64,000 nucleotides of DNA from assembly GCF_000270245.1 (NCBI RefSeq), contig NC_015635.1:3596001-3660000 (forward strand). The letters run 5' to 3'. The position numbers were made by a program, and so were the translations under genes. This document shows positions 1-64,000 of this stretch, piece after piece (position 1 is the stretch's first letter; each line of letters opens with the position of its first letter). This DNA comes from Microlunatus phosphovorus NM-1. Lineage in GTDB: Bacteria > Actinomycetota > Actinomycetes > Propionibacteriales > Propionibacteriaceae. The notes under the pieces are model-generated. The model was not told where the DNA came from. It was given only the letters and a program-made list of their open reading frames with translations, and did not search any database.

Positions 1-477
1 CGTCGTCAGCCACGGGTGGTCCCGCACCTCGTCATCGAAGCACGCGACACGATGTGCCTCGGCCGCTACCGCAGCGGTGATCTGAAGCGATGACTCGGCA
101 GGGTTCGCGCTCGCCCAGAACGGCGCGCAGGCGACGGGGTTGCTGATCGGCCGTGCGAACGGCAGCCCGCCATCAGGGAGCGTCACCGAGTTGAGCCAGT
201 CAAGAAGTGCGACCGCGTGCGGCGAGGTCAGCGGATCGGCGGCGGCAAGCGCCTCGAATGCGTGCAACGCGCCGCCGGGCTGGCTTTCCGGCGCGCGGAG
301 GTCGGGCTCAAGCCCCCACCCGTAACCTCCATCAGCGTTCCGATAGGAATCGAGTCCGCGGATGATCGCATGCCGCGCGGCATCGCTGTTTCCGATGATT
401 GCCTCGAAGCGTCGCCGGTCGAGGATGCGCGCGTGAGAAGTCATGAAAGCGGTCGCACGGTCCAGGTTGATGCTCAT
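1..477 (-). CDS. Toroid-fold (prenyltransferase/squalene-cyclase-like) hypothetical protein, N-terminal part
   Basis: An open frame runs off the left edge of the window, so only the first 159 codons are visible and the C-terminus is missing. It starts at an ATG at 477, 86 bp after the stop of the AraC-type gene on the same strand, so the two may be cotranscribed. The visible protein has the spaced motif NADGGYGWGLEPD (about residues 47-59) followed by ESQPGGALHAFEAL. Such Gly/Trp-rich helix turns are typical of the alpha/alpha toroid of terpenoid cyclases and protein prenyltransferase beta subunits, where actinobacterial proteins are usually annotated only as hypothetical or prenyltransferase-like. 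No catalytic residues can be checked on this fragment. The substrate is unknown. Confidence 0.7.
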   Translation of the reverse strand, partial: MSINLDRATAFMTSHARILDRRRFEAIIGNSDAARHAIIRGLDSYRNADGGYGWGLEPDLRAPESQPGGALHAFEALAAADPLTSPHAVALLDWLNSVTLPDGGLPFARPISNPVACAPFWASANPAESSLQITAAVAAEAHRVACFDDEVRDHPWLTT

Positions 478-563
478 GACCGTCAGCCTCCCAAGTCGAG
501 GCCGCAGTTGTCTTGGACGAATCGGCCAGCGCGCCGACGCCACAGGACGTGAGCGTCAGCAAG

Positions 564-1280
564 TCAGGCTGCGCGGGCGAGCCCGGAGGGCGTCCTTCCG
601 GTGAGTCGCCGGCTCTCACGGGCGAAATGGGCCTGATCGACGTAACCCGCGGTCGCGGCGGCATCGCTCAACGATGTACCTGTTCGCACCAAGTGAGCAG
701 CACGCTGGAAGCGGTGGATCTGCATCAGCGTCTTCGGCCCGTAGCCGAACAGCGCGTTGCTGAGCCGACGCAACGACCGTTCCGACAGATCGTGGCGGAC
801 CGCCGTCTCGCGCACAGTCAACCCATCGCGTGCTGCCCGGTCCAGCGATGCCGCGAGGCGCAGAGTGGCATGATCCGGGTCCGCCCTGGCCCACAAGGCA
901 ACAAAGACCTGCTCGAGTGCAGCGGGCACGTCATCCTCAAACGGACGGGCAACCGCGCTGGGCACGATGACGAACTCCGACAACTCCACCCGCTGATTGG
1001 TCAGCTCGTGGGCGGGCGCACCGAGCAGCGAGCAGGCGACACCAGGGGCAAGCCGAAGCCCCCATGTCACCTCGCCGGGCCGGGTCTCGACGACCATACT
1101 TCGCGTGTCAGCACCCGCGACGACCAGACGACCTTGGAACCACATCAAGTCCATCACCCCGTCGGGGGCAATATGGTGCTCCCGGCCAGGCGACAACGCG
1201 CGCCACAACACCGCGCTCGTCCGAGCACCTCGCCGTGTCGCATAACCGGTCAGGTCGCTACACCTCCGCCCTGATGCCAT
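564..1280 (-). CDS. AraC-family transcriptional regulator with DUF6597-like N-terminal domain
   Basis: The 238-residue protein has an N-terminal beta-rich sensor region (about 1-135; HHIAPDGVMDLMWF is typical of DUF6597 regulators) and a C-terminal AraC double helix-turn-helix (about 145-235). The second recognition helix and its trailer read LSDAAATAGYVDQAHFARE followed by RLTGRTPSGL, a close fit to the AraC/XylS signature. It should bind DNA and control nearby genes, perhaps the downstream toroid gene, but no ligand can be inferred. Start codon choice is the ATG at 1280; a slightly shorter start is possible because the first 20 residues look poorly conserved in type. Confidence 0.88.
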   Translation of the reverse strand: MASGRRCSDLTGYATRRGARTSAVLWRALSPGREHHIAPDGVMDLMWFQGRLVVAGADTRSMVVETRPGEVTWGLRLAPGVACSLLGAPAHELTNQRVELSEFVIVPSAVARPFEDDVPAALEQVFVALWARADPDHATLRLAASLDRAARDGLTVRETAVRHDLSERSLRRLSNALFGYGPKTLMQIHRFQRAAHLVRTGTSLSDAAATAGYVDQAHFARESRRLTGRTPSGLARAA

Positions 1281-1687
1281 CGTAAGTCAGGCCCCACGCT
1301 GCTTGCGGCCCCCGAAGTTTCCACCCTGTCGGCTATCGCCTCGTCTGAACTGTCACACGTCCTTGTGGGGGCGGCCCGCTGACAGGAGCTGGCCGGGCAT
1401 CGACGTAGGACCGACGCCAGATACGAAGTCAGGAAAGAGCCGTCTTCATCTCTGCTGAAGGGCACCGTGCAGGAAGCACAGGCGCACATCGCGTCGGCCG
1501 CCGGAGAGGACTGAACTGCTGTCGAATAGCAGCCTCAGCCAGCGCGCGACCCACAAGCCCGGCCGCGGCGCCCGATGCCGCTGAGCGTACGTCTCACGCC
1601 ACCGGGCCAAGAACGACGACAGACCACGCGGGAAACGTGCACGTTTCGCGCCGCCGGGCCAAGGACGACCGTAGGGCGCACCCCCAG
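1281..1687. other. Noncoding stretch between the AraC gene and the deacylase gene
   Basis: No convincing gene is seen here: open frames on both strands lack ribosome binding sites and recognisable motifs and mostly mirror the neighbouring gene. The stretch holds a 16-bp perfect palindrome (1632-1647) flanked by two imperfect direct copies of a C-rich segment containing CCGGGCCAAG, at about 1599-1620 and 1650-1670. Confidence 0.5.
1632..1647. repeat. Perfect 16-bp palindrome GAAACGTGCACGTTTC
   Basis: Both strands read GAAACGTGCACGTTTC. It lies 40 bp beyond the stop of the deacylase gene and between two imperfect direct repeats. A dyad this size is compatible with a dimeric regulator site, but there is no promoter-like sequence or gene start beside it, so its role is unknown. 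Confidence 0.45.
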
Positions 1688-3304
1688 TCAGGCGCTCCTC
1701 GCGCAGGTTCCTGAGGCGGTACGGCGGAGGGCGCGGCCGGGCAAGGCATCGGTACGAGCGCCGTCGGCGATCACCGGCGTACCGTTCACCAGCACCCAGT
1801 CGATCCCTTCGGCCTGCTGGCGTGGCTGCTCGAAGGTAGCGGCGTCTCGGACCCGATCGGGATCGAAGACCACCAGATCGGCGTGATAGCCGACCCGCAC
1901 CAGGCCACGATCGACCAGCTTCAGTCGCGCTGCCGGCCGGCCGGTGAGATGGTGCACGCAGTCGGCCAGTCCGAGCAGGCCCAGCTCGCGGACGTAGTGC
2001 CCGAGATACCGCGGAAAGGTCCCCCACGCGCGGGGGTGCGGCTTCTCGGCGACCAGGATGGCGTCCGAGCCACCGCAGTGCACCCGGTGCTGCATGATCG
2101 CCCGCACGTTCTCCTCGTGACCGACATGCTGCAGGATCGTGGTGGCCAGCCTGTCGCGTAACAGCAGTTCGGCATAGACATCACTGGCTGCCCGGCCTTG
2201 CCGCTCAGCGAGGACGGCGATCGTCTGACCCATCGCATCGGCGAGCGCGGGCTCACCGACACCGCTGATCTCGATCGTCGACCAGTCCACCGGGCAGCCG
2301 TGGCAACCCTCGCTGCCGGTGACCTCCAGAGCATGGGCGATCCGGGCCCGCTCACCCGGATCGGCCAACCGGTGCATGATCATCGGCGGTCCGGCGGCGG
2401 TGGCCCAGCGCGGCAGCAGCGCGACCAGTGAGGTGGAGCCCGGCAGATACGGATAGCTGTCCAGCGTGATGTCCAGGCCATCGTCCAGCGCCGAGTCGAT
2501 CATGGTCAGCAACTCGGCGGCTCGGCCACGGTTCTCGGCGAAGTTGAGCGTGGCATGGGTCAGATGGAGTGGACAGCGGGAGGCCCGGGCGACCTCGATC
2601 ATCTCCCCGTACGCGGCCAGTGCGCCGTGTCCGTACGAGCGGTGGTGCGGCGCGTAGTACCCACCGGCCTCGGCGACCACGCGGCACAACGCGATCAGTT
2701 CGTCGTCGCCGGCGTACATGCTCGGTGGGTAGGTCAGTCCGCTGCTCATCCCCACCGCACCGTCGGCCAGTCCTTCCCGGACGACCGCCATCATCTGCGT
2801 CAGTTCGGCAGGCGTGGCCGGTCTGTCCTCCGGTCCCATCACGAGCAGTCGAACCGTGCCCTGCGGCACCAGATAGGCGGCGTGACAAGGGATCCCACGA
2901 TCCAGGGCATCGAGGTAGTCGGCCACGCTTGCCCAGCCGAACGGCAGCTCAGGCTCGCCGTTCCAACCGGCCAACTGCTGCCGCAAGACGGCGAGCGACG
3001 CCTCGTCGACGGGCGCGTACGACAACCCGTCCTGACCGAGCACCTCACAGGTCACCCCTTGGCTGACCTTGGCCAGATGATCATGGTCGGCCAGGATCGC
3101 CAGATCCGAATGGGCGTGCAGATCGATGAACCCCGGCGCAACGACCCGACCCGTGGCACTCAGTCGGCGCTGAGCGGCTCGTCCCGAACCGGGTGGCGCG
3201 ATCTCGACGATCCGATCTCCCTCGACCAGCACATCGCCCGGTCGTCCCGGCGCTCCAGTGCCGTCGAGGATGAGGGCGTCGGTGATCACCAGGTCGGCGG
3301 ACAT
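1688..3304 (-). CDS. N-acyl-D-amino-acid deacylase (D-aminoacylase), amidohydrolase superfamily
   Basis: The 538-residue cytoplasmic protein is predicted to hydrolyse N-acyl-D-amino acids to a D-amino acid and a carboxylate. It opens with the beta-sandwich segment typical of amidohydrolases (MSADLVITDALILDGTG), followed by the metal-binding motif DLHAHSD near residue 66, a middle TIM-barrel with HHRSYGHG and HLTHATL, and the late GGSDAILV segment. It ends with the returning beta-sandwich (VGYHADLVVFDPDRV). Length and order fit the D-aminoacylase/dihydroorotase-like family. It begins 7 bp after the stop of the upstream PLP enzyme on the same strand, so the pair is almost certainly an operon for D-amino acid use. 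Exact acyl and side-chain preference cannot be read from sequence. Confidence 0.92.
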   Translation of the reverse strand: MSADLVITDALILDGTGAPGRPGDVLVEGDRIVEIAPPGSGRAAQRRLSATGRVVAPGFIDLHAHSDLAILADHDHLAKVSQGVTCEVLGQDGLSYAPVDEASLAVLRQQLAGWNGEPELPFGWASVADYLDALDRGIPCHAAYLVPQGTVRLLVMGPEDRPATPAELTQMMAVVREGLADGAVGMSSGLTYPPSMYAGDDELIALCRVVAEAGGYYAPHHRSYGHGALAAYGEMIEVARASRCPLHLTHATLNFAENRGRAAELLTMIDSALDDGLDITLDSYPYLPGSTSLVALLPRWATAAGPPMIMHRLADPGERARIAHALEVTGSEGCHGCPVDWSTIEISGVGEPALADAMGQTIAVLAERQGRAASDVYAELLLRDRLATTILQHVGHEENVRAIMQHRVHCGGSDAILVAEKPHPRAWGTFPRYLGHYVRELGLLGLADCVHHLTGRPAARLKLVDRGLVRVGYHADLVVFDPDRVRDAATFEQPRQQAEGIDWVLVNGTPVIADGARTDALPGRALRRTASGTCARSA

Positions 3305-3311
3305 CCCTGCC

Positions 3312-4649
3312 TCAGAAGAAGGTCCGGACGAAGTCGACCACCACCGGATCAGCGGCGTCGGGATCGTCGATGACCGGAATGACCCGCCACTTGTCGAAAG
3401 CCGTGCACGGATGGCTCAGTCCGAGTCGCACCACGTCGCCGATCTCTACCGGAGCCGGCCGATCGCGATCCCAGCGCAGATAGCCGTGCTGGTCGTTCAG
3501 CGCGGTGACCTGGACGCCACTCAGCGGCACCGGATCGCGATCGGCGGTCAGCCGCAGCTGCACCTGCGGCAGGTCGAGGTCGTACGGCAGATCCCGTTTG
3601 CCAGCATCGACGAGCGCCAGACCCGGCTCCGGTTGGCTGCTCACCCGCACCCAGCCGTGCAGGGCGCTGACCAGTCCCGGCCCCGCGGTCCGGGGATGTT
3701 CGCCCAGGGGGCTGAGATGGCGGTAGTGCCCGTCGTCGTGAGTCAGATAGGCCCCCGAGCGCAACACGACCTGAACGCCGTCAGCGACCAGCGGGCCGAG
3801 CACGTCGGCCACGTCGTCGAAGTAGGCGCTGCCACCGGCGCTGACGATCGGGGGCACGCCGTCGGGATACAGACCCTCGGCGCTGATCCGTTCGTGGGCC
3901 TCACGCAGCGTAGACAAGAACCCGCGCACCGCCGCCAGGCTGTCGGCATCGCTGTCGGCCGCGAGCACACCCTCGTAGCCGCCGACACCGGCGAGCCGCA
4001 GATAGGGCGAGGCGGACAGTTGCCGAGCAATATCGAGGGCGATCTCCGGGTCGCGGGCCCCGGTGCGACCGCCCGCCCCGCCGACCTCGACGAGGACGTC
4101 GATCGGCCGATAGTCCGGACCCGCGACCGGCGCGTACGCCGCCAGCGCTTCCTCCATCAAAGCGACAGTCCGCGAATGGTCGGCCCAACAGATCACCTGG
4201 GCCGCCGGATCCCGGCTGAGCTCGGCGACGATCCAGCGCAGGGCCGACGGCACGATGATCTCGTTGGCCACCAGCACCCGAGACACCCCGTACGCCCGAG
4301 CGACCGCGAGCTGGGCGACATTGGCGAGGGTGATCGCCCACGACCCCGCGTCGAGTTGCGCCGCCCACAACTGCGGCGCCATGGTCGTCTTCCCGTGCGG
4401 CGCCAGCGCGAGCCCGCGCTCGGCGCACCAGTCGGCGAAAATCGCCAGGTTGTGCCGCAACCCAGGTTCGGACAAGGTCAGCAACGGCGTCGGAAACTGG
4501 CTCAGCGGCAGTCTCATCGCTCCAGCTTCCGCACCTGACCGGCCCCACAGCCGTGGCGGGATTCCCTTGTCCAGTTGGGCCAACGGCTGTTCGGTGAGCG
4601 CATCCAAAGCCACCTGGTCGAACGTGGCGGCTGCCGTCGAGATCTCCAT
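3312..4649 (-). CDS. D-serine/D-threonine dehydratase-like PLP enzyme (DSD1 / alanine racemase N-terminal fold)
   Basis: The 445-residue protein has a fold-type III PLP barrel with the presumptive Schiff-base lysine in APHGKTTM (near residue 86). A C-terminal D-serine dehydratase-like domain contains LSHPCTAFDKW near residue 420; the SHPC His and Cys match the pair that binds zinc in eukaryotic and bacterial DSD enzymes. Family members remove the amino group from D-serine or D-threonine, or act as D-threonine aldolases. The gene sits immediately upstream of the N-acyl-D-amino-acid deacylase and is divergent from RidA, which fits removal of enamine products. Start is the ATG at 4649, 20 bp from the RidA start. 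Which D-amino acid is used is not determined. Confidence 0.88.
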   Translation of the reverse strand: MEISTAAATFDQVALDALTEQPLAQLDKGIPPRLWGRSGAEAGAMRLPLSQFPTPLLTLSEPGLRHNLAIFADWCAERGLALAPHGKTTMAPQLWAAQLDAGSWAITLANVAQLAVARAYGVSRVLVANEIIVPSALRWIVAELSRDPAAQVICWADHSRTVALMEEALAAYAPVAGPDYRPIDVLVEVGGAGGRTGARDPEIALDIARQLSASPYLRLAGVGGYEGVLAADSDADSLAAVRGFLSTLREAHERISAEGLYPDGVPPIVSAGGSAYFDDVADVLGPLVADGVQVVLRSGAYLTHDDGHYRHLSPLGEHPRTAGPGLVSALHGWVRVSSQPEPGLALVDAGKRDLPYDLDLPQVQLRLTADRDPVPLSGVQVTALNDQHGYLRWDRDRPAPVEIGDVVRLGLSHPCTAFDKWRVIPVIDDPDAADPVVVDFVRTFF

Positions 4650-4669
4650 TGGGGCAGACTACGCACACC

Positions 4670-5068
4670 ATGACGAAGACAGCCATCACCACCACCGAAG
4701 CGCCGGCTCCGGCGCACACCTTCTCCCAGGGTGTCCGGCGCGGCCCGATCCTCCAGGTCTCCGGTCAAGGGCCGGTCGACGCCGCCACCAACACCTATCT
4801 CCATCCCGGCGACGTCGCCGCCCAGACCACGCTGACCCTGACGAACGTCGAGGCCATCCTGACCGCCGGCGGTGCGACGTTCGAGGACGTGATCATGCTG
4901 CGCGTCTACCTCACCAGCCGGGATGACTTCGCGACGATGAACGAGGCGTACGGCGCGTTCCTCGCGGATCGTTGCCAGGTGCTGCCGGCGCGGACCACCG
5001 TCTTCACCGGCTTGCCACGGGAGGAGATGCTGGTCGAGATCGATGCCCTCGCGGTGGTCGGCGGCTGA
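4670..5068 (+). CDS. RidA/YjgF/YER057c/UK114-family reactive imine deaminase
   Basis: The 132-residue protein matches the RidA trimer fold: HTFSQGVRRGPILQVSGQGP near the N-terminus, LTNVEAILTAGGATFEDV in the middle, and LPARTTVFTGLPREEMLVEIDALA at the end. The arginine in LPARTTV is the one that binds the carboxylate of 2-aminoacrylate-type substrates in true RidA members. I chose ATG 4670 rather than an in-frame TTG at 4649, which would overlap the divergent gene's start. Its head-to-head position with a D-serine/threonine dehydratase-like gene suggests it hydrolyses the 2-aminoacrylate or iminobutyrate released there, which would protect PLP enzymes. Confidence 0.9.
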   Translation: MTKTAITTTEAPAPAHTFSQGVRRGPILQVSGQGPVDAATNTYLHPGDVAAQTTLTLTNVEAILTAGGATFEDVIMLRVYLTSRDDFATMNEAYGAFLADRCQVLPARTTVFTGLPREEMLVEIDALAVVGG

Positions 5069-5074
5069 TCATGG

Positions 5075-6181
5075 TCACGGTGCGGTGAAGCGTACCGTCG
5101 CCTTGCCGTCACGAACCGTGATCGTCCCGGTCCAGCCGTCGTCGGCATCGGTGAAGTCGAGCACGGTGTTGTCGCCGCTGCCGCTCTCCTTGGTGATCTC
5201 AAAATGCGGTGACAGGTGCGACCGATAGAACGTGACCACCTCGGTGGCGCCAGGGCTGGCGAACGTGAACGAAGCGCCCGACGCCGGATCCTTCAGACCG
5301 GTCAACTTCGTATCTTCCGGGAACCGGAAGAAGAACGGCAGATGACTGACCCCGAGGTCGTTGCCGGTGAGCACCTGCTCCTCCTTCGGCGCGACGAAGG
5401 TAGCGCGCGTGCTCTCGGCGCCGATCGCCAGCGTGCCCTGCCAGCCGTCACTGTCGGTGAAGGTGAGGGTGGTCGTGGCGCCGTCGGTGACCTCATCGGT
5501 CACGGTGAAATGACCGGCCGGCAGCGCTGCCCGATAGAACGGCAGCGTCGTGGTCGGGTCTGGGGTCCTCAAAGTGAACGAAGCACCAGTCGGCGGATCC
5601 TGCAGGTTCTCGATCGTCGAGCCGGGCGGGAACCGGAGGAAGAACGGCACGTGGCGGATGCCGAGATCAGCTGGGGTCAGCATGCTCGCCTCCTCACTCT
5701 GCCCGTCCGAGGGACTCGGACTCCCGGTCGCCACGGCGCCGAAGGTGACGACGGTGTCAGAGGTCTCGGCGACGACCGTGCCGCCGAAGCCGCTTCCGGA
5801 CCAGGTCAAGGTGTCGCTGACATCGGTCTCGATCGCGTAGCCCGCCTCCGGCAGCGCGGTGCGATAGAAGGCGACCACCTCGGTTGGGGTCGGGGCGCTG
5901 AGGATGACCGTGCCGGGGAAGGAGGTGGAGACCGCGGCGCCCTCGGGAAAGGTGAACCCGGCCGGCACCTCGATCTGGCGGCCGTCGACCTCGACCAGTT
6001 CTGTGTCGGCGGCGCTGGTGGTCGACGAGGTCGACGAGACGGGCGGCGCGCTTTGCGGATCGACGGGGACGGTCGCATTGCCGCAGGCCGTCAACATCGC
6101 CAGAGCCACGGCGGCGGAGCCGCCGATCGCGACGGTCCACCGTCGAGATCGGCGCGGTGTCAAGGTGGTCGAGGTAGGCAT
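5075..6181 (-). CDS. Secreted lipoprotein with three tandem copies of a ~95-residue domain
   Basis: The predicted start is ATG 6181, preceded by GAAGGACG about 10 bp upstream. Residues 1-35 form a lipoprotein signal ending in AMLTACGN, with the lipidated Cys followed by a Thr/Ser-rich linker. Three repeats follow, at roughly residues 60-165, 175-275 and 275-368. Each has a hydrophobic segment with F-P near the start, then a V/T-x-FYR motif (VVAFYRTALPEAG, TLPFYRAALPAG, VVTFYRSHLS), a W-G-T strand and a terminal ATF/TVRF strand. Repeats two and three share DLGxxHxPFFxRFP and are the most alike. I do not recognise the domain. It is probably anchored on the outer face of the membrane. It is convergent with RidA and divergent from the histidine kinase. 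Confidence 0.85.
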   Translation of the reverse strand: MPTSTTLTPRRSRRWTVAIGGSAAVALAMLTACGNATVPVDPQSAPPVSSTSSTTSAADTELVEVDGRQIEVPAGFTFPEGAAVSTSFPGTVILSAPTPTEVVAFYRTALPEAGYAIETDVSDTLTWSGSGFGGTVVAETSDTVVTFGAVATGSPSPSDGQSEEASMLTPADLGIRHVPFFLRFPPGSTIENLQDPPTGASFTLRTPDPTTTLPFYRAALPAGHFTVTDEVTDGATTTLTFTDSDGWQGTLAIGAESTRATFVAPKEEQVLTGNDLGVSHLPFFFRFPEDTKLTGLKDPASGASFTFASPGATEVVTFYRSHLSPHFEITKESGSGDNTVLDFTDADDGWTGTITVRDGKATVRFTAP

Positions 6182-6330
6182 CAAAGTCGTCCTTCGGTTG
6201 GGCGGGCCCGGTATCCGGGTCGCTGTCCAGCCTGTCGAGTCGTGGGAGGTCGCACACGTCGGAAGTTCCGCTGTCAGACAAAGTGCTGTCGGCAAGTTAG
6301 CCGACTCGCGGTTCGCACCCGGTCTTCGGC

Positions 6331-7512
6331 ATGCTGTCGGGCATGACTGTGCTGGGGCGAGGCGTGCTTGCGGTGCTCACCGCCGTACGGTTGCTGCAGT
6401 TGGTCTCCTGGCCGGTCGCTATGGCCACCGCCGGCACCAGCTGGCTGACGCGTCCCTGGCTGGCCGGGCTCGCGTACGGGATTGCGGCGGTCGGCACCAT
6501 CGTCACCCTCAGCCGGCTGTGGCTGATCCGCCGTCAACCGCCGATGCGTTGGAGTGTTGCCCTGTGGTGGACGGACGCGGTGCCGGCGACCGTCGCTTTG
6601 ATCCTTGGTGGGCTGGCTACCGCACCGGGGCATGGCGCGGACTACAACCACCCGACGGTGGCGCTGGCGATCGGCACAGCCGCGACCCTGGCCCTGGCGT
6701 TGCCGGCCCGGCAGAGTCTGACGGCGGCAGCCGCCTTGCTGGTTGCCTACCTGGTGGGCATCACGAGCACCCTCATGCTCGGACCGGTTGTCATCACCGC
6801 GGTGGCCGCCAATGCGGCTGCTCTGGTCGGGGTGCCGATCGCGCTGGTGGTGCTGGCCAGGACGCTCAGGGCCGCCGACCGGCGCACGGCGGCTGCCGAG
6901 ACGGAACTGGCCGAAGCCCGGGCCGCGTTGGTGGCGGCCGACCGGCGGGAGAACGAGCGATCGCGGCAGTATCGGCTGCTCCACGACACGGTGCTGTCCA
7001 CGCTGAGTGCCCTCTCCCGCGGCACCTTGCAGCCGGAGCAGCCCGAGGTACGCCAGCGGCTGGTCACCGACGCCGACTATCTGCGCGGGCTGATCGCCAC
7101 CAGTGGCAGCGCCGCCGGCATGCGCCTGGTCGGCGACCTTGCTGCTTTGCGCCGCGATCACACCGCCGCTGGGCTGCGGATCCATCAACATCTCGCCGAT
7201 GTGCCCGACCTGTTGCCCGAGGAGGTCTGCGTGGCGATCTCGGCCGCCATCCGCGAGGCGCTCAACAACGTCGCCCGACACAGCGGCACGAGCGAGGCGT
7301 GGGTGACGATCACCGGCGGCCCGGCCGAGCAGCCGGGTTCGGTGAGCGTGTTGATCACCGACCAGGGTCAAGGGTTCGACCCGGCCGGCGTCCGACCCGG
7401 CATCGGCCTGAGCCAGTCGATCACCGCCCGGCTGGCTGAGGTCGGCGGAAGCGCCGACGTGGACAGTGAACCTGGCCAGGGCACCACGGTCGAGCTGAGG
7501 TGGCCGCGATGA
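6331..7512 (+). CDS. Two-component sensor histidine kinase (NarL/DesK-type partner)
   Basis: The 393-residue protein has about five N-terminal membrane segments (residues ~10-180), a coiled segment rich in Ala/Glu/Arg (~180-215), a dimerisation helix with the presumptive phospho-acceptor His in RLLHDTVLSTLSALSRG (~218), and an ATPase domain. The latter contains the N-box EALNNVARHSG (~315) and the G-boxes DQGQGFDPAG and GIGLSQSI. There is no separate extracellular sensor domain, so the membrane part is the likely sensor. Its stop overlaps the response regulator start by 4 bp (ATGA), indicating translational coupling. The signal is unknown; neighbouring genes hint at the envelope only by position. 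Confidence 0.92.
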   Translation: MLSGMTVLGRGVLAVLTAVRLLQLVSWPVAMATAGTSWLTRPWLAGLAYGIAAVGTIVTLSRLWLIRRQPPMRWSVALWWTDAVPATVALILGGLATAPGHGADYNHPTVALAIGTAATLALALPARQSLTAAAALLVAYLVGITSTLMLGPVVITAVAANAAALVGVPIALVVLARTLRAADRRTAAAETELAEARAALVAADRRENERSRQYRLLHDTVLSTLSALSRGTLQPEQPEVRQRLVTDADYLRGLIATSGSAAGMRLVGDLAALRRDHTAAGLRIHQHLADVPDLLPEEVCVAISAAIREALNNVARHSGTSEAWVTITGGPAEQPGSVSVLITDQGQGFDPAGVRPGIGLSQSITARLAEVGGSADVDSEPGQGTTVELRWPR

Positions 7513-8210
7513 GTCGCGCCATCGATAACTCGGCCGGTCGGCAGCCCGGGACCGGGACGGTGATCACGGTGGCCGCGATCGACGACGACCGGATGCTGCT
7601 CGGCGGACTGACGGCCTGGCTCGGGCCGGTCGACGACCTCGAGCTGGTGCTCACCTGTGGCACCGTCGCCGACTACGAGCAGGCGCTGGCGGCCGACATC
7701 GCGGTGCCTGATGTGGTGCTGCTGGATCTGAACCTGCGCGACCTCACGGACCCGGTCGACAATGTCCAGCGGGTGCTGGCCTCAGGCGCGCTGGTGATCA
7801 TGGTCTCGACCATTCCCGATGCCGACGGGGTGTTGGCCACGCTGGAGGCCGGCGCCGCGGGCTATCTCACCAAGGACCAGGATCTGGAGGCGCTGCTGGC
7901 CGCGATCCGCGAGGTCGCCGCCGGCGGTTCGGCGCTGAGTCCGGAGTTGGCGTTCATGATCAGCCGGGACAGCCGCCCGCAGCGGCCGCAGCTGTCGCCA
8001 CAGGAGCGCACTGTGCTGACCGCGTACGCCTCGGGCGCCACCCTCGCGGCAGCTGCGCGTCGGGCCGGGGTCGCGTACGGCACTGCTCGGGAGTATCTGG
8101 AGCGGGTCAAGCGCAAGTACGCCGACGCTGGTCGACCGACCTACACCAAGCTCGACCTGGCCGATCGGGTCCGCGAGGATCGGCTCGAGCTGGATGGTCT
8201 GGGCGAGTGA
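7509..8210 (+). CDS. Response regulator, NarL/FixJ-like, with variant C-terminal HTH
   Basis: The start is the ATG at 7509, inside the ATGA overlap with the kinase gene; an upstream ATG at 7500 is less likely. The receiver domain shows the acidic cluster AAIDDDRML (~residue 22) and the phospho-acceptor strand DVVLLDLNLRD (~residue 73), and a conserved Lys in GYLTKDQD. The output part begins LSPQERTVLTAYASG and has a helix-turn-helix read as TLAAAARRAGVAYGTAREYLERVKRKYADAGR. This resembles LuxR output domains but departs from the standard signature. It is expected to regulate transcription when phosphorylated by the adjacent kinase. Confidence 0.9.
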   Translation: MSRAIDNSAGRQPGTGTVITVAAIDDDRMLLGGLTAWLGPVDDLELVLTCGTVADYEQALAADIAVPDVVLLDLNLRDLTDPVDNVQRVLASGALVIMVSTIPDADGVLATLEAGAAGYLTKDQDLEALLAAIREVAAGGSALSPELAFMISRDSRPQRPQLSPQERTVLTAYASGATLAAAARRAGVAYGTAREYLERVKRKYADAGRPTYTKLDLADRVREDRLELDGLGE

Positions 8211-8234
8211 GCTGCCGGTGGTTGGCTCGGCACT

Positions 8235-10160
8235 TCAGCCGGTCCGGCGCTGCTGTTCGGCCAGCCGGTCGGTCTCCTGGCTGACCAGTTCGGCGACATC
8301 CGGCTCGGTCGGGAACAGCACCCGTTCCAGCGGGATCTCACTGATCTTCTCGTCCTGCTTGGGTTTGCCCTTCGCGGCCGGCCGGCTCACACCGGTCACC
8401 AGCTCACCGGCGACCCGCAGGAACTCGTCAGCCGCGTGTGGTCCGAGCTGATCGCCGAGGCAGTGCCGGCGATAGGCGTGGCGCTGCTCGGCCAGCGGGT
8501 CGGTCCCCAGCAGATCGCTCAACGCACTGTCGAGCGTGGAGAGGTCCTTCTCGATCAGGTACGCCACCCGGGCCATCGGGAACTCGGCTCGGAAGTCCTC
8601 ACCAGAGGCCCGCATCGCGACCATGGCGAACGGCTTGCCGGACGCGAGATTGTCGGAGGCGACCGAGGAGACATCGGTGATCAGCCCGTCGGCATTGTTG
8701 AGGCAGTCGGCGATCTCCCAGTCGCGCTCGGCCTGCTCGCCCCAGACGTGGTGGCGACCGGTGCTGCGCTGGTCGCCGGCCAACAGCTGCTGGATGCGCC
8801 GGATCAGCCCGGCATCGGCCGGATCGGCGTAGCTCAACGGGTGCGGCCGGAAGATCACCGTCACCCCGCGGTCCAGCAGCGCGGCAACGATCCGCTCCCC
8901 CAGCCCCAGTGAGGAGTAGTCGGTCGTCGGCCGGCCACCCCGCCACGTCGGCGCATAGAGCACCGTGCGCGGCGCGTCGGCGGGCAGTGGCTCGTCGCGG
9001 ACCTCGATCCGCTCCACCTGCGGCCGGCCAACCTTCAGCAGCCGGTCGGGCGGAATCTCCACGCCGTGGGCGGCATACCGCTCCACGCCCTGCTGTCCAC
9101 AGACCAACACTTTGTCATACGTGGCGTGCCGAGGACTGAAGTTGGCCTGCTTGTCGGAGTCGCCGTGGTTGAGCCAGATGTGGGTGAGCTTGCGGAACTT
9201 CTGGAAATGCAGATTGGCCCGACTGCCCTGGACATAGAACGCCGCCTTCATCGACGGCACCACGAGGGTGCTGAGATCGCCCAGTTCGCTGGTGGTCCGC
9301 GGCACGATCACTGGCGCGGTGGTCAACGCGGTGATCGTCGGCACAGTCGCGGCCTCGCGGGTGATCACCACGAACGGCCTGCCCAGTCGTTCGAGATACG
9401 GCAGCCACATCCCCAGCTGATAGCGGGCCCCGTGCAGGCCGCCGTAGTAGACCACGAATGCGGGCTGGTGCCTCTTGAGCGCTTTTGGCAGCGCAGTCAG
9501 TGCCTGGCGGGTCATCTTGGTGGCCCGGCCGGCGTACCCGATGAGGATCAGCGCCGCCGCCAGCTCCAGGGTCGCGACGCCGAGATAGCACCAGCCAGGC
9601 AGTCCGACGATCGCCAACGCGCTGCCGGCGGTGATCGTGGCGAGCGAGCCGGCCACCAGCCTGTTCGGCGCGTACGGCGGCGCCGGCACCGGTTGGACAC
9701 CTGGCAGGTTGACCGCGATCTGTTGAGTCTTGGCGAGCAACGCCTTGATCGTCGGCTCCGCCAGCACCGCGGCCATCGCGATCCCGGTGGCTGTCCACAC
9801 CCAAACTGCCTGGTCGGGTCGACGGGCCAGGTAGCCGCCGGCGATCGCGACCAGCAGCACCAACCGCGGTCCGGTGTGCATGGTCAGCAGTTCGCCGTGT
9901 CGAGCCACTTCTCGCCGCAGCAGCCAGCCGGTGCCGATGACCCCGGCCACGGCAAGCAGGCCACCGAGCATCCGCAGCACGATCGGGTCCGCGACCAGCA
10001 ACAGCACGGCCCCGACCACGGCCCCGAGGGCGACGGCGTTGCCGACCAGCAGGTCGATGATCTTGGACTGGTTCGCACCCACGGCGGCTGACCAACCCTT
10101 GATGTTGAGCACGCCGCGTCGCGAGGTGGTCGAAGACGCACTACCTCGTGTCGGCTCCAT
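8235..10160 (-). CDS. CDP-glycerol glycerophosphotransferase family (TagB/TagF-like) membrane protein
   Basis: I place the start at ATG 10160. The frame stays open further upstream but would run through a palindrome. The ~641-residue protein has a membrane-embedded N-terminal half (several hydrophobic stretches within residues 30-230) and a C-terminal glycerophosphotransferase domain. Its signatures are [20 protein letters not shown] (~residue 315), [10 protein letters not shown] (~395), FRPHPLSY (~430) and [20 protein letters not shown] (~490). Family members polymerise glycerol-phosphate or related units for teichoic-acid-like wall polymers. Its position 3' of otsB on the same strand, after a hairpin element, suggests possible readthrough. 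The polymer it makes is not known. Confidence 0.87.
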
Positions 10161-10228
10161 GCCGAGAAAGGTAACCGCGTCGACCCCCGGAGCCCTGCCG
10201 TACGCGCCGGGAAGGCCACTCTTCGAGT

Positions 10229-10272
10229 TATGGATAGGAAAATCCCCGACATCGGGGATTTTCCTATCCATA
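10229..10272. repeat. Intergenic palindrome, copy A (21-bp perfect arms, 2-nt loop)
   Basis: Arms at 10229-10249 and 10252-10272 pair perfectly over 21 bp around a CA loop. The outer part reads TATGGAT/ATCCATA and the inner part ATCCCCGA/TCGGGGAT. The otsB stop codon (TAG, 10264-10266) lies inside the right arm. A related copy with the same outer and inner blocks sits at 30664-30707. No U-tract follows on either strand, so a simple terminator is unlikely. Confidence 0.85.
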
Positions 10273-11103
10273 GTTGCCGGTGAGCCTGTCTGCCAGCTGA
10301 TGCAGCCAGGCGGCGACGCCGGTCGGCCCGTCCAGCACGAGATCGGCGTGCTCGGTGAGAGCGTCCTCCTCGTGGGAGGCCGAACAGATCAGCAATCCCC
10401 TGATCCCTTCGGTACGAAGCTGCTCCACGGCCTCGAAGGCCGGCAGATCTCCGAGGTCGTCGCCGGCGAAGATCACCGTCTGTGCGTCCTTCTCGGCGAC
10501 GATGGCGCGCATCGCGTCGCCCTTGTCGATCCCTGTCGCGCGGATCTCCCAGACGTTCTTACCGGGCTCCACGGTGAGTCCACAGCGGAGCGCGAGCTCG
10601 CGGATCGGCTCAGCGAGGCGGTCGAAGGCGCTGGCCGGATCGGCCAGCCCACGGGTGTGGACGGCGACCGCCCGACCCTTGTCCTCGATCCGGGAGCCGG
10701 CCAGGCCGAGCCCGGCCAGCAGTCCTGGCAGTTCCTCGTTGACCTGCGCGATGCCGGGCGGCGCCGGCGGCAGATCGTAGTGATCGCCGTCGGCGTCCCA
10801 CCGTTCCACGCCGTACTGGCCCAGGACCGTCATCGACCGCAGGCCCTCGGCCTCGCCGAAGCCACCGAGGCGGACCGCCGTCCGGACCGGCCGCCCGGTG
10901 ATCACCACGATCGAGCCGAGCAACGAGCCGAGTCTCGACAAGGCGGACAGCGCATCCGGATCGACGTGTGCCAGCGCAGGGTCGTCGACGATCGGGGCGA
11001 GTGTGCCGTCGAAGTCGAGAGCCAACATGGTCTGATCTGGATGAGCCAGCACAACCTGCAAAGCTGCGCGCCCCGCTTCGGAGATCGGTTGGGTGTCACT
11101 CAC
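10264..11103 (-). CDS. otsB: Trehalose-6-phosphate phosphatase
   Basis: The ~279-residue HAD-superfamily enzyme dephosphorylates trehalose 6-phosphate. Motif I is [12 protein letters not shown] (~residue 29), with VVITGRPV as motif II, a Lys in TGIDKGDAM, and the late acidic motif [13 protein letters not shown] place the start at GTG 11103 (VSDTQPISE). An upstream ATG at 11232 is in frame, but it would overlap the divergent otsA start and adds a tail with no family resemblance. The last codon and stop lie within palindrome copy A. Together with divergent otsA it completes the OtsA-OtsB trehalose pathway, used by actinobacteria for osmotic and desiccation protection and as a carbon store. Confidence 0.9.
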
Positions 11104-11211
11104 GAACACGAGCCTGACAGATCGCCATGGATGGATGCCATCGAGGCCCAAAGTCGAGATTCCGGACGAATTGGTCCACAGGTCGAATGCGGACTGGCGT
11201 ACGGTCGAGTC

Positions 11212-12720
11212 ATGGTCATAGCGCAGGCACATACCAGCGAGGCGAGTCCCGATGGCGCGGCAGCGGAGACCATGGAGTCCCCGCAGCCGCCACCTCGGAC
11301 CAAGGCATCCTTTGTCGTGGTCGCCAACCGGCTACCGGTCGACCGCATCGAGAATCCCGATGGCAGTGTCGACTGGCGCACCTCTCCGGGCGGGCTGGTG
11401 ACTGCTTTCGAGCCGGTGATGCGGCGCCATCAGGGAGCCTGGGTCGGCTGGCCCGGCTCACCGGACGACGAGATCGAGCCGTTCGTGAACAACGGTCTGC
11501 AGCTCGAGCCGGTGCATCTGTCGACCCAGGACGTCGAGCGCTACTACGAGGGGTTCTCGAACGCGACACTGTGGCCGCTGTATCACGACGTGATCGTCCC
11601 CGCGACCTATCACCGGGAGTGGTGGGACAGCTATCGAGTGGTCAACCGGCGGTTCGCGGAGGCAGCAGCCGATATCGCAGAGCAGGGCGGGGTGGTCTGG
11701 GTGCAGGACTACCAGCTGCAACTGGTGCCGCAGATGCTCCGCGAGCTTCGTCCGGATCTGCGGATCGGCTTCTTCATGCACATCCCCTTCCCACCCACCG
11801 AGTTGTTCCAGCAGTTGCCCTGGCGTCGGCAGATCCTCCAGGGCCTGCTCGGGGCGGATCTGGTCGGATTCCAGATCCCCGGCGGGGCGCAGAACTTCGT
11901 CCGGCTCGTCCGGCAGCGGTTCGGCTACGAGACCCACCGGGACCGGATCCAGACACCCGACGGCCGAACCGTGCTCGCTCGGGCGTACCCGATCTCCATC
12001 GACTCCGCCGGCATGCACGAGCTCGCCATGTCGGAGGCAACCGCCGAGCGGGCCCGGGCGATCCGCGCCGATCTCGGCAATCCGTCGACGATCTTCCTCG
12101 GCGTGGACCGGCTGGACTACACCAAGGGCATGCCCGAACGGATCCGCGCCTTCAGCGAGTTGGTGGCCGAAGGGGTCGTCGATCCCGAGGACGCCGTCTT
12201 CCTGCAGGTCGCCACCCCGTCCCGGGAGCGGGTCGATCAGTATCGCCTGCTGCGCGACGACATCGACCGGTTGGTCGGCCGGATCAACGGCGACATCGGC
12301 CGCATCGGGCGGCCACCGATCATCTACCTGCACAACTCCTATCCGCGCGAGGAGATGGCCGCGATGTATCGTGCGGCCGACGTCATGGTGGTCACTCCGC
12401 TCCGGGACGGCATGAACCTGGTCGCCAAGGAGTACGTGGCCTGTCGCAGCGGCGACACCGGCGCCCTGGTGTTGAGCGAGTTCACCGGTGCTGCGCGAGA
12501 GCTCCGGCAGGCCTACCTGGTGAACCCGCATGACATCGACGGCCTGAAGTCGACCATGGCGATGGCGGCCACGGACACGATTCGCAACAAGTCACGCCGG
12601 ATGCGGATCATGCGGCGCCAGGTGTTCGAGCACGACATCGATCACTGGGCCAGCCAGTTCCTGAACGATCTCGGCACTTTGCTCCCCCGGTTGGACTCGA
12701 ACCAACAACCTGCCGGTTAA
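11212..12720 (+). CDS. otsA: Trehalose-6-phosphate synthase (GT20)
   Basis: The ~502-residue retaining glycosyltransferase joins a nucleotide-activated glucose to glucose 6-phosphate. Family marks include [11 protein letters not shown] near the start, [49 protein letters not shown], and [18 protein letters not shown] before the C-terminus. ATG 11212 is taken as the start; ATG 11272 is possible. The frame is open much further upstream, but that stretch mirrors the antisense otsB gene. The family-like protein ends near FLNDLG; the final residues [12 protein letters not shown] are encoded by the antisense of a tRNA-Asn gene, and the stop codon TAA lies in its anticodon loop. Confidence 0.93.
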
Positions 12721-12754
12721 CAGCCGGCTGCTCTGCCAATTGAGCTACAGGGGA
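12682..12754 (-). tRNA. tRNA-Asn (anticodon GTT)
   Basis: On the minus strand a 73-nt cloverleaf can be folded: acceptor arm TCCCCTG pairing with CGGGGGA, D-arm AGCTCAATTGGCAGAGCA, anticodon stem GCCGG/CCGGC with the loop CTGTTAA (anticodon GTT), and a T-arm with GGTTCGAGTCC. The discriminator base is G and CCA is not encoded. The last 39 bp of otsA on the opposite strand overlap its 3' half. Confidence 0.97.
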
Positions 12755-12790
12755 TCGCGTGGTGACGCGGCTACGTACCTTAGCAGGAGA

Positions 12791-13339
12791 TCAGCGTTCG
12801 TCGTACTCGTGACGAACCTCGGCCAGTGTCGCGTCGGCCAGCTCCCGGATACCCGGAGTTCGCCAGGTGACGCCGCGGGTCAGGGTGGTGTGCCACGTGA
12901 TTGATGATGGCGTATCCGCGAGATCGCGGCGGCCGTTGATGATCACGCCTCGGTCGCTCCCGGGCGTCGCGGGAACGAAGCGCTCGAACACGATGCTCGC
13001 CTGGACGCGCTCCTGGAACACCGCCGGCACCCGGGCTGGATCGGGCAGCGCGACGGCTCCACGCTTGCCGGAATAGGTCTGCCAGCGCAGTTGCGCGGTC
13101 TCGACATTCCAACCGCCGCGTTCGATCTCGTGCCAGCCCACGTGCCGCCACGCGTCCTCTGTTCGTACGGACACCGCGGCCGGACTCAGCACGACCACGC
13201 CGGGCTCGGGACCCACGCCGACGGCGTGGGTCCAAGCGAGGATCCGTGCCGGCCGCCCTGGCACCTCAGACAGGGTCTCACGCCAACTCGCGTACACCGC
13301 CGGGTCCAGGCCACGGGTCTTGCTCCACCACTGTCGCAC
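12791..13339 (-). CDS. Hypothetical protein
   Basis: I do not recognise this family. The frame gives about 182 residues from a GTG at 13339 (VRQWWSKTRG). TTG 13351 is also possible, and the frame stays open to 13498, but the extra part overlaps the upstream small gene and looks noncoding. The protein is soluble in appearance, with a WRHVGWHEIERGGWN segment, a likely beta-rich middle and an acidic C-terminus. It lies 24 bp after the upstream 79-residue gene on the same strand, so the two are probably cotranscribed. There is no signal peptide or membrane segment. Confidence 0.65.
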   Translation of the reverse strand: MRQWWSKTRGLDPAVYASWRETLSEVPGRPARILAWTHAVGVGPEPGVVVLSPAAVSVRTEDAWRHVGWHEIERGGWNVETAQLRWQTYSGKRGAVALPDPARVPAVFQERVQASIVFERFVPATPGSDRGVIINGRRDLADTPSSITWHTTLTRGVTWRTPGIRELADATLAEVRHEYDER

Positions 13340-13362
13340 GATGCCATTCAACCAATGGGGAT

Positions 13363-13602
13363 TCAGTCCAGCTCGTCCAGGGAGCCGGTCAAAAGCTGCT
13401 CGAGAGTCAGACCGGCCTTCCCCAGACTCGACTGCGTCACCCCTGACATGTCCGCACGCTCCTGCGCCAGGCTGGGCATCGACTGCCAGGATCGACAAAA
13501 GCGTGCGCGTGCACCCTTCCAGAGTTCGACCGGCACGTCTGGCGCATCCATGTCGCCTGCATCCAGCAGGTAGCTCTCGCCCTCTCGCTTTCCGTCAGAC
13601 AC
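13363..13602 (-). CDS. Small hypothetical protein (79 residues)
   Basis: This is an acidic small protein beginning MSDGKREGESYLLDAGD with the run DAPDVPVELWKGARARF and ending LLTGSLDELD. It shows no membrane segment or signal peptide. It sits directly upstream of another unrecognised gene on the same strand, at a spacing that fits an operon. I cannot assign a family. Codon usage is GC3-rich like its neighbours, which supports real coding. Confidence 0.55.
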   Translation of the reverse strand: MSDGKREGESYLLDAGDMDAPDVPVELWKGARARFCRSWQSMPSLAQERADMSGVTQSSLGKAGLTLEQLLTGSLDELD

Positions 13603-13665
13603 TCCGCCTCCTCACCGAACACGCAGTCCAGCTATCAACCCCAAGCCGGCCGCGAAGGCGCGCCG

Positions 13666-15114
13666 TCAATGACTTCCCGGCGTCGCATTGAAGGTGACAT
13701 TCGGCGGAGCCAGGACTCGCCGCCACCTCCAAAACCGTATCATGAACTTCTCTCCGATCCAAAGAAAGTTGATGACTGCAATTCCCAGCAAGACAATCCA
13801 GAAGGGATGGGAAACCAGTGCCGCCGATGGCCCGTGAAGATCTCCTGGAATCCTTCCCGACCTGATGAACAACGTCAGCACAAGCGCCACGAAAGAGATC
13901 AACAGGCTGGACAGTATGCTCACCAGCGAGGCCAAGGTCGAGAAATAGCCACGGGCCCGTTCACCAAATCCCATGATGGCCCACAGCGCCAGGGGCAACG
14001 CAAAGATCAGCGATCCAGGATCAATCCCGCCAAGCGGCGATTCCTCCCCCGTCGGCGGGGTCGAACCATCCCAGGTCGCACCGAAGATCCACACAATGGC
14101 CAGCACCGCGCTCGCCAGGATCCACGCCTTCCCCAGGCTTCCCGGAAGCTTCTCGAAGAACCGGACATACAAGAATGGAGATCGTGCGGCGCTGTGCTGA
14201 AAACTCCGCGTGTACAGGTGAGCGTACGACTGACCACTTGGCTTTGGGCACCGAAAGTACGGCCGTGAGGATTGGTAGATCTTTTGAGGCTCGAGCACCG
14301 GGATCGGCTTCATCGACGTGTGGTCGTGGAACCACGTCTCCCCGATGTAATAGCCATCTGGGGCCTCGATCTCCAAGTGGTAGCTCGCACACTTCTTGGT
14401 GCGAGAGACATCGATGAACAGTGAGTTCGGGTCCAACCCCGACCATTCACGGACGGCTGCGCTCACCTTCTCGCGGAGGCCGGCCGTTTCGACCCCCTGA
14501 GCCGGCGTCGAGGACAGTCGTTCCTCGTAGCTGATCTGGAATATCACGTGCCGATCCCGGGGGATCGCCGCCTCGACAACGATCGCGTATGCCACCTGAG
14601 CACGGGTGACAAACGAGCACAGGAGCGTCAGATGATCCCTGGACTCAACGTGCAGCTTCCTGGTGATGAATGTCGTCAATCTCGCAGTCTCCGCCGCCGC
14701 TTCGTTCTGATCGAGCACCTCCGAGCTGATCGCGCGAGATATCAGCAAAGTCTGGATCTCAGCATAGATCCTCCGCTGCTCTCCGGTTTGCGGCTGCCGA
14801 ACCGCGGAGCCCAGCAGCGCAAAGATGCAAAGACCGGTCAGCACCAGATATTCTCCATGCGGAAGAGTTGGCAGCAATTGGCCGGAGGCATCGCGAATCT
14901 CGAGATTGCTGATGAGCTGACCCTTGTTGAAACGAACCACCGGGACCAAGCGGGTAGCATAAAGCTGGTCGCCGCCGACCGCCTCGATCGTGTGGTCATC
15001 TTCAGCCGGCTCTGGCAGAAACTCGACGGTACTCGATCGAACGACCCGGTCACTGCGCAGACGTACGTTCTCAGCGATCCGCGCCCGGGTGACAATAGGG
15101 TCTTGGCATGACAC
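13666..15114 (-). CDS. Hypothetical membrane protein of lower GC content
   Basis: The 482-residue protein is not recognised. An internal hydrophobic segment lies near residues 88-105 (EYLVLTGLCIFALLGSAV). A long soluble part follows, with RDHLTLLCSFVTRAQVAYAIVV and a polar domain up to ~325. The C-terminus has four likely membrane segments (~332-350, ~370-388, ~395-418, ~432-452). Codon use is visibly less GC-biased than that of its neighbours, suggesting acquisition from another source. It is isolated between unrelated genes. A small overlapping membrane ORF precedes it on the same strand (15071-15268). A sensor or transport-associated role is possible but would be a guess. Confidence 0.7.
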   Translation of the reverse strand: MSCQDPIVTRARIAENVRLRSDRVVRSSTVEFLPEPAEDDHTIEAVGGDQLYATRLVPVVRFNKGQLISNLEIRDASGQLLPTLPHGEYLVLTGLCIFALLGSAVRQPQTGEQRRIYAEIQTLLISRAISSEVLDQNEAAAETARLTTFITRKLHVESRDHLTLLCSFVTRAQVAYAIVVEAAIPRDRHVIFQISYEERLSSTPAQGVETAGLREKVSAAVREWSGLDPNSLFIDVSRTKKCASYHLEIEAPDGYYIGETWFHDHTSMKPIPVLEPQKIYQSSRPYFRCPKPSGQSYAHLYTRSFQHSAARSPFLYVRFFEKLPGSLGKAWILASAVLAIVWIFGATWDGSTPPTGEESPLGGIDPGSLIFALPLALWAIMGFGERARGYFSTLASLVSILSSLLISFVALVLTLFIRSGRIPGDLHGPSAALVSHPFWIVLLGIAVINFLWIGEKFMIRFWRWRRVLAPPNVTFNATPGSH

Positions 15115-15268
15115 CCAACGGCATGATGACGAGGTTGATCAACAGCCCGACGGCAAGAAGTGCCATTCCCAGTATCAGGCTCGAGATACGCCTTCGGCGG
15201 GCAACTCCAGCAGCCCCCTTGTCCCTAGCTGCAATCAGCATTGGCCAACAACACTTCCCCTGAGTCAT
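15071..15268 (-). CDS. Possible small membrane protein (65 residues)
   Basis: The frame starts at ATG 15268 and contains one strong hydrophobic stretch (ISSLILGMALLAVGLLINLV) preceded by an Arg cluster (ARRRR), as in a type II single-span protein. Its 3' end overlaps the start of the large hypothetical gene by 44 bp in another frame. It could be a coupled small subunit or a chance frame. No family is recognised. Confidence 0.35.
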   Translation of the reverse strand: MTQGKCCWPMLIAARDKGAAGVARRRRISSLILGMALLAVGLLINLVIMPLGVMPRPYCHPGADR

Positions 15269-15302
15269 CGGTCATCGACGCGAAAGTGCATTGTATGACG
15301 AC

Positions 15303-16163
15303 CTACCCGGCCAGCAGGTCCCGAGCCGCTTGGGGGCAGACCTCACGCAGTCGCTGCAGCGCTCGTTGCTCGGCCCGGCGTACCCGGTTGGAGGTCATCT
15401 GGAGCTCTCGAGCCACCTGGGCGTAGGTCAACGGCTCACCGGCGAAACCGACCAGCAGCTCCATCACCCGACGGTCCAGTCCGTGCAGCACCCGAAGCAG
15501 TTCAGCAGCACCCTCACCAGCCAGCACGCGTTCCAGGTCCTTGTCCTCGTCGGGAAGGTCGCCGACCTCGTGCAGCGCTTGCGGATGCTCGTGAGCCAGC
15601 AGCCGTTCCGTCCAGTCCTGCGGGCGGCCGAGTGCTGAGGCAAGCTCCTGCGCAGACGGCACCCGGCCCAGCTCCTGGGTGAGCAATGCCTCGATGCCAC
15701 GCGCTTGACGCAGTTGCACGGCACGACTCGCCGGAAGGTTCATCGTGCCGAGCAGCCGAGCACTGGCCGCGTTCACGAAGGCTCGGATCCACTGCAATGC
15801 ATAGGTCGCAAACCGGCAGCCGCGACTCACATCGAATCTGTCGACGGCGATCAGCAGGCCGAGGCAGCCCTCCTGGAAGAGGTCGGCCTCGGGCAGCCCG
15901 GCCCGAGCGCTGGCCGGCAGCACAACCATCGCTACCAAACGCAGATTGGACTGCACGTAACGGAATCGGGCCTCCTCCCCCGCTGCGACCAACCAGCGCA
16001 GTTCCTCGGCGGTAGCGCCGTGAGGCTTCAAGCCACGGAACAGTGCATCGGCGGCGAGCACCCCGGCTTCGATCTGCCGGGCCAGTTGCACCTCCTCCTC
16101 GGGGGTCAGCAAGGGCGCATCAAGTGCCGGGCTGGCCAGGAGTGCCGAGTCGTCCATGCCCAC
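15303..16163 (-). CDS. Sigma-70 family RNA polymerase sigma factor
   Basis: The 286-residue protein has region 1.2-like LLTPEEEVQLARQIEAG (~19-35), region 2 with NLRLVAMVV, LPEADLFQEGCLGLLIAVDRFD and FATYALQWIR (~75-130), region 3 with LTQELGRVPSAQELASALG (~157-175), and a region 4 helix-turn-helix LTYAQVARELQMTSNRVRR (~247-265). It is shorter than a primary RpoD and lacks the long acidic N-terminal extension, so it fits a group 2 or alternative sigma. It lies just downstream of dnaG, an arrangement reminiscent of the macromolecular synthesis operon. The start may be the ATG two codons downstream (16157). Confidence 0.9.
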   Translation of the reverse strand: MGMDDSALLASPALDAPLLTPEEEVQLARQIEAGVLAADALFRGLKPHGATAEELRWLVAAGEEARFRYVQSNLRLVAMVVLPASARAGLPEADLFQEGCLGLLIAVDRFDVSRGCRFATYALQWIRAFVNAASARLLGTMNLPASRAVQLRQARGIEALLTQELGRVPSAQELASALGRPQDWTERLLAHEHPQALHEVGDLPDEDKDLERVLAGEGAAELLRVLHGLDRRVMELLVGFAGEPLTYAQVARELQMTSNRVRRAEQRALQRLREVCPQAARDLLAG

Positions 16164-16268
16164 CAGCCTGGGTTGCCGGACATCCGAACAGGAAGCACAG
16201 CGTCGGACTTATCCCCAGTCTGTGGAAAACTTCTCGTCAGTCAGCCCCTGGATCAGTCGGCTCCTGGA

Positions 16269-18212
16269 TCAGTCGGCCGCGCGCAGGCTCCGCGCATGCA
16301 ACTCGCTACGGCGAGCCTCCAGCACGACGAGTTCGGCGAACATCTGGTTGTATGCCGTCCCGTTCTCCACGGGGTTGGTCCGCTGCAGCTTCGACTTCAA
16401 CTCGGCGACCTGACGCATCACCGTCAGCAGCCGCAGCTTCGCGACGTTCGCCTGGACGTAGTGCTCGCTCACCTGTCCGTGCAGCGACAGCGGCTCCACC
16501 GCCAGCGAGGCCACCAGGGAGGTGAGCAGTTCGTGCGGCACGGCGGTCGCCATCTGGTGCACCCAGGCCGCCCCGTCCAGCTGCTGTCCACCCGCGGCGT
16601 CCCGTGCCCCCGGCAGCGAGCGGAACACGGCCGCGTACGCCCGATGGGTGAAGTCGGTGTCAGCCAGACCCAGCCAGTCCGGTCCGAACAGCAGCGGCGC
16701 CTGCAGCAGCAGCTTGGTGGTCTCCCGCTCCGTTGCAAGCTGCCGGTCCTGGGGATCGGGCAGCCACCGACGCTCGGGGGCCGCCTGCCGCTGGGCGTCG
16801 GACTCAGTCGGACCGGGCTGACTCGCCGGTCCGCTCCCCCGTTCCCCGGCGTTGGCCCGCGAGTCCGCTCCCCCCGGACCGCCGGTACGCGTTCGCCGCG
16901 AGGCGGCGCGCATCACCTCCTGGCGAACCTCGTCGACGTCCATCCCGAGCATGCCGGCCAGCTCACGGACGTAGCCACCGACCAGACCACTGTCGCGGAT
17001 GCTGCTGACCAGGGGTGCCGCCTCCCGCAGCGCTGACAACCGGCCGTCGGCCCGATCGAGGTCGTGCCGAGTCAAGATGTTCGCCATCACGAACCGATAG
17101 AGCGGCACCCGCCGCGCCACCAGCTCGCGTACCGCCGCGTCGCCGTGCTGCAATCGCAGGTCACACGGATCGAGGCCGGTCGGCTCGACCGCCACATAGG
17201 TCTGAGCGACGAAGTTCTGATCCCCGCCGAACACCTTCAACGCGGCTGCCTGGCCGGCCGCATCGCCGTCGAAGGTGAAGATCACCTCGCCGTGGAAGGC
17301 ATCATGGTCGCCCATCAACCGCCGCAACAGCCGCGCATGATCATCTCCGAAGGCGGTGCCACACGAGGCGACTGCCGTGTCGACGCCGGCCAGGTGTGCC
17401 GCCATCACGTCGGTGTAGCCCTCGACCACCACCGCCTGGGACTTCTTCCCGATCGGTTGCCGAGCCAGATCCAGCCCGTAGAGCACATGAGACTTCTTGT
17501 AGAGCGCCGTCTCGGGGGTGTTCAGATACTTCGCCGGCATCCGGTCGTCATCCTTCAGCCGCCGGGCACCGAAGCCCAGCACCTGCTTGCCGGAGTCGCG
17601 GATCGGCCACAGCAATCGGCCCTGGAAGCAGTCCCAGCCGGCCTCGCGGATCAAGCCACCGGCCACCAGCTCGGCGTCGGAGAAGCCACGGCCGTTCAGG
17701 TGCCGGCGCAGCGCCTTGCCGTCCTGCGGCGCATAGCCAACCCCGAAGTGCTCCGCGGCGGACCGATCGAAGCCCCGCTCCAGCAGGAAATCCCGTCCGA
17801 TCGACGCCTCGGCCGAGGACAGCTGCTCAGCATAGAACTCCGCGGCCGCCTGGTGTGCCTCCATCAGACGCAGTCGTCGGCCACGCTCCGGCGCGGCAGG
17901 TCCGCCGTCGGTGTAGCGCAGCTGGACGCCGACCCGATCGGCCAGCCGCTCGACGGTCTCGGTGAACGACAGGTTGTCGATCTTCTGCACGAAGCTGATG
18001 ACATCGCCGCCCTCACCACAGCCGAAGCAGTAGTAGAAGCCGCGCGACGGGGTGACCTGAAAGCTGGGGGTCTTCTCGTCGTGGAACGGGCACAGGCCCT
18101 TCAATGTCCCACTGCCGGCGTTGCGCAAGGCGACATAGGAGCCCACGACCTCATCGATCCGGGCACGCTCACGGACGGTCGCGATGTCCTCGTCGTTGAT
18201 CCGTCCCGGCAC
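16269..18212 (-). CDS. dnaG: DNA primase
   Basis: The 647-residue primase makes RNA primers at the replication fork. It has the N-terminal CHC2 zinc finger (CPFHDEKTPSF and YYCFGCGEGGD, residues ~41-70), the DnaG catalytic core, and a TOPRIM domain with VVVEGYTDVMA (~264) and FTFDGDAAGQ (~312). A low-complexity linker around residues 440-490 leads to the helicase-interacting C-terminus. Its stop codon falls inside a duplicated segment (CCTGGATCAGTCGG twice at 16247-16276). It is followed by the sigma factor on the same strand. In many actinobacteria dnaG lies near dgt; here the alpha-galactoside operon, nrdAB and a nucleotidyltransferase/HEPN pair separate them. Confidence 0.98.
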   Translation of the reverse strand: MPGRINDEDIATVRERARIDEVVGSYVALRNAGSGTLKGLCPFHDEKTPSFQVTPSRGFYYCFGCGEGGDVISFVQKIDNLSFTETVERLADRVGVQLRYTDGGPAAPERGRRLRLMEAHQAAAEFYAEQLSSAEASIGRDFLLERGFDRSAAEHFGVGYAPQDGKALRRHLNGRGFSDAELVAGGLIREAGWDCFQGRLLWPIRDSGKQVLGFGARRLKDDDRMPAKYLNTPETALYKKSHVLYGLDLARQPIGKKSQAVVVEGYTDVMAAHLAGVDTAVASCGTAFGDDHARLLRRLMGDHDAFHGEVIFTFDGDAAGQAAALKVFGGDQNFVAQTYVAVEPTGLDPCDLRLQHGDAAVRELVARRVPLYRFVMANILTRHDLDRADGRLSALREAAPLVSSIRDSGLVGGYVRELAGMLGMDVDEVRQEVMRAASRRTRTGGPGGADSRANAGERGSGPASQPGPTESDAQRQAAPERRWLPDPQDRQLATERETTKLLLQAPLLFGPDWLGLADTDFTHRAYAAVFRSLPGARDAAGGQQLDGAAWVHQMATAVPHELLTSLVASLAVEPLSLHGQVSEHYVQANVAKLRLLTVMRQVAELKSKLQRTNPVENGTAYNQMFAELVVLEARRSELHARSLRAAD

Positions 18213-18253
18213 GGGTGCAGTCTAGGCGTGTCCTGACGCGCGTCTTGACGCGC

Positions 18254-20521
18254 TCAGTCGACGGCGGTCACCAGATACAGCACGGCATGATCAGGGTCGA
18301 TGTTGACCGGCATCAGCCCGGCATGCGCGAGCGCAGCCCCGCTGAGCTCGACGCCCAGCTCACCGTCCGGCACCAGCCGGGGCCGCTCGCCGGCATCGAG
18401 CGCCGCGTACGCATCGCCCGCCGGCACCCGCAGACCCCACCAGGCCGGCGGGCGACCCCGGTGCGGCAGCAGCTCGACGACCGGCGTCACCCGATAGCGG
18501 CGATCCGGGTCCAACCCTGGCAGCCTGATCCGACCCACCGAGACGACCTCGGAGCGGGCCACCGATACCACCGAGAAGATCGCACTGCCCCGATCGGGCG
18601 CAATCACCCCGTGGATGTTCACACTCGCGTCGGGGAAGTCGACCCGCACCAGGTCGCCGGCCAGCAGCAGCCCGCGGTGCTCCTTGTAGAACGCGATCCA
18701 TGCCTGCAGCTCGGCCAACTCCATCGCAGATGCCTCGGACAGATCCCACTCGATGCCGAGGTGGCCGAACACCGCGGTCGCGGCCCGGAAGTCCAGGTCA
18801 TGCACCCGCCCGGTGGTGTGCGACTCACCGGAGGCGATGTGGGCGCCCATCAGCTCCGGCGGAATCAGCTGGGTGGTCCAGCGATGCATCTCCTGCCGCT
18901 CGAGCGGGTCGATGCAGTCCGACACCCAGACGCGTTCGGTACGCTCCAGCACACCCAGGTCGACCCGCGCACCGCCGGAGGAGCACGACTCGATCTCCAG
19001 CCCGGGGAAAGCGGTCTTGATCTCGTCGAGCAGCCGGTAGAACGCCAGCGTCTGCTCATGCACGCCCGGCTGACCGGACGGCTGCGTGCCTGCGTCGACC
19101 AGGTCGCGGTTGTGATCCCACTTGATGTAGTCGATGTCGTACTCGTTCAAGATCGCGAAGATCGCGTCCCGGATGTAGGCGTAGCACTCCGGGATTCCCA
19201 GATTGATGACCTGCTGGAAGCGCGACTCGACCGGCAGCCGATCTCCGGTCGCCATCACCCACTCCGGATGGGCACGTGCTGCGTCGGAGTCGATGTTGAT
19301 CATCTCGGGCTCGAACCAGAGCCCGAACTCCATGCCCAGCGCCTTGACCTTGTCCACGATCGGATGCAGACCTTCCGGCCAGACGTCGGGCGAGACGGTC
19401 CAGTCCCCAAGTCCGGAATGGTCATCGCGGCGCGAGCCGAACCAGCCGTCGTCCAGTACGTAGCGTTCGACACCCAGCGCAGCCGCCCGCTCGGCGAGGT
19501 CGCTCAGCCGTTCCAGGTCGTGGTCGAAGTAGACGGCCTCCCAGACATTGATCGTCACCGGTCGGCCGGCACCAGGATGGCCGGGCCGGGCCCGCAGGAA
19601 CCGATGGAACCGGCGCGCCACCTCGTCCAGTCCCGCTCCGTAGGACCCGTACAACCACGGTGAGCCGTACGACTCCCCAGGCTGCAGCACCACCTCACCG
19701 GGGAGCAGCAACTCACCACCACCCAACACCTGCTCACCGGTCGACAGCCGCTCGGCGTAGTGCACGTGGTTCCCGCTCCAGCCGGTGTGCACCGCCCAGA
19801 TCTCGCCACGCTGGAAGGAGAAGCCAGGGGTGCCGGCATGGAGCACGGTCGCCGCATCGGCGCCGGTGCGGCCCTTGCGATTCTCCCGCAGATGAATGCC
19901 GACCTGCAGCGGGCTGCGCTGGGCGACCCGCTCCTTGCCCCACCGTCCGCACATGTCCAACAGCTCGCGGGCGACCGGCGGCACCGGCAGGGCTGGGGTC
20001 AGACTCTGCACCTCGTACGGCGCGCTGCCGCCGTTGGTGACCCTGGCCCGCACCCGCAGCAGACCACCCGCGGTGACGCCAAGAGTGATCGCGAGGGTCA
20101 GACCGGCTGCCTCGTCGAGGGCCTCGACCTCGAATTCACTCGGACCATGCAGGCTGATCAGCGAGCCGTCGGTATCGGTCGCGGTGTCGACGATCACGGT
20201 GTCGATCGGTGCACCGTCGATCCGCAGCGACGTCGTGGTGAACTTCGGCGACCAGTCCCGACCACTCCGGGAACCGACCAGTCCCGGCCGACCGAGCCAG
20301 CCCGTCCAATGCTCCGGGAGCACGGCCAGCCGCACCGAGTCGTCGATGATGTTGGGTGCTCCCGGGTACGCGCTTGCCCGCGCCACCGCGGCGGCATCGG
20401 CACTGGTCAGGTCGCCGAGATCGGCTCCCCAATGCAGGATCGACGGGAGCCGTCCATGGCGGAGATCCACCAAGACCGACATTCCCTCGCAACGCTGCAG
20501 GACATAGGCATTCACGGGCAT
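18254..20521 (-). CDS. Alpha-galactosidase, glycoside hydrolase family 36
   Basis: The 755-residue enzyme should release terminal alpha-1,6-galactose from melibiose, raffinose or related oligosaccharides. The N-terminal beta-supersandwich is followed by a catalytic barrel with RYVLDDGWFGSRRDD, LWFEPEMI, the nucleophile Asp in YIKWDHNRD (~residue 466) and the acid/base Asp in WVSDCIDPLERQ (~534). A C-terminal beta domain follows. No signal peptide is present, so it acts in the cytoplasm on imported sugar. It is the last gene of a LacI-SBP-permease-permease-GH36 set on the same strand, separated from the second permease by a 140-bp gap that holds a 15-bp-stem hairpin. Confidence 0.94.
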   Translation of the reverse strand: MPVNAYVLQRCEGMSVLVDLRHGRLPSILHWGADLGDLTSADAAAVARASAYPGAPNIIDDSVRLAVLPEHWTGWLGRPGLVGSRSGRDWSPKFTTTSLRIDGAPIDTVIVDTATDTDGSLISLHGPSEFEVEALDEAAGLTLAITLGVTAGGLLRVRARVTNGGSAPYEVQSLTPALPVPPVARELLDMCGRWGKERVAQRSPLQVGIHLRENRKGRTGADAATVLHAGTPGFSFQRGEIWAVHTGWSGNHVHYAERLSTGEQVLGGGELLLPGEVVLQPGESYGSPWLYGSYGAGLDEVARRFHRFLRARPGHPGAGRPVTINVWEAVYFDHDLERLSDLAERAAALGVERYVLDDGWFGSRRDDHSGLGDWTVSPDVWPEGLHPIVDKVKALGMEFGLWFEPEMINIDSDAARAHPEWVMATGDRLPVESRFQQVINLGIPECYAYIRDAIFAILNEYDIDYIKWDHNRDLVDAGTQPSGQPGVHEQTLAFYRLLDEIKTAFPGLEIESCSSGGARVDLGVLERTERVWVSDCIDPLERQEMHRWTTQLIPPELMGAHIASGESHTTGRVHDLDFRAATAVFGHLGIEWDLSEASAMELAELQAWIAFYKEHRGLLLAGDLVRVDFPDASVNIHGVIAPDRGSAIFSVVSVARSEVVSVGRIRLPGLDPDRRYRVTPVVELLPHRGRPPAWWGLRVPAGDAYAALDAGERPRLVPDGELGVELSGAALAHAGLMPVNIDPDHAVLYLVTAVD

Positions 20522-20583
20522 GGGTCGCTGACCACCCTTTCTGTCGAAGCCGACCTTCTGAATAGGCGAATGGGCTGAAGAAG

Positions 20584-20627
20584 CGACTGAGCGCTCGGTG
20601 ACCAGCTGGCCGCCGAGCGCTCAGTCG
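20584..20627 (-). repeat. Intercistronic hairpin between permease and alpha-galactosidase genes
   Basis: Perfect 15-bp arms at 20584-20598 (CGACTGAGCGCTCGG) and 20613-20627 surround a 14-nt loop. The element is transcribed between the second permease gene and the alpha-galactosidase. No U-run follows, so it more likely protects upstream mRNA or attenuates partially than ends transcription fully. Confidence 0.8.
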
Positions 20628-20660
20628 TGAGAATGATGCTCTGTCGTGGAGGTTTGACCG

Positions 20661-21569
20661 CTAGGTCTTCGACCCCGACAGCGCGATGCCCTCCACGATC
20701 TGCTTCTGGGCGATGACGAAGATGATCAGGAACGGCACCGCCGCGAGTGAGGTGGCAGCCATCAGGCCGCCCCAGTCGGCGGAGTAGGCACCCTTGAACG
20801 TGTTCACCCACAGCGGCAGAGTGAACAGGTTGTCGCTGTTGATGAAGATCAACGGTGCAAAGAAGTCGTTCCAGCGGCCCAGGAAGATGAAGATGCCCAG
20901 GGCAACCATCGGGGTCCGCAGCAACGGCAGGATCATCGTCACGAAGATCTTGACCCGGCCGGCCCCGTCGATCGCGGCGGCCTCTTCCAACTCCAACGGG
21001 ATGCCCCGCACGTACTGGCGGAGCATGAACACCCCGAACGCGTTGAACAATGCCGGTGGCACGATCAGCGCGAGGTGGGTGTCGATCCAGCCCAGCTGTC
21101 CCAAGATGATGTACAGCGGGATCACGGTCAGCTGGAACGGCACCATCAACATCGCCAGGAACACCGCGAACAACGCATTGTTGCCGGGGAACTTCATCCG
21201 GGCGAACGCGTAGGCGGCCATGGCGCAGGTGACCAGCGAGATCACCGTCACCAAGGTGGCGATGTAGAAGCTGTTGAAGAACGAGGAGAAGAACCCACCC
21301 GCAGCGAACGCGGTGTCGTAGTTCGTCATCGTCGGCGACATCGGCAACAGCTTCGGCGGCTGCATGAAGATCTCATCCAGCGGCTTGAACGAGGAGAAGA
21401 TCATCCACAGGAAGGGGATACCCATCCCGAGCGAGCCGATGATCAGGATCAGGTGCAGGATGATGCGACTCACTCGAACCGGCTTGCGGTTCTTCTTCAG
21501 CGCCTCACGCTCATTGGCGAGCTTCTCCGCAGCCTTCATCTTGAGGTCGGTCTGTTGTTGAATGCTCAT
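20661..21569 (-). CDS. Carbohydrate ABC transporter permease (MalG type)
   Basis: The ~302-residue inner-membrane protein has six predicted membrane helices (first at ~34-55). It carries the EAA loop that contacts the ATPase, seen as ELEEAAAIDGAGRVKIFVTM near residue 200. The start is ATG 21569, inside a 4-bp ATGA overlap with the upstream permease stop. It works with the adjacent MalF-type permease and solute-binding protein. No ATPase gene is present in the operon, so a shared MsiK-like ATPase elsewhere in the genome is likely, as is usual for actinobacterial sugar importers. Confidence 0.94.
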   Translation of the reverse strand: MSIQQQTDLKMKAAEKLANEREALKKNRKPVRVSRIILHLILIIGSLGMGIPFLWMIFSSFKPLDEIFMQPPKLLPMSPTMTNYDTAFAAGGFFSSFFNSFYIATLVTVISLVTCAMAAYAFARMKFPGNNALFAVFLAMLMVPFQLTVIPLYIILGQLGWIDTHLALIVPPALFNAFGVFMLRQYVRGIPLELEEAAAIDGAGRVKIFVTMILPLLRTPMVALGIFIFLGRWNDFFAPLIFINSDNLFTLPLWVNTFKGAYSADWGGLMAATSLAAVPFLIIFVIAQKQIVEGIALSGSKT

Positions 21570-22513
21570 TCTGTGTAGTACACCCACCTCTTCTGGGCGA
21601 TCATCTGCAGACCGGTGACCGCGAGCAGGATAAGGAACAGCACCATCGCCAGCGCCGCGCTACGCCCGAAGTTGAGCTCACGGAACGCGATCTGCACGAT
21701 CTCGTACACGATGGTGCGGGCCGCCGCCGGGGCGGTCGTGTCGTAGAAGAAGTAGATGTAGTCGAACACCTGGAACGATCCGATGATGCTGGTGATCGAC
21801 AAGAACAAGATCGTCGGCGACAACAACGGGATGGTGATCTTCCGCAGCTTCTGCCACGGCGACGCCCCATCGATGTCGGCCGCCTCATACAACGCCCGCG
21901 GCACGTTCTCCAGCCCGGCCATGAACATCACCAACTGGTAGCCCAAGGCCTGCCAGATGGAGACGAACGCGATCGTCGGGATCATCGTCCGCGGATCCTG
22001 CAGCCAGTCCGGCGGGGTGATGCCGAAGTTGGCCAGGAAGGAGTTGATCGGCGAGAGCTCCGGGTTGAGCAGTAGCAGCCAGATGGCCGAGACGGCGACC
22101 GTGGAGGTGACCTGCGGGGCGAAGAAGAATGTCCGATAGACGTTCTTCATCCGCATCGTGGTCTGCAACAACACCGCGGCGAAGAACCCCGACACCAACA
22201 GACCCGGCACCTGCAGGATCGTGAACCACAACGTATTCTTCATCGACGTCTGCATCTGCGGATCGGTGAACACCCAGGCGAAGTTCGACAACCCAGCAAA
22301 CGACTTGTTGCCGAAACCATCCCAGTTGAGGAACGCCAACACCACGGCGAAGATCAGCGGACCGATCATGAACACCAGCAGACCGATCAACTGCGGCGCC
22401 AAGAACCCGTACGCCAACGCACCTTCACGCAGCCGGCGTTTCTTCGCCGCCTCCGCGTGCGAGCCACCACCAGAACCAGTGGTGGCCACACGCGTATCAG
22501 TTGCCGAACTCAT
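21566..22513 (-). CDS. Carbohydrate ABC transporter permease (MalF/UgpA type)
   Basis: The 315-residue protein has a basic cytoplasmic N-terminus (AKKRRLREG) and six membrane helices. The EAA-like loop reads LYEAADIDGASPWQKLRKIT (~residue 205). It lies between the solute-binding protein, with a spacing of 2 bp, and the MalG-type permease, with a 4-bp overlap. Tight packing indicates a single transcript. Substrate is inferred from the linked GH36 alpha-galactosidase to be an alpha-galactoside. Confidence 0.94.
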   Translation of the reverse strand: MSSATDTRVATTGSGGGSHAEAAKKRRLREGALAYGFLAPQLIGLLVFMIGPLIFAVVLAFLNWDGFGNKSFAGLSNFAWVFTDPQMQTSMKNTLWFTILQVPGLLVSGFFAAVLLQTTMRMKNVYRTFFFAPQVTSTVAVSAIWLLLLNPELSPINSFLANFGITPPDWLQDPRTMIPTIAFVSIWQALGYQLVMFMAGLENVPRALYEAADIDGASPWQKLRKITIPLLSPTILFLSITSIIGSFQVFDYIYFFYDTTAPAAARTIVYEIVQIAFRELNFGRSAALAMVLFLILLAVTGLQMIAQKRWVYYTE

Positions 22514-22515
22514 AC

Positions 22516-23868
22516 TCAGCTACCCGCGTTGATGAAGGCGGCGGTCTTCTTGGCAAACTCCTTCGAATCCGCACCGCCCTTGATGATGGCGTCGATCGTG
22601 GGCTGCAAGTTGGTCGCCACTTTGGCGTTGGTGGCGATCGCCAAGGGAATCGTGTAGCCCACGGCGGCCACCTCGTTGAAATACTTGCCGTTCGGCGGGA
22701 TGTTGTCCTCCAAGACGATGTCCTCCAGACCGGTGACCGACGGCACCGCGTTGCCGCCACCGGCAAGTCGGAACTTCTGGCCATCGGCATTGACGAAACG
22801 ACCGAGGAACTTCAACGAGGCGTCCACGTCCTTGGCGCCGGTCTGCACTGACATGGCCGCGACCGCCACCTGGACCGGCATGACCGTCTTGCCGTCCTCC
22901 GACGGATATGGGGCCATGTCGTAGTCGAGGTTCTTCAGCTTCTTCAAGTTCGGCAGGATCCAACGGCCCTTGGTCACCATGGCCATCTGACCGGCGTAGA
23001 AGAGCTGCTCGGCACCCTGGCCCTTCGGCAGCGAGCCGCCGTAGGTGATGGTGTTCTCCTTGAAGTGATCGAACAGCCAGGCCAGGACCTCCTGCGCCTT
23101 GGGATCGGTGTCCCAGACGCACTTGCCGGTGTCGGGATCGAACGCGGTGCCGCCGAAGGTGGTGATCATGCTGGCGAAGTCACCCCAGCCGGCCTCGACC
23201 ACGATGCCGCGCTTGCCGGTGGCCTTGATCTTGGTCAGCATGTCGTCGAACGCCGCCTGGTTCCAGGTGCCCGCCGCGATGGCGGCGCCCGGATCGGTGG
23301 TGACCCCCGCCTCCTGCAGCATCTTCTTGTTGTACCAAACGACGATCGGGTTGCAGTCCACCGGCAACCCGTAGAGCTTGCCGTCCTCGCCCTTGCACCA
23401 CGGCAGCAGACCTGGATGGAAGGAATCCACCTTGACCGGTGAGTCCGCGCTGCCGAGGAACTCGTCCAGCGCGACCGCCTTGCCGCTGCCGATCAGCGTC
23501 GACATCATCGTGTCCTGCACATAGAAGGCGTCCGGCGCGGCGCCACCGGCCAACTGAGTCATCAGCTTCGGCTGATAGTCACCGACCACCTGCTGCCAGG
23601 TGACCTGCACCCCGTACTGCTTGGTGTAGTCGGCGGAGAACTCCTTGAAGCGGACGGCCTCGCCGGGGTTGGCCCAGTTGGCCCAGGTGATCGGGCCGCC
23701 ACCCTCCTTGCCGCCCTCGCCGCCACCGCCCGAACCCGAGCCGGAGCCGGAGCCACAGCCAGCCAGCAGTGTGCCAGCACCGGCGACACCAAGGCCCGCC
23801 AGCGCGGTCGTACCGAGGAAGCTCCGCCGCGATACTGCCCGGCCGAGCGCGTCCTTGACCTCTGTCAT
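22516..23868 (-). CDS. Extracellular sugar-binding lipoprotein of an ABC importer
   Basis: The start is ATG 23868, with the strong ribosome binding site AAGGAGGA 6 bp upstream. The ~450-residue protein has a twin-arginine-like signal (RRSFLGTTALAGLGV) ending in the lipobox LLAGCGS, so it may be exported folded via Tat and lipid-anchored. A Ser/Gly linker (GSGSGSGGGGEGG) precedes the family 1 solute-binding fold (ITWANWANPGEAVRFKEF, YKKAP-less type, ending FINAGS). It captures the sugar and delivers it to the two permeases encoded next. A promoter with an embedded dyad lies at 23935-23963. Confidence 0.93.
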   Translation of the reverse strand: MTEVKDALGRAVSRRSFLGTTALAGLGVAGAGTLLAGCGSGSGSGSGGGGEGGKEGGGPITWANWANPGEAVRFKEFSADYTKQYGVQVTWQQVVGDYQPKLMTQLAGGAAPDAFYVQDTMMSTLIGSGKAVALDEFLGSADSPVKVDSFHPGLLPWCKGEDGKLYGLPVDCNPIVVWYNKKMLQEAGVTTDPGAAIAAGTWNQAAFDDMLTKIKATGKRGIVVEAGWGDFASMITTFGGTAFDPDTGKCVWDTDPKAQEVLAWLFDHFKENTITYGGSLPKGQGAEQLFYAGQMAMVTKGRWILPNLKKLKNLDYDMAPYPSEDGKTVMPVQVAVAAMSVQTGAKDVDASLKFLGRFVNADGQKFRLAGGGNAVPSVTGLEDIVLEDNIPPNGKYFNEVAAVGYTIPLAIATNAKVATNLQPTIDAIIKGGADSKEFAKKTAAFINAGS

Positions 23869-23934
23869 GCATTCCTCCTTGTATGTGGCCTCTTTGCGGC
23901 TACCCGACAGCCAGAGGACCCCTGTATGCGGATG

Positions 23935-23963
23935 ATCCTGCCCACCTCGCAACCGGTTGTCAA
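23935..23963 (-). promoter_or_regulatory. Promoter with LacI-type operator in the spacer
   Basis: On the minus strand TTGACA (23963-23958) and CAGGAT (23940-23935) are separated by exactly 17 bp. The spacer contains the dyad CAACCGGTTG (23950-23959), extended as TGACAACCGGTTGCGA, with the central CG typical of LacI/GalR-family sites. It stands about 70 bp before the solute-binding protein start and just after the LacI gene, so binding would block polymerase. Confidence 0.7.
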
Positions 23964-24049
23964 CGAACCACTCGCGACAGTCGGCCTATTGTGATCATTG
24001 GGCAGCAGACCACGCGGGACCCGAGTCCGGCAAGGGTTCTGCCGAAACG

Positions 24050-25123
24050 TTATAAGGATCGAGGTACGGGGCTCGTTGAATCACGGATGATCAGCTCCAC
24101 GCTCAGCCGCTCGGTTGCCGGCAGCTGAGCCTCGGTATCCGGGCTGCTGAGCCCCAGCATCCCGAGCAGCGCCTGCGCCGCCCGGACCCCCTGGGCGTAA
24201 GCGTGCTGATCGACGGTGGTCAGGTCCCACAGGTGTGCCATCGGATGATCATCGAAACCGGCTACGGAGATGTCCTGGGGACAGTGCACGCCACCGCGGC
24301 GCAGGGACGCGATCAATCCGAAGGCCAGTTCGTCGGAGTGGCAGAACACTGCGCTCGGCAGCGAGTCCGGTGACGCCAGCAGATCCTTCCCGATCTGCTC
24401 GCCGTCGGCAGAGCGGCAGTCGCCGGGCCGCAACTGACGGACCGTGTCCGGATCGAGACCCGAGTCCGCGACGCCAGCCAGGAACCCCGCCGACCGCTGT
24501 TCCCAGATGCTGGCGTCGACCTTGCCCAGCATCCGCCCGTCCACCATGGCCAGGGCACTGTGCCCGAGTCCGGTCAAGTGCGCGGCAACCAGTCGCCCGC
24601 CCTCCCAGTGATCGACGAACACCCCGGGGGCCGTCGCCAGCGGCCCTCCGTGCGCGGCCACGGGAACCAGGGCCCTGCCACCGTCCTCAGGGATGCTCGT
24701 GGTGCCGGCGAACAACAAGGCATCGCGGGAGCGCCCAGCCCCCAGCTGACGGAAGAGTCGCGCGAACTGCTCGGAGTCGATCTGCAGAAAATCGGAGTCG
24801 ATGTCGAGATTGATCAGCTCGATCCGGAAGCCGGCATTGCTGAGCACATCGCTCGCGCCCGAGGCGACCTCGCTGAAGTACCAGGATCGCAAGCTCGGCA
24901 GGACGATCCCGACCGTGCGGGTCGAACCGGTCGCCAGGGCCATGCCCAGCTCCGATGCCGAATACTCCAGTTCCTCGGCGGCGGCCAGGATCCTGGCACG
25001 GGTCTCGGCCCCCACACCGTCCATGCCTCGCAACGCCCTGGACACGGTGCCCTTGTTCACCCCGGCTTTGCGCGCGACATCGTTGATCGTGACGCGCCGC
25101 TTCTTCGGGGGGCTCGTCGCCAC
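24050..25123 (-). CDS. LacI/GalR-family transcriptional regulator
   Basis: I take GTG 25123 (VATSPPKKRR) as the start, because LacI proteins begin just before the helix-turn-helix. An in-frame ATG at 25186 adds 21 residues of no recognised type. The HTH is VTINDVARKAGVNKGTVSRAL, followed by the hinge region (ASELGMALATGSTRTVGIVLP) and a type I periplasmic-binding-like effector domain ending QLPATERLSVELIIRDST. The gene precedes the sugar transport operon on the same strand, with 181 bp between its stop and the binding protein start. The inferred effector is an alpha-galactoside or galactose, with release of repression on binding. Confidence 0.93.
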   Translation of the reverse strand: MATSPPKKRRVTINDVARKAGVNKGTVSRALRGMDGVGAETRARILAAAEELEYSASELGMALATGSTRTVGIVLPSLRSWYFSEVASGASDVLSNAGFRIELINLDIDSDFLQIDSEQFARLFRQLGAGRSRDALLFAGTTSIPEDGGRALVPVAAHGGPLATAPGVFVDHWEGGRLVAAHLTGLGHSALAMVDGRMLGKVDASIWEQRSAGFLAGVADSGLDPDTVRQLRPGDCRSADGEQIGKDLLASPDSLPSAVFCHSDELAFGLIASLRRGGVHCPQDISVAGFDDHPMAHLWDLTTVDQHAYAQGVRAAQALLGMLGLSSPDTEAQLPATERLSVELIIRDSTSPVPRSL

Positions 25124-25210
25124 GTACCACGTCGTCGCGCCGATGGACACGCGAGGAGTATAGAAGTGCGCCTCCTCGCCAGGCATCCGAGATACCGCCA
25201 GTACCTTCCC

Positions 25211-26212
25211 TCAGGCGCGGGCGTTCACCTCGTAGGAGGTGTTGATGGACTCGAAGAAGTTGACCAGCTCGAGGGTGTCGTTGGCCGCCGCCATCCACTT
25301 GGCCGGGTTGGCGACGCCGTACACCGGCTCGAAGCCGAGCTCCTCGAATCGCCGGTCGGCCAGGTATTTGACGTAGGTGTTGATGTAGTCCGCGTTCAGC
25401 CCGAGAATCCCGTTCGGCAACAGATCCCGGTTGTACGCCTCCTCCATCGCGACCGCGTCGATGATCATGTCCTGGATCTCCGCTGCGAACTCCTCCGTCG
25501 CGATGTCGGGATTCTCCTCCAGCACGGTCAAGATGAGGTTGATGCCGAACTTGAGGTGCAGACTCTCGTCCCGCACGATCCAGTCGATCAGCGAGCCGAA
25601 GTTGCGCAGCAGATTCCGCTGCCGGAACGACAGCGCCACCATGAAGCCGGAGTAGAACCAGATCCCCTCCAGAATCACGTTGTAGGCAACGAGATTCCGG
25701 ACGAAGTCCTGCTTGCCTGCCACGGTGGAGATGTCGAGGGTCTGCTCGGTCATCCGCTTGATGTAGCGGACCTCGAACTCCTCCTTCGCCGCCATCGAGG
25801 GCACCGTGACATGCGATTCGTAGGCCGCCGCCCGGTCAATCGGGAAGGTCTCCAACACATACTCGAATGCCATGCAGTGGTTGGCCTCCTCCCACATCTG
25901 CTTGGCGAGATAGAGGTGGCATTCCGCAGCATTGACGTACGGGTAGACCCCGAAGGCGAGAGCCTTGTTGACCAACAACTCATTCGGGTTGAAATAGCTC
26001 ATCAGGTGGGTGAGGGCGTGCCGCTCGTCCGGGCTCATCCGGGCGAAGTCGGACAGATCCTCGCCCAGCTGGACCTCGTGCGGGAACCAGGTGTTGGCCA
26101 CGGCCTGGTTGTAGAGGTCGTAGGCCCAGGGATAGGTGACCGGCTTGAGCAGCAGGCCTTCCTGGATGCCGGTGCCGAGGATGCGAGGGTTGGGGTTGGT
26201 GGTGCTGGTCAT
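25211..26212 (-). CDS. nrdB: Ribonucleotide reductase small subunit, apparent class Ic type
   Basis: The 333-residue R2 protein holds the dimetal cofactor that starts the radical. Ligand positions can be placed by spacing: E78 (NPNELLVNK), E109 and H112 (EEANHCMAFEY), E182 (ILEGIWFYSGF), E216 and H219 (RDESLHL). These intervals equal those of E. coli NrdB (84, 115/118, 204, 238/241). E78 replaces the usual Asp, and the residue four after H112, where the radical Tyr should be, is F116. Both changes are those of the Chlamydia-type class Ic R2, which uses Mn/Fe instead of a tyrosyl radical. It lies 103 bp after nrdA on the same strand. Confidence 0.94.
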   Translation of the reverse strand: MTSTTNPNPRILGTGIQEGLLLKPVTYPWAYDLYNQAVANTWFPHEVQLGEDLSDFARMSPDERHALTHLMSYFNPNELLVNKALAFGVYPYVNAAECHLYLAKQMWEEANHCMAFEYVLETFPIDRAAAYESHVTVPSMAAKEEFEVRYIKRMTEQTLDISTVAGKQDFVRNLVAYNVILEGIWFYSGFMVALSFRQRNLLRNFGSLIDWIVRDESLHLKFGINLILTVLEENPDIATEEFAAEIQDMIIDAVAMEEAYNRDLLPNGILGLNADYINTYVKYLADRRFEELGFEPVYGVANPAKWMAAANDTLELVNFFESINTSYEVNARA

Positions 26213-26315
26213 GATCAGATTCCTCTTCGAAGTTCGGTGACATTCGTGGGGGTCAAAAGGCCAAAACGCTGCGACACGCCGACATCCGCCCGCTGAGCCG
26301 CAGGTTCGTCACGAC

Positions 26316-28946
26316 TCACTGGCACGAGTCACATTGCAGGCGCTCTTGGGGGTCGGTAGGGCAGGTGTCGACGAGATCGAGCGCCGGAATGACCGGCGCG
26401 GCGGTCACCGTCGGGACTGCGGGCGCAGGCGTGACTGCGGGCGCGGGCGTGATGGCCGGCGCAGGTGTGATGGCCGGCGCAGGCGCCGGCCGGCGGGCGG
26501 CGCCGAAGCCGCGACGACCCGGTCCACCGCTGCCGGAGGTCGGCCGCAGCTCCGCTGCCTTGTTCACCTTGACCGTGGCCTGCTCAGCCTGGTGCCGCGG
26601 CTTCATGTGCAGGTAATAGGTGGTCTTCACCCCGAGGTCCCAAGCCGCCTGGTAGAGGTCGACCATGGTCGAGATGTCCCGGTCGGCCAGGTAGATGTTG
26701 CGGCTGATCGCCTGGTCGATCCACTTCTGCGCCCGCGCCGCGACGTGCAGGAACGCGTACGGGGACAGTTGGAAGGAGGTCCGGTAGATCGCCGCCAGTT
26801 CCTCTGGGATCCCGTCTATCTCAGACAGATCGCCCTGGTGACGCAGCAGATCCTCGCGGACCTGCTCCCACAGCCCGCGTGCCTTCAGATCGGCGACCAG
26901 ATTGCGGTTCACCTCGAGGAACTTGCCGGCCGAGGTGGAGCGGCTGAAGATCTGGCTGAACTGGGGGTCGATGCCGGGCGTGGTGCCGGCAACGAGACCA
27001 ATCGAGGCGGTCGGAGCGATCGCCAGCAGGGTGGCGTTGCGCATGCCACCTGCCACCTTGCTACGCAGCGCCTCCCAGTTCATCCGGGCGGTCTTGTCCA
27101 CGGTCAACGGTGTGCCACGATCGGCGGCCAGCACCTCGAGAGTGTCGATCGGCACCATGCCCTTCGACCAGCGGGAACCGGCAAAGTTCGGATAGCTGCC
27201 GCGCTCCCTGGCCAGGTCGGCGCTGGCGTCGATGGCGTGGAAGCTGACGAACTCCATCAGCTCGTCGATCAGGTCGTAGGCGGCCTCGCTCTCGTAGCTG
27301 AGACCGAGCCGCTCGACGATGTCGGTGAAGCCCATCACGCCCAGGCCGACTGCACGGTTCTGGTCATTGGAGTGCTCCGACTCCGGCACCGAGGAGATGG
27401 TGATGTCGATCAGGTTGTCGAGCTGACGTACCGCGGAGCGGGCCGAGGCACGGAGCCGGTCCCAGTCGAGCTGAAGCAAGCCGTCGACCTCGACCAGATG
27501 CCGGGAGAGGTTGATGGAGGCCAGGTTGCAGACGGCGACGTTCTCCCGATCCTGTGGCAGGCAGACCTCGGTGCACAGGTTGGACAGGTGAATCGTCCCG
27601 GTGTTGTTGTTCAGGGCCCGGGTGTTGATCGTGTCCTTCCAGATCAGCCACGGGTGCGAGGTGGTCTGCAGCGAGATCAGGATCGACTGGAACTGCTCGC
27701 GCGCCCTCATCTTCTTGAAACGGTGGATGGTGCCGGCCTCGGCCATCGCGACGTACTCGGCGTAGCGAGTGGAGAACGCGGAGCCGTAGAGCTCGACCAG
27801 GTCGGGGGTCTCCAGCGGATCGAAGAGATACCAGTCGGCATCGTCACGGACCCGCTTCATGAACTCGTCGGAGATCCACACCGCGGTGTTGGCGGTCCGG
27901 GTACGCCGGTAGGGGTCACCGGAGTTCTGCCGCAGGTCGAGGAACTGGGCGAAGTCGAGGTGCCAGTTCTCCAGGTAGAAGCACAGTGCGCCGAACTTCT
28001 TGCCGCCCCGGGAGACCGCCCGCAGCGTCGAGTCGATGGTGTGCATGAACGGGATCGGTCCGGTCGAGGTCGTGTTGTTGGACCGGATCGGCGAGCCCTC
28101 GCTGCGCAGCTTGGTGACCGACAGCCCGATGCCACCGGTGCCTTTGGTGAGCCACATGACATCGCGAACCGACTTCGCGATGTGCTCGATCTCGTCCTCC
28201 ATCTGCATCACGAAGCAGTTGGAGAGCTGGGCGTACGAGGTGCCGGCGTTGACCAGGGTCGAGCCCGCCGCGAGGTAGTCCAGCCGCGACATCTTGTCGT
28301 AGAAGCCGAGCGCAGCTTCGGTGGGATCGTCCTCGTTGAGCGCCAGACCCATGGAGACCCGCATCCAGAAGAACTGCGGCACCTCGAGCGAGCGCTTCTT
28401 GCCGGTGCTGGTCGCCTGGTCGGTCAGCATGTAGCGGGTCCGCATGGTCTGCACGCCGATGTAGCGCAACAGGTCGTCGCGGGTGGGATCCAGGGCCGCG
28501 GCAAGTCGGTCCAGATCGAACAGCTCGGCCAGTCGGGAGTCGAGCATGCCGCGGTTCACGGCCTGCTCGATGTAGCCGCCGAAGTAGTCCCGATGCAGCA
28601 GCGCGATCGTCTCCTCGACCGCCTCGCCGAACAGGTCGTGGGTCTGGCCGAACACCTGCTTGTAGAGGGTTTTCACCAGCAGCCGGGCGGCGATCGTGTC
28701 GTACGCCGGGTCGTCCTTCACGTTCTGCAGCGCGACCTGGATGACCGCCTCGTCCAGCTGCTCGGTGGTGATCTGGTCGAACAGCACGATCTCCAGCTCC
28801 GAGCAGATCTGGGTGGTCCGCTCGATCGCCTCCTCCAACCCGCGGGCGGCCGCTGAGATCGACTCCGCGATCTCATAGCCGTCGTACGGCTCCAGGGAGC
28901 CGTCACGCTTGCGGACCCGGATGGTGGCGGCAGTGGATGTGGTCAT
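26316..28946 (-). CDS. nrdA: Ribonucleotide reductase large subunit (class I)
   Basis: The start is ATG 28946, preceded by GAGGGGATC. The 876-residue catalytic subunit reduces ribonucleoside diphosphates. It has an N-terminal ATP-cone (IRVRKRDGSLEPYDGYEIAE), the cysteine of LSNCFVMQ, the active-site loop HLSNLCTEVCLP with its Cys and Glu, the partner Cys in AVCNLASINLS, and the C-terminal redox tail CDSCQ. Between the fold and this tail is an unusual Ala/Pro-rich linker with repeated PAPAIT/PAPAVT units encoded by an 18-bp tandem repeat. It precedes nrdB; transcription is apparently controlled by NrdR boxes and a cobalamin riboswitch. Confidence 0.97.
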   Translation of the reverse strand: MTTSTAATIRVRKRDGSLEPYDGYEIAESISAAARGLEEAIERTTQICSELEIVLFDQITTEQLDEAVIQVALQNVKDDPAYDTIAARLLVKTLYKQVFGQTHDLFGEAVEETIALLHRDYFGGYIEQAVNRGMLDSRLAELFDLDRLAAALDPTRDDLLRYIGVQTMRTRYMLTDQATSTGKKRSLEVPQFFWMRVSMGLALNEDDPTEAALGFYDKMSRLDYLAAGSTLVNAGTSYAQLSNCFVMQMEDEIEHIAKSVRDVMWLTKGTGGIGLSVTKLRSEGSPIRSNNTTSTGPIPFMHTIDSTLRAVSRGGKKFGALCFYLENWHLDFAQFLDLRQNSGDPYRRTRTANTAVWISDEFMKRVRDDADWYLFDPLETPDLVELYGSAFSTRYAEYVAMAEAGTIHRFKKMRAREQFQSILISLQTTSHPWLIWKDTINTRALNNNTGTIHLSNLCTEVCLPQDRENVAVCNLASINLSRHLVEVDGLLQLDWDRLRASARSAVRQLDNLIDITISSVPESEHSNDQNRAVGLGVMGFTDIVERLGLSYESEAAYDLIDELMEFVSFHAIDASADLARERGSYPNFAGSRWSKGMVPIDTLEVLAADRGTPLTVDKTARMNWEALRSKVAGGMRNATLLAIAPTASIGLVAGTTPGIDPQFSQIFSRSTSAGKFLEVNRNLVADLKARGLWEQVREDLLRHQGDLSEIDGIPEELAAIYRTSFQLSPYAFLHVAARAQKWIDQAISRNIYLADRDISTMVDLYQAAWDLGVKTTYYLHMKPRHQAEQATVKVNKAAELRPTSGSGGPGRRGFGAARRPAPAPAITPAPAITPAPAVTPAPAVPTVTAAPVIPALDLVDTCPTDPQERLQCDSCQ
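26418..26489 (-). repeat. Four tandem 18-bp units encoding the NrdA Ala/Pro linker
   Basis: Units at 26418-26435, 26436-26453, 26454-26471 and 26472-26489 are near-identical GGC-rich 18-mers. They encode a six-residue Ala/Pro pattern (ITPAPA type) between the NrdA body and its redox-active C-terminal tail. Copy number could vary without breaking the frame. Confidence 0.85.
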
Positions 28947-29099
28947 GAGATCCCCTCGTTCCAGACGCAGTGAGTTGCCCGCGATCAAGCGAGAGGTACG
29001 GCGAACCGGGCCTGACCCTGAGGGGTCGGCGGCCGAGGTCGTCGCTGGCCCTCCCACGAGGCCACGGACGCACGCCCGTGGAGTCGGTCCACGAGCGAT

Positions 29100-29275
29100 A
29101 GCGGGCAGGTCTTCGGACTTGCGAGCTGCGCGTACGCGCCCGATCGGACGAGCACGCGGGGCCTACTGACCGTCGCTTCCCGGGATCACTCCCAGTGCTG
29201 ATGACGGCGGTCGTTCTCGCTCACCGCTGCGGGGCAGTTCCGGTCTCACACCGGATTCCCTCTTACGACGACCAC
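29100..29275 (-). promoter_or_regulatory. Cobalamin riboswitch upstream of nrdAB
   Basis: Read on the minus strand, the segment contains the consecutive conserved boxes of the cobalamin riboswitch: GAGGGAATCCGGTGTGAGA, CCGGAACTGCCCCGCAGCGG, GTCAGTAGGCC and CGAAGACCTGCC. It lies about 150 bp before nrdA in the sense orientation. In Streptomyces coelicolor a riboswitch of this type shuts down the B12-independent class I enzyme when cobalamin is available to the class II enzyme NrdJ. Boundaries are approximate; the expression platform would lie between 28947 and 29100. Confidence 0.92.
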
Positions 29276-29308
29276 TCTGGCTGAGCGGCCGAACCAGCTA
29301 CGTCGACC

Positions 29309-29352
29309 ACCATATCTGGTGATTGCCCGTTTGTAACTACCCAGATGTAGTT
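29309..29352. promoter_or_regulatory. Tandem NrdR-like boxes in the nrdAB promoter
   Basis: Two related dyads, ACCATATCTGGT (29309-29320) and ACCCAGATGTAGTT (29339-29352), start 30 bp apart, close to the three-turn spacing of paired NrdR boxes. On the minus strand, TTACAA and TATGGT are separated by 16 bp across this area and could be the nrdAB promoter. NrdR is an ATP/dATP-sensing repressor of ribonucleotide reductase operons. Confidence 0.6.
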
Positions 29353-29354
29353 TC

Positions 29355-29411
29355 TTGAGATCCGCACGACACTCTTCTGATATTGATTGGCCAGCCAGTC
29401 ACATGACTGGC
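29355..29411 (+). promoter_or_regulatory. Promoter and operator palindrome of the nucleotidyltransferase/HEPN pair
   Basis: TTGAGA (29355-29360) and TGATAT (29378-29383) are separated by 17 bp. Downstream, 29394-29411 form the dyad GCCAGTCA-CA-TGACTGGC, followed by a half-similar ACTAGTCAT just before the ATG at 29423. This is the placement expected for an autoregulatory site of a toxin-antitoxin operon. Confidence 0.6.
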
Positions 29412-29422
29412 ACACTAGTCAT

Positions 29423-30016
29423 ATGTACTTCAGCGAACCTTTCGGCGGAGTCGTGCCAGGAGCCCGAGGGGCCGTCCTTGCCGCTTTGATGCGCACCGGC
29501 ACCCCGATGACCGGACGGCAGATCCATGGCCTGCTCGCGGACCGATATAGCTTGTGGACCGTTCAGCAGGCCCTCAAGGAGAGCGCCCAACTGGGTTTGA
29601 CCAGCACCGCCGTGGTTGGTCGAGCGGGCGTGCATTCGATCAACGAAGACCATGTCGCGATAGTCGCGCTGCGCAGGTTGCTGAGCCCGATCGACAACCT
29701 CGCCGATGTCGTGCGCGATGCCTGCGAGGACGATATCCAGGCGGTGATCCTCTTCGGCTCTGTAGCTCGTGGCGAGGCGCAGCCCGCAAGCGACGTCGAC
29801 CTGGCCGTCATCGCTCCACCAACCTGGGACGGGAGAATCCGACTAGAGGATGCCGTGAGGTCGCGACTCGGCAACGAGTGCGACATCATCCACCTGAGCA
29901 TGGAGCAGTTCCTCGCGCAGCCCACCCGTCGTGAGCCGGTGGTAGCCGAGATCCTCCGTGATGGGATTGCCCTCCTCGGCGAAGTCCCACGTGCCGACCT
30001 GCGGAGTGCCTCATGA
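29423..30016 (+). CDS. Nucleotidyltransferase (MNT-type) with N-terminal winged helix
   Basis: The ~197-residue protein has an N-terminal winged-helix-like part (VLAALMRTGTPMTGRQIHGLL, residues ~15-60) and a minimal nucleotidyltransferase domain. The latter carries the hallmark GSVARGEAQPASDVDLAV (~residue 112; pattern G-S-x(2)-R-G-x(5)-S-D-x-D-L) and a third acidic residue in ECDIIHLS. I chose ATG 29423 (MYFSEPFGG) over an upstream in-frame start because it follows the palindrome. Its stop overlaps the HEPN gene start by 4 bp. Such pairs act as toxin-antitoxin systems in which the MNT protein modifies the HEPN toxin. Confidence 0.85.
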   Translation: MYFSEPFGGVVPGARGAVLAALMRTGTPMTGRQIHGLLADRYSLWTVQQALKESAQLGLTSTAVVGRAGVHSINEDHVAIVALRRLLSPIDNLADVVRDACEDDIQAVILFGSVARGEAQPASDVDLAVIAPPTWDGRIRLEDAVRSRLGNECDIIHLSMEQFLAQPTRREPVVAEILRDGIALLGEVPRADLRSAS

Positions 30017-30411
30017 CGGGAGAGCACCGGGCGTATGCGAGGAATTTCCTGACCAAAGCCGAGGACTACCTCGCCTCCGCCGAGGACAACCTCACCATGG
30101 AACGCCCGACTCCAGCCGCCGGAGACGCCATCCACGCTGGAATCAGCGCCAAGGACGCGACCGTCACGGCACTGACTGGGATGACAAGCAAGGGGCAGAA
30201 CCACGCCACCGCCGCAAAGGAACTCAGGCAGGCGCTCGGACGTCGCAACGACGCGAGTGCCGCCGAACGTGCCTTACGCGAGTTGCTGTCATCCAAGGCA
30301 GAAGTCGAGTACGGAACGACGCTGATCACCCTCGTGAAAGCGGAGGCTTTGGTCCGCCGAGCGCGAACCCTCGTTGAACTCGCGAGGCAGATCACGCTTC
30401 TGGGCCACTGA
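30013..30411 (+). CDS. HEPN-domain-like protein, partner of the nucleotidyltransferase
   Basis: The 132-residue all-helical protein follows the MNT gene with a 4-bp overlap. The helix pattern and the AAGDAIHAGISAKDATVTAL and SSKAEVEYGTTLIT segments are HEPN-like. The catalytic R-x(4-6)-H motif of RNase HEPN toxins is not evident, so it may be a non-nucleolytic variant or the assignment may be at superfamily level only. The coupled position is the main support for function. Confidence 0.7.
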   Translation: MTGEHRAYARNFLTKAEDYLASAEDNLTMERPTPAAGDAIHAGISAKDATVTALTGMTSKGQNHATAAKELRQALGRRNDASAAERALRELLSSKAEVEYGTTLITLVKAEALVRRARTLVELARQITLLGH

Positions 30412-30426
30412 GACCTGGAGCCCTCT

Positions 30427-30582
30427 TCAGATCCGGCTGATGGCTTCGAGGTCGAGGGTGATGGGTGTGCCGCAGGCGGCCACGTGGACTGCCCCGGTGT
30501 AGTCGCCCTGTCGGTCATAGAGCCCGAGATCGTTGAGCGTGTAGATCGACAAGGTCGTGGCGCCAACTGCCACGTGGCTCAT
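30427..30582 (-). CDS. Small hypothetical protein (51 residues) with strong ribosome binding site
   Basis: The frame MSHVAVGATTLSIYTLNDLG... encodes 51 residues ending ITLDLEAISRI. Its ATG at 30582 is preceded by GCGGAGGGTGG at good spacing. It lies on the same strand as dgt, downstream of palindrome copy B, and converges with the HEPN gene. The composition (beta-strand-like alternation, one Cys) looks like a genuine small protein. I do not recognise a family. Confidence 0.5.
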   Translation of the reverse strand: MSHVAVGATTLSIYTLNDLGLYDRQGDYTGAVHVAACGTPITLDLEAISRI

Positions 30583-30663
30583 CGGTTCACCACCCTCCGC
30601 TCGACGCCCTCGACTCCACGGCCAAGTCGCCGGCCGCCTCCAATTCCCGGGCCATTCGCGACC

Positions 30664-30707
30664 TATGGATGATGTCATCCCCGATGTCGGGGATGGCATC
30701 ATCCATA
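30664..30707. repeat. Intergenic palindrome, copy B (21-bp arms, 2-nt loop)
   Basis: Arms at 30664-30684 and 30687-30707 pair over 21 bp with one T-G wobble around the loop TG. The outer TATGGAT/ATCCATA and inner ATCCCCGA/TCGGGGAT blocks are identical to copy A at 10229-10272. The six variable stem pairs between them differ in compensatory fashion. In the TG-loop orientation both copies are followed by ACTC. Confidence 0.85.
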
Positions 30708-30734
30708 ACTCTTACGTCCGCCCATCCGGGCAAC

Positions 30735-31865
30735 TCAACTCGCTGGTGGCAGCCGATCGGGGTCCCAGCCAAGCTCGGCGATGGCCCGGTCGAAGGCGTA
30801 GCGATCGGTCATCCCGGCCACGTAGGCGACCGCGGCCCGCACCCGGTCGTCGGCCGGAACGTCGAACGCGGCCGGCGACGGCATCCGGTCGGGCTGCTCG
30901 ACATAGAACTCCACCAAGGCCCGGAGCACCTCGACCACCGCCCGCGACTGCGCCAGGGAGGCTGGACGGACATAGATCCGCTCGTAGTTGAACGCCCGCA
31001 AGACGGCGAGCGCCGAGGCCTCGGCAGGTTCCATGCCGACCTCGCCATAGCGGTCGACCGCGTGGATGGCGGCCCTGATGAAGGTCCGCAACTGGTCCCG
31101 ACGGGTGCGACCACAGATCTCCGCGACCTCGGCCGGGATGTCGGCCTCGGCCACGATCCCGGCATGGACGGCGTCCTCGAGATCGTGCGCGCAGTAGGCG
31201 ATCCGGTCGGCCCAGCTGACGATCTCCCCTTCGATGGTGCTCGGCGCGGGCCGGGACCAGGAGTGGTTGCGGATCCCGTCGAGCGTCTCCAGGCACAGGT
31301 TCAACGGGGCGAGCACGACATCGGCTCCCCACGGCCCATGGTCATACCCCTCCGGGATGAACGCGTCGAACGCCTCCTCGCTCGCATGTCCACCGGGACC
31401 GTGACCACAATCGTGACCGAGCGCGATCGCGTCGACGAGAGCGACGTTAGCGCCGATCCCCCGGGCGATCGAGGTCGCGACCTGGGCTACTTCGATGGCG
31501 TGGGTGAGCCGAGTCCGCTGGTGGTCGCGTGGGTAGACGACCACCTGAGTCTTGCCGGCAAGCCGCCGGAAAGCAGTCGAGTGGACGATCCGGTCCCGGT
31601 CTCGCTCGAAACAGGTGCGTTCCGGATCGGGAGACTCCGGGCGTGCCCGGGTGCCGGCGCCGCGGCCACGCGTCGCCTCCGGACGAAGGAGCAGGTCCTC
31701 CCACTCCTCTCGCCGCTCGCGGGGGAGCACCGGACCGGGACCGGTCAGCGCATGGGAGGTGGCATGGGCACGGACCAGGTGCGTACCCGCGTGTCCCTGC
31801 ATCGTGGCCGCCCACTGCTGGGCACGCTCGGAGATATCTCGTTCGCCGGGGCGCTGCTCAGCCAC
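30735..31865 (-). CDS. dgt: Deoxyguanosinetriphosphate triphosphohydrolase-like HD protein
   Basis: The ~376-residue HD-domain enzyme hydrolyses dNTPs to deoxynucleosides and triphosphate. Metal ligands are seen in TRLTHAIEVAQVA and in LGHDCGHGPGGHASEEAF; FRRLAGKTQVV is the usual entry segment. I take GTG 31865 (VAEQRPGERD) as the start, overlapping the dusB stop by 8 bp; the frame stays open upstream but would mirror dusB. The dusB-dgt order and the nearness of dnaG in the wider neighbourhood match other actinobacteria. Confidence 0.93.
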   Translation of the reverse strand: MAEQRPGERDISERAQQWAATMQGHAGTHLVRAHATSHALTGPGPVLPRERREEWEDLLLRPEATRGRGAGTRARPESPDPERTCFERDRDRIVHSTAFRRLAGKTQVVVYPRDHQRTRLTHAIEVAQVATSIARGIGANVALVDAIALGHDCGHGPGGHASEEAFDAFIPEGYDHGPWGADVVLAPLNLCLETLDGIRNHSWSRPAPSTIEGEIVSWADRIAYCAHDLEDAVHAGIVAEADIPAEVAEICGRTRRDQLRTFIRAAIHAVDRYGEVGMEPAEASALAVLRAFNYERIYVRPASLAQSRAVVEVLRALVEFYVEQPDRMPSPAAFDVPADDRVRAAVAYVAGMTDRYAFDRAIAELGWDPDRLPPAS

Positions 31866-33075
31866 CGGACACCCCGATCTCGGCATCAGCCAGCTCCAGA
31901 TCGACCGCCAGCGGATCGTCCAGCCAGTGCTCGGGCAGCGCGACCTTGGCCCGTGGAGAGCCTTGCCGACCGCGCGGCAGTCCCAGCTCGCCGACCGGAA
32001 ATGCCGCCGCCGGGTCCAGCAGAGCCAAGGTGTCATCGAGCTCGTCGAAGCCCGCCACCAGCCCCAGCGCGCGACGGACTTCACCACCGACCGGGAAACC
32101 CTTGAGATACCAGGCCATGTGCTTGCGCATCTCGCGCAGCCCATGGTGTTCGTCGCTGTAGCCCACCAGCAGCTCAGCGTGCCGTCTGATCATGGAGGCC
32201 ACCTCGCCCAAGGTCGGCAACGTCTTGGAGGCGAAGCCGGCAAAGGCATCGACGAGGTCACGGAACAGCCATGGCCGCCCCAGGCAGCCGCGCCCGATCA
32301 CCACTCCGTCGGCTCCGGTCTGCCGCACCATCTCCAGCGCGTCCGCAGCCTCCCAGATGTCGCCATTGCCCAGCACCGGGATCGACACGCTCTGCTTCAG
32401 CGCGGCGATCGCCGCCCAATCGGCCTCACCCGCATAGGCCTGCTGCACCGTCCGACCATGCAGCGCGATCGCCGCGCAACCCGCCTGCTCGGCGATCCGG
32501 CCGGCGTCGAGATAGGTCTGGTGATCATCGTCGATGCCGATCCGGGTCTTCATCGTCACCGGGACGCCATGCGGGCTGGCCGCCGCAACCACCGAGGTCA
32601 GGATCGACTCCAGCCAACGCCGCTTGTAGGGCAGGGCCCCTCCCCCGCCCTTGCGGGTCACCTTCGGCACCGGGCAACCGAAGTTGAGGTCGACATGGTC
32701 GACCTCATGCTCGGTGATCAAGATCTCGGTCGCCCGGCCCATGATCGCCGGGTCGACGCCGTACAGCTGGACCGAACGGACCTTCTCCCCGGGATCGAAC
32801 TGCAGCATGCCCAGCGACTTGCGGTCCCCCTCGACAATCCCCCGGCTGGTGATCATCTCGCAGACGAACAGCCCGGCCTGACCACCCGCAGGCACCGCCC
32901 CGGCCTCCGCCTGCTCCCGGCACAACTGCCGGTACGCCGCATTCGTCACCCCCGCCATCGGCGCCAGAATCACCGGCGTATCGACCGCCAACGAACCCAG
33001 CCGCAACCCGAATCCGCCTGCCGCACGCTCCGAAAGCGCCACACCACCATCAGTCCACCCGCCCACCACCGTCAC
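31858..33075 (-). CDS. dusB: tRNA dihydrouridine synthase
   Basis: The ~405-residue flavoenzyme reduces uridines in tRNA. It has VILAPMAGVTNAAYRQLC near the start, the catalytic Cys in DLNFGCPVPKVTRKGGGGAL, TMKTRIGIDDDH, and the phosphate-binding GNGDIWEAADA and GRGCLGRPWLF segments. The start is uncertain: I use GTG 33075, 35 residues before VILAPMAG. A GTG near 33179 and a TTG near 33209 are also in frame. It lies between glyS and dgt on the same strand, with a 104-bp palindrome between it and glyS. Confidence 0.92.
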   Translation of the reverse strand: MTVVGGWTDGGVALSERAAGGFGLRLGSLAVDTPVILAPMAGVTNAAYRQLCREQAEAGAVPAGGQAGLFVCEMITSRGIVEGDRKSLGMLQFDPGEKVRSVQLYGVDPAIMGRATEILITEHEVDHVDLNFGCPVPKVTRKGGGGALPYKRRWLESILTSVVAAASPHGVPVTMKTRIGIDDDHQTYLDAGRIAEQAGCAAIALHGRTVQQAYAGEADWAAIAALKQSVSIPVLGNGDIWEAADALEMVRQTGADGVVIGRGCLGRPWLFRDLVDAFAGFASKTLPTLGEVASMIRRHAELLVGYSDEHHGLREMRKHMAWYLKGFPVGGEVRRALGLVAGFDELDDTLALLDPAAAFPVGELGLPRGRQGSPRAKVALPEHWLDDPLAVDLELADAEIGVSGG

Positions 33076-33225
33076 ATCCGAACGAGCCGCACCACCATTC
33101 AGGCCCCCCAAGACCGCCGAGCGCGACGCCGCAGGATCGGGTGCGGCCGACAAGGTCACCGAGGATCTGGCGACATCCACACCCGGCTGCTGATCTTGGT
33201 CACTCAACCCAACGTTGACCGCCAA

Positions 33226-33329
33226 GCGAGGACTTTCCGGGAGAGGAGCGCTGGCGTGGCGGGTCTGGCGGGAGCCCGAGCTTGCGAGGGCGGATGGTAG
33301 CCAGCGCTCCTCTCCCGGTGGGTCCTCGC
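33226..33329. repeat. 104-bp intergenic palindrome between glyS and dusB
   Basis: Left arm 33226-33255 and right arm 33300-33329 pair as 8 bp (GCGAGGAC/GTCCTCGC), a 3x3 internal loop, and 19 perfect bp (core GAGAGGAGCGCTGGC). The loop is 44 nt. It is transcribed between glyS and dusB on the minus strand. No transposase gene is nearby. Confidence 0.85.
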
Positions 33330-33368
33330 GAACCCGACCACCACCAATCGACGACACCGGGACCAAGA

Positions 33369-34760
33369 TCAGCAGCCCAGCAGCCGAGTCGCCAGATACT
33401 CCGTGACTTTGTCCAGGCTGACCCGCTCCTGCGACATCGTGTCGCGCTCGCGGATCGTCACCGCATTGTCGTCCAACGTGTCGAAGTCGACCGTGACGCA
33501 GAACGGCGTACCGATCTCGTCCTGCCGGCGATAGCGGCGTCCGATCGCCTGGGCATCGTCGAAGTCGACGTTCCAGTGCTTGCGCAGCTCCTTGGCCAGG
33601 TCCTTCGCCTTGGGCGACAACGCCTCGTTCCGGGACAGCGGCAGCACGGCGACCTTGACCGGCGCCAGCCGCGGATCGAGCTTGAGCACGGTCCGCTTGT
33701 CCACCCCGCCCTTGGTGTTGGGCGCCTCGTCCTCGGTGTACGCCTCGATCAGGAACGCCATCAGCGAACGCGTCAGACCTGCGGCGGGCTCGATCACGTA
33801 CGGCACGAAGCGGTTGTTGTTGGCCTGGTCGAAGAACGACAGGTCGGTGCCGGAGTGCTCGGAATGGGTCGTGAGGTCGAAGTCGGTCCGGTTGGCGATG
33901 CCCTCGAGCTCGCCCCACTCACTGCCGGCGAACTGGAAGCGGTATTCGATGTCGACGGTCCGCTTGGAGTAGTGCGACAGCTTCTCCTGCGCGTGCTCGT
34001 AGAGGCGCAGGTTGTCTCGGGAGATGCCCAGGTCGACGTACCAGTTGGTGCGCTCGTCGATCCAGTACTGGTGCCATTCCTCGTCGGTGCCGGGCACGAC
34101 GAAGAACTCCATCTCCATCTGCTCGAACTCGCGGGTCCGGAAGATGAAGTTGCCCGGGGTGATCTCGTTGCGGAAGGACTTGCCGACCTGCCCGATGCCG
34201 AACGGCGGTTTCTTGCGCGAGACCTGGACGACGTTGCCGAAGTTGACGAAGATGCCCTGCGCGGTCTCCGGCCGCAGGTAGTGCAGCCCGGTCTCGTCCT
34301 CGATCACGCCGAGGAAGGTCTTCAGCAGGCCGTTGAACAGGCGCGGCTCGGTGTATTCCCCGCGAGTGCCACAGTTGGGGCACGGGATCTCGGTCAGCGC
34401 GATGGCGTCTGGATCGGGCAGTCCCTTGCGCTCGGCGAACTCCTCCTGCAGATGGTCCGCGCGATAGCGGCGGTGACACTTCAGGCATTCCACCAGCGGG
34501 TCGGCGAAGGCGGTCAGGTGGCCGGAGGCTTCCCAGACCTGCTTGGGCAGGATGATCGAGGAGTCGATGCCGACGACGTCGTCGCGGCCGGTGACGACGG
34601 ATTTCCACCACTGCCGCTTGATGTTCTCCTTCAACTCCACGCCGAAGGGGCCGTAGTCCCAGGCCGACCGCGTGCCGCCGTAGATCTCGCCGGCGGGGAA
34701 CACGAACCCCCGCCGCTTGCAGAGGCTGATGACGTTGTCGAGTCGGCTGGTCGCTGCCAC
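33369..34760 (-). CDS. glyS: Glycyl-tRNA synthetase
   Basis: The 463-residue class II synthetase charges tRNA-Gly and is of the dimeric (alpha2) type. It shows the N-terminal [20 protein letters not shown], a zinc-binding pair (CLKCHRRY and CPNCGTRGE), and motif 2 with [20 protein letters not shown]. Motif 3 reads [16 protein letters not shown], and the C-terminal anticodon-binding domain contains [14 protein letters not shown]. The start is ATG 34760. It is the first visible gene of a glyS-dusB-dgt set. Confidence 0.97.
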
Positions 34761-34933
34761 GGGAACTTCGCTCCTGAGTATCTGTCCATCAACCCTCCCC
34801 GGCTGGGAGGGCGCGACGGTCCAGCCTAGCCGCCCAGATCTTGGTCCGCCGCCGAGTTCTTGACGCCGTGTGCTTGGTCACCCGAGGGATTCCTGGCGGG
34901 GCTAGCCTGGGCTCAACACAGTGGAGGGTCCAC

Positions 34934-35455
34934 ATGCGCACAGGGGCGGCAGCGGCCGGGAGTGCGATCTTCTTCGCCGTGACGCCAGGGGTGGTTGCCG
35001 GCGTGATCCCGTTCGCGCTGACCGGGTGGCACTCGCAGCCCCTATGGTGGCCGATCCGGCTCGTCGGCGCGGTGCTCACTGTCGCCGGCGCGATACTTCT
35101 GGTGCACGCCTTCGTACGCTTCGTCATCGAGGGCCGCGGCACGCCCGCGCCCGTGGCGCCGACCGAGCGGCTGGTGATCGGCGGTGCGTACCGTTACGTG
35201 CGCAACCCCATGTACGTCGCGGTCCTGGCCACCATCCTCGGGCAAGGTCTGGTGCTCGGCCGGCCAGTGTTGTTCGGGTACGCGCTGGTGGTGGCGATCG
35301 CGGTGGTCGGATTCGTCCTCGGCTACGAGCAGCCCACCCTGAGGGAGCGGTACGGCCAGGAGTATGAGGAATATCTGCGTGCGGTGCCCGGCTGGATCCC
35401 TCGGCTCACCCCGTGGCGGGGATCGTCATCGCCGAACTCCGATCAGCGTCGATAG
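34934..35455 (+). CDS. Isoprenylcysteine carboxyl methyltransferase (ICMT/PEMT)-like membrane protein
   Basis: The start is ATG 34934 with GGAGGG nearby upstream. The 173-residue protein has four likely membrane helices (~5-30, ~40-60, ~115-150) and the family motif GAYRYVRNPMYVAVLATILGQGL, then LGYEQPTLRERYGQEYEEYLRAVP. These are features of the bacterial ICMT-like integral membrane methyltransferases, whose substrates are largely unknown. Its 3' end overlaps the convergent RelE gene by 13 bp. Confidence 0.88.
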   Translation: MRTGAAAAGSAIFFAVTPGVVAGVIPFALTGWHSQPLWWPIRLVGAVLTVAGAILLVHAFVRFVIEGRGTPAPVAPTERLVIGGAYRYVRNPMYVAVLATILGQGLVLGRPVLFGYALVVAIAVVGFVLGYEQPTLRERYGQEYEEYLRAVPGWIPRLTPWRGSSSPNSDQRR

Positions 35456-35703
35456 ACATCCCTGCGGTGGCCCAACGTGACGACCACGATGACGAGAAGC
35501 CCATCATCACAGGTGTAGATGATCCGGTAGTCGCCGACCCTGACCCGGTATGCGGGACGTCCGGCCAACCGGTGTGAGTTAGGTGGCCGGGGATCTGCTG
35601 CCAACAGTCCGATCGCCGCTTGGATCCGATCGCGATCGGCATGAGCGATCCTCCGCAAGGCGCGTATGGCAGCCGGCCGGACCTGAACCTCGTACGTCGG
35701 CAT
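35443..35703 (-). CDS. RelE/ParE-family toxin
   Basis: The 86-residue basic protein begins MPTYEVQVRPAAIRALRRI and continues to HRLAGRPAYRVRVGDYRIIYTCDDGLLVIVVVTLGHRRDVY, the typical RelE mRNA interferase core. ATG 35703 lies 4 bp after the antitoxin stop, giving the antitoxin-first order. Toxicity is inferred from the family. Confidence 0.93.
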   Translation of the reverse strand: MPTYEVQVRPAAIRALRRIAHADRDRIQAAIGLLAADPRPPNSHRLAGRPAYRVRVGDYRIIYTCDDGLLVIVVVTLGHRRDVYRR

Positions 35704-35707
35704 GGGC

Positions 35708-35956
35708 TCAGCTCCAGCCGAGATCCGCCTTGACCTGGGCCCACGGCAGATTCGGACCTTCCTCGGCCATCGCGGCATCAAAGGCAGCCACGTCGTTCGC
35801 CTCTTCCAGGGCATCCAGCGCCCGGTGATAGAACTCGGGACTTACCACCACCGCGACGACTCGACCGCGGCGCTCCAGGAGCACCGCCTCGGTCACGCTG
35901 CGCTCCACCACCCCGGGTAGCTGCGCTCGCGCCTCGGTCACGCTGATCGTCGACAT
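35708..35956 (-). CDS. Phd/YefM-family antitoxin
   Basis: The 82-residue protein starts MSTISVTEARAQLPGVVERS and has the Phd/YefM beta-hairpin (LLERRGRVVAVVVSPEFYHRAL), followed by an acidic toxin-binding C-terminus. It should neutralise the adjacent RelE protein and repress the operon. An inverted repeat immediately upstream (35960-35996) is a candidate operator. The GAGGT motif abuts the ATG, so translation may begin on a nearly leaderless message. Confidence 0.93.
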   Translation of the reverse strand: MSTISVTEARAQLPGVVERSVTEAVLLERRGRVVAVVVSPEFYHRALDALEEANDVAAFDAAMAEEGPNLPWAQVKADLGWS

Positions 35957-35959
35957 ACC

Positions 35960-35996
35960 TCAACTGTACGTTTGAACTCATGACTTGTACAGATGA
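35960..35996. promoter_or_regulatory. Inverted repeat upstream of the Phd/RelE pair
   Basis: TCAACTGTAC (35960-35969) and GTACAGATGA (35987-35996) pair at nine of ten positions across a 17-bp spacer, directly before the antitoxin start. The position suits autoregulation. Confidence 0.55.
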
Positions 35997-36020
35997 AGAG
36001 CGGCAATGCACTGGCGAGCG

Positions 36021-36083
36021 GATCGAGAAGTAGTGTGCGGTCCCGAAATCGCAGTTTTTGGCACAGCAAACTACTTCTCGATC
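36021..36083. repeat. Intergenic inverted repeat (14-bp arms, 35-nt spacer)
   Basis: GATCGAGAAGTAGT at 36021-36034 is exactly complementary to 36070-36083. The spacer contains a T-run and an additional short GTGC/GCAC pair. It lies between the Phd/RelE pair and the SRPBCC gene and belongs to no gene. Confidence 0.75.
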
Positions 36084-36132
36084 GCCTGATTCCCACCGAA
36101 TTCGCCGCCCGAGTCGATGGGACCATGGATGC

Positions 36133-36555
36133 ATGAGATTCGAATCATCGACCCAGATCGACGCGCCACCGGCGCGGGTGTTCGAGGTCTTCAGCGATGT
36201 GGAGCGCTGGCCGGAATGGACTGCCTCGGTGACGTCGGTCGAGCGGCTCGACACCGGTCCACTGCGAGTCGGCTCCAAAGCCCGGATCAGGCAGCCGAAG
36301 CTGCCCGCGGCGGTCTGGGAGGTCACCGAACTCGTCGACGGCAGCCACTTCATCTGGGTTGCCAAGGCCCCCGGTGTGACGACCGTCGGTGGACACTATG
36401 TCGAGGCATCCGGCGACGGGTCGCGAGCGATCTCCCGACTCGACCAGAACGGTCCCGGCGGCTGGTTGATCGGCACACTCACCAAGGGCCTGACGAATCG
36501 CTACCTGACCATGGAGACTGCGGGCTTGAAAGCCCAGGCCGAATCATCCACCTGA
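36133..36555 (+). CDS. SRPBCC (START-like) family protein
   Basis: The 140-residue protein opens with MRFESSTQIDAPPARVFEVFSDVERWPEW, the standard polyketide-cyclase/Bet v 1-like start, followed by beta strands and a long C-terminal helix (LIGTLTKGLTNRYLTMETAGLKAQAE). It should form a hydrophobic ligand cavity. No partner gene gives a hint about the ligand. It stands alone between two palindromic elements. Confidence 0.88.
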   Translation: MRFESSTQIDAPPARVFEVFSDVERWPEWTASVTSVERLDTGPLRVGSKARIRQPKLPAAVWEVTELVDGSHFIWVAKAPGVTTVGGHYVEASGDGSRAISRLDQNGPGGWLIGTLTKGLTNRYLTMETAGLKAQAESST

Positions 36556-36667
36556 GACCGATGACCTCGTGATCGTCCCGGGCACCGCGCTCGCCCAGGC
36601 GATTCGTGACCCATCGCGACAAGCCCGGCTCTCCCGCCTGCTCCGGCAGCCTCCCAAGTCCTGACTC

Positions 36668-36737
36668 GAAGTCGCTCGGGTTTGAGGTTGTCGCTCCATC
36701 TCCAGATAGCGCGACAACACGGAACCCGAGCGACTTC
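36668..36737. repeat. Intergenic two-part hairpin (15-bp outer, 8-bp inner arms)
   Basis: GAAGTCGCTCGGGTT (36668-36682) pairs with 36723-36737, and inside it GTTGTCGC-type arms (36687-36694 and 36711-36718) pair, leaving a 16-nt loop. The element lies in the convergent gap between the SRPBCC gene and pnkp, 10 bp beyond the pnkp stop. Confidence 0.8.
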
Positions 36738-36746
36738 TGACCTTGC

Positions 36747-39314
36747 TTACAAGCGAGGATCGACCGGCTCCGACTCGAGCGCCAGGACGGCGAAGACGCA
36801 TTCGTGCACGCGCCAGAGCGGCTCGCCGCGAGCGACCCGATCCAGCGCCTCCAGGCCCAGCGCATACTCGCGCAGGGCCATCGACCGCTTGTGCCCCAGC
36901 CGGCGATCCCGCAGCCGGCTCAGGTTGGCGGGCTCGGTGTAGTCGGGACCGTAGATGATCCGCAGATACTCCCGGCCGCGGACCTTGAGCCCAGGCTGCA
37001 GCACACCCGACTTGGTCCGGACTAGGTTGGATAGCGGCTTGACCACCATCCCCTCGCCTCCGGCGTCGGTCAGCTCGGTCCACCAGTCGATCCCCGCCTG
37101 CAGGCTCGTCTCATCGGTCAGGTCGACCACCAGCCGGCGGGTCTGGGCGATCAGCTCCGGGTCGGCCTCGACCAGCCGATCGGCCAGACTCAGGTGCCAC
37201 GAATGCGGCTGATCGTGGTAGGCCCGGCCCTCGCCGGCCAGCAGCTGGAACGGCGCCAGCCGTACCCCAGTCAGACCGTCGGTCGGCCAGCAATAACGCT
37301 GGTACGCCGCGCGGAACAGCTCCGCGTTGGCCAACCGGGACTCGGTGCGACCGAGCAGTTCGCCGACCCCGACCCCACGCGCTTGTGCCTGCGCCAGGGC
37401 CTCCACCGCCACAGGCAGAGCCGCACCAGCGGCGGCACCGACGGCGGCGTACTGGCTGCGCAGCAGATCTCCCGCCTTGGCACTCCACGGCAGCAGTTCC
37501 GCGTCGAACAACAGCCAGCCGGTGTCCAACTCGTCGAACAGACCGGCTCGTTCCGCCGCCGTACGCAGTCTCTCCACCAGCTCAGCGGTCAGTTCGGGTG
37601 AGAAGAAGGACCGTCCGGTACGCGTCCACACCGCACCCAGGGCATCATCGGGCGCGCCGAACCGAGCCCGGGCAGCCGCCAGATCGCGACAGACCAGCGC
37701 CACCGCCCGCGAGCCCATGTGCTTCTCTTCGCAGATCACCGCCGGTACGCCATCGGTTCGATAGGCATCGAACGCCTGCGCAGGATGCTCGAGCAGTCCA
37801 GGCTCGCTCGAAGTGGCGACTGGACTCATCGTGGGCGGCAGATAGATCAGCCACCGCGGATCGATGGCGAACCGGCTCATCACCTCCAGCGCAGCCGCGG
37901 CATTCTCGGCGCGGACTCCGATCCGGTCGAGATAGCCGGTGTGCAGCACCCGCGAGCCGGTCACATCGGTGAGATCCAACACCTCCGGATCACGCCCCGC
38001 TCCGATTGCCGCCGGAGCGCTGCTCGCCAACGGCCGGGCCGGCTCGTAGTAGACCTCGCCCGCGTCGACGGCCACCAGTTCGCGCTCCGGATAGCGCAGC
38101 GCGGTCAACCGGCCACCGAACACGCAGCCTGTGTCCAGACAGATGGTGTTGTTCACCCACTCCGCGTCCGGGGTCGGCGTGTGGCCATAGACGACCATCG
38201 CCGCACCTCGATAGTCCCGAGCCCAGGGCAACCGGACCGGGAGCCCGTACTCGTCGGTCTCCCCGGTGGTGTCGCCGTACAGACAGAAGGAGCGGACCCG
38301 GCCCGACGCCCGGCCCTGATATCGCTCGATCAGACCGGCATGGGCGACCACCAACTGGCCGTCATCCAGCACATAGTGGCTGATCAAGGAGTCCACGAAC
38401 CGCTCCACCTCGGCCCGGAACTCCGGCGGCTCGGCATCGAGCTGAGCCAACGTCTCGGCCAGTCCGTGGCTGACCTGCACCTTCCGGCCGCGGAGGGCCC
38501 GCAGCAGCTTGGCCTCGTGGTTGCCGGAAACGCACAGCGCATCGCCGGCCGCGACCATGCCCATCGCCAGCCGAAGCACCCCGGGCGAGTCAGGACCCCG
38601 ATCCACCAGATCACCGACGAAGATCACCCGCCGGTCCGGGTGGTGCGCCCCGATCGCCCGCCCTTGGCCGTCGCGCCCGATCACATAGCCCAGCTCGATC
38701 AGCAACGTCTCCAGCTCAGCCCGGCAGCCGTGTACGTCGCCGATCACATCGAACGGGCCATGATCGTCGCGCCGGTCGGTGTAGAGCCGGCTGCGAACGA
38801 TCACCGACTGCTCGATCTCGGCCGGGTCGGTCAGCCGATGGACGGTTCGGAAACCCTCCTTCTCCAGGCCGCGCAGGCTACGCCGCAGCTGGTCATGCTG
38901 GCGCCGGATCACGTGCTCACCGAACGGCCGGTCGGCTCGACTCCGATTGCGGTCCCGGCACACCGCCGGCGGCACGTCCAGCACGATCGCCACCGGGAGC
39001 ACATCGTGCTCCTTGGCCAGGGCGACCAGCGCCTTGCGCCCTTCCGGCTGCACATTGGTCGCGTCGACCACCGCCAGCCGGCCCTCACGCAGCCGGATCC
39101 CGACGATGGTGTGCAGCAGTTCGAAGGCGGGCTTGGTCGCCGCCTGATCGTTCTCGTCGTCGGCCACCAGTCCGCGGCAGACATCGGAGGAGACCACTTC
39201 GGTGGCCTTGAAGTGCCGCGCGGCGAAGGTGGACTTCCCCGACCCGGACACCCCGATCAGCACCACCAGGCTCAGTTCGGGAATCGCCAGTTGATGCGCT
39301 CTTTGCTCAGACAT
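36747..39314 (-). CDS. pnkp: Polynucleotide kinase-phosphatase-ligase of the bacterial RNA repair system
   Basis: The ~855-residue protein has three catalytic domains. The kinase domain has P-loop GVSGSGKST (~residue 25). The metallophosphatase domain has DVIGDVHGC (~190), FVGDLVDRGPDS and VSGNHEAKL. A C-terminal adenylyltransferase/ligase domain carries the nucleophilic Lys in EEKHMGSRA (~510) and the late motif GGEGMVVKPL (~760). This matches Clostridium thermocellum Pnkp, which heals 5'-OH and 2',3'-cyclic phosphate ends and, with Hen1, seals broken RNA. The start at ATG 39314 overlaps the hen1 stop by 8 bp, confirming a Hen1-Pnkp operon. An in-frame GTG at 39323 is the alternative. Confidence 0.95.
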   Translation of the reverse strand: MSEQRAHQLAIPELSLVVLIGVSGSGKSTFAARHFKATEVVSSDVCRGLVADDENDQAATKPAFELLHTIVGIRLREGRLAVVDATNVQPEGRKALVALAKEHDVLPVAIVLDVPPAVCRDRNRSRADRPFGEHVIRRQHDQLRRSLRGLEKEGFRTVHRLTDPAEIEQSVIVRSRLYTDRRDDHGPFDVIGDVHGCRAELETLLIELGYVIGRDGQGRAIGAHHPDRRVIFVGDLVDRGPDSPGVLRLAMGMVAAGDALCVSGNHEAKLLRALRGRKVQVSHGLAETLAQLDAEPPEFRAEVERFVDSLISHYVLDDGQLVVAHAGLIERYQGRASGRVRSFCLYGDTTGETDEYGLPVRLPWARDYRGAAMVVYGHTPTPDAEWVNNTICLDTGCVFGGRLTALRYPERELVAVDAGEVYYEPARPLASSAPAAIGAGRDPEVLDLTDVTGSRVLHTGYLDRIGVRAENAAAALEVMSRFAIDPRWLIYLPPTMSPVATSSEPGLLEHPAQAFDAYRTDGVPAVICEEKHMGSRAVALVCRDLAAARARFGAPDDALGAVWTRTGRSFFSPELTAELVERLRTAAERAGLFDELDTGWLLFDAELLPWSAKAGDLLRSQYAAVGAAAGAALPVAVEALAQAQARGVGVGELLGRTESRLANAELFRAAYQRYCWPTDGLTGVRLAPFQLLAGEGRAYHDQPHSWHLSLADRLVEADPELIAQTRRLVVDLTDETSLQAGIDWWTELTDAGGEGMVVKPLSNLVRTKSGVLQPGLKVRGREYLRIIYGPDYTEPANLSRLRDRRLGHKRSMALREYALGLEALDRVARGEPLWRVHECVFAVLALESEPVDPRL

Positions 39315-40743
39315 GGTCCTCACCTACCCCGACGTTGGGTGCGGCAGCGCGACTCAGAATCGCCATTTGGGTCGGCGAGCCCACCTCGGGATCGACCGGT
39401 CCGACGGGCAGCAGCCGGACCTCATACCCGTACGTCGCCGCGACCCGCTCCGACCAGGCAGCGAACTCGGCGCGGCCCCATTCGAAGCGGTGATCGCGAT
39501 GCCGATACTCCCCCGCCGGCAAGGATTCGTAGCGCACGTTGTAGTCGGCATTGGGGGTGGTGACGATCACGGTGTCCGGTGCCGCCGTGCCGAACACACA
39601 GCGTTCCAGCGCAGGCAGCCGGGACTCGTCAAGGTGCTCGATCACCTCCATCAGGATCGCCGCATCCAGCTCGGCCAGCCGCTGATCGGCGTACGTCAGC
39701 GAGCCATGCAACAGCGAGATCCGAGCCTGTTGTCGTTCGTTCATCCGGTCCAGTCGGATCCGCCGGGCGGCGAATTCCAGGCTCCGCGAAGAGACATCGA
39801 CCGCGGTCACGTGTTCGATCGAGCGGTCGGCCAGCAATGCCGGCAGTAGCGCTCCTTCACCGCAGCCGAGATCACCGACCCGACGTGCTCCCGAAGCATG
39901 CACCGCCGCGAGGACGGCGCCGCGGCGCTGCTCGGCGAGGCTCGGCATCCTTTCCGGCACCGGCTCCGTAACCTCGACGTCGTCGGGATCAAGATCGTCG
40001 ACCTCGGCCAGCCGCCCGAGCGCGGTCCGAGTCAGCGAGCCACGGTGCCGCAGATAGCGCTTGGTGATCAGTGCCTTCTCCGGGTGCCCGGCCAGCCAAC
40101 CCTCCCCGGCCCGGATCAGCTTGTCGATCTCGTCGGTGCTCACCCAGTAGTGCTTGGCGTCGTCGAGCACGGGCAGCAGCACGTACAGGTGGTTGAGCGC
40201 ATCTGCCAACCGCAGCCGACCGGTCAACCGCAACGACAGATAGCGGGAGTCGCCCCATTCCGGCACGGTCGGATCGAGCGGGATCGGGGTGGCCGCCACG
40301 GTCCAGCCGAGCGGTTCGAAGATCCGCAACGCCAGTCCCACGCCACCCCGACACGGCAGCGCCGGCAAGACGATCTCCAGCTCCAGCGAGGTCGCGGCCA
40401 ACTCCGGACGACTATCGCAGCGGCCCGTCATCGCCGTTCGAAAGACCTTGGTCAACGCGGTGCTGAGCAGCGACGACGCGGCGTACGGGCGGTCGTTGAC
40501 ATACTGCGCCAGTGATTGCGGCCCCGGTCGCGAGCGCGACCCACCGCGGACCAGACCGATCGGGTCGACCTCCAGCAACAAGGCAGCGGTGCAGCGTTCG
40601 GGGCTGGCTTCGGGATAGCAGACGTACGCCGTCCCGACCGACAACGCGAACGACTGCAGCTTGTCGGGATGCTTGTGCAGCAGGAATCCCAGGTCGGAAG
40701 CAGGCCCGAGCCCGGTAGCGCCGACGCTGATGGTGATGATCAC
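39307..40743 (-). CDS. hen1: 3'-terminal RNA ribose 2'-O-methyltransferase Hen1
   Basis: The 478-residue protein has the bacterial Hen1 N-terminal ligase-activating domain (MIITISVGATGLGPASDLGFLLHKHPDKLQ). It is followed by a C-terminal SAM methyltransferase with VGDLGCGEGALLPALL (~residue 285), the metal-binding EVIEHLDE (~360) and a His in the RHRDHRFEW segment. It methylates the 2'-OH at the 3' end of cut RNA before sealing by Pnkp, marking the repaired site against recutting. It starts within a 4-bp overlap with the upstream ABM gene and is followed by pnkp. Confidence 0.95.
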   Translation of the reverse strand: MIITISVGATGLGPASDLGFLLHKHPDKLQSFALSVGTAYVCYPEASPERCTAALLLEVDPIGLVRGGSRSRPGPQSLAQYVNDRPYAASSLLSTALTKVFRTAMTGRCDSRPELAATSLELEIVLPALPCRGGVGLALRIFEPLGWTVAATPIPLDPTVPEWGDSRYLSLRLTGRLRLADALNHLYVLLPVLDDAKHYWVSTDEIDKLIRAGEGWLAGHPEKALITKRYLRHRGSLTRTALGRLAEVDDLDPDDVEVTEPVPERMPSLAEQRRGAVLAAVHASGARRVGDLGCGEGALLPALLADRSIEHVTAVDVSSRSLEFAARRIRLDRMNERQQARISLLHGSLTYADQRLAELDAAILMEVIEHLDESRLPALERCVFGTAAPDTVIVTTPNADYNVRYESLPAGEYRHRDHRFEWGRAEFAAWSERVAATYGYEVRLLPVGPVDPEVGSPTQMAILSRAAAPNVGVGEDHV

Positions 40744-41018
40744 AGCAGGGCCGGATCCTCGTACGCCGATGGCTCGTCGAACGCCTCCGACAGCAGTGGC
40801 ACGACGACCAACTTGGACTCATAGCCCTGCAGCGCCCGCCGGTAGGATCCGACATCACGCCACCGGGTGACCAGCACCCACAGCTCCTCGTCGTCCAGAT
40901 TGCGCTCCAAGTCCGCGGCCAGGAAACCCTTCCTGGCCTGGAACACCTCGAGCGCAGCAGCGGCGCGGTCGCGGAAGCCCTCGACGTCGTGGACACGGAA
41001 GCGGGTGATCACCAACAC
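40740..41018 (-). CDS. Antibiotic biosynthesis monooxygenase (ABM)-like small protein
   Basis: The 92-residue protein reads MLVITRFRVHDVEGFRDRAAAALEVFQARKGF, then LERNLDDEELWVLVTRWRDVGSYRRAL, the dimeric ferredoxin-like ABM fold. It is the first gene of the hen1-pnkp operon, with a 4-bp overlap into hen1. Whether it contributes to RNA repair or is merely cotranscribed cannot be told. It lacks a clear cofactor signature, so a monooxygenase role is uncertain. Confidence 0.85.
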   Translation of the reverse strand: MLVITRFRVHDVEGFRDRAAAALEVFQARKGFLAADLERNLDDEELWVLVTRWRDVGSYRRALQGYESKLVVVPLLSEAFDEPSAYEDPALL

Positions 41019-41091
41019 CCGCGACAGAGTACGGGGCCACCCTGGTCTGCGACGATGGAATTCCGGGTGAGCACGATGCGGCGTGCGGTCG

Positions 41092-42594
41092 TCATGGCAC
41101 GTGTGGACCTCCCGTTCCGGTGCCGACGATCCTGAGGCGGCGGGTGTACGGAGCGGGGCCTGCGACCGTTGCCAGCAGCGTGGCGCTGAGCGGTCCCTGT
41201 CGCAGCGGCGCGAAGGTGACCGTGACCGCGAGGCGGCCGTCGGCCGGGATCACGGTCGAGACGGCGGGCCAACGGAAGCCGTTCGTCCTCGCCGATGGGA
41301 TCGTGACCGAGACCCCATCATCCGGCGATGGATTGACGATGCTGACCGTCTTGGTCGCGGTGCGTCCGAGCGGCAGCCCCTTGAAGTCCAGCTCGGCAGG
41401 CTCGAACTCGATCAGCGGAGCACCGGACCCGAGCAACGGCACCTCGACGGGGTCACCGCCGGTCACGCTGACCACCAGGGTCTCCCGCCGGGGCCCAACA
41501 CTGGTCGGCCGGAACCGGATCGGCATCCCCACCGACTCGCCGGCCTCGAGGGTCGTGTTCAGCGCGAACCGATGGAACACCGAACCCGACGGCGTACCGG
41601 GCGTGGTGATCTTCGCTCGGCCGGCACCGCGGTTGGTCAGCGTGATCGGGTCGGTGGCCCGGCCGCGGAGGGGTACGGACCCGAACGTGAGCGAGCCGGG
41701 CACCGCCACGATCGCCGGCCACGGACCGGTTCCGGCGCCGATGCCGATGACATTCACCTGCGTCTTCTCGCCGTCGACGGTCAACGTCAACGCTTCCCGG
41801 GCGGGCAGCACCGACACCGGAGTGAAGCGAATCGGGATGTCGATGAAGTCGCCCGGGGCCAGCCGAGTGGCACGGACCGGGAACCAGGCCAGCACCGACC
41901 CGCCTGGCGAACCGCTCACGGCGACGGTGGCAGCCGTCCGGCCGAGGTTGACCACGGTGCAGATCTCGGTCTCGCCGTGCCCGATCGGCACCTTCGCGAA
42001 GGTGACCGATTCGGGAAGCACGGCGATGTCCCTCGACGGGTACGCCACTGCGGTGAAGGTCCGGCCTTCGACGAACTGTCGGCCGGGGATCCCACAGATC
42101 CACGGGATCCGATTGCGGCGGTGGTCGGGGATGATGAAGCCGTCGGGGGTGATCGGATCGCTCAAGTTGGGGTCCGGAACGGCCACCTCGAAGTGGAGAT
42201 GCTGCCCATGGGCACAGCCGACATCGCCTTCGATGCCCAGCGGGGCACCCGCGGCCACCGGGCCGTCGAGCACCAGTCCGGCCGCGGTGGCGCTGCCCTG
42301 GCGCAAGTGGGTGTACTTGGTCCATTCGCCGTTCGGATGCTCCAGCCACACGTGGTTGTTGTCACACGGGTTGCCATCCGGCCGGTTCTGGTTGAACTGG
42401 TCGACGAGCCTGCGGACGATTCCGTCTGCCGCGGCGGCGATCCGATAGACCCCGTCGTCTCGACCCATCCCGACCAGGTCGTAGCGGGTCGGCGGGTAGT
42501 GGGATCCGGCGTCGCCGTTCACCCGGACGCGGGTGCCGTTGACGTATGGAACGCGGTAGACACCACGCGCGCGTCGTGACGCTTGCGAGGTCAT
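41092..42594 (-). CDS. M23-type (LytM-like) protein with tandem ASH/HYDIN-like Ig domains
   Basis: The 500-residue protein has an N-terminal LytM-type fold with NHVWLEHPNGEWTKYTHL (~residue 80) and the metal motif HGQHLHFEV (~residue 130). It then has about three repeats of a ~100-residue 'choice-of-anchor D' Ig-like unit (IAVLPESVTFAKVPIG, IVAVPGSLTFGSVPLRG, IEFEPAELDFKGLPLG). No signal peptide is visible, which is odd for a wall endopeptidase. Its start overlaps the FAD oxidoreductase stop by 4 bp (ATGA), making it the last gene of a three-gene operon with a LuxR-type regulator. Confidence 0.85.
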   Translation of the reverse strand: MTSQASRRARGVYRVPYVNGTRVRVNGDAGSHYPPTRYDLVGMGRDDGVYRIAAAADGIVRRLVDQFNQNRPDGNPCDNNHVWLEHPNGEWTKYTHLRQGSATAAGLVLDGPVAAGAPLGIEGDVGCAHGQHLHFEVAVPDPNLSDPITPDGFIIPDHRRNRIPWICGIPGRQFVEGRTFTAVAYPSRDIAVLPESVTFAKVPIGHGETEICTVVNLGRTAATVAVSGSPGGSVLAWFPVRATRLAPGDFIDIPIRFTPVSVLPAREALTLTVDGEKTQVNVIGIGAGTGPWPAIVAVPGSLTFGSVPLRGRATDPITLTNRGAGRAKITTPGTPSGSVFHRFALNTTLEAGESVGMPIRFRPTSVGPRRETLVVSVTGGDPVEVPLLGSGAPLIEFEPAELDFKGLPLGRTATKTVSIVNPSPDDGVSVTIPSARTNGFRWPAVSTVIPADGRLAVTVTFAPLRQGPLSATLLATVAGPAPYTRRLRIVGTGTGGPHVP

Positions 42595-44006
42595 GAGATC
42601 GCATCCGGGGGGATGTTCTGGTTGATGTGGAAGGTGTTGTCCGGGTCATAGCGGCGCTTGACCTCGACCAGTCGGGCGAAGTTGTCGCGGTAGCTGGCGC
42701 GCACCCGGTCCAGGCCCTCGTCATCCATCATCATGTTGACATAGCCGCCGCCGACCGAATGCGGATGAAGGGCGTCGTGGTAGTCGCGGGCCCAGCTCGC
42801 CACCGACGCGAGCTTGGCCGGGTCCGGATCGACCCCGACGATCACCTGGGCATACTTCGCCTGCCGATGGGCGTACGCGGTCGCGCCAGCTGGCACGCGT
42901 CCGGCGGCACCGCTGACCGGATAGAGATGCATCGTCGACTGCGGCGACGGCAATTCGGTTCCGTGTTCCAGGTGCACCGCGATCGCCTCGTCGGTCAGCT
43001 CGTCGACGAAGTCGGTCCGCCAATACCACTGCAGCCCGGCCGGGAAGAGCGGATCGAAGATCGACTGCAGCGCCGGCCATGGCACCTCGCCGACCCCGTC
43101 CAGCAGCGGGTCGAGGTCTCGCAACGGCGCCAGCAGCTGTCTCGCCTCGGCCAGCGGACCATTGTGGCACCACATGATCGCCGCAACCGTGCGTCCGCGC
43201 AGGTCCGCCGGGAAGTCGTCCACGGCCGGCACGCTGAGAAACCCGAACCAGCCGTTCAAGCTCTCCGATGCGGAGTCGAGCAGCTCGTCCCAGGCCCGCA
43301 GCACCTCCGCGCCGCGGGCGGCATCGAAGAACATCGGTCCCGCGGCGACGGTTCGTACCGGATGGGCACCGAAGGTGAAGGAGGTGACGACCCCGAAGTT
43401 GCCACCGCCGCCGCGGACCGCCCAGAACAGGTCGGGGCGACGATCGGCATCGGCAGTGACCAGCGTGCCGTCGGACAAGACCACGTCGACGGCCAGCAGG
43501 GAGTCGATGGTGAGTCCGAACTGCCGGCTGAGGTAGCCGATGCCGCCGCCCAGGGTGAGACCGCCGACACCGGTGGAGGAGATGAAGCCACTCGGCACCG
43601 CCAGCCCGAACGGGTGCGTGGCGTGGTCGACGTCGCCCCAGACGGCTCCGCCGTCGACCCGCACCAGGCGTTCAGCTGGGTCGACGTGGACCGACCGCAT
43701 CGGGGTGAGGTCGACGACCAGGGCGTCGTCCCACACCCCGAGACCGCCGGCGTTGTGGCCGCCGCCGCGGACGGCGATGGTGAGGTCGGCGGCACGTGCG
43801 GCCCTGACGGCGGCCATCACGTCCGCGGCGTCGACGCACCGGGCGACGAGTCGGGGGTACCGGTCGATCGCGCCGTTGTAGACCGCGCGGGCGGCGTCGT
43901 AGCCCGCGTCCCCGGGCTCGATCAACTCGCCGCGAAACCCCGGGATCTCGACCCGGGACGCGGCGTTCGGCGATGTGTGAGTGGTCAGGTCTGTCGTCAT
44001 GTCCAT
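42591..44006 (-). CDS. FAD-binding oxidoreductase, BBE (berberine bridge enzyme)-like
   Basis: The 471-residue protein has a PCMH/VAO-type FAD domain with the likely covalent-flavin His in IAVRGGGHNAGGLG (~residue 83), the VGGLTLGGGIGYLSRQFG segment, and RGGGGNFGVVTSFTF. It closes with the BBE C-terminal motif RRYDPDNTFHINQNI. The Cys used for the second flavin link in bicovalent members is absent, so it is monocovalent at most. It oxidises a small organic substrate that cannot be named. It begins 4 bp after the LuxR-type gene stop. Confidence 0.93.
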   Translation of the reverse strand: MDMTTDLTTHTSPNAASRVEIPGFRGELIEPGDAGYDAARAVYNGAIDRYPRLVARCVDAADVMAAVRAARAADLTIAVRGGGHNAGGLGVWDDALVVDLTPMRSVHVDPAERLVRVDGGAVWGDVDHATHPFGLAVPSGFISSTGVGGLTLGGGIGYLSRQFGLTIDSLLAVDVVLSDGTLVTADADRRPDLFWAVRGGGGNFGVVTSFTFGAHPVRTVAAGPMFFDAARGAEVLRAWDELLDSASESLNGWFGFLSVPAVDDFPADLRGRTVAAIMWCHNGPLAEARQLLAPLRDLDPLLDGVGEVPWPALQSIFDPLFPAGLQWYWRTDFVDELTDEAIAVHLEHGTELPSPQSTMHLYPVSGAAGRVPAGATAYAHRQAKYAQVIVGVDPDPAKLASVASWARDYHDALHPHSVGGGYVNMMMDDEGLDRVRASYRDNFARLVEVKRRYDPDNTFHINQNIPPDAIS

Positions 44007-44010
44007 GACG

Positions 44011-46659
44011 CTAGGAACCGACCGACCTCACCGGTATCGGGAGGGCACCCCCCAAGATGGCCCGGCGCCACCCAGGTTTTGGCCGGCCCGTGTCGATTCC
44101 GAGCCGGCGGGCGACGGCGGCAGCGTCCGCGCGCGAGGTGACGCCCAGCTTGCCGAACACCGCGCCGAGATGGTGCTCGACGGTCTTCGGCGAGAGTACA
44201 AGGCGCCGAGCGATGTCGGAGTTGGACATGCCCCGCTCCAGCAGCCGGAGCACCTCGAGCTGCCGGTCGGTCAAGCCCGCCGGATTGACGCGGGTGCTGC
44301 GCGCCCGTCCTCGCGGGACACTCGCCACACCGAGCTCGCGCAGCCGCGCCCGTGCGAACGGAAGCACCCCCACGGCACCGATCCGGTCCAGCAGCTCGAT
44401 GGCGTCGGTGACATCGCCGGCATCGTCCGAGCCGAGCAACGCGAGCGCCTGCTGGTACGGCTCGCCGAGCATCGCCCAGACTGCGCCGGCCTCGCGTGCC
44501 CGACCCGCTACCGCGAGCGCGTACGGCTCGGCCAGCCGATCCGGCACGGCGTCGAGCACCCCGGCGCGCCAGCGCCACTCAGCCAGCTCACTGAACTCCC
44601 ACGGCGTGCCGCGTCGCAGCGCCAGCCGGTACGTGTCGCGAGTCGCCTCGTCCATCGCTGCCCCGTCGCCGTGCAGCCATGCCCACTCGGCGCGGAGGCT
44701 CGCCATCGGCCGCAGCCGCTGCAGCTCGTCCGTCGCCTGGGCGACACGCCAGCCCTCGGCCAGCAGCGCGACCGGATCGTCGACATCACACCGTACGGCG
44801 ATGGCCGCGCGCACGAACAATGACGGTGCACGATTGGCGTTGGGCGCCTGTTCCACCAACGTCGCCGCCAACGCCAGCTCGCCGCGCGCCAGCGCCAGCA
44901 GGGCGCGGGTGACCTGGAGATAGTCGATGTAGATCGACATCTCTCGCTCCCGGGCCAACGCCATCGCCTGCTCGACCAACTCCATCGCGTCGGGGATCCG
45001 GTGGTTGGTCATGCAGCGCCAGGTGGCGTTGGTGAGCGCGCGACATGCCGTGTCGTCGTGGCCGAGCGCAGCCGCATATCGGGCCGTCTGCTTCAACTGC
45101 TCCAACCCCGCGTCGAGATCGCGCTGAGCCACTGCGCTGGCGATGTTGACCTGGGCGTGGGTGAGGGTCTCGACGTCGCCGACCGCCTGCGCGATCACCG
45201 CTGCACGCTCGCCCTGTCGGATGGCCTCGTCGTCGCGCTGGGCGAGCATCGCGAGCTGGGACTGAATGCTGAGCGCCATGGCGAGCTCACGGCACGGGGG
45301 ATCGTCTCCGATCGCAGCTACGAGCACCGCGACGGCCTCATCCGCCGCAGCCTCGGCACCGGCTCGGTCGCCATAGACCCACCGCACCCGCGCGAGCCAG
45401 CCCAGCGTGTGGCCGACCCGGCGCGGATCGCCCAGCTCACGCCGAATGGCCAGCGCACGTTCGCGAGCACGCACCGCAGGCTCCTGCCTCCCGGCCCGAT
45501 ACGACTCGGTCGAATAGTCCTCGAGCACATCGGCCAATACGCGCGGAGCCAGCATCGTCGCGTGCGCCAGCACCTGACCCAGCAGGTCGGCCGCTTCCCG
45601 GTGGGAGTTCGACGCGGCGGCGCTCGTCGCGGCGGCGAGACCGTGCCGGATCACCGCGGCCGCGTCGCCGGCCCGCCAGGCATGGTGGGCAAGTCGGGCA
45701 TCGGGCGCATCGGCAGCAACCAGCTCGCGCAGCACCGCACGGTTGTGCTCGGTGCGTTGCTGCCCGGACAGCGACTCCTCGATGGCTCGCCGGGCGAGCT
45801 CGTGCCGGAAGCTGATGCCCTCGCGCGTGACGACCAGCAGTCCGTACCTCTCACCCGCCGCGACATCGGCGGCCCCTTCGAGGCATGCCTCGACCAGCCA
45901 CTGCTCCGCCCGGCCGGGCACGACGCTCACCAACTCGGCTGTGGCTCGGGCGCCGGAGGGAAGCCGAGCGAACCGACCGAGCACCGATTCCCGGACGCTG
46001 GCCGGCACCCGGCTGGTCCCCGCCGTCAGCGCCTCGGTGACGAAGAACGGGTTGCCTCCGGTGACGCGGTGCACCGCTTCCGCGTCGACTCCGGGTGCCG
46101 CAAGTCGACGTACCGCGGCCAAGCTGAGCGGCGCCAGGCCGATCCGCCGGCAGTGCGAAGGTGGCGCGGCGGCCAAGGTGCGGTGCAGCGGGTGATCGGC
46201 GGGCAACTCGTCGTCGCGGAACGTCAACAGCAGCAGCAACCGCATTTCCGACACCCGCCGTGCGAGATAGGTCAGCACGTCCAGTGTCGCCTGGTCGGCC
46301 CAGTGGACGTCGTCGATGACACAGATGGTCGGTTCGCTCCGCAAGGCGTCGTACAGGGCTCGGCCGGGATGATCGCCCAGCTCGACACGATCACCGCGCG
46401 TGGCCAGGCCGTCGACGAGTTCGCGGACCGCACCCAGCGGGGGTGCGGCGGCGAGGTCGTCGCAACGGCCGAGCAGCACCCGGCGGTCCGAGTCCAATCC
46501 GGCGCAGTAAGCGCGGATCAGGCTGGTCTTTCCGATCCCGGCCTCCCCGTGCACGAGCACCAGCCGGCCACCGCCACGGTCCAAGACGTCCGTGGCCGCG
46601 GCGAGTTCGGATCTCGCGCCGGAGCGTTCCAGCAGACCCGGCTGATCCGTATCGACCAT
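44011..46659 (-). CDS. Large LuxR-family ATPase regulator (LAL type)
   Basis: The 882-residue protein has a Walker A motif VLVHGEAGIGKTSL (~residue 38), Walker B ICVIDDVHWAD (~115), and a long TPR-like helical middle. A C-terminal LuxR helix-turn-helix reads LTDRQLEVLRLLERGMSNSDIARRLVLSPKTVEHHLG (~815-850). LAL proteins are ATP-dependent activators, often of nearby clusters. It is upstream of, and nearly abuts, the FAD oxidoreductase and M23 genes, which are its probable targets. It is divergent from the RHH/PIN pair. Confidence 0.95.
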   Translation of the reverse strand: MVDTDQPGLLERSGARSELAAATDVLDRGGGRLVLVHGEAGIGKTSLIRAYCAGLDSDRRVLLGRCDDLAAAPPLGAVRELVDGLATRGDRVELGDHPGRALYDALRSEPTICVIDDVHWADQATLDVLTYLARRVSEMRLLLLLTFRDDELPADHPLHRTLAAAPPSHCRRIGLAPLSLAAVRRLAAPGVDAEAVHRVTGGNPFFVTEALTAGTSRVPASVRESVLGRFARLPSGARATAELVSVVPGRAEQWLVEACLEGAADVAAGERYGLLVVTREGISFRHELARRAIEESLSGQQRTEHNRAVLRELVAADAPDARLAHHAWRAGDAAAVIRHGLAAATSAAASNSHREAADLLGQVLAHATMLAPRVLADVLEDYSTESYRAGRQEPAVRARERALAIRRELGDPRRVGHTLGWLARVRWVYGDRAGAEAAADEAVAVLVAAIGDDPPCRELAMALSIQSQLAMLAQRDDEAIRQGERAAVIAQAVGDVETLTHAQVNIASAVAQRDLDAGLEQLKQTARYAAALGHDDTACRALTNATWRCMTNHRIPDAMELVEQAMALAREREMSIYIDYLQVTRALLALARGELALAATLVEQAPNANRAPSLFVRAAIAVRCDVDDPVALLAEGWRVAQATDELQRLRPMASLRAEWAWLHGDGAAMDEATRDTYRLALRRGTPWEFSELAEWRWRAGVLDAVPDRLAEPYALAVAGRAREAGAVWAMLGEPYQQALALLGSDDAGDVTDAIELLDRIGAVGVLPFARARLRELGVASVPRGRARSTRVNPAGLTDRQLEVLRLLERGMSNSDIARRLVLSPKTVEHHLGAVFGKLGVTSRADAAAVARRLGIDTGRPKPGWRRAILGGALPIPVRSVGS

Positions 46660-46717
46660 CCAGCCTCCCGCAGCCGATGCAACGCGGGGTTCTCCCCTGT
46701 CGGTGGCCCTTATCCGT

Positions 46718-46772
46718 TACTGCGGATTTGACAGTACCTCTGAATACCCCCGCAAAGCCTCCTACCGCAGTA
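46718..46772. promoter_or_regulatory. Split inverted repeat in the LuxR / RHH-PIN divergent region
   Basis: TACTGCGG (46718-46725) and CCGCAGTA (46765-46772) are exact complements. A TTGACA box (46728-46733) lies between them, and TAGACT (46774-46779) lies 6 bp before the antitoxin ATG. This suits an autoregulated antitoxin promoter with a short or absent leader. Confidence 0.45.
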
Positions 46773-46785
46773 GTAGACTTCTGCC

Positions 46786-47046
46786 ATGCCTCGTGGAAAC
46801 CCATCGCGCAAGCTTGCGATCAGCGTCGAATCTGGTGTCGCCCGGCAGGTGGAGACCGCGGCCGCCGAGGATGGCGTGAGCGTGTCCGCCTGGATGACCG
46901 AGGCCGCGCGTCGAGCGCTACGGATCCGCGATGGCCTCGCCGCCGTGGCTGAGTGGGAACGGGAGCACGGCGAACTCACCGATGAGGAGATGGCCGCCGC
47001 CCGAGCACGGATCGCCGGAGCTTCGACGTTGCGCGCCTCGGCGTAA
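46786..47046 (+). CDS. Ribbon-helix-helix antitoxin (VapB/CopG-like)
   Basis: The 86-residue protein begins MPRGNPSRKLAISVESGVARQVETAAAEDGVSVSAWMTEAARRAL, the beta-strand and two helices of an RHH fold, and ends in an acidic/Ala-rich tail. It precedes the PIN gene by 17 bp in the usual antitoxin-toxin order. The RHH should bind the upstream dyad and the tail should bind the toxin. Confidence 0.88.
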   Translation: MPRGNPSRKLAISVESGVARQVETAAAEDGVSVSAWMTEAARRALRIRDGLAAVAEWEREHGELTDEEMAAARARIAGASTLRASA

Positions 47047-47063
47047 ACCGCGGTGCATGCCGA

Positions 47064-47441
47064 ATGAGCACCGTGTACGACGCCGCCGCCCTGATCGCGG
47101 CCGAATCGAACAACCGACGCATCTGGGCCGAACACCGAGCCCGCCTTGAGTTGGGGATCGAGCCGATCACCACGGCGCCAGTCGTTGCTCAGGTCAGCCG
47201 GTCACCACGCGAGGTCCAACTTCGGCGATTTCTTCGTGGCTGCCGGCTGGTCGCCCTTACTCCCGACGACGCGCATCGGATCGGCATACTCCTCGCCGCG
47301 ACCGGCACTTCCGATGTCATCGATGCCCACGTAGCGCTTGTCGCCTCGGACGAGCGGGCCGACATCTGGACGTCCGATCCCGAGGACCTACGCAGCCTGG
47401 CGCGGCACACCGATCACCCGGCAGGGATCCAGCAGGTCTGA
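47064..47441 (+). CDS. PIN-domain (VapC-like) toxin
   Basis: The 125-residue protein has the PIN acidic residues in VYDAAALIAAE (Asp and Glu near the N-terminus), DVIDAHVALVA (~residue 90) and TSDPEDLRSLA near the C-terminus. It is expected to be an Mg-dependent endoribonuclease neutralised by the adjacent RHH protein. Start is ATG 47064. It converges with the YceI gene. Confidence 0.87.
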   Translation: MSTVYDAAALIAAESNNRRIWAEHRARLELGIEPITTAPVVAQVSRSPREVQLRRFLRGCRLVALTPDDAHRIGILLAATGTSDVIDAHVALVASDERADIWTSDPEDLRSLARHTDHPAGIQQV

Positions 47442-47463
47442 CCACCTGGCGGGAGGTCGTCGG

Positions 47464-48201
47464 CTACTGCTGTTCCAGCTCGACCAGGAACTCGACCTGG
47501 CCGGAGTCCTCGACCTTGACGAACCCGAGGTTCGGCGCCTGGATGCCCCAGTCGGCGAAGGTGACGTCGATCGAACCGGAGGCCCGGACCGAGTCGCCGG
47601 CCCGCACGACCTCGATGGTGGCGGTCACGGGACGGGACGCACCGGCCAGTTCCAGGTTCCCGGTGGCCTTGACCTTGACCGCTTTGGCACCGATCTCGGG
47701 CAGCTCGACAGGCTTGGTCAGCGTGAAGGTCGCCGTGGGGTGCTCGTCGGTTTGCATCGCGTTCGAACGGAAGTAGGTGTCTCGTCGGTCCGTGTCGGTG
47801 GCTACCGAGGCGACATCCACCTCGATCTCAGCAGCGGTGAGCTCGTTGCCGGCGATCTCGATCGTGCCGCTCACCTTGTCGGTCCGGCCGACCACCGTGA
47901 CGTCTTGTCCGTTGAGCACCTCATCCACCCGGTAGCCGGCCTCCGACCCGTCGGAGACCTCCCAGGTTCCGTCGTCGTCACTGGCCGCGCTCGCGCTCGG
48001 AGTGTCGGCCGCACTCGGCGATCCTGAGGCATCGGCACTGCCGGTTGGTGAGGCCGTCGGTGAACTGGTCACCGAGAGCGGCGGCGGCGCCGCGGATTGG
48101 GTCCGCGCATAGATGATCGGGCCGATGATCGCGGCCAGGATCACGACGACGACGCCGGACAGGACAGCGATCAGGATGCGCTTCTTCTTGGACGGGGGCA
48201 C
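47464..48201 (-). CDS. YceI-family protein with membrane anchor
   Basis: The 245-residue protein has a basic start (MPPSKKKRIL) and one hydrophobic segment (~9-31, IAVLSGVVVVILAAIIGPIIY). A Ser/Ala/Pro-rich linker (~37-75) leads to the YceI lipocalin-like barrel (YRVDEVL, TVVGRTDKVSGTIEI, RDTYFRSNAMQTDEHPTATF). YceI proteins bind isoprenoid-like lipids. Here it is probably anchored on the outer membrane face. Confidence 0.9.
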   Translation of the reverse strand: MPPSKKKRILIAVLSGVVVVILAAIIGPIIYARTQSAAPPPLSVTSSPTASPTGSADASGSPSAADTPSASAASDDDGTWEVSDGSEAGYRVDEVLNGQDVTVVGRTDKVSGTIEIAGNELTAAEIEVDVASVATDTDRRDTYFRSNAMQTDEHPTATFTLTKPVELPEIGAKAVKVKATGNLELAGASRPVTATIEVVRAGDSVRASGSIDVTFADWGIQAPNLGFVKVEDSGQVEFLVELEQQ

Positions 48202-48549
48202 CGAAACTCCTCGGGGGTGGGCGACGGCTGGTCACCAGAGCGGGGAGGGAAGGGGGGTCTTCGTCCTCAATGGTTGATCGTTCATCTATTTACTTTTCAC
48301 TCGACACCAACGGCTTGCCTTGTCCACCGGTTCCCCATGTGACGCACGCCACGGCGTCAGTTGTCACTCGTTGCTCGGCCACTCGCGACGGGACCCACTA
48401 CATCAACCTTCATCTCGCCGATACACCGACGTAACGACCGCCTCCTACGTTCGACGTCAACCAAGCACCGATGCCGAGGCATCGAGAGGAACAGACCAGC
48501 ACCAACGTCACCAGCCAGCCGAGAACGAGCCAGCCGAGAGTGAGGCGGA
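48202..48549. other. Divergent spacer between YceI and GH92 genes
   Basis: There is no convincing gene. The stretch holds an AT-richer patch (about 48268-48300), and a direct repeat AGCCAGCCGAGA (twice at about 48510-48540). GTGAGGCGGA just before the GH92 ATG may serve as its ribosome binding site. Promoters for both flanking genes must lie here, but none could be placed with confidence. Confidence 0.4.
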
Positions 48550-50787
48550 ATGTTCGAGTACGTGGATCCGTTCGTCGGCTCCGGCGCGTCCGATCTGCCT
48601 TCTCCGCACGGGCTGGCCGCAACCTGGTGGTCGCCGAAACCCCAGATCGGCAACACCCACCCGAGCGCGACGTACCCCTTCGGGATGGTGTCGGCCGGTG
48701 CCTACTCGGGGGCCTATCCGACTGGCTACGGCCTGTACGAGCTGAACACCGAAGGCGTGCCACCGCGCATGTACGAGGAGCTGATCGCCTCCGGGTTCAC
48801 CCACTTTCACCAATCAGGCACCGGGGCGATCCGCAAGTACTACAACTACTTCCGCGTGACGCCGATGCTGGAGCCGCTCGACGCCCTGGGCAGCACCTGG
48901 CAACTGCTCGACGAGGTCGCCGAGCCCGGCTACTACGCGGCCACGCTGTCCTCGGGGATCCGCTGCGAGGTGACCGTCGGCCCACGCAGCGCGGTGCACC
49001 GCTACACCTTTCCCGAGCATCACGACGCCCGGATCGTCATCGACCTGTCCCTCGGTGGCCTGCAGATCCCGTACGGCGCCACAGTCCCGCTGCGGGCATT
49101 GCTCGAGACGGTCGGACCGGGGGCGGCTCAGGCCGAGGTGGTGCTCGAGGGCGCACCCCTCGCGGTCCGGATGGAATGCGACAGCCCGGGCTTCCACCAA
49201 CTGCTCTGGTACGACCGGCGGCTGGTCCCGGGCGGCACCCGGCTCGACTTCGACCGCATCCGACCCACCACATTGCGTCCGTTCGGCCTGATGTGGCGTG
49301 GTCCGACCCAAGCCGGCCAGGTCGTGGAGCTACGGTTCGGTTTCTCCCTCCGTGGTGTCGGGCAGGCGACCGAGAATCTCCGCACCGACTGCGGCACCGG
49401 GGCGTACCGCTTCGACGCCCGCCGGTCCGACACCGCCGCCGTCTGGCGAGAACATCTCGACACGGTCGCCGTCGACACCGGCTCCGACAGTCGGCGGAGA
49501 GTTTTCTCGACCGCGCTCTACCACTCGCTGATCAAGCCCTGCTTTGCCTCCGGCGAGAGCCCGTTCTGGCCGTCGGACGGGCCCTTCGTGTTCGACATCT
49601 GCACGATGTGGGACATCTACCGGACTCAGCTACCGCTGATCACCGCGCTCTTCCCGGAGCGCGCCGTCGAACTGGCCAACGCCTTGCTCAGCATCTGCGA
49701 GGAGGAGGGCAATCTCCCGATCGGCTATCGGATGGCCAAAGGGGCAGATCGGTTCTCTCGCCAGGGCAGCGCGCTCGCGCACACGTTCCTCGCCGATCTC
49801 TGTCAGCTGGGGATGCCTGGCATCGACTGGGAGTGGGCCCTCTGCCACCTCGATGCCGACCTCCGCCGGTCGTACGGCGAGGAGTACCTGCTGCACGGGA
49901 TCACGCACCCGGTGACCCACACCTTGGATCTCTCCGTCGGCTATCGCAGCACCGCGGTGGTCGCCCGCCACCTCGGCGACAACCGGCATGCCGAACAGCT
50001 CGAAGCTCTGGCGACTCGCTGGGTGAATGCGTACGACCCGGCGACCGGACTCTTGGTCGACTCGACCTTCTACGAGGGCGGTCGCTGGAACTACTCCTTC
50101 CGTCTGCTGCCCGACATGGCGACCCGGATCGGGCTGGCCGGCGGGGATGAGCGCTTCGTGTCCTTGCTGGACGCGTTCTTCGGGTACGGCGCCGATCCGG
50201 TCAAGCCGCCCGGTGAGCGGCCCGGACTCGAGGAGCTGGCCGCAGGCTCGGCCCTCAACCGGTTCGAGGGACTCAACAACGAGCCGGACCTGGAAGCACC
50301 GTGGGCCTATCACTACGCCGGTCGGCCGGACCGGACCGCAGAAGTCGTGCACGCCGCAGTCAACAACCAGTTCGGTCTGGGTCGCGGCGGGCTTCCCGGC
50401 AACGACGACTCCGGCGGCCTCAGTTCCTGGTATGTGTGGGCCAGCCTCGGCCTGTTCCCGATCGCCGGCCAGAGCCGCTATCTGCTCAACGCCCCCTCCT
50501 TCTCCGAGGCACGGCTGACGATCGGCGGCCGAGATCTGGAGATCGAGACGATCGGCTTCGTCGAGCCCGAACCGGAGGGTCCGGCCTCCTACGTCCAGTC
50601 GGCGAGCTTTAACGGCCAGCCGCTGGCCCGGTCCTGGCTGTCCGCCCAAGAGCTGCACGCCGGTGGCCGGCTGGTCGTCACCCTCGGCCCCGAGCCCAGC
50701 GGCTGGGGTCACGACCACCGACCCGACGCCCTTCGATCCAACACCCGTCAAGCCAGCCCCGAGATGTTGTCCAGCACCGCCCTCTGA
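48550..50787 (+). CDS. Glycoside hydrolase family 92 (alpha-mannosidase-type)
   Basis: The 745-residue protein shows the GH92 hallmarks: VDPFVGSG near the start, NTHPSATYPFGMVS, SGFTHFHQSGTG, a central FDICTMWDIYRTQLPLITALFPE, GITHPVTHTLD, and GLPGNDDSGGLSSWYVWASLGLFP with its catalytic acidic residues (~615). GH92 enzymes are calcium-dependent exo-mannosidases acting on alpha-mannosides. No signal peptide is visible, so it appears cytoplasmic. A GT4 glycosyltransferase gene follows 14 bp later on the same strand. The mannoside source is unknown. Confidence 0.93.
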   Translation: MFEYVDPFVGSGASDLPSPHGLAATWWSPKPQIGNTHPSATYPFGMVSAGAYSGAYPTGYGLYELNTEGVPPRMYEELIASGFTHFHQSGTGAIRKYYNYFRVTPMLEPLDALGSTWQLLDEVAEPGYYAATLSSGIRCEVTVGPRSAVHRYTFPEHHDARIVIDLSLGGLQIPYGATVPLRALLETVGPGAAQAEVVLEGAPLAVRMECDSPGFHQLLWYDRRLVPGGTRLDFDRIRPTTLRPFGLMWRGPTQAGQVVELRFGFSLRGVGQATENLRTDCGTGAYRFDARRSDTAAVWREHLDTVAVDTGSDSRRRVFSTALYHSLIKPCFASGESPFWPSDGPFVFDICTMWDIYRTQLPLITALFPERAVELANALLSICEEEGNLPIGYRMAKGADRFSRQGSALAHTFLADLCQLGMPGIDWEWALCHLDADLRRSYGEEYLLHGITHPVTHTLDLSVGYRSTAVVARHLGDNRHAEQLEALATRWVNAYDPATGLLVDSTFYEGGRWNYSFRLLPDMATRIGLAGGDERFVSLLDAFFGYGADPVKPPGERPGLEELAAGSALNRFEGLNNEPDLEAPWAYHYAGRPDRTAEVVHAAVNNQFGLGRGGLPGNDDSGGLSSWYVWASLGLFPIAGQSRYLLNAPSFSEARLTIGGRDLEIETIGFVEPEPEGPASYVQSASFNGQPLARSWLSAQELHAGGRLVVTLGPEPSGWGHDHRPDALRSNTRQASPEMLSSTAL

Positions 50788-50801
50788 GTGGAGGTAACAC
50801 C

Positions 50802-52097
50802 ATGAAGCACCAGACCCCCCGTCGACTCGTCATCGTCGTCCGCGCCGACCCGGTGATCTGTGGTCACTCCGGTGAGGCACGCAACCTGGCGGAGGCCGCC
50901 CTGGCCCGCGGCTTCACCGAGGTGCGCATCATCAGCTGGCCGATCCCCAAGCTGATCGAGTCGGGCCTGCCGCTGAAGCCGTTGGACGGCATCGCGCCCT
51001 ACAGCGACGGCATCATCGTCGAGCGGCCCGAGCCGGTCGGTGACTACAAGGTGCCCGACGGACGCTATCTCGCCGGCCTGACCGGACGTCTGGTCGAGCT
51101 CTTCACCGACGGCGTACCAACGCTGGCGATGTCGCTCTATCTCAGCCCGCACACGGTGGCAGTCACCGATGCCGTCCGCGCAGCCGAGGCGACCGGGCTG
51201 CCGGTGAACGTCACGACCATCGCCGAGGCCGTCGGTTCCGACATCACCAACGTGGTGCGCTCCTGCGTCGAGGAGAACCGCTTCGGCGCGGCCGCGCATG
51301 TGCTGTCGTCATACCTGAGCTCAGACGTACCGGTGGCCGTGTCGGAGTACACCCGGCAGTTGATCATCGAGTCGGCCGCCGCCATCGACGCCCGGCACGG
51401 CACCCGCTTCGCCATGCAGTGCGCCGAGCGGGTCGACATCTCCTATCCGGCGATCGACACCACCGAGTTCCTCGATCCCGACCCGATCGAGGTGGAGGCG
51501 ACGCTCGCCCGGCGCGGACTGCGGACCGGCGAGTATGTGCTGTTCTTGTCCCGATTGGCGCGCGCCAAGGGAGTGGACGATCTGATCGACGGTTTCGCGG
51601 CCAGCCAGCAGTGCGCGGGCCTCCGACTGGTGATCGCCGGCAACGGTCCCGAGGCTCGCCTGCTGCAGGAGTACGCCGCTGATTCCCCAGCGGCAGACCG
51701 GATCAGCTTCCTCGACGATGTGACTGACGCCGAGCGGTCGCCGCTGATGGCCGGCTGCGCGGCGTTTGTGCTGCCGACCAAGCCGCGACCGGAGTTCACC
51801 GAGACCTTCGGCATCGCCCTGGTGGAGAAGATGCTGTCCGGCGGCGGACCCGTCATCACCACCGAGACCGGCGGCGTCGGCGAGGCGGTCGGCGACACGG
51901 CCCTGATCGTGCCGACCGACGCTCCCGACGCGATCGCGGCCGCCCTGGACACCGCGATGCTGATGTCTGAGGGCGAGCGCCAGGAACTGGCTCGGCGGGC
52001 ACGTGACTACGCGATGCAGTTCGACCGGGCATTCGTCCTGGACCGACTGCTCTGTCGTGTGGAGCAGCCGAGGCTGGCAGAGATCACCGCTGCCTGA
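50802..52097 (+). CDS. Glycosyltransferase family 4 protein
   Basis: The start is ATG 50802 with GGAGGTAAC directly upstream. The 431-residue protein has a GT-B fold: an N-terminal acceptor domain (LVIVVRADPVICGHSGEARNLAEAA) and a C-terminal donor domain. The latter carries LFLSRLARAKGVDDLIDGF (~residue 248), LVIAGNGPEARLL, and the donor-binding E-x(7)-E region ETFGIALVEKMLSGGGPVITT (~343). It transfers a sugar from a nucleotide donor. Coupling with the GH92 gene suggests a role in making or remodelling a mannose-containing glycan (inference). Confidence 0.92.
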   Translation: MKHQTPRRLVIVVRADPVICGHSGEARNLAEAALARGFTEVRIISWPIPKLIESGLPLKPLDGIAPYSDGIIVERPEPVGDYKVPDGRYLAGLTGRLVELFTDGVPTLAMSLYLSPHTVAVTDAVRAAEATGLPVNVTTIAEAVGSDITNVVRSCVEENRFGAAAHVLSSYLSSDVPVAVSEYTRQLIIESAAAIDARHGTRFAMQCAERVDISYPAIDTTEFLDPDPIEVEATLARRGLRTGEYVLFLSRLARAKGVDDLIDGFAASQQCAGLRLVIAGNGPEARLLQEYAADSPAADRISFLDDVTDAERSPLMAGCAAFVLPTKPRPEFTETFGIALVEKMLSGGGPVITTETGGVGEAVGDTALIVPTDAPDAIAAALDTAMLMSEGERQELARRARDYAMQFDRAFVLDRLLCRVEQPRLAEITAA

Positions 52098-52110
52098 ATC
52101 AGGACGCGCC

Positions 52111-52395
52111 TCAGAACCTGGTGGCCGCCATCGCGATCACCAGGCCGACCATCACACCGCGCAACACCTTGCCGCTGGTGCTCACCACGGGCCAGGACAG
52201 ATAGGCGATCCAGAGGAAGAAGAGGAGCACGAGTGCCAGCGCCGGCAACGCGATCGGCAATGGTGCGAACAGACCGAGAGCGACCAGCAGCACGGTGGCC
52301 AACGGCAGCAGGGGCTTGGGCATGCTGCTGAGCCGCACGAGCGCGGGTCGACTCGCCTGCTCGATCTGCCGGCGAGTGCTGCTGGGTTCGGCCAT
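52111..52395 (-). CDS. Small membrane protein, DUF6703-like
   Basis: The 94-residue protein has a polar N-terminus (MAEPSSTRRQIEQASRPALVRL) and two or three membrane helices (LATVLLVALGLFAPLPIALPALALVLLFFLWIAYL, and a final GVMVGLVIAMA). Similar small actinobacterial proteins are grouped in DUF6703. Function is unknown. It is convergent with the GT4 gene. Confidence 0.75.
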   Translation of the reverse strand: MAEPSSTRRQIEQASRPALVRLSSMPKPLLPLATVLLVALGLFAPLPIALPALALVLLFFLWIAYLSWPVVSTSGKVLRGVMVGLVIAMAATRF

Positions 52396-52501
52396 CCCTC
52401 AATCCTATGAGCCTGCGGAGTGCGTCGCCCGTGATCGCCCGTGATCGCCCGCCGGCGTGCCCGGGAGCGCCCGCCCGCCGGCATGCCCGCACCAGTCCAA
52501 C

Positions 52502-52629
52502 CCCCACTTCGCATCTCTAGTTGCACTCCGCACCACATCCATCGCCCCCGATTCGACTCCGCACCATTTAGTTGCACTCCGCACCACGTCTACGCGGTGC
52601 GGAGTCGCATCAAATGGTGCGAAGTGGGG
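52502..52629. repeat. Nested palindromic element (128 bp) upstream of the zinc operon
   Basis: The outer arms CCCCACTTCGCA (52502-52513) and TGCGAAGTGGGG (52618-52629) are exact complements. Inside, ACTCCGCACC (52577-52586) pairs with GGTGCGGAGT, and CACCATTTAG-like and CAAATGGTG-like flanks extend this stem. The motif ACTCCGCACCA occurs three times in direct orientation and once more in inverted form. No gene is present. Confidence 0.8.
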
Positions 52630-52643
52630 AATGGGGTGGCCCC

Positions 52644-52827
52644 CGCGTACGTTCGTGGCCCGTGGGCGCAGGACGTACCCGGACCAGGCGCACCGCGCGT
52701 ACGTTCGTGGCCCGTGGGCGCAGGACGTACCCGGACCAGGCTCACCCCGCGTACGTTTCTGGCCCGTGGGCGCAAGACGTACCCGGACCAGGCGCACCCC
52801 GCGTACGTTTCTGGCCCGTGGGCGCCG
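52644..52827. repeat. Tandem array of 3.5 copies of a 52-bp unit
   Basis: Units start at 52644, 52696, 52748 and 52800 (the last incomplete), with an exact 52-bp period and few differences. Each unit holds GTACGT ... ACGTAC arms around a GGCCCGTGGGC core and could form a hairpin. The array ends 35 bp before the zinc promoter. Copies are contiguous without spacers, so it is not a CRISPR array. Confidence 0.92.
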
Positions 52828-52861
52828 AACGTCCACCAGCCACGCTCAACAGACCATCGAT

Positions 52862-52891
52862 TTGAAAACCATTCTCACTTAGGCTGATAAT
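52862..52891 (+). promoter_or_regulatory. znuA promoter with overlapping Zur box
   Basis: TTGAAA (52862-52867) and GATAAT (52886-52891) are separated by 18 bp. The dyad TGAAAACCATTCTCA (52863-52877) overlaps the -35 box and resembles actinobacterial Zur sites. The expected start of transcription, about 7 bp after the -10 box, falls on the ATG at 52899, so the message is probably leaderless. Confidence 0.75.
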
Positions 52892-52898
52892 GGTTGCC

Positions 52899-53891
52899 AT
52901 GTTGAACATCCCGCGCGCGCTCGGCGCTGCTGCCCTCGGTTGCACTCTCCTCCTTGCAGCGGCTTGCGGCAGCACTGCTGAGGAGCCGAAATCGGCCGAG
53001 CCTGGTCAGCTGAAGGTCGTCACGGCGTTTTATCCCCTGCAGTTCGTCGCCGAGCGCGTCGCGGGTCAACATGCCACCGTCGAGAGCCTCACCGCACCCG
53101 GTGCCGAGCCGCACGACGTCGAGCTGACTCCCATGCAGGTCGCCTCCGTCTCCGATGCCAGCGCGGTCGTCTACATCAAGGGCTTCCAGCCAGCCGTGGA
53201 CGAGGCGGTGGCGCAGAGCGGCAACCAGCAGGTGCTCGACACCACCTCCGTCGTGCCGCTCCAGACGCAGGCCGAGGAGCATGACCACGAGCACGCCGAC
53301 GACTCCCCCGCTGACGAGCACGCCGAGGAAGAGGGCGACGAGCACGGCGACGAAGAGCACGAGCACGGTGGTCTCGATCCGCATGTCTGGCTCAACCCGG
53401 TGAACATGGTCAAGATCACCGACGCCGTCGTCGCCCAGCTGTCCGGGATCGACCCGGATCATGCCTCCGACTACGCGGCGAACGGCAAGACTCTGGTCGG
53501 TGAGCTCAACACGCTGGACACCTCGTACGCGGAAGGGCTCAAGACCTGCGACCGCCGCGAGTTCATCACCAGCCATGCCGCGTTCGGCTACCTCGCCGAG
53601 CAGTACAAGCTGACCCAGATCGGCATCAGCGGTCTGTCGCCGGACGCCGAACCGTCGCCGGCTCGGATCGCTGCAGTGCAGCAGGAGGCGAAAGAGCACG
53701 GGATCACCACCATCTTCTACGAGACCCTGGTCTCCCCTGCCGTCGCCAAGTCGATCGCGGGTGACCTCGGACTGAAGACCGACGTTCTCGATCCAATCGA
53801 GGCGATTACTCCGGAATCGGCCGGAGACAACTACATTGCCGTCATGCAAAGCAATCTGACCGCGCTGGAGAAAGCGAACGGATGCCACTGA
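52899..53891 (+). CDS. znuA: Zinc ABC transporter substrate-binding lipoprotein
   Basis: I prefer ATG 52899 to the ATG at 52890, which overlaps the -10 box. The ~330-residue protein has a signal with lipobox LLAAACGS, the KVVTAFYPLQFVAERV and EPHDVELTPMQVASVSDA motifs of cluster A-I binding proteins, and a loop rich in His/Asp/Glu (EEHDHEHADD and DEHGDEEHEHGG, ~residues 125-155). It then has LDPHVWLNPVNM and FITSHAAFGYLAEQY. It captures Zn(II) outside the membrane. The gene ends with a 10-bp overlap into znuC. Zur repression is expected under zinc sufficiency. Confidence 0.95.
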   Translation: MLNIPRALGAAALGCTLLLAAACGSTAEEPKSAEPGQLKVVTAFYPLQFVAERVAGQHATVESLTAPGAEPHDVELTPMQVASVSDASAVVYIKGFQPAVDEAVAQSGNQQVLDTTSVVPLQTQAEEHDHEHADDSPADEHAEEEGDEHGDEEHEHGGLDPHVWLNPVNMVKITDAVVAQLSGIDPDHASDYAANGKTLVGELNTLDTSYAEGLKTCDRREFITSHAAFGYLAEQYKLTQIGISGLSPDAEPSPARIAAVQQEAKEHGITTIFYETLVSPAVAKSIAGDLGLKTDVLDPIEAITPESAGDNYIAVMQSNLTALEKANGCH

Positions 53892-54706
53892 GCTCCCCCG
53901 CCGACAGCAAGTCGACCGGGTCTGGCGCGAGCGCCGACCCGGTCTTGCGGGTTGAGGACCTCTCGGTCTTCCTCGGTGGGCTGCCGGTGCTGCGCGGGAT
54001 CTCGATGTCGGTCCGTGCCGGCGAAGCAGTCGCGCTGCTCGGCGGCAACGGTTCCGGCAAGTCAACCCTGGTCCGAGCTGCACTGGGGCTGTTGCCGGTC
54101 GAGCGCGGCTCGATCAGCCTGTTCGGCAGCCCACTGGGCACGTTCCGTCGCTGGTCGCGCATCGGCTACGTGCCGCAGCGCTCCACCGCGCCCGCCAGCG
54201 GCGCCACCGTCGCCGAGGTCGTCTCCTCCGGTCGGCTGGCGTTGCGCAAGCCCTTCATCCCCCGTTCGGCGAAGGACAAGCGAGCCGTGCACGACGCGCT
54301 GGAGCTGGTCGGCATGGGCGGACGGGCCAAATCCGACGTACGCGAGCTGTCCGGCGGGCAGCAGCAGCGGGTGCTGATCGCCCGCGCCCTGGCCGGCGAA
54401 CCGGAGCTGCTGGTCCTCGACGAGCCGACCGCCGGCGTCGACCTCGAGCATCAGCATGTGCTGGCCGACGTGATCTCGGCCCGGGTCAACGCCGGTCTGG
54501 CAGTGGTCGTGGTGTTGCACGAGGTCGGCCCGTTGACTCCGCTGATCGATCGTGGCGTGCTGTTGCGGGAGGGCCGAGTGATCGCCCAGGGCCCGTTGGC
54601 TGAGCTCCAGCACACGACCGGTCAGCTGCTGGCCCACCGCCGGACCGGCCACGAGCACGTCGACCCGGAGCCCGAGGGCTGGCTCGAAGGGACGGTTGAC
54701 CACTGA
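53882..54706 (+). CDS. znuC: Zinc ABC transporter ATP-binding protein
   Basis: The 274-residue ATPase has Walker A LLGGNGSGKSTLVRA (~residue 57), the signature ELSGGQQQRVLIARALAG (~157), Walker B LLVLDEPTAGVD (~178) and the switch His in VVVVLHEVG. It energises zinc uptake through ZnuB. It overlaps both neighbours (10 bp with znuA, and TGATG with znuB), so the operon is translated in a coupled way. Confidence 0.97.
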   Translation: MPLSSPADSKSTGSGASADPVLRVEDLSVFLGGLPVLRGISMSVRAGEAVALLGGNGSGKSTLVRAALGLLPVERGSISLFGSPLGTFRRWSRIGYVPQRSTAPASGATVAEVVSSGRLALRKPFIPRSAKDKRAVHDALELVGMGGRAKSDVRELSGGQQQRVLIARALAGEPELLVLDEPTAGVDLEHQHVLADVISARVNAGLAVVVVLHEVGPLTPLIDRGVLLREGRVIAQGPLAELQHTTGQLLAHRRTGHEHVDPEPEGWLEGTVDH

Positions 54707-55704
54707 TGGAGATCCTGGCCTATCCGTTCATGCAGCGCGCGTTGCTCGCGGCGCTCCTCACCGGGATCATCGCGCCGGCCATCGGCATCTATATCGTGCA
54801 GCGCCGGCTCAGTCTGCTGGGCGACGGACTCGGTCACGTGGCGATCGCCGGCGTGGGGCTGGCCCTGATGACCGGCCAGGCACCGATCCCGTGGGCCGTC
54901 GCGGTCTGTGTCGCGGGTGCGGTGGTCGTGGAGATCCTCCGACAGCAGGGCAAGGCGACCGGCGATGTCGGTCTGGCCATCCTGTTCTACGGCGGGCTGG
55001 CCGCCGGCGTGCTCATGTCCGGCATCGCCGGACAAGGCGCCGCCGCGCTCTCGCAGTATCTGTTCGGATCGCTGACCACGGTCACCGCCGCCGATCTGGC
55101 CGTGATCGGCGTGCTGGCCGTCCTCGTCTTGGTCCCGACTCTCGGACTCGCGCCCCAGGTGTTCGCCGTCAGCACCGACGAGGAGTTCGCCCGCACCCAA
55201 GGCTTGCGCGTCCGGCTCTACAACATCCTCATCGTGGTCCTCGCCGCCGTCACGGTGACTCTCGCGATGCGTACGGTCGGTCTGCTGCTGGTGAGCGCAC
55301 TGATGGTGGTTCCGGTGGCTGCCGCGCAGAATCTGGTCCGCGGCTTCTATGCAGCGTTGATCACGGCGATGGTGGTCGGGGTCAGCGTCACCGTCGGCGG
55401 CGCGATGGGCTCGTTCTATCTGGACACGCCGCCCGGCGCGCTGATCGTGGTCCTCGCCATCGTGGTGTTCGTCCTCAGCTGGCCGTACTCGGCACTGATC
55501 TCAAAGCGACGTAGAGTGGCACCCGTGCTACCGGAGCTGGTTGACGACGAGACCCTGCTGCCACACGTTGCGGTGCCCGAGGCCCATCCCCACAAACACG
55601 GCCCCGACTGCGAGCATCCGGCGATCCGGCACGGTGACCACACCGACTACGTGCACGAGGGCCATCGACACGCCCAGCACGGCGACCACTACGACGAGCA
55701 CTGA
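54706..55704 (+). CDS. znuB: Zinc ABC transporter permease with His-rich C-terminal tail
   Basis: The 332-residue protein has the usual eight or so membrane helices of ABC-3 metal permeases (LLTGIIAPAIGIYIVQRRLSLLGDGLGHVAIAGVGLAL; LLLVSALMVVPVAAAQNL). After the last helix it has an unusual ~65-residue hydrophilic tail containing HPHKHGPDCEHPAIRHGDH and HEGHRHAQHGDHYDEH. This tail is placed in the cytoplasm by topology and could hold or sense zinc. The gene overlaps znuC and zur by one-base TGATG junctions. Confidence 0.96.
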   Translation: MEILAYPFMQRALLAALLTGIIAPAIGIYIVQRRLSLLGDGLGHVAIAGVGLALMTGQAPIPWAVAVCVAGAVVVEILRQQGKATGDVGLAILFYGGLAAGVLMSGIAGQGAAALSQYLFGSLTTVTAADLAVIGVLAVLVLVPTLGLAPQVFAVSTDEEFARTQGLRVRLYNILIVVLAAVTVTLAMRTVGLLLVSALMVVPVAAAQNLVRGFYAALITAMVVGVSVTVGGAMGSFYLDTPPGALIVVLAIVVFVLSWPYSALISKRRRVAPVLPELVDDETLLPHVAVPEAHPHKHGPDCEHPAIRHGDHTDYVHEGHRHAQHGDHYDEH

Positions 55705-56102
55705 TGGTCACTCAACACGCAGCGACCCCACAGCGCCGTACCCGTCAGCGGGCGGCCGTCCAGGAAGTGCTGGGCGAGCTGCACGAGTTCCGCACCGCCC
55801 AGCAGATCCACGACGAGCTACGCAAGCGTGGCGACAGCATCGGCCTGACCACCGTCTATCGGACGCTGCAGTCACTGGCCGAGGCCGGCGAACTGGATGC
55901 GCTGCGCACGGCCGAGGGCGAGACTGCCTATCGTCGTTGCTCCGACGGTCATCACCATCACCTGGTGTGCCGCACCTGCGGCCGTACGGTCGAGGTGTCC
56001 GGTCCGGCCGTGGAGCGTTGGGCGAACGCCGTCGCCACCGAGCACGGATTCCGCGACGTCAGCCACGACCTGGAGATCTTCGGCACCTGCAGCAACTGCT
56101 GA
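55704..56102 (+). CDS. zur: Fur-family zinc-dependent repressor Zur
   Basis: The 132-residue protein has a winged helix (TAQQIHDELRKRGDSIGLTTVYRTLQSLAEAGEL), the HHHHLVCRTCGRTVEV segment with Cys-x2-Cys, and a final GTCSNC. These give the structural zinc site and His-rich regulatory site of Zur. It is the last gene of znuA-znuC-znuB-zur and likely represses its own operon at the box overlapping the -35 element. Actinobacteria often keep zur between uppS and glyS, as here in broad terms. Confidence 0.95.
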   Translation: MVTQHAATPQRRTRQRAAVQEVLGELHEFRTAQQIHDELRKRGDSIGLTTVYRTLQSLAEAGELDALRTAEGETAYRRCSDGHHHHLVCRTCGRTVEVSGPAVERWANAVATEHGFRDVSHDLEIFGTCSNC

Positions 56103-56119
56103 CTTCGGGACGACGCACT

Positions 56120-57994
56120 TCAGCGGCAGGTCGCCGCCTTCATCTTCACCGGCACCTCGCGCACCTTCGGCGTGTGCGACACCCGCACCGTCGCGCTGTC
56201 CTCCGCGCTGCCGGTGAACACCGCCTTCACGGTCACCGATGAATCGGCAGGAATCGTGATCGGGACCGTCCCGACCGGCCGCCCGTACATCGTGCCGTGC
56301 GCGGCCGGACGCCGAATGTCGGCACCGGTCGCGTCGGCAACGGTGTTCTTCTTGTAGTTGGCGCTGGTTCCCCACACCACCGGTTTGCCGTCGATGGTGA
56401 CCGACTTCAGCTTGCCTCCGACCGGGCCGTAGACCTGCACGAGCTGACGGTCACCGCCCGGTGGGATGTGCTTCTGGTGAGCCCGGACATACTCCGGCAA
56501 TGCATCGATCTGGTCCTTGGGCAGTGTGTTGACCACCGTCGCCGTCACCGTGTGCGTCGGCGTCGCCTCGCAGGTGTTCGTCGAGACCTTGATCTGCTCG
56601 TCCATGTAGTAGCTCATCTTCGAGGTGGAGTCCGCCTTGTTGTAGACGCCGAGCACAGTGGCCGACTCGTTGTCGGCAGGCAGCATGGTCCCCACCGGTG
56701 TCGTCAGCAGCACGGACTGCTCTTCGGTCCTGGCGCTCCACACCTTGAGCCGCTGCTCGGCCACGATCGGCTTCAGCTGCGCGAGATAGGCCCGCGGGTC
56801 TCCCTTCCCGCTCGTGACAGCGCTGAAGATCGTCTGGGCGGCGGAGGCAAACACCTTGTCCTGGGTCTCGCCGTCGGGATACTTCGCATAGACCTCCGAC
56901 AGCAGATATGGCACCGCATTGCCCGGCGTGAGGGTCGTTTCGTCCGCGAGCTTGATGGGGCCGGTGACATTCAGCAGATAGGCGAGGGCAACCGGGTCGA
57001 AGGAGATCACGCCGTCGACCTGCCCGCCGAACCGGTCCTGCCACATCGCGGTGGCCATCTTCGCCGTGGTCGGGAAGTCCGGGGTCATGGTGAGGTTGGC
57101 GACGAATTTGATCGAGCGCTCGGTGTAGATCTTGTCCCAATCGGAGTTTCGCTTGCCGTGCGGGACATACGGCGCCTTCTTGTAGGGATGCGGGAAGCTC
57201 GCCGAACTGGCCTGCCGGCCCAGGGTGATCTTGCCGTCATCGACCACCAGCATGGCCATCGAGGCCGGGTTGCCGCCGCTGGCGCGCTCCTCGGCGTTGT
57301 TCTGGAAGATCAGCAGATAGTGCCTGGTGCCTTCTCCGCCGAGGATTCCAGGGAGCAGGGGCAGCGTGGCACTCAGCTCCTGGCTGATCGGCGCAAGCTC
57401 GCTCAGCTGATCCTGCAGCTTCTCGACGGGCGCGCTCAGCTGCGGTACGACCCGCGTGGTGTCGATGTCGGCTGCCGCGGTGTTGGCCGCCTGGATCGCC
57501 TCGTTGACCTCGGTCGTCACCGGAGCCAGCCGCTTGATGGGCTCGATGTCGATCCGGCCGTTCTTGGGCTTCAGGTTGTCGATGCCCACTCCGTTGGCAC
57601 CGGTCGCCAACGGCCCGACCCCGTCACGAACCAGGGCATCGACCAGCTCGGTCGTCTGCCGGAACGCTTTCAGGTTGGGGCCGATCCACCAGACATGCTC
57701 ATAAGCGGCCCAGACGGGTCCACCCGTCTTGCTCGCGGCCTCGTCAGCGCTGGCGCGGAGCGGCGCATAGAGGGCCGGCAGATCCTGGTCCGCTTTGCCC
57801 AGCGCCGACCGGAACACCTGCAGCTGGTCTTGGGCCTGCTCCATCGACTTCTTGGCCGCCAGGGCCTGCCGACCGACGTACGCGGTGAGCCCGGCAGCAA
57901 TGAGGATGCCGAGCACGATGAGCAGGATGACGACCCGCCGGCGCCGACGCGGCGCGGCGGCCTTGGGCACAACAGAACCAGACATCTCGGCCAC
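56120..57994 (-). CDS. DUF4012 membrane-anchored extracellular protein
   Basis: The ~624-residue protein starts at GTG 57994 or ATG 57985. It has a basic cytoplasmic tip (RRRRRVV), one membrane helix (~20-42, ILLIVLGILIAAGLTAYVG), a coiled-coil-like helical region (~45-210) and the DUF4012 core with NNAEERASGGNPASMAMLVVDDG and MWQDRFGGQVDGVISFDPVALAYLL. It ends in a beta-rich domain. In actinobacteria such proteins are often near envelope polysaccharide genes; here uppS is next door. Function is unknown. Confidence 0.9.
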   Translation of the reverse strand: MAEMSGSVVPKAAAPRRRRRVVILLIVLGILIAAGLTAYVGRQALAAKKSMEQAQDQLQVFRSALGKADQDLPALYAPLRASADEAASKTGGPVWAAYEHVWWIGPNLKAFRQTTELVDALVRDGVGPLATGANGVGIDNLKPKNGRIDIEPIKRLAPVTTEVNEAIQAANTAAADIDTTRVVPQLSAPVEKLQDQLSELAPISQELSATLPLLPGILGGEGTRHYLLIFQNNAEERASGGNPASMAMLVVDDGKITLGRQASSASFPHPYKKAPYVPHGKRNSDWDKIYTERSIKFVANLTMTPDFPTTAKMATAMWQDRFGGQVDGVISFDPVALAYLLNVTGPIKLADETTLTPGNAVPYLLSEVYAKYPDGETQDKVFASAAQTIFSAVTSGKGDPRAYLAQLKPIVAEQRLKVWSARTEEQSVLLTTPVGTMLPADNESATVLGVYNKADSTSKMSYYMDEQIKVSTNTCEATPTHTVTATVVNTLPKDQIDALPEYVRAHQKHIPPGGDRQLVQVYGPVGGKLKSVTIDGKPVVWGTSANYKKNTVADATGADIRRPAAHGTMYGRPVGTVPITIPADSSVTVKAVFTGSAEDSATVRVSHTPKVREVPVKMKAATCR

Positions 57995-58124
57995 GAGACT
58001 GTGGCGTCCTTTCCCCCGAAAAGTACGACGAGAACGGCTCAAGGGTAGGTGAACGTTCCCGGTGCTCGTGTCGAATTCAGCCGATCCACAGTCGAAATGG
58101 AGTCGATCTTGAGAATCCGGTCAG

Positions 58125-58192
58125 GTCACCTGGTTGGGCCCTGTCACCTGGTTGGGCCCTGTCACTTGGTTGGCCCTGTCACTTGGTTGGGC
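58125..58192. repeat. 18-bp tandem repeat forming the 3' end of uppS
   Basis: Units on the plus strand: GTCACCTGGTTGGGCCCT at 58125-58142 and 58143-58160, a 17-bp version lacking one G at 58161-58177, and a fourth partial unit to 58192. The uppS stop codon (58162-58164) lies in the shortened unit. Read on the minus strand, each full unit encodes the six residues PNQVTG. Confidence 0.93.
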
Positions 58193-58983
58193 ACCGCACC
58201 GCCGTAGCGCCGGTCGCGGTCGGCATACAGCTCGATCGCCCGCCACAGGTCCCGCCGGTCGAAGTCCGGCCAGAGCCGGTCGAGGAACACCAGCTCCGCG
58301 TACGCCGACTGCCACAGTAGGAAGTTCGAGGTGCGCTGCTCACCGGATGAGCGGACGAACAGGTCCACATCAGGGATGCCCGGCTCGTCCAGGAACTGGC
58401 GGAACCGGGCCTCGGTGATCTTGCTCGGATCCAGCCGGCCGGCCGCGGCGAGCTCGGCGATCTTGCGGGTGGCGTCCACGATCTCGGCCCGGCCGCCGTA
58501 GTTCACGCAGAACTGCAGGGTCAGCACGTCGTTGTCGATGGTGCGCCGCTCGGCCTCCTCCAGCTCGCTGATCACGCTGCGCCACAGTCGCGGTCGCCGA
58601 CCCGCCCAGCGGACCCGAACCCCCATCGCATCCATCTGGTCGCGCCGGCGCCGGATCACGTCTCGGTTGAACCCCATCAGCCACCGCACCTCATCCGGGG
58701 TCCGGCTCCAGTTCTCGGTGGAGAACGCGTACGCCGACAGGTATTTCACCCCGATCTCGATGGCGCCCTCGATCACGTCGAACAGCGACGCCTCCCCCAT
58801 CGCATGGCCCTCGGTGCGCGGCAGGTTGCGTGCCTTCGCCCAACGGCCGTTGCCGTCCATCACGATCGCCACGTGCTGCGGCACCTTCTTGGCCGGGATC
58901 AGCGGCGGCCGAGCCCCGCTCGGATGCGGCGTGGGCGGAGCCGGCGGTTGCGACCGGGCGCGTCGAGTGGGTTCCTTGGCCAT
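58162..58983 (-). CDS. uppS: Isoprenyl transferase (undecaprenyl/decaprenyl diphosphate synthase family)
   Basis: The ~273-residue cis-prenyltransferase makes the long-chain polyprenyl diphosphate carrier for wall synthesis. Signatures are [27 protein letters not shown] (~residue 37, catalytic Asp), [12 protein letters not shown], and [18 protein letters not shown] near the end. The start is ATG 58983; a Pro-rich stretch ([11 protein letters not shown]) precedes the core. The C-terminus PNQVTGPTK is derived from an 18-bp tandem repeat. It is divergent from recO with an 18-bp gap. Confidence 0.96.
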
Positions 58984-59001
58984 GATGGGGACAATAGCGA
59001 G

Positions 59002-59742
59002 GTGCCCACCTACCGTGACGAAGCCGTCGTGCTCCGCACCCACAAGCTGGGTGAGGCCGACCGGATCATCACGATGCTCAGCCGCGGTCGGGGCAAGGTG
59101 CGCGCGGTCGCCAAGGGAGTACGGCGGACCTCGTCGAAGTTCGGTGCCCGGCTGGAGCCGTTCTCCCACATCGACCTGCAGTTCGCCGAGGGGCGAACGC
59201 TGGATGTGGTCACCCAGGTCGTCTCCCTGCACGCGTTCGGCGAGCCGCTGACCGGCGACTATCCCGCCTACACCGCCGGCCAGGCAATGCTGGAGACCGC
59301 GGACCGGCTGGTGCCCGAGGTCGGCGAGCCCGCCATCCAGCAGTATCAGTTGCTGGTCGGGGCATTGCGAGCATTGGGCGAGGGCACCTCTGACGGCCCG
59401 CGACCGGCCACGATGATCTTGGATTCCTATCTGCTGCGCGCGTTGGCGATCGCCGGCTATGCGCCCTCGTTCAGTCACTGCGCCCGATGTGGCGTGGTCG
59501 GTCCGCACCAGGCGTTCTCCCCCGCCACCGGCGGCGCAGTATGCGAACGCTGCCGTCCGGCAGGCTCGGCTCGCCCGTCGCCGGCGACCTTCGAGCTGCT
59601 GGGTGCCTTGCTCGAGGGCCGCTGGACCGTAACCCGCGATGTCGCGGCCGCCACCGCCAAGGAGGCGAGCAGCCTGACCTCGGCATACCTGATCTGGCAC
59701 CTCGATCGGGGACTGCGCTCCCTCGTACACGTCGAGCGATGA
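59002..59742 (+). CDS. recO: DNA repair protein RecO
   Basis: The ~246-residue recombination mediator starts at GTG 59002 ([22 protein letters not shown]). It has the N-terminal OB-fold ([24 protein letters not shown]), a helical middle and a four-Cys zinc site (HCARCGVVG and AVCERC, ~residues 155-180). It anneals and loads RecA with RecR. The 18-bp gap to divergent uppS leaves little room, so its promoter lies partly in uppS. The pairing recO-uppS is conserved in actinobacteria. Confidence 0.96.
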
Positions 59743-59792
59743 CCGCCGCCATGGATACGGAGCGGTGACGACCCCCATGGATCTGCGGAGGA

Positions 59793-63156
<3,364 letters not shown>

Positions 63157-63175
<19 letters not shown>

Positions 63176-63219
63176 CAGCGAAGGAGGAGCAGCGCGAAGG
63201 CGCGCTCGGTGCCAGCCAT
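63157..63219 (-). CDS. leuL: Leucine-rich leader peptide of leuA
   Basis: ATG 63219 opens a 20-codon frame ending in TAG: MAGTERAFALLLLRCRS-R-A-H. It contains four consecutive Leu codons, CTG CTC CTC CTT. It lies about 70 bp before leuA in the same sense, and its 3' half contributes to the attenuator stem. Leader peptides like this control leuA in Corynebacterium and Streptomyces by transcription attenuation. Confidence 0.85.
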
Positions 63220-63275
63220 GCGGTAACCATAACCCAGCATGCGAACCCTTGTCGATGCGTCGCGCCCGGCGAGTC

Positions 63276-63944
63276 TCAGCGGGACCACTCATAGCTGTGT
63301 TCCGGACGCCCGTGGGTTCCGTAGCGCAACGAGAGTGTGACCAGCTGCTCGTCCACCAGATCGGCCAGATAGCGCTGCGCGGTGGCGCGCGAGACCCCCA
63401 CCTCCTCCGCGACGGCGATCGCGGTCATCGGTCCTTGGTGCGTACGCAGCAGCGCCGCGACCGCCTGCGCGGTGATGGTCGAGCGTCCCTTGGGCATTCG
63501 GGTGAGTGGCCGAGAACGAAGCAGCGCAGTCAGGTCATCGATCTCGGCCTGGGTGGCGGGACGATCAGCGCGCACCGCGGCCTCGTGGAATCGGCTGTAG
63601 TCGGCGATCCGTTCCAGCAGCTGAGACATCGCGAACGGCTTCACGATGTAGCCGACCGCTCCCCGGGCAAGGGCACGTCGCACCCGCTCCCAGGAATCGG
63701 CCGCGGTCACCATCAGCACCGAGGCGTCGCTCGCTCCCACCAGGTCTGCGCCGCTGCCGTCGGGCAGGTACTCGTCGGCGAGCACCAGATCGACCGACCG
63801 GGTCGCCAGCAGTTCCCGGGCCTCGGCCAATGTCCTGGCCTTGCCGACGACCTGGCACCCGCGTACCCGCTCCAGCGCCGCCGCATGCATCGCGGCGACC
63901 CGGAAGTCGTCGTCCACCACCAACACCCGCAGCAACTCACTCAT
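63276..63944 (-). CDS. Response regulator of the CitB/DcuR type
   Basis: The 222-residue protein has a receiver domain (VLVVDDDFRVAAMHAAAL; phospho-acceptor Asp in DLVLADEYLPDGSG, ~residue 56; GYIVKPF Lys). A C-terminal helix-turn-helix follows with AIAVAEEVGVSRATAQRYLADLVDEQ (~175-200). This architecture is typical of regulators responding to di/tricarboxylates through CitA/DcuS-like kinases. It overlaps the upstream kinase gene by 4 bp. Targets are not visible here. Confidence 0.93.
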   Translation of the reverse strand: MSELLRVLVVDDDFRVAAMHAAALERVRGCQVVGKARTLAEARELLATRSVDLVLADEYLPDGSGADLVGASDASVLMVTAADSWERVRRALARGAVGYIVKPFAMSQLLERIADYSRFHEAAVRADRPATQAEIDDLTALLRSRPLTRMPKGRSTITAQAVAALLRTHQGPMTAIAVAEEVGVSRATAQRYLADLVDEQLVTLSLRYGTHGRPEHSYEWSR

Positions 63945-64000
63945 CCGCGCACCGCCACCTGCCGTAGTGCCCCGCGCAGCCGCGCGCCGAAGGTCGCCCC
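63941..64000 (-). CDS. Sensor histidine kinase, C-terminal end only
   Basis: Only the last 19 codons are inside the window (GATFGARLRGALRQVAVRG), reading into the response regulator start with an ATGA overlap. GATFGARL is the terminal strand expected of an HATPase domain. The rest lies beyond the right edge. Confidence 0.7.
   Translation of the reverse strand, partial: GATFGARLRGALRQVAVRG

What the first reader, a model, noticed from the sequence alone, without database searches (positions are those of the whole stretch)
25211..26212. NrdB carries the class Ic double substitution (Glu for Asp, Phe for radical Tyr)
By spacing alone, E78-E109-H112-E182-E216-H219 align with the six metal ligands of E. 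coli NrdB (intervals 31, 3, 34 and 3 are equal). At the first ligand position the residue is Glu rather than Asp, and four residues after H112 the radical Tyr is replaced by F116. These two changes define the Chlamydia trachomatis class Ic protein, which stores its oxidising equivalent in a Mn/Fe centre. A class Ic enzyme here would make DNA precursors without a tyrosyl radical.
Basis: partly seen in the sequence, partly recalled or inferred. Interest (0 to 1): 0.8.

Follow-up and report, generated by a model that had tools for sequence, protein, structure and literature searches.

The report
B12-switched class Ic ribonucleotide reductase
This actinobacterial DNA-precursor enzyme lacks the usual radical-carrying tyrosine and very probably uses a manganese/iron centre instead, as in Chlamydia; it belongs to a large, already recognisable family, and an RNA switch for vitamin B12 sits in front of its operon.

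Summary
The minus-strand gene 25211-26212 encodes an R2 (NrdB) with ligands E78, E109, H112, E182, E216, H219 and Phe116 at the radical site. An alignment without gaps from residue 57 onward puts E78 on Glu89 and F116 on Phe127 of Chlamydia trachomatis R2c, its closest solved relative; Y118 falls on Ct Tyr129. All 80 relatives kept share Glu/Phe. So this is a class Ic-type enzyme, ordinary in Actinomycetota; Mn/Fe chemistry is inferred, not shown.

Two additions. (2) A cobalamin riboswitch (29087-29313, 93 bits) lies upstream of nrdA, and the genome has a B12-dependent NrdJ next to nrdR. Of 73 relatives with enough upstream sequence, 44 have the riboswitch; 42 of those 44 have NrdJ, while 25 of the 29 without it lack NrdJ. 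Only 4 contrasts are independent, so this is not significant once kinship is counted. The same arrangement is published for Propionibacterium acnes.

Whether Glu/Phe arose once is unresolved (AU p 0.44). New member of a known kind.

The parts
25211..26212 (-). nrdB: class Ic-type R2 subunit, 333 aa; ligands E78 E109 H112 E182 E216 H219, F116 at radical site, W42/W211 putative electron relay, Y327 C-terminal radical-transfer Tyr; Shine-Dalgarno-like GAAGAGGA at 26221-26228
26316..28946 (-). nrdA: R1 catalytic subunit, 876 aa from ATG 28946 (the GTG at 29057 in the ORF list is taken as an upstream extension); one ATP-cone, NLC and TTYY motifs, C-terminal CDSC; 103 nt before nrdB
   Evidence: roles of the motifs recalled
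29087..29313 (-). cobalamin riboswitch aptamer (RF00174), full length 1-189, 93.2 bits against a gathering score of 31.5; ends 140 nt before the nrdA ATG
28947..29086 (-). leader between aptamer and nrdA; SD-like GAGGGG (28952-28957) is paired in the minimum-energy fold, but the fold is no more stable than shuffles (z -0.57, 50 of 200 shuffles as good); no intrinsic terminator-like site found; expression platform not established

Best explanation
nrdAB encodes a class Ic-type ribonucleotide reductase. R2 binds two metals, most likely Mn in site 1 and Fe in site 2, and O2 activation gives Mn(IV)/Fe(IV). One electron entering through W211 and W42 reduces this to Mn(IV)/Fe(III), which replaces the tyrosyl radical and reversibly oxidises the R1 active-site Cys through the Tyr327 / R1 Tyr-Tyr pathway. 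Shown here: residues, family, operon, riboswitch aptamer, NrdJ and NrdR in the genome. Inferred: metals, oxidation states, relay role of W211, direction of regulation.
For: Best PDB match Ct R2c, E 1e-68, then S. erythraea R2, E 1e-65; the next is 6zjk at 6e-34. Placement of E78 and F116 on Ct E89 and F127 without gaps. 80 of 80 relatives keep E/F. NCBIfam NF007186 at 402.9 bits against a cut-off of 237. Foldseek ranks 1-13 are all Ct NrdB and rank 14 is 6y2n. Own genome has one R2 and a second R1-type enzyme that is NrdJ (PRK06556 at 1615 bits), with nrdR just upstream. Riboswitch at E 8e-23. nrdA found by tblastn on the same strand in 76 of 80 loci; three of the other four show an NrdA end upstream when read by eye, and the fourth (L054) has only 14 nt upstream. 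Class definitions Phe/Glu = Ic, Tyr/Glu = Id, Tyr/Asp = Ia/Ib from PMC8463856 (passages and one section read). In P. acnes much nrdAB transcription appears to stop before nrdA, and its 5' UTR is annotated with a cobalamin riboswitch (PMC3848588, passages read).
Against: No metal data. PMC4118035 (2014, passages read) states that no R2c had been shown to hold Mn/Fe in vivo. The relay Tyr222, reported there as conserved among R2c, is Trp here. Clustering with Ct is unresolved: the careful tree leaves a polytomy in which Asp/Tyr lineages also sit among the Glu/Phe groups. The riboswitch/NrdJ association is not significant after kinship (4 independent pairs, no difference in 2.4 of them on average), and 6 of 73 loci go against it, among them two Microlunatus (L008, L011). 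No terminator or significant switch fold was found.
Confidence: 0.85

Rival explanations
1. Class Ic-like scaffold but a different metal pair in the cell (Fe/Fe or Mn/Mn); the Phe/Glu pair only shows that no Tyr radical is used.
For: Metal identity cannot be read from ligands; the all-Glu ligand set also occurs in di-iron monooxygenases (PMC4118035, passages). In the Trp-relay and Phe-relay groups the activation route may differ from Ct.
Against: In the passages I read, the characterised Phe/Glu R2 (Ct) is highly active only with Mn/Fe (PMC4118035, PMC8463856). All ligands and F186 match Ct.
Confidence: 0.1
2. The actinobacterial Glu/Phe clade arose independently of the Ct-type class Ic (convergence), so it works like class Ic but is not in the same clade. 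This can be true together with the best explanation.
For: In the careful tree the window clade joins only two f46 rows (98/95), while Asp/Tyr rows and the Ct, S. erythraea and haloarchaeal Glu/Phe groups form a polytomy. W211 is shared with 18 Asp/Tyr rows.
Against: Holding all 30 Glu/Phe rows together costs only 2.5 log units, AU p 0.44. Joining the window clade and f46 with the Asp/Tyr/Trp clade costs 15 log units, p 0.133.
Confidence: 0.3
3. It is an R2lox-type oxidase rather than a reductase subunit.
For: R2lox also has Glu as first ligand and Phe at the radical position (8 rows with Ala at 186).
Against: F186 where R2lox has Ala (PMC4118035), an adjacent nrdA, and a match to the R2 model far above the best R2lox model (402.9 against 78.6 bits). 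Tyr327 also speaks for R2, more weakly: 3 of the 8 R2lox-like rows have some Tyr in that poorly aligned column.
Confidence: 0.01

Closest known systems
Chlamydia trachomatis class Ic R2c (PDB 1syy, 4d8f, 4m1i)
   Same: All six ligands including Glu first ligand, Phe at radical site, W51, F197, Y129 and Y338 equivalents; best sequence and fold match
   Different: 37% identity; relay Tyr222 is Trp211; the operon here carries a B12 riboswitch and the genome has a class II alternative
Saccharopolyspora erythraea R2 (PDB 6y2n; PMC7467353, passages read)
   Same: Actinobacterial Glu/Phe R2 with the same ligands
   Different: 37% identity, keeps Tyr at the relay site, different branch of the tree. 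The passages read do not call it class Ic; that is my reading of the sequence
Propionibacterium (Cutibacterium) acnes nrdAB with cobalamin riboswitch and nrdRJ (PMC3848588, passages read)
   Same: Cutibacterium loci L025, L031, L037, L070 have the window's E/F/W pattern and the riboswitch
   Different: P. acnes also has nrdDG; that paper's main text holds neither 'class Ic' nor 'class I' nor 'manganese'. P. acnes itself was not among my loci
Streptomyces class Ia nrdABS B12 riboswitch (recalled; source paper not read)
   Same: B12 riboswitch on an O2-dependent RNR operon beside a class II enzyme (recalled)
   Different: The f4 rows that I take for Streptomyces (large genomes; name inferred) are Asp/Tyr, that is class Ia-like

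Membership tests
Class Ic R2 (R2c) | Glu instead of Asp as first metal ligand | tested here: met
   E78 on Ct E89, no gap between; 80 of 80 relatives
Class Ic R2 (R2c) | Phe instead of radical Tyr, four residues after the first ligand His | tested here: met
   F116 on Ct F127; 80 of 80
Class Ic R2 (R2c) | remaining ligands, Trp51, Phe197 and C-terminal Tyr | tested here: met
   E109 H112 E182 E216 H219, W42, F186, Y327
Class Ic R2 (R2c) | relay Tyr222 (reported as conserved among R2c in PMC4118035; not part of the Phe/Glu definition) | tested here: not met
   W211 in the window and in 80 of 80 relatives
Class Ic R2 (R2c) | Mn(IV)/Fe(III) cofactor, no Tyr radical, activity needs Mn plus Fe | not testable with these tools
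   needs purified protein
Class Ic R2 (R2c) | one clade with C. trachomatis R2c | tested here: inconclusive
   AU p 0.44 for all Glu/Phe rows together; polytomy
Class Ia/Ib R2 | Asp first ligand and radical Tyr | tested here: not met
   E78, F116
Class Id R2 | Tyr/Glu pair | tested here: not met
   Phe/Glu here; references 6sf4 and 6cwo are Tyr/Glu
R2lox | Ala at the Ct F197 position; no C-terminal radical Tyr | tested here: not met
   F186 and Y327 present; the Tyr column separates less cleanly, as 3 of 8 R2lox-like rows have a Tyr there
Cobalamin riboswitch (RF00174) | aptamer match above gathering score | tested here: met
   93.2 against 31.5 bits

The most novel reading that the evidence does not exclude
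A widespread actinobacterial branch of class Ic RNR activates its Mn/Fe centre through a Trp-Trp relay (W211-W42) instead of the Tyr-Trp relay of Chlamydia, and cells toggle by B12 riboswitch between this Mn/Fe enzyme and a cobalt (B12) enzyme, so that the choice of metal for DNA synthesis is set by vitamin supply.
Probability: 0.45. Interest if true: 0.5.

Novelty: new member of a known kind. Interest (0 to 1): 0.32.

Why it matters
In the papers I read, class Ic biochemistry rests on one obligate parasite's enzyme. This family gives free-living sources of the same active site. The natural Tyr-to-Trp swap at the relay position (and Tyr-to-Phe in another Glu/Phe group) makes the electron-injection step of Mn/Fe cofactor assembly testable by comparison. 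The riboswitch plus NrdJ pairing makes it testable when a cell chooses Mn/Fe over cobalt for DNA precursor synthesis, and weighs against the published idea that class Ic is found primarily in extremophiles and pathogens (PMC4118035, passages read).

Tried and rejected
Rejected: R2lox (F186, model scores, nrdA beside it). Rejected: Y118 as radical site (alignment without gaps; Ct has Tyr129 at the same place). Rejected: chance or sequencing error (80 of 80 relatives). Considered: convergent origin of Glu/Phe in this clade; not decided. The first quick tree (85 rows) seemed to split the Glu/Phe proteins, but it carried many long branches; the 52-row careful tree leaves it open. For the trees I left out near-copies, the fragment L157 and, also the class Ib, E. 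coli-type Ia, Id and R2lox rows: one search used 85 and one search used 52 of the 182 aligned rows. The columns of residues 78, 116, 118 and 211 were removed first.

Led nowhere: NrdR-box pattern (recalled consensus) near the riboswitch (1 match in the window with 2 mismatches, 0.76 expected by chance). Promoter and terminator scan (no terminator; one promoter-like site on the other strand). Fold of the leader (z -0.57). The AlphaFold model is poor (mean pLDDT 61.8), probably because its 17-row alignment is shallow, so residue geometry was not judged from it. Hogbom's 2004 and 2010 class Ic sequence surveys could not be opened (both identifiers recalled and perhaps wrong), so I cannot say whether they already list this clade or the Trp relay. 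Searches of print for class Ic with B12 riboswitch, NrdJ and the genera concerned showed no paper joining them among the rows listed (25 of 75 listed; 59: 10 of 10; 87: 4 of 4; 102: 10 of 22; open-licence papers only, mostly seen as listings; passages of PMC4428469, PMC8633580 and PMC8123684 were read and do not join them). NrdJ was sought only by similarity to the window genome's own NrdJ (E up to 1e-100), so other class II types, and class III, were not tested.

Full report
WHAT IS THERE. The gene at 25211-26212 is on the minus strand and encodes 333 aa (the plus-strand reading is not the gene). It is an R2 subunit: PF00268 at 248.7 bits and NCBIfam NF007186 at 402.9 bits against a cut-off of 237. 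Directly upstream, 103 nt away, is nrdA, 26316-28946 (876 aa from ATG 28946, with an SD-like GAGGGG at 28952-28957). NrdA carries one ATP-cone and both R1 domains. Its alignment to the R1 chain 5im3 keeps the NLC and TTYYL motifs, and it ends in CDSC (motif roles recalled).

THE OBSERVATION. The best solved relatives are the three C. trachomatis R2c sequence sets (E about 1e-68; one of them, 2ani, is the F127Y mutant) and S. erythraea R2 6y2n (E 1e-65); the next, 6zjk, is at 6e-34. The alignment to 1syy has a single 2-residue gap after query residue 56 and none later, so positions then differ by a constant 11. This gives E78/E89, E109/E120, H112/H123, F116/F127, Y118/Y129, E182/E193, F186/F197, W211/Y222, E216/E227, H219/H230, Y327/Y338, and W42/W51 before the gap. 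In 80 of 80 loci kept, the thirteen positions checked are identical to the window. In the wider set of 182 aligned rows (177 distinct; some genomes were reached twice), 118 rows with Phe at 186 are Glu/Phe (91 with Trp, 19 with Tyr and 8 with Phe at the relay position); 44 rows with Phe at 186 are Asp/Tyr (18 with Trp at the relay position); 3 are Glu/Leu; 8 rows with Ala at 186, which I call R2lox-like, are Glu/Phe; the other 8 full rows have Leu at 186 (4 Asp/Tyr, 4 Glu/Tyr); one row is a fragment without the first sites; and no row is Asp/Phe.

WHAT IT IS. The review PMC8463856 (passages and one section read) distinguishes a Phe/Glu pair in class Ic, Tyr/Glu in Id and Tyr/Asp in Ia/Ib. The window protein is Phe/Glu. 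PMC4118035 (passages read) describes the R2c mechanism: Mn in site 1, Fe in site 2, Mn(IV)/Fe(IV) reduced to active Mn(IV)/Fe(III) by an electron passing Y222 and W51. The present protein keeps W42 (W51) but has W211 for Y222, which that review calls conserved among R2c. So does every one of 80 relatives. Trp can carry an electron and Phe cannot under such conditions (general knowledge), so the relay step should differ among branches; this is inference. Trp at this position also occurs in 18 Asp/Tyr rows with Phe at 186, so it is not by itself a mark of class Ic.

FOLD. AlphaFold with a shallow 17-row alignment gave mean pLDDT 61.8 and pTM 0.67. Foldseek against the PDB ranked Ct NrdB chains 1-13 and 6y2n 14th, ahead of the other R2 structures among the 50 listed. 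With this confidence I use it only as a check of fold.

PHYLOGENY. A careful tree of 52 rows, with the trait columns removed, puts the window in a 12-row Glu/Phe/Trp clade (100/100), joined with two f46 rows (Glu/Phe/Tyr; 98/95). Ct joins three f19 Actinomycetota rows (99/89). The S. erythraea type, the type of a haloarchaeal plasmid and the unnamed Saccharibacteria-phylum rows, two Asp/Tyr lineages (L117; L153, L154, L156) and a group of Glu/Leu plus 6zjk-like rows form a polytomy with them; the tree needs at least 4 changes among the Glu/Phe, Asp/Tyr and Glu/Leu states. Holding all 30 Glu/Phe rows together is not rejected (p 0.44), nor is holding the 16 Glu/Phe rows outside the window clade and f46 together (p 0.42); joining the window clade and f46 with the Asp/Tyr/Trp clade costs 15 log units (p 0.133). 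One or several origins of Glu/Phe remain open.

DISTRIBUTION. One search found 580 stretches encoding a relative among one genome per species and kept the best 80; by their record titles most are Propionibacteriales, Micrococcales and Jiangellales (orders recalled from the genus names), with a few MAGs titled Saccharibacteria, Chloroflexi and Pseudonocardiales. Among 296 Actinomycetota genomes drawn from a larger group, 69 had a match at E up to 1e-5, but only the window's own genome and G214 had the close clade (90% identity or more); the others are more distant R2 types. In the order sample, 98 of 196 genomes have a PF00268 match; in the window's genus 3 of the 7 listed do (one is the window's own; 20 of 98 negatives are listed, so unlisted genus members cannot be excluded). 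The gene is therefore patchy.

REGULATION. An Rfam cobalamin aptamer, full length, 93.2 bits, lies at 29087-29313 on the operon's strand, ending 140 nt before the nrdA ATG. The genome also has a vitamin B12-dependent RNR (PRK06556, 1615 bits) with nrdR just upstream. In P. acnes the same arrangement is published: an nrdAB leader annotated with a cobalamin riboswitch, transcription that largely seems to end before nrdA, and an nrdRJ operon without one (PMC3848588, passages read); that paper's main text does not mention class Ic. I then asked whether the riboswitch goes with NrdJ. Riboswitches at or above the gathering score, upstream of nrdA on its strand, were seen in 44 of the 80 loci (12 of 16, 15 of 16, 11 of 16, 3 of 16 and 3 of 16). 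NrdJ (similar to the window's, E up to 1e-100) was found in 50 of 80 genomes (37 of 40; 13 of 40). Of the 80 loci, 73 hold the nrdA start and at least 500 nt upstream; 7 were dropped (L002, L013, L036, L040, L054, L069, L073), none of which had a riboswitch hit. Riboswitch and NrdJ: 42. Riboswitch without NrdJ: 2 (L030, L033, both MAGs, where absence may be incompleteness). NrdJ without riboswitch: 4 (L008, L011, L028, L064; a permissive search of these found none). Neither: 25. Fisher p is 3e-13, but on an R1+R2 tree (quick method) there are only 4 independent contrasts, in which the riboswitch goes the same way in 1.6 on average, the other way in 0 and does not differ in 2.4, so the corrected test cannot reach significance. 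L008 and L011 are Microlunatus, so the switch is not fixed even near the window.

MECHANISM. Most likely nrdAB is the O2-dependent, B12-independent back-up to NrdJ: plentiful cobalamin binds the leader and lowers nrdAB expression; scarcity releases it. The 25 loci with neither NrdJ nor switch are mainly Microbacteriaceae, with Demequina and two Saccharibacteria MAGs, as expected if shutting nrdAB off would be harmful there. The expression platform was not identified.

STANDING. The protein is a class Ic-type R2 by the sequence tests made here except the relay Tyr, which is not part of the Phe/Glu definition. The chemistry is inferred. The find is a member of a known kind; the relay change and the riboswitch/NrdJ pattern are modest additions that I did not find joined to class Ic in print (open-licence papers only, mostly listings, and the key class Ic surveys could not be opened).

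Noticed in passing
L113, L122, L123 (genomes G100, G078, G292): R2 proteins with Glu as first ligand and Leu, neither Tyr nor Phe, at the radical site (HADSLLYM), Tyr at the relay position and a C-terminal Tyr; an R1-like match starts downstream in L113. A possible further Tyr-free R2 type.
   Followed up: partly
Suggests transfer from actinobacteria, perhaps their hosts. In L069 short ORFs lie between the nrdA end and nrdB.
   Followed up: partly
   Followed up: partly
window 29387-30016 and 30013-30411, + strand: Divergent from the riboswitch: a nucleotidyltransferase-domain protein (PF18765, PF01909) overlapping a small ORF with no Pfam match; looks like an MNT/HEPN-type pair (the HEPN label is recalled from appearance).
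   Followed up: no
window 30735-32144, - strand: HD-domain protein with phosphohydrolase-associated domain (PF01966, PF13286), probably a dNTP triphosphohydrolase, about 1.4 kb upstream of the riboswitch of the dNTP-making nrdAB.
   Followed up: no
L041 7373-7628, L004 614-764, L005 713-861: Second cobalamin riboswitches near the nrdAB locus in some relatives, on the opposite strand, presumably in front of other genes.
   Followed up: no
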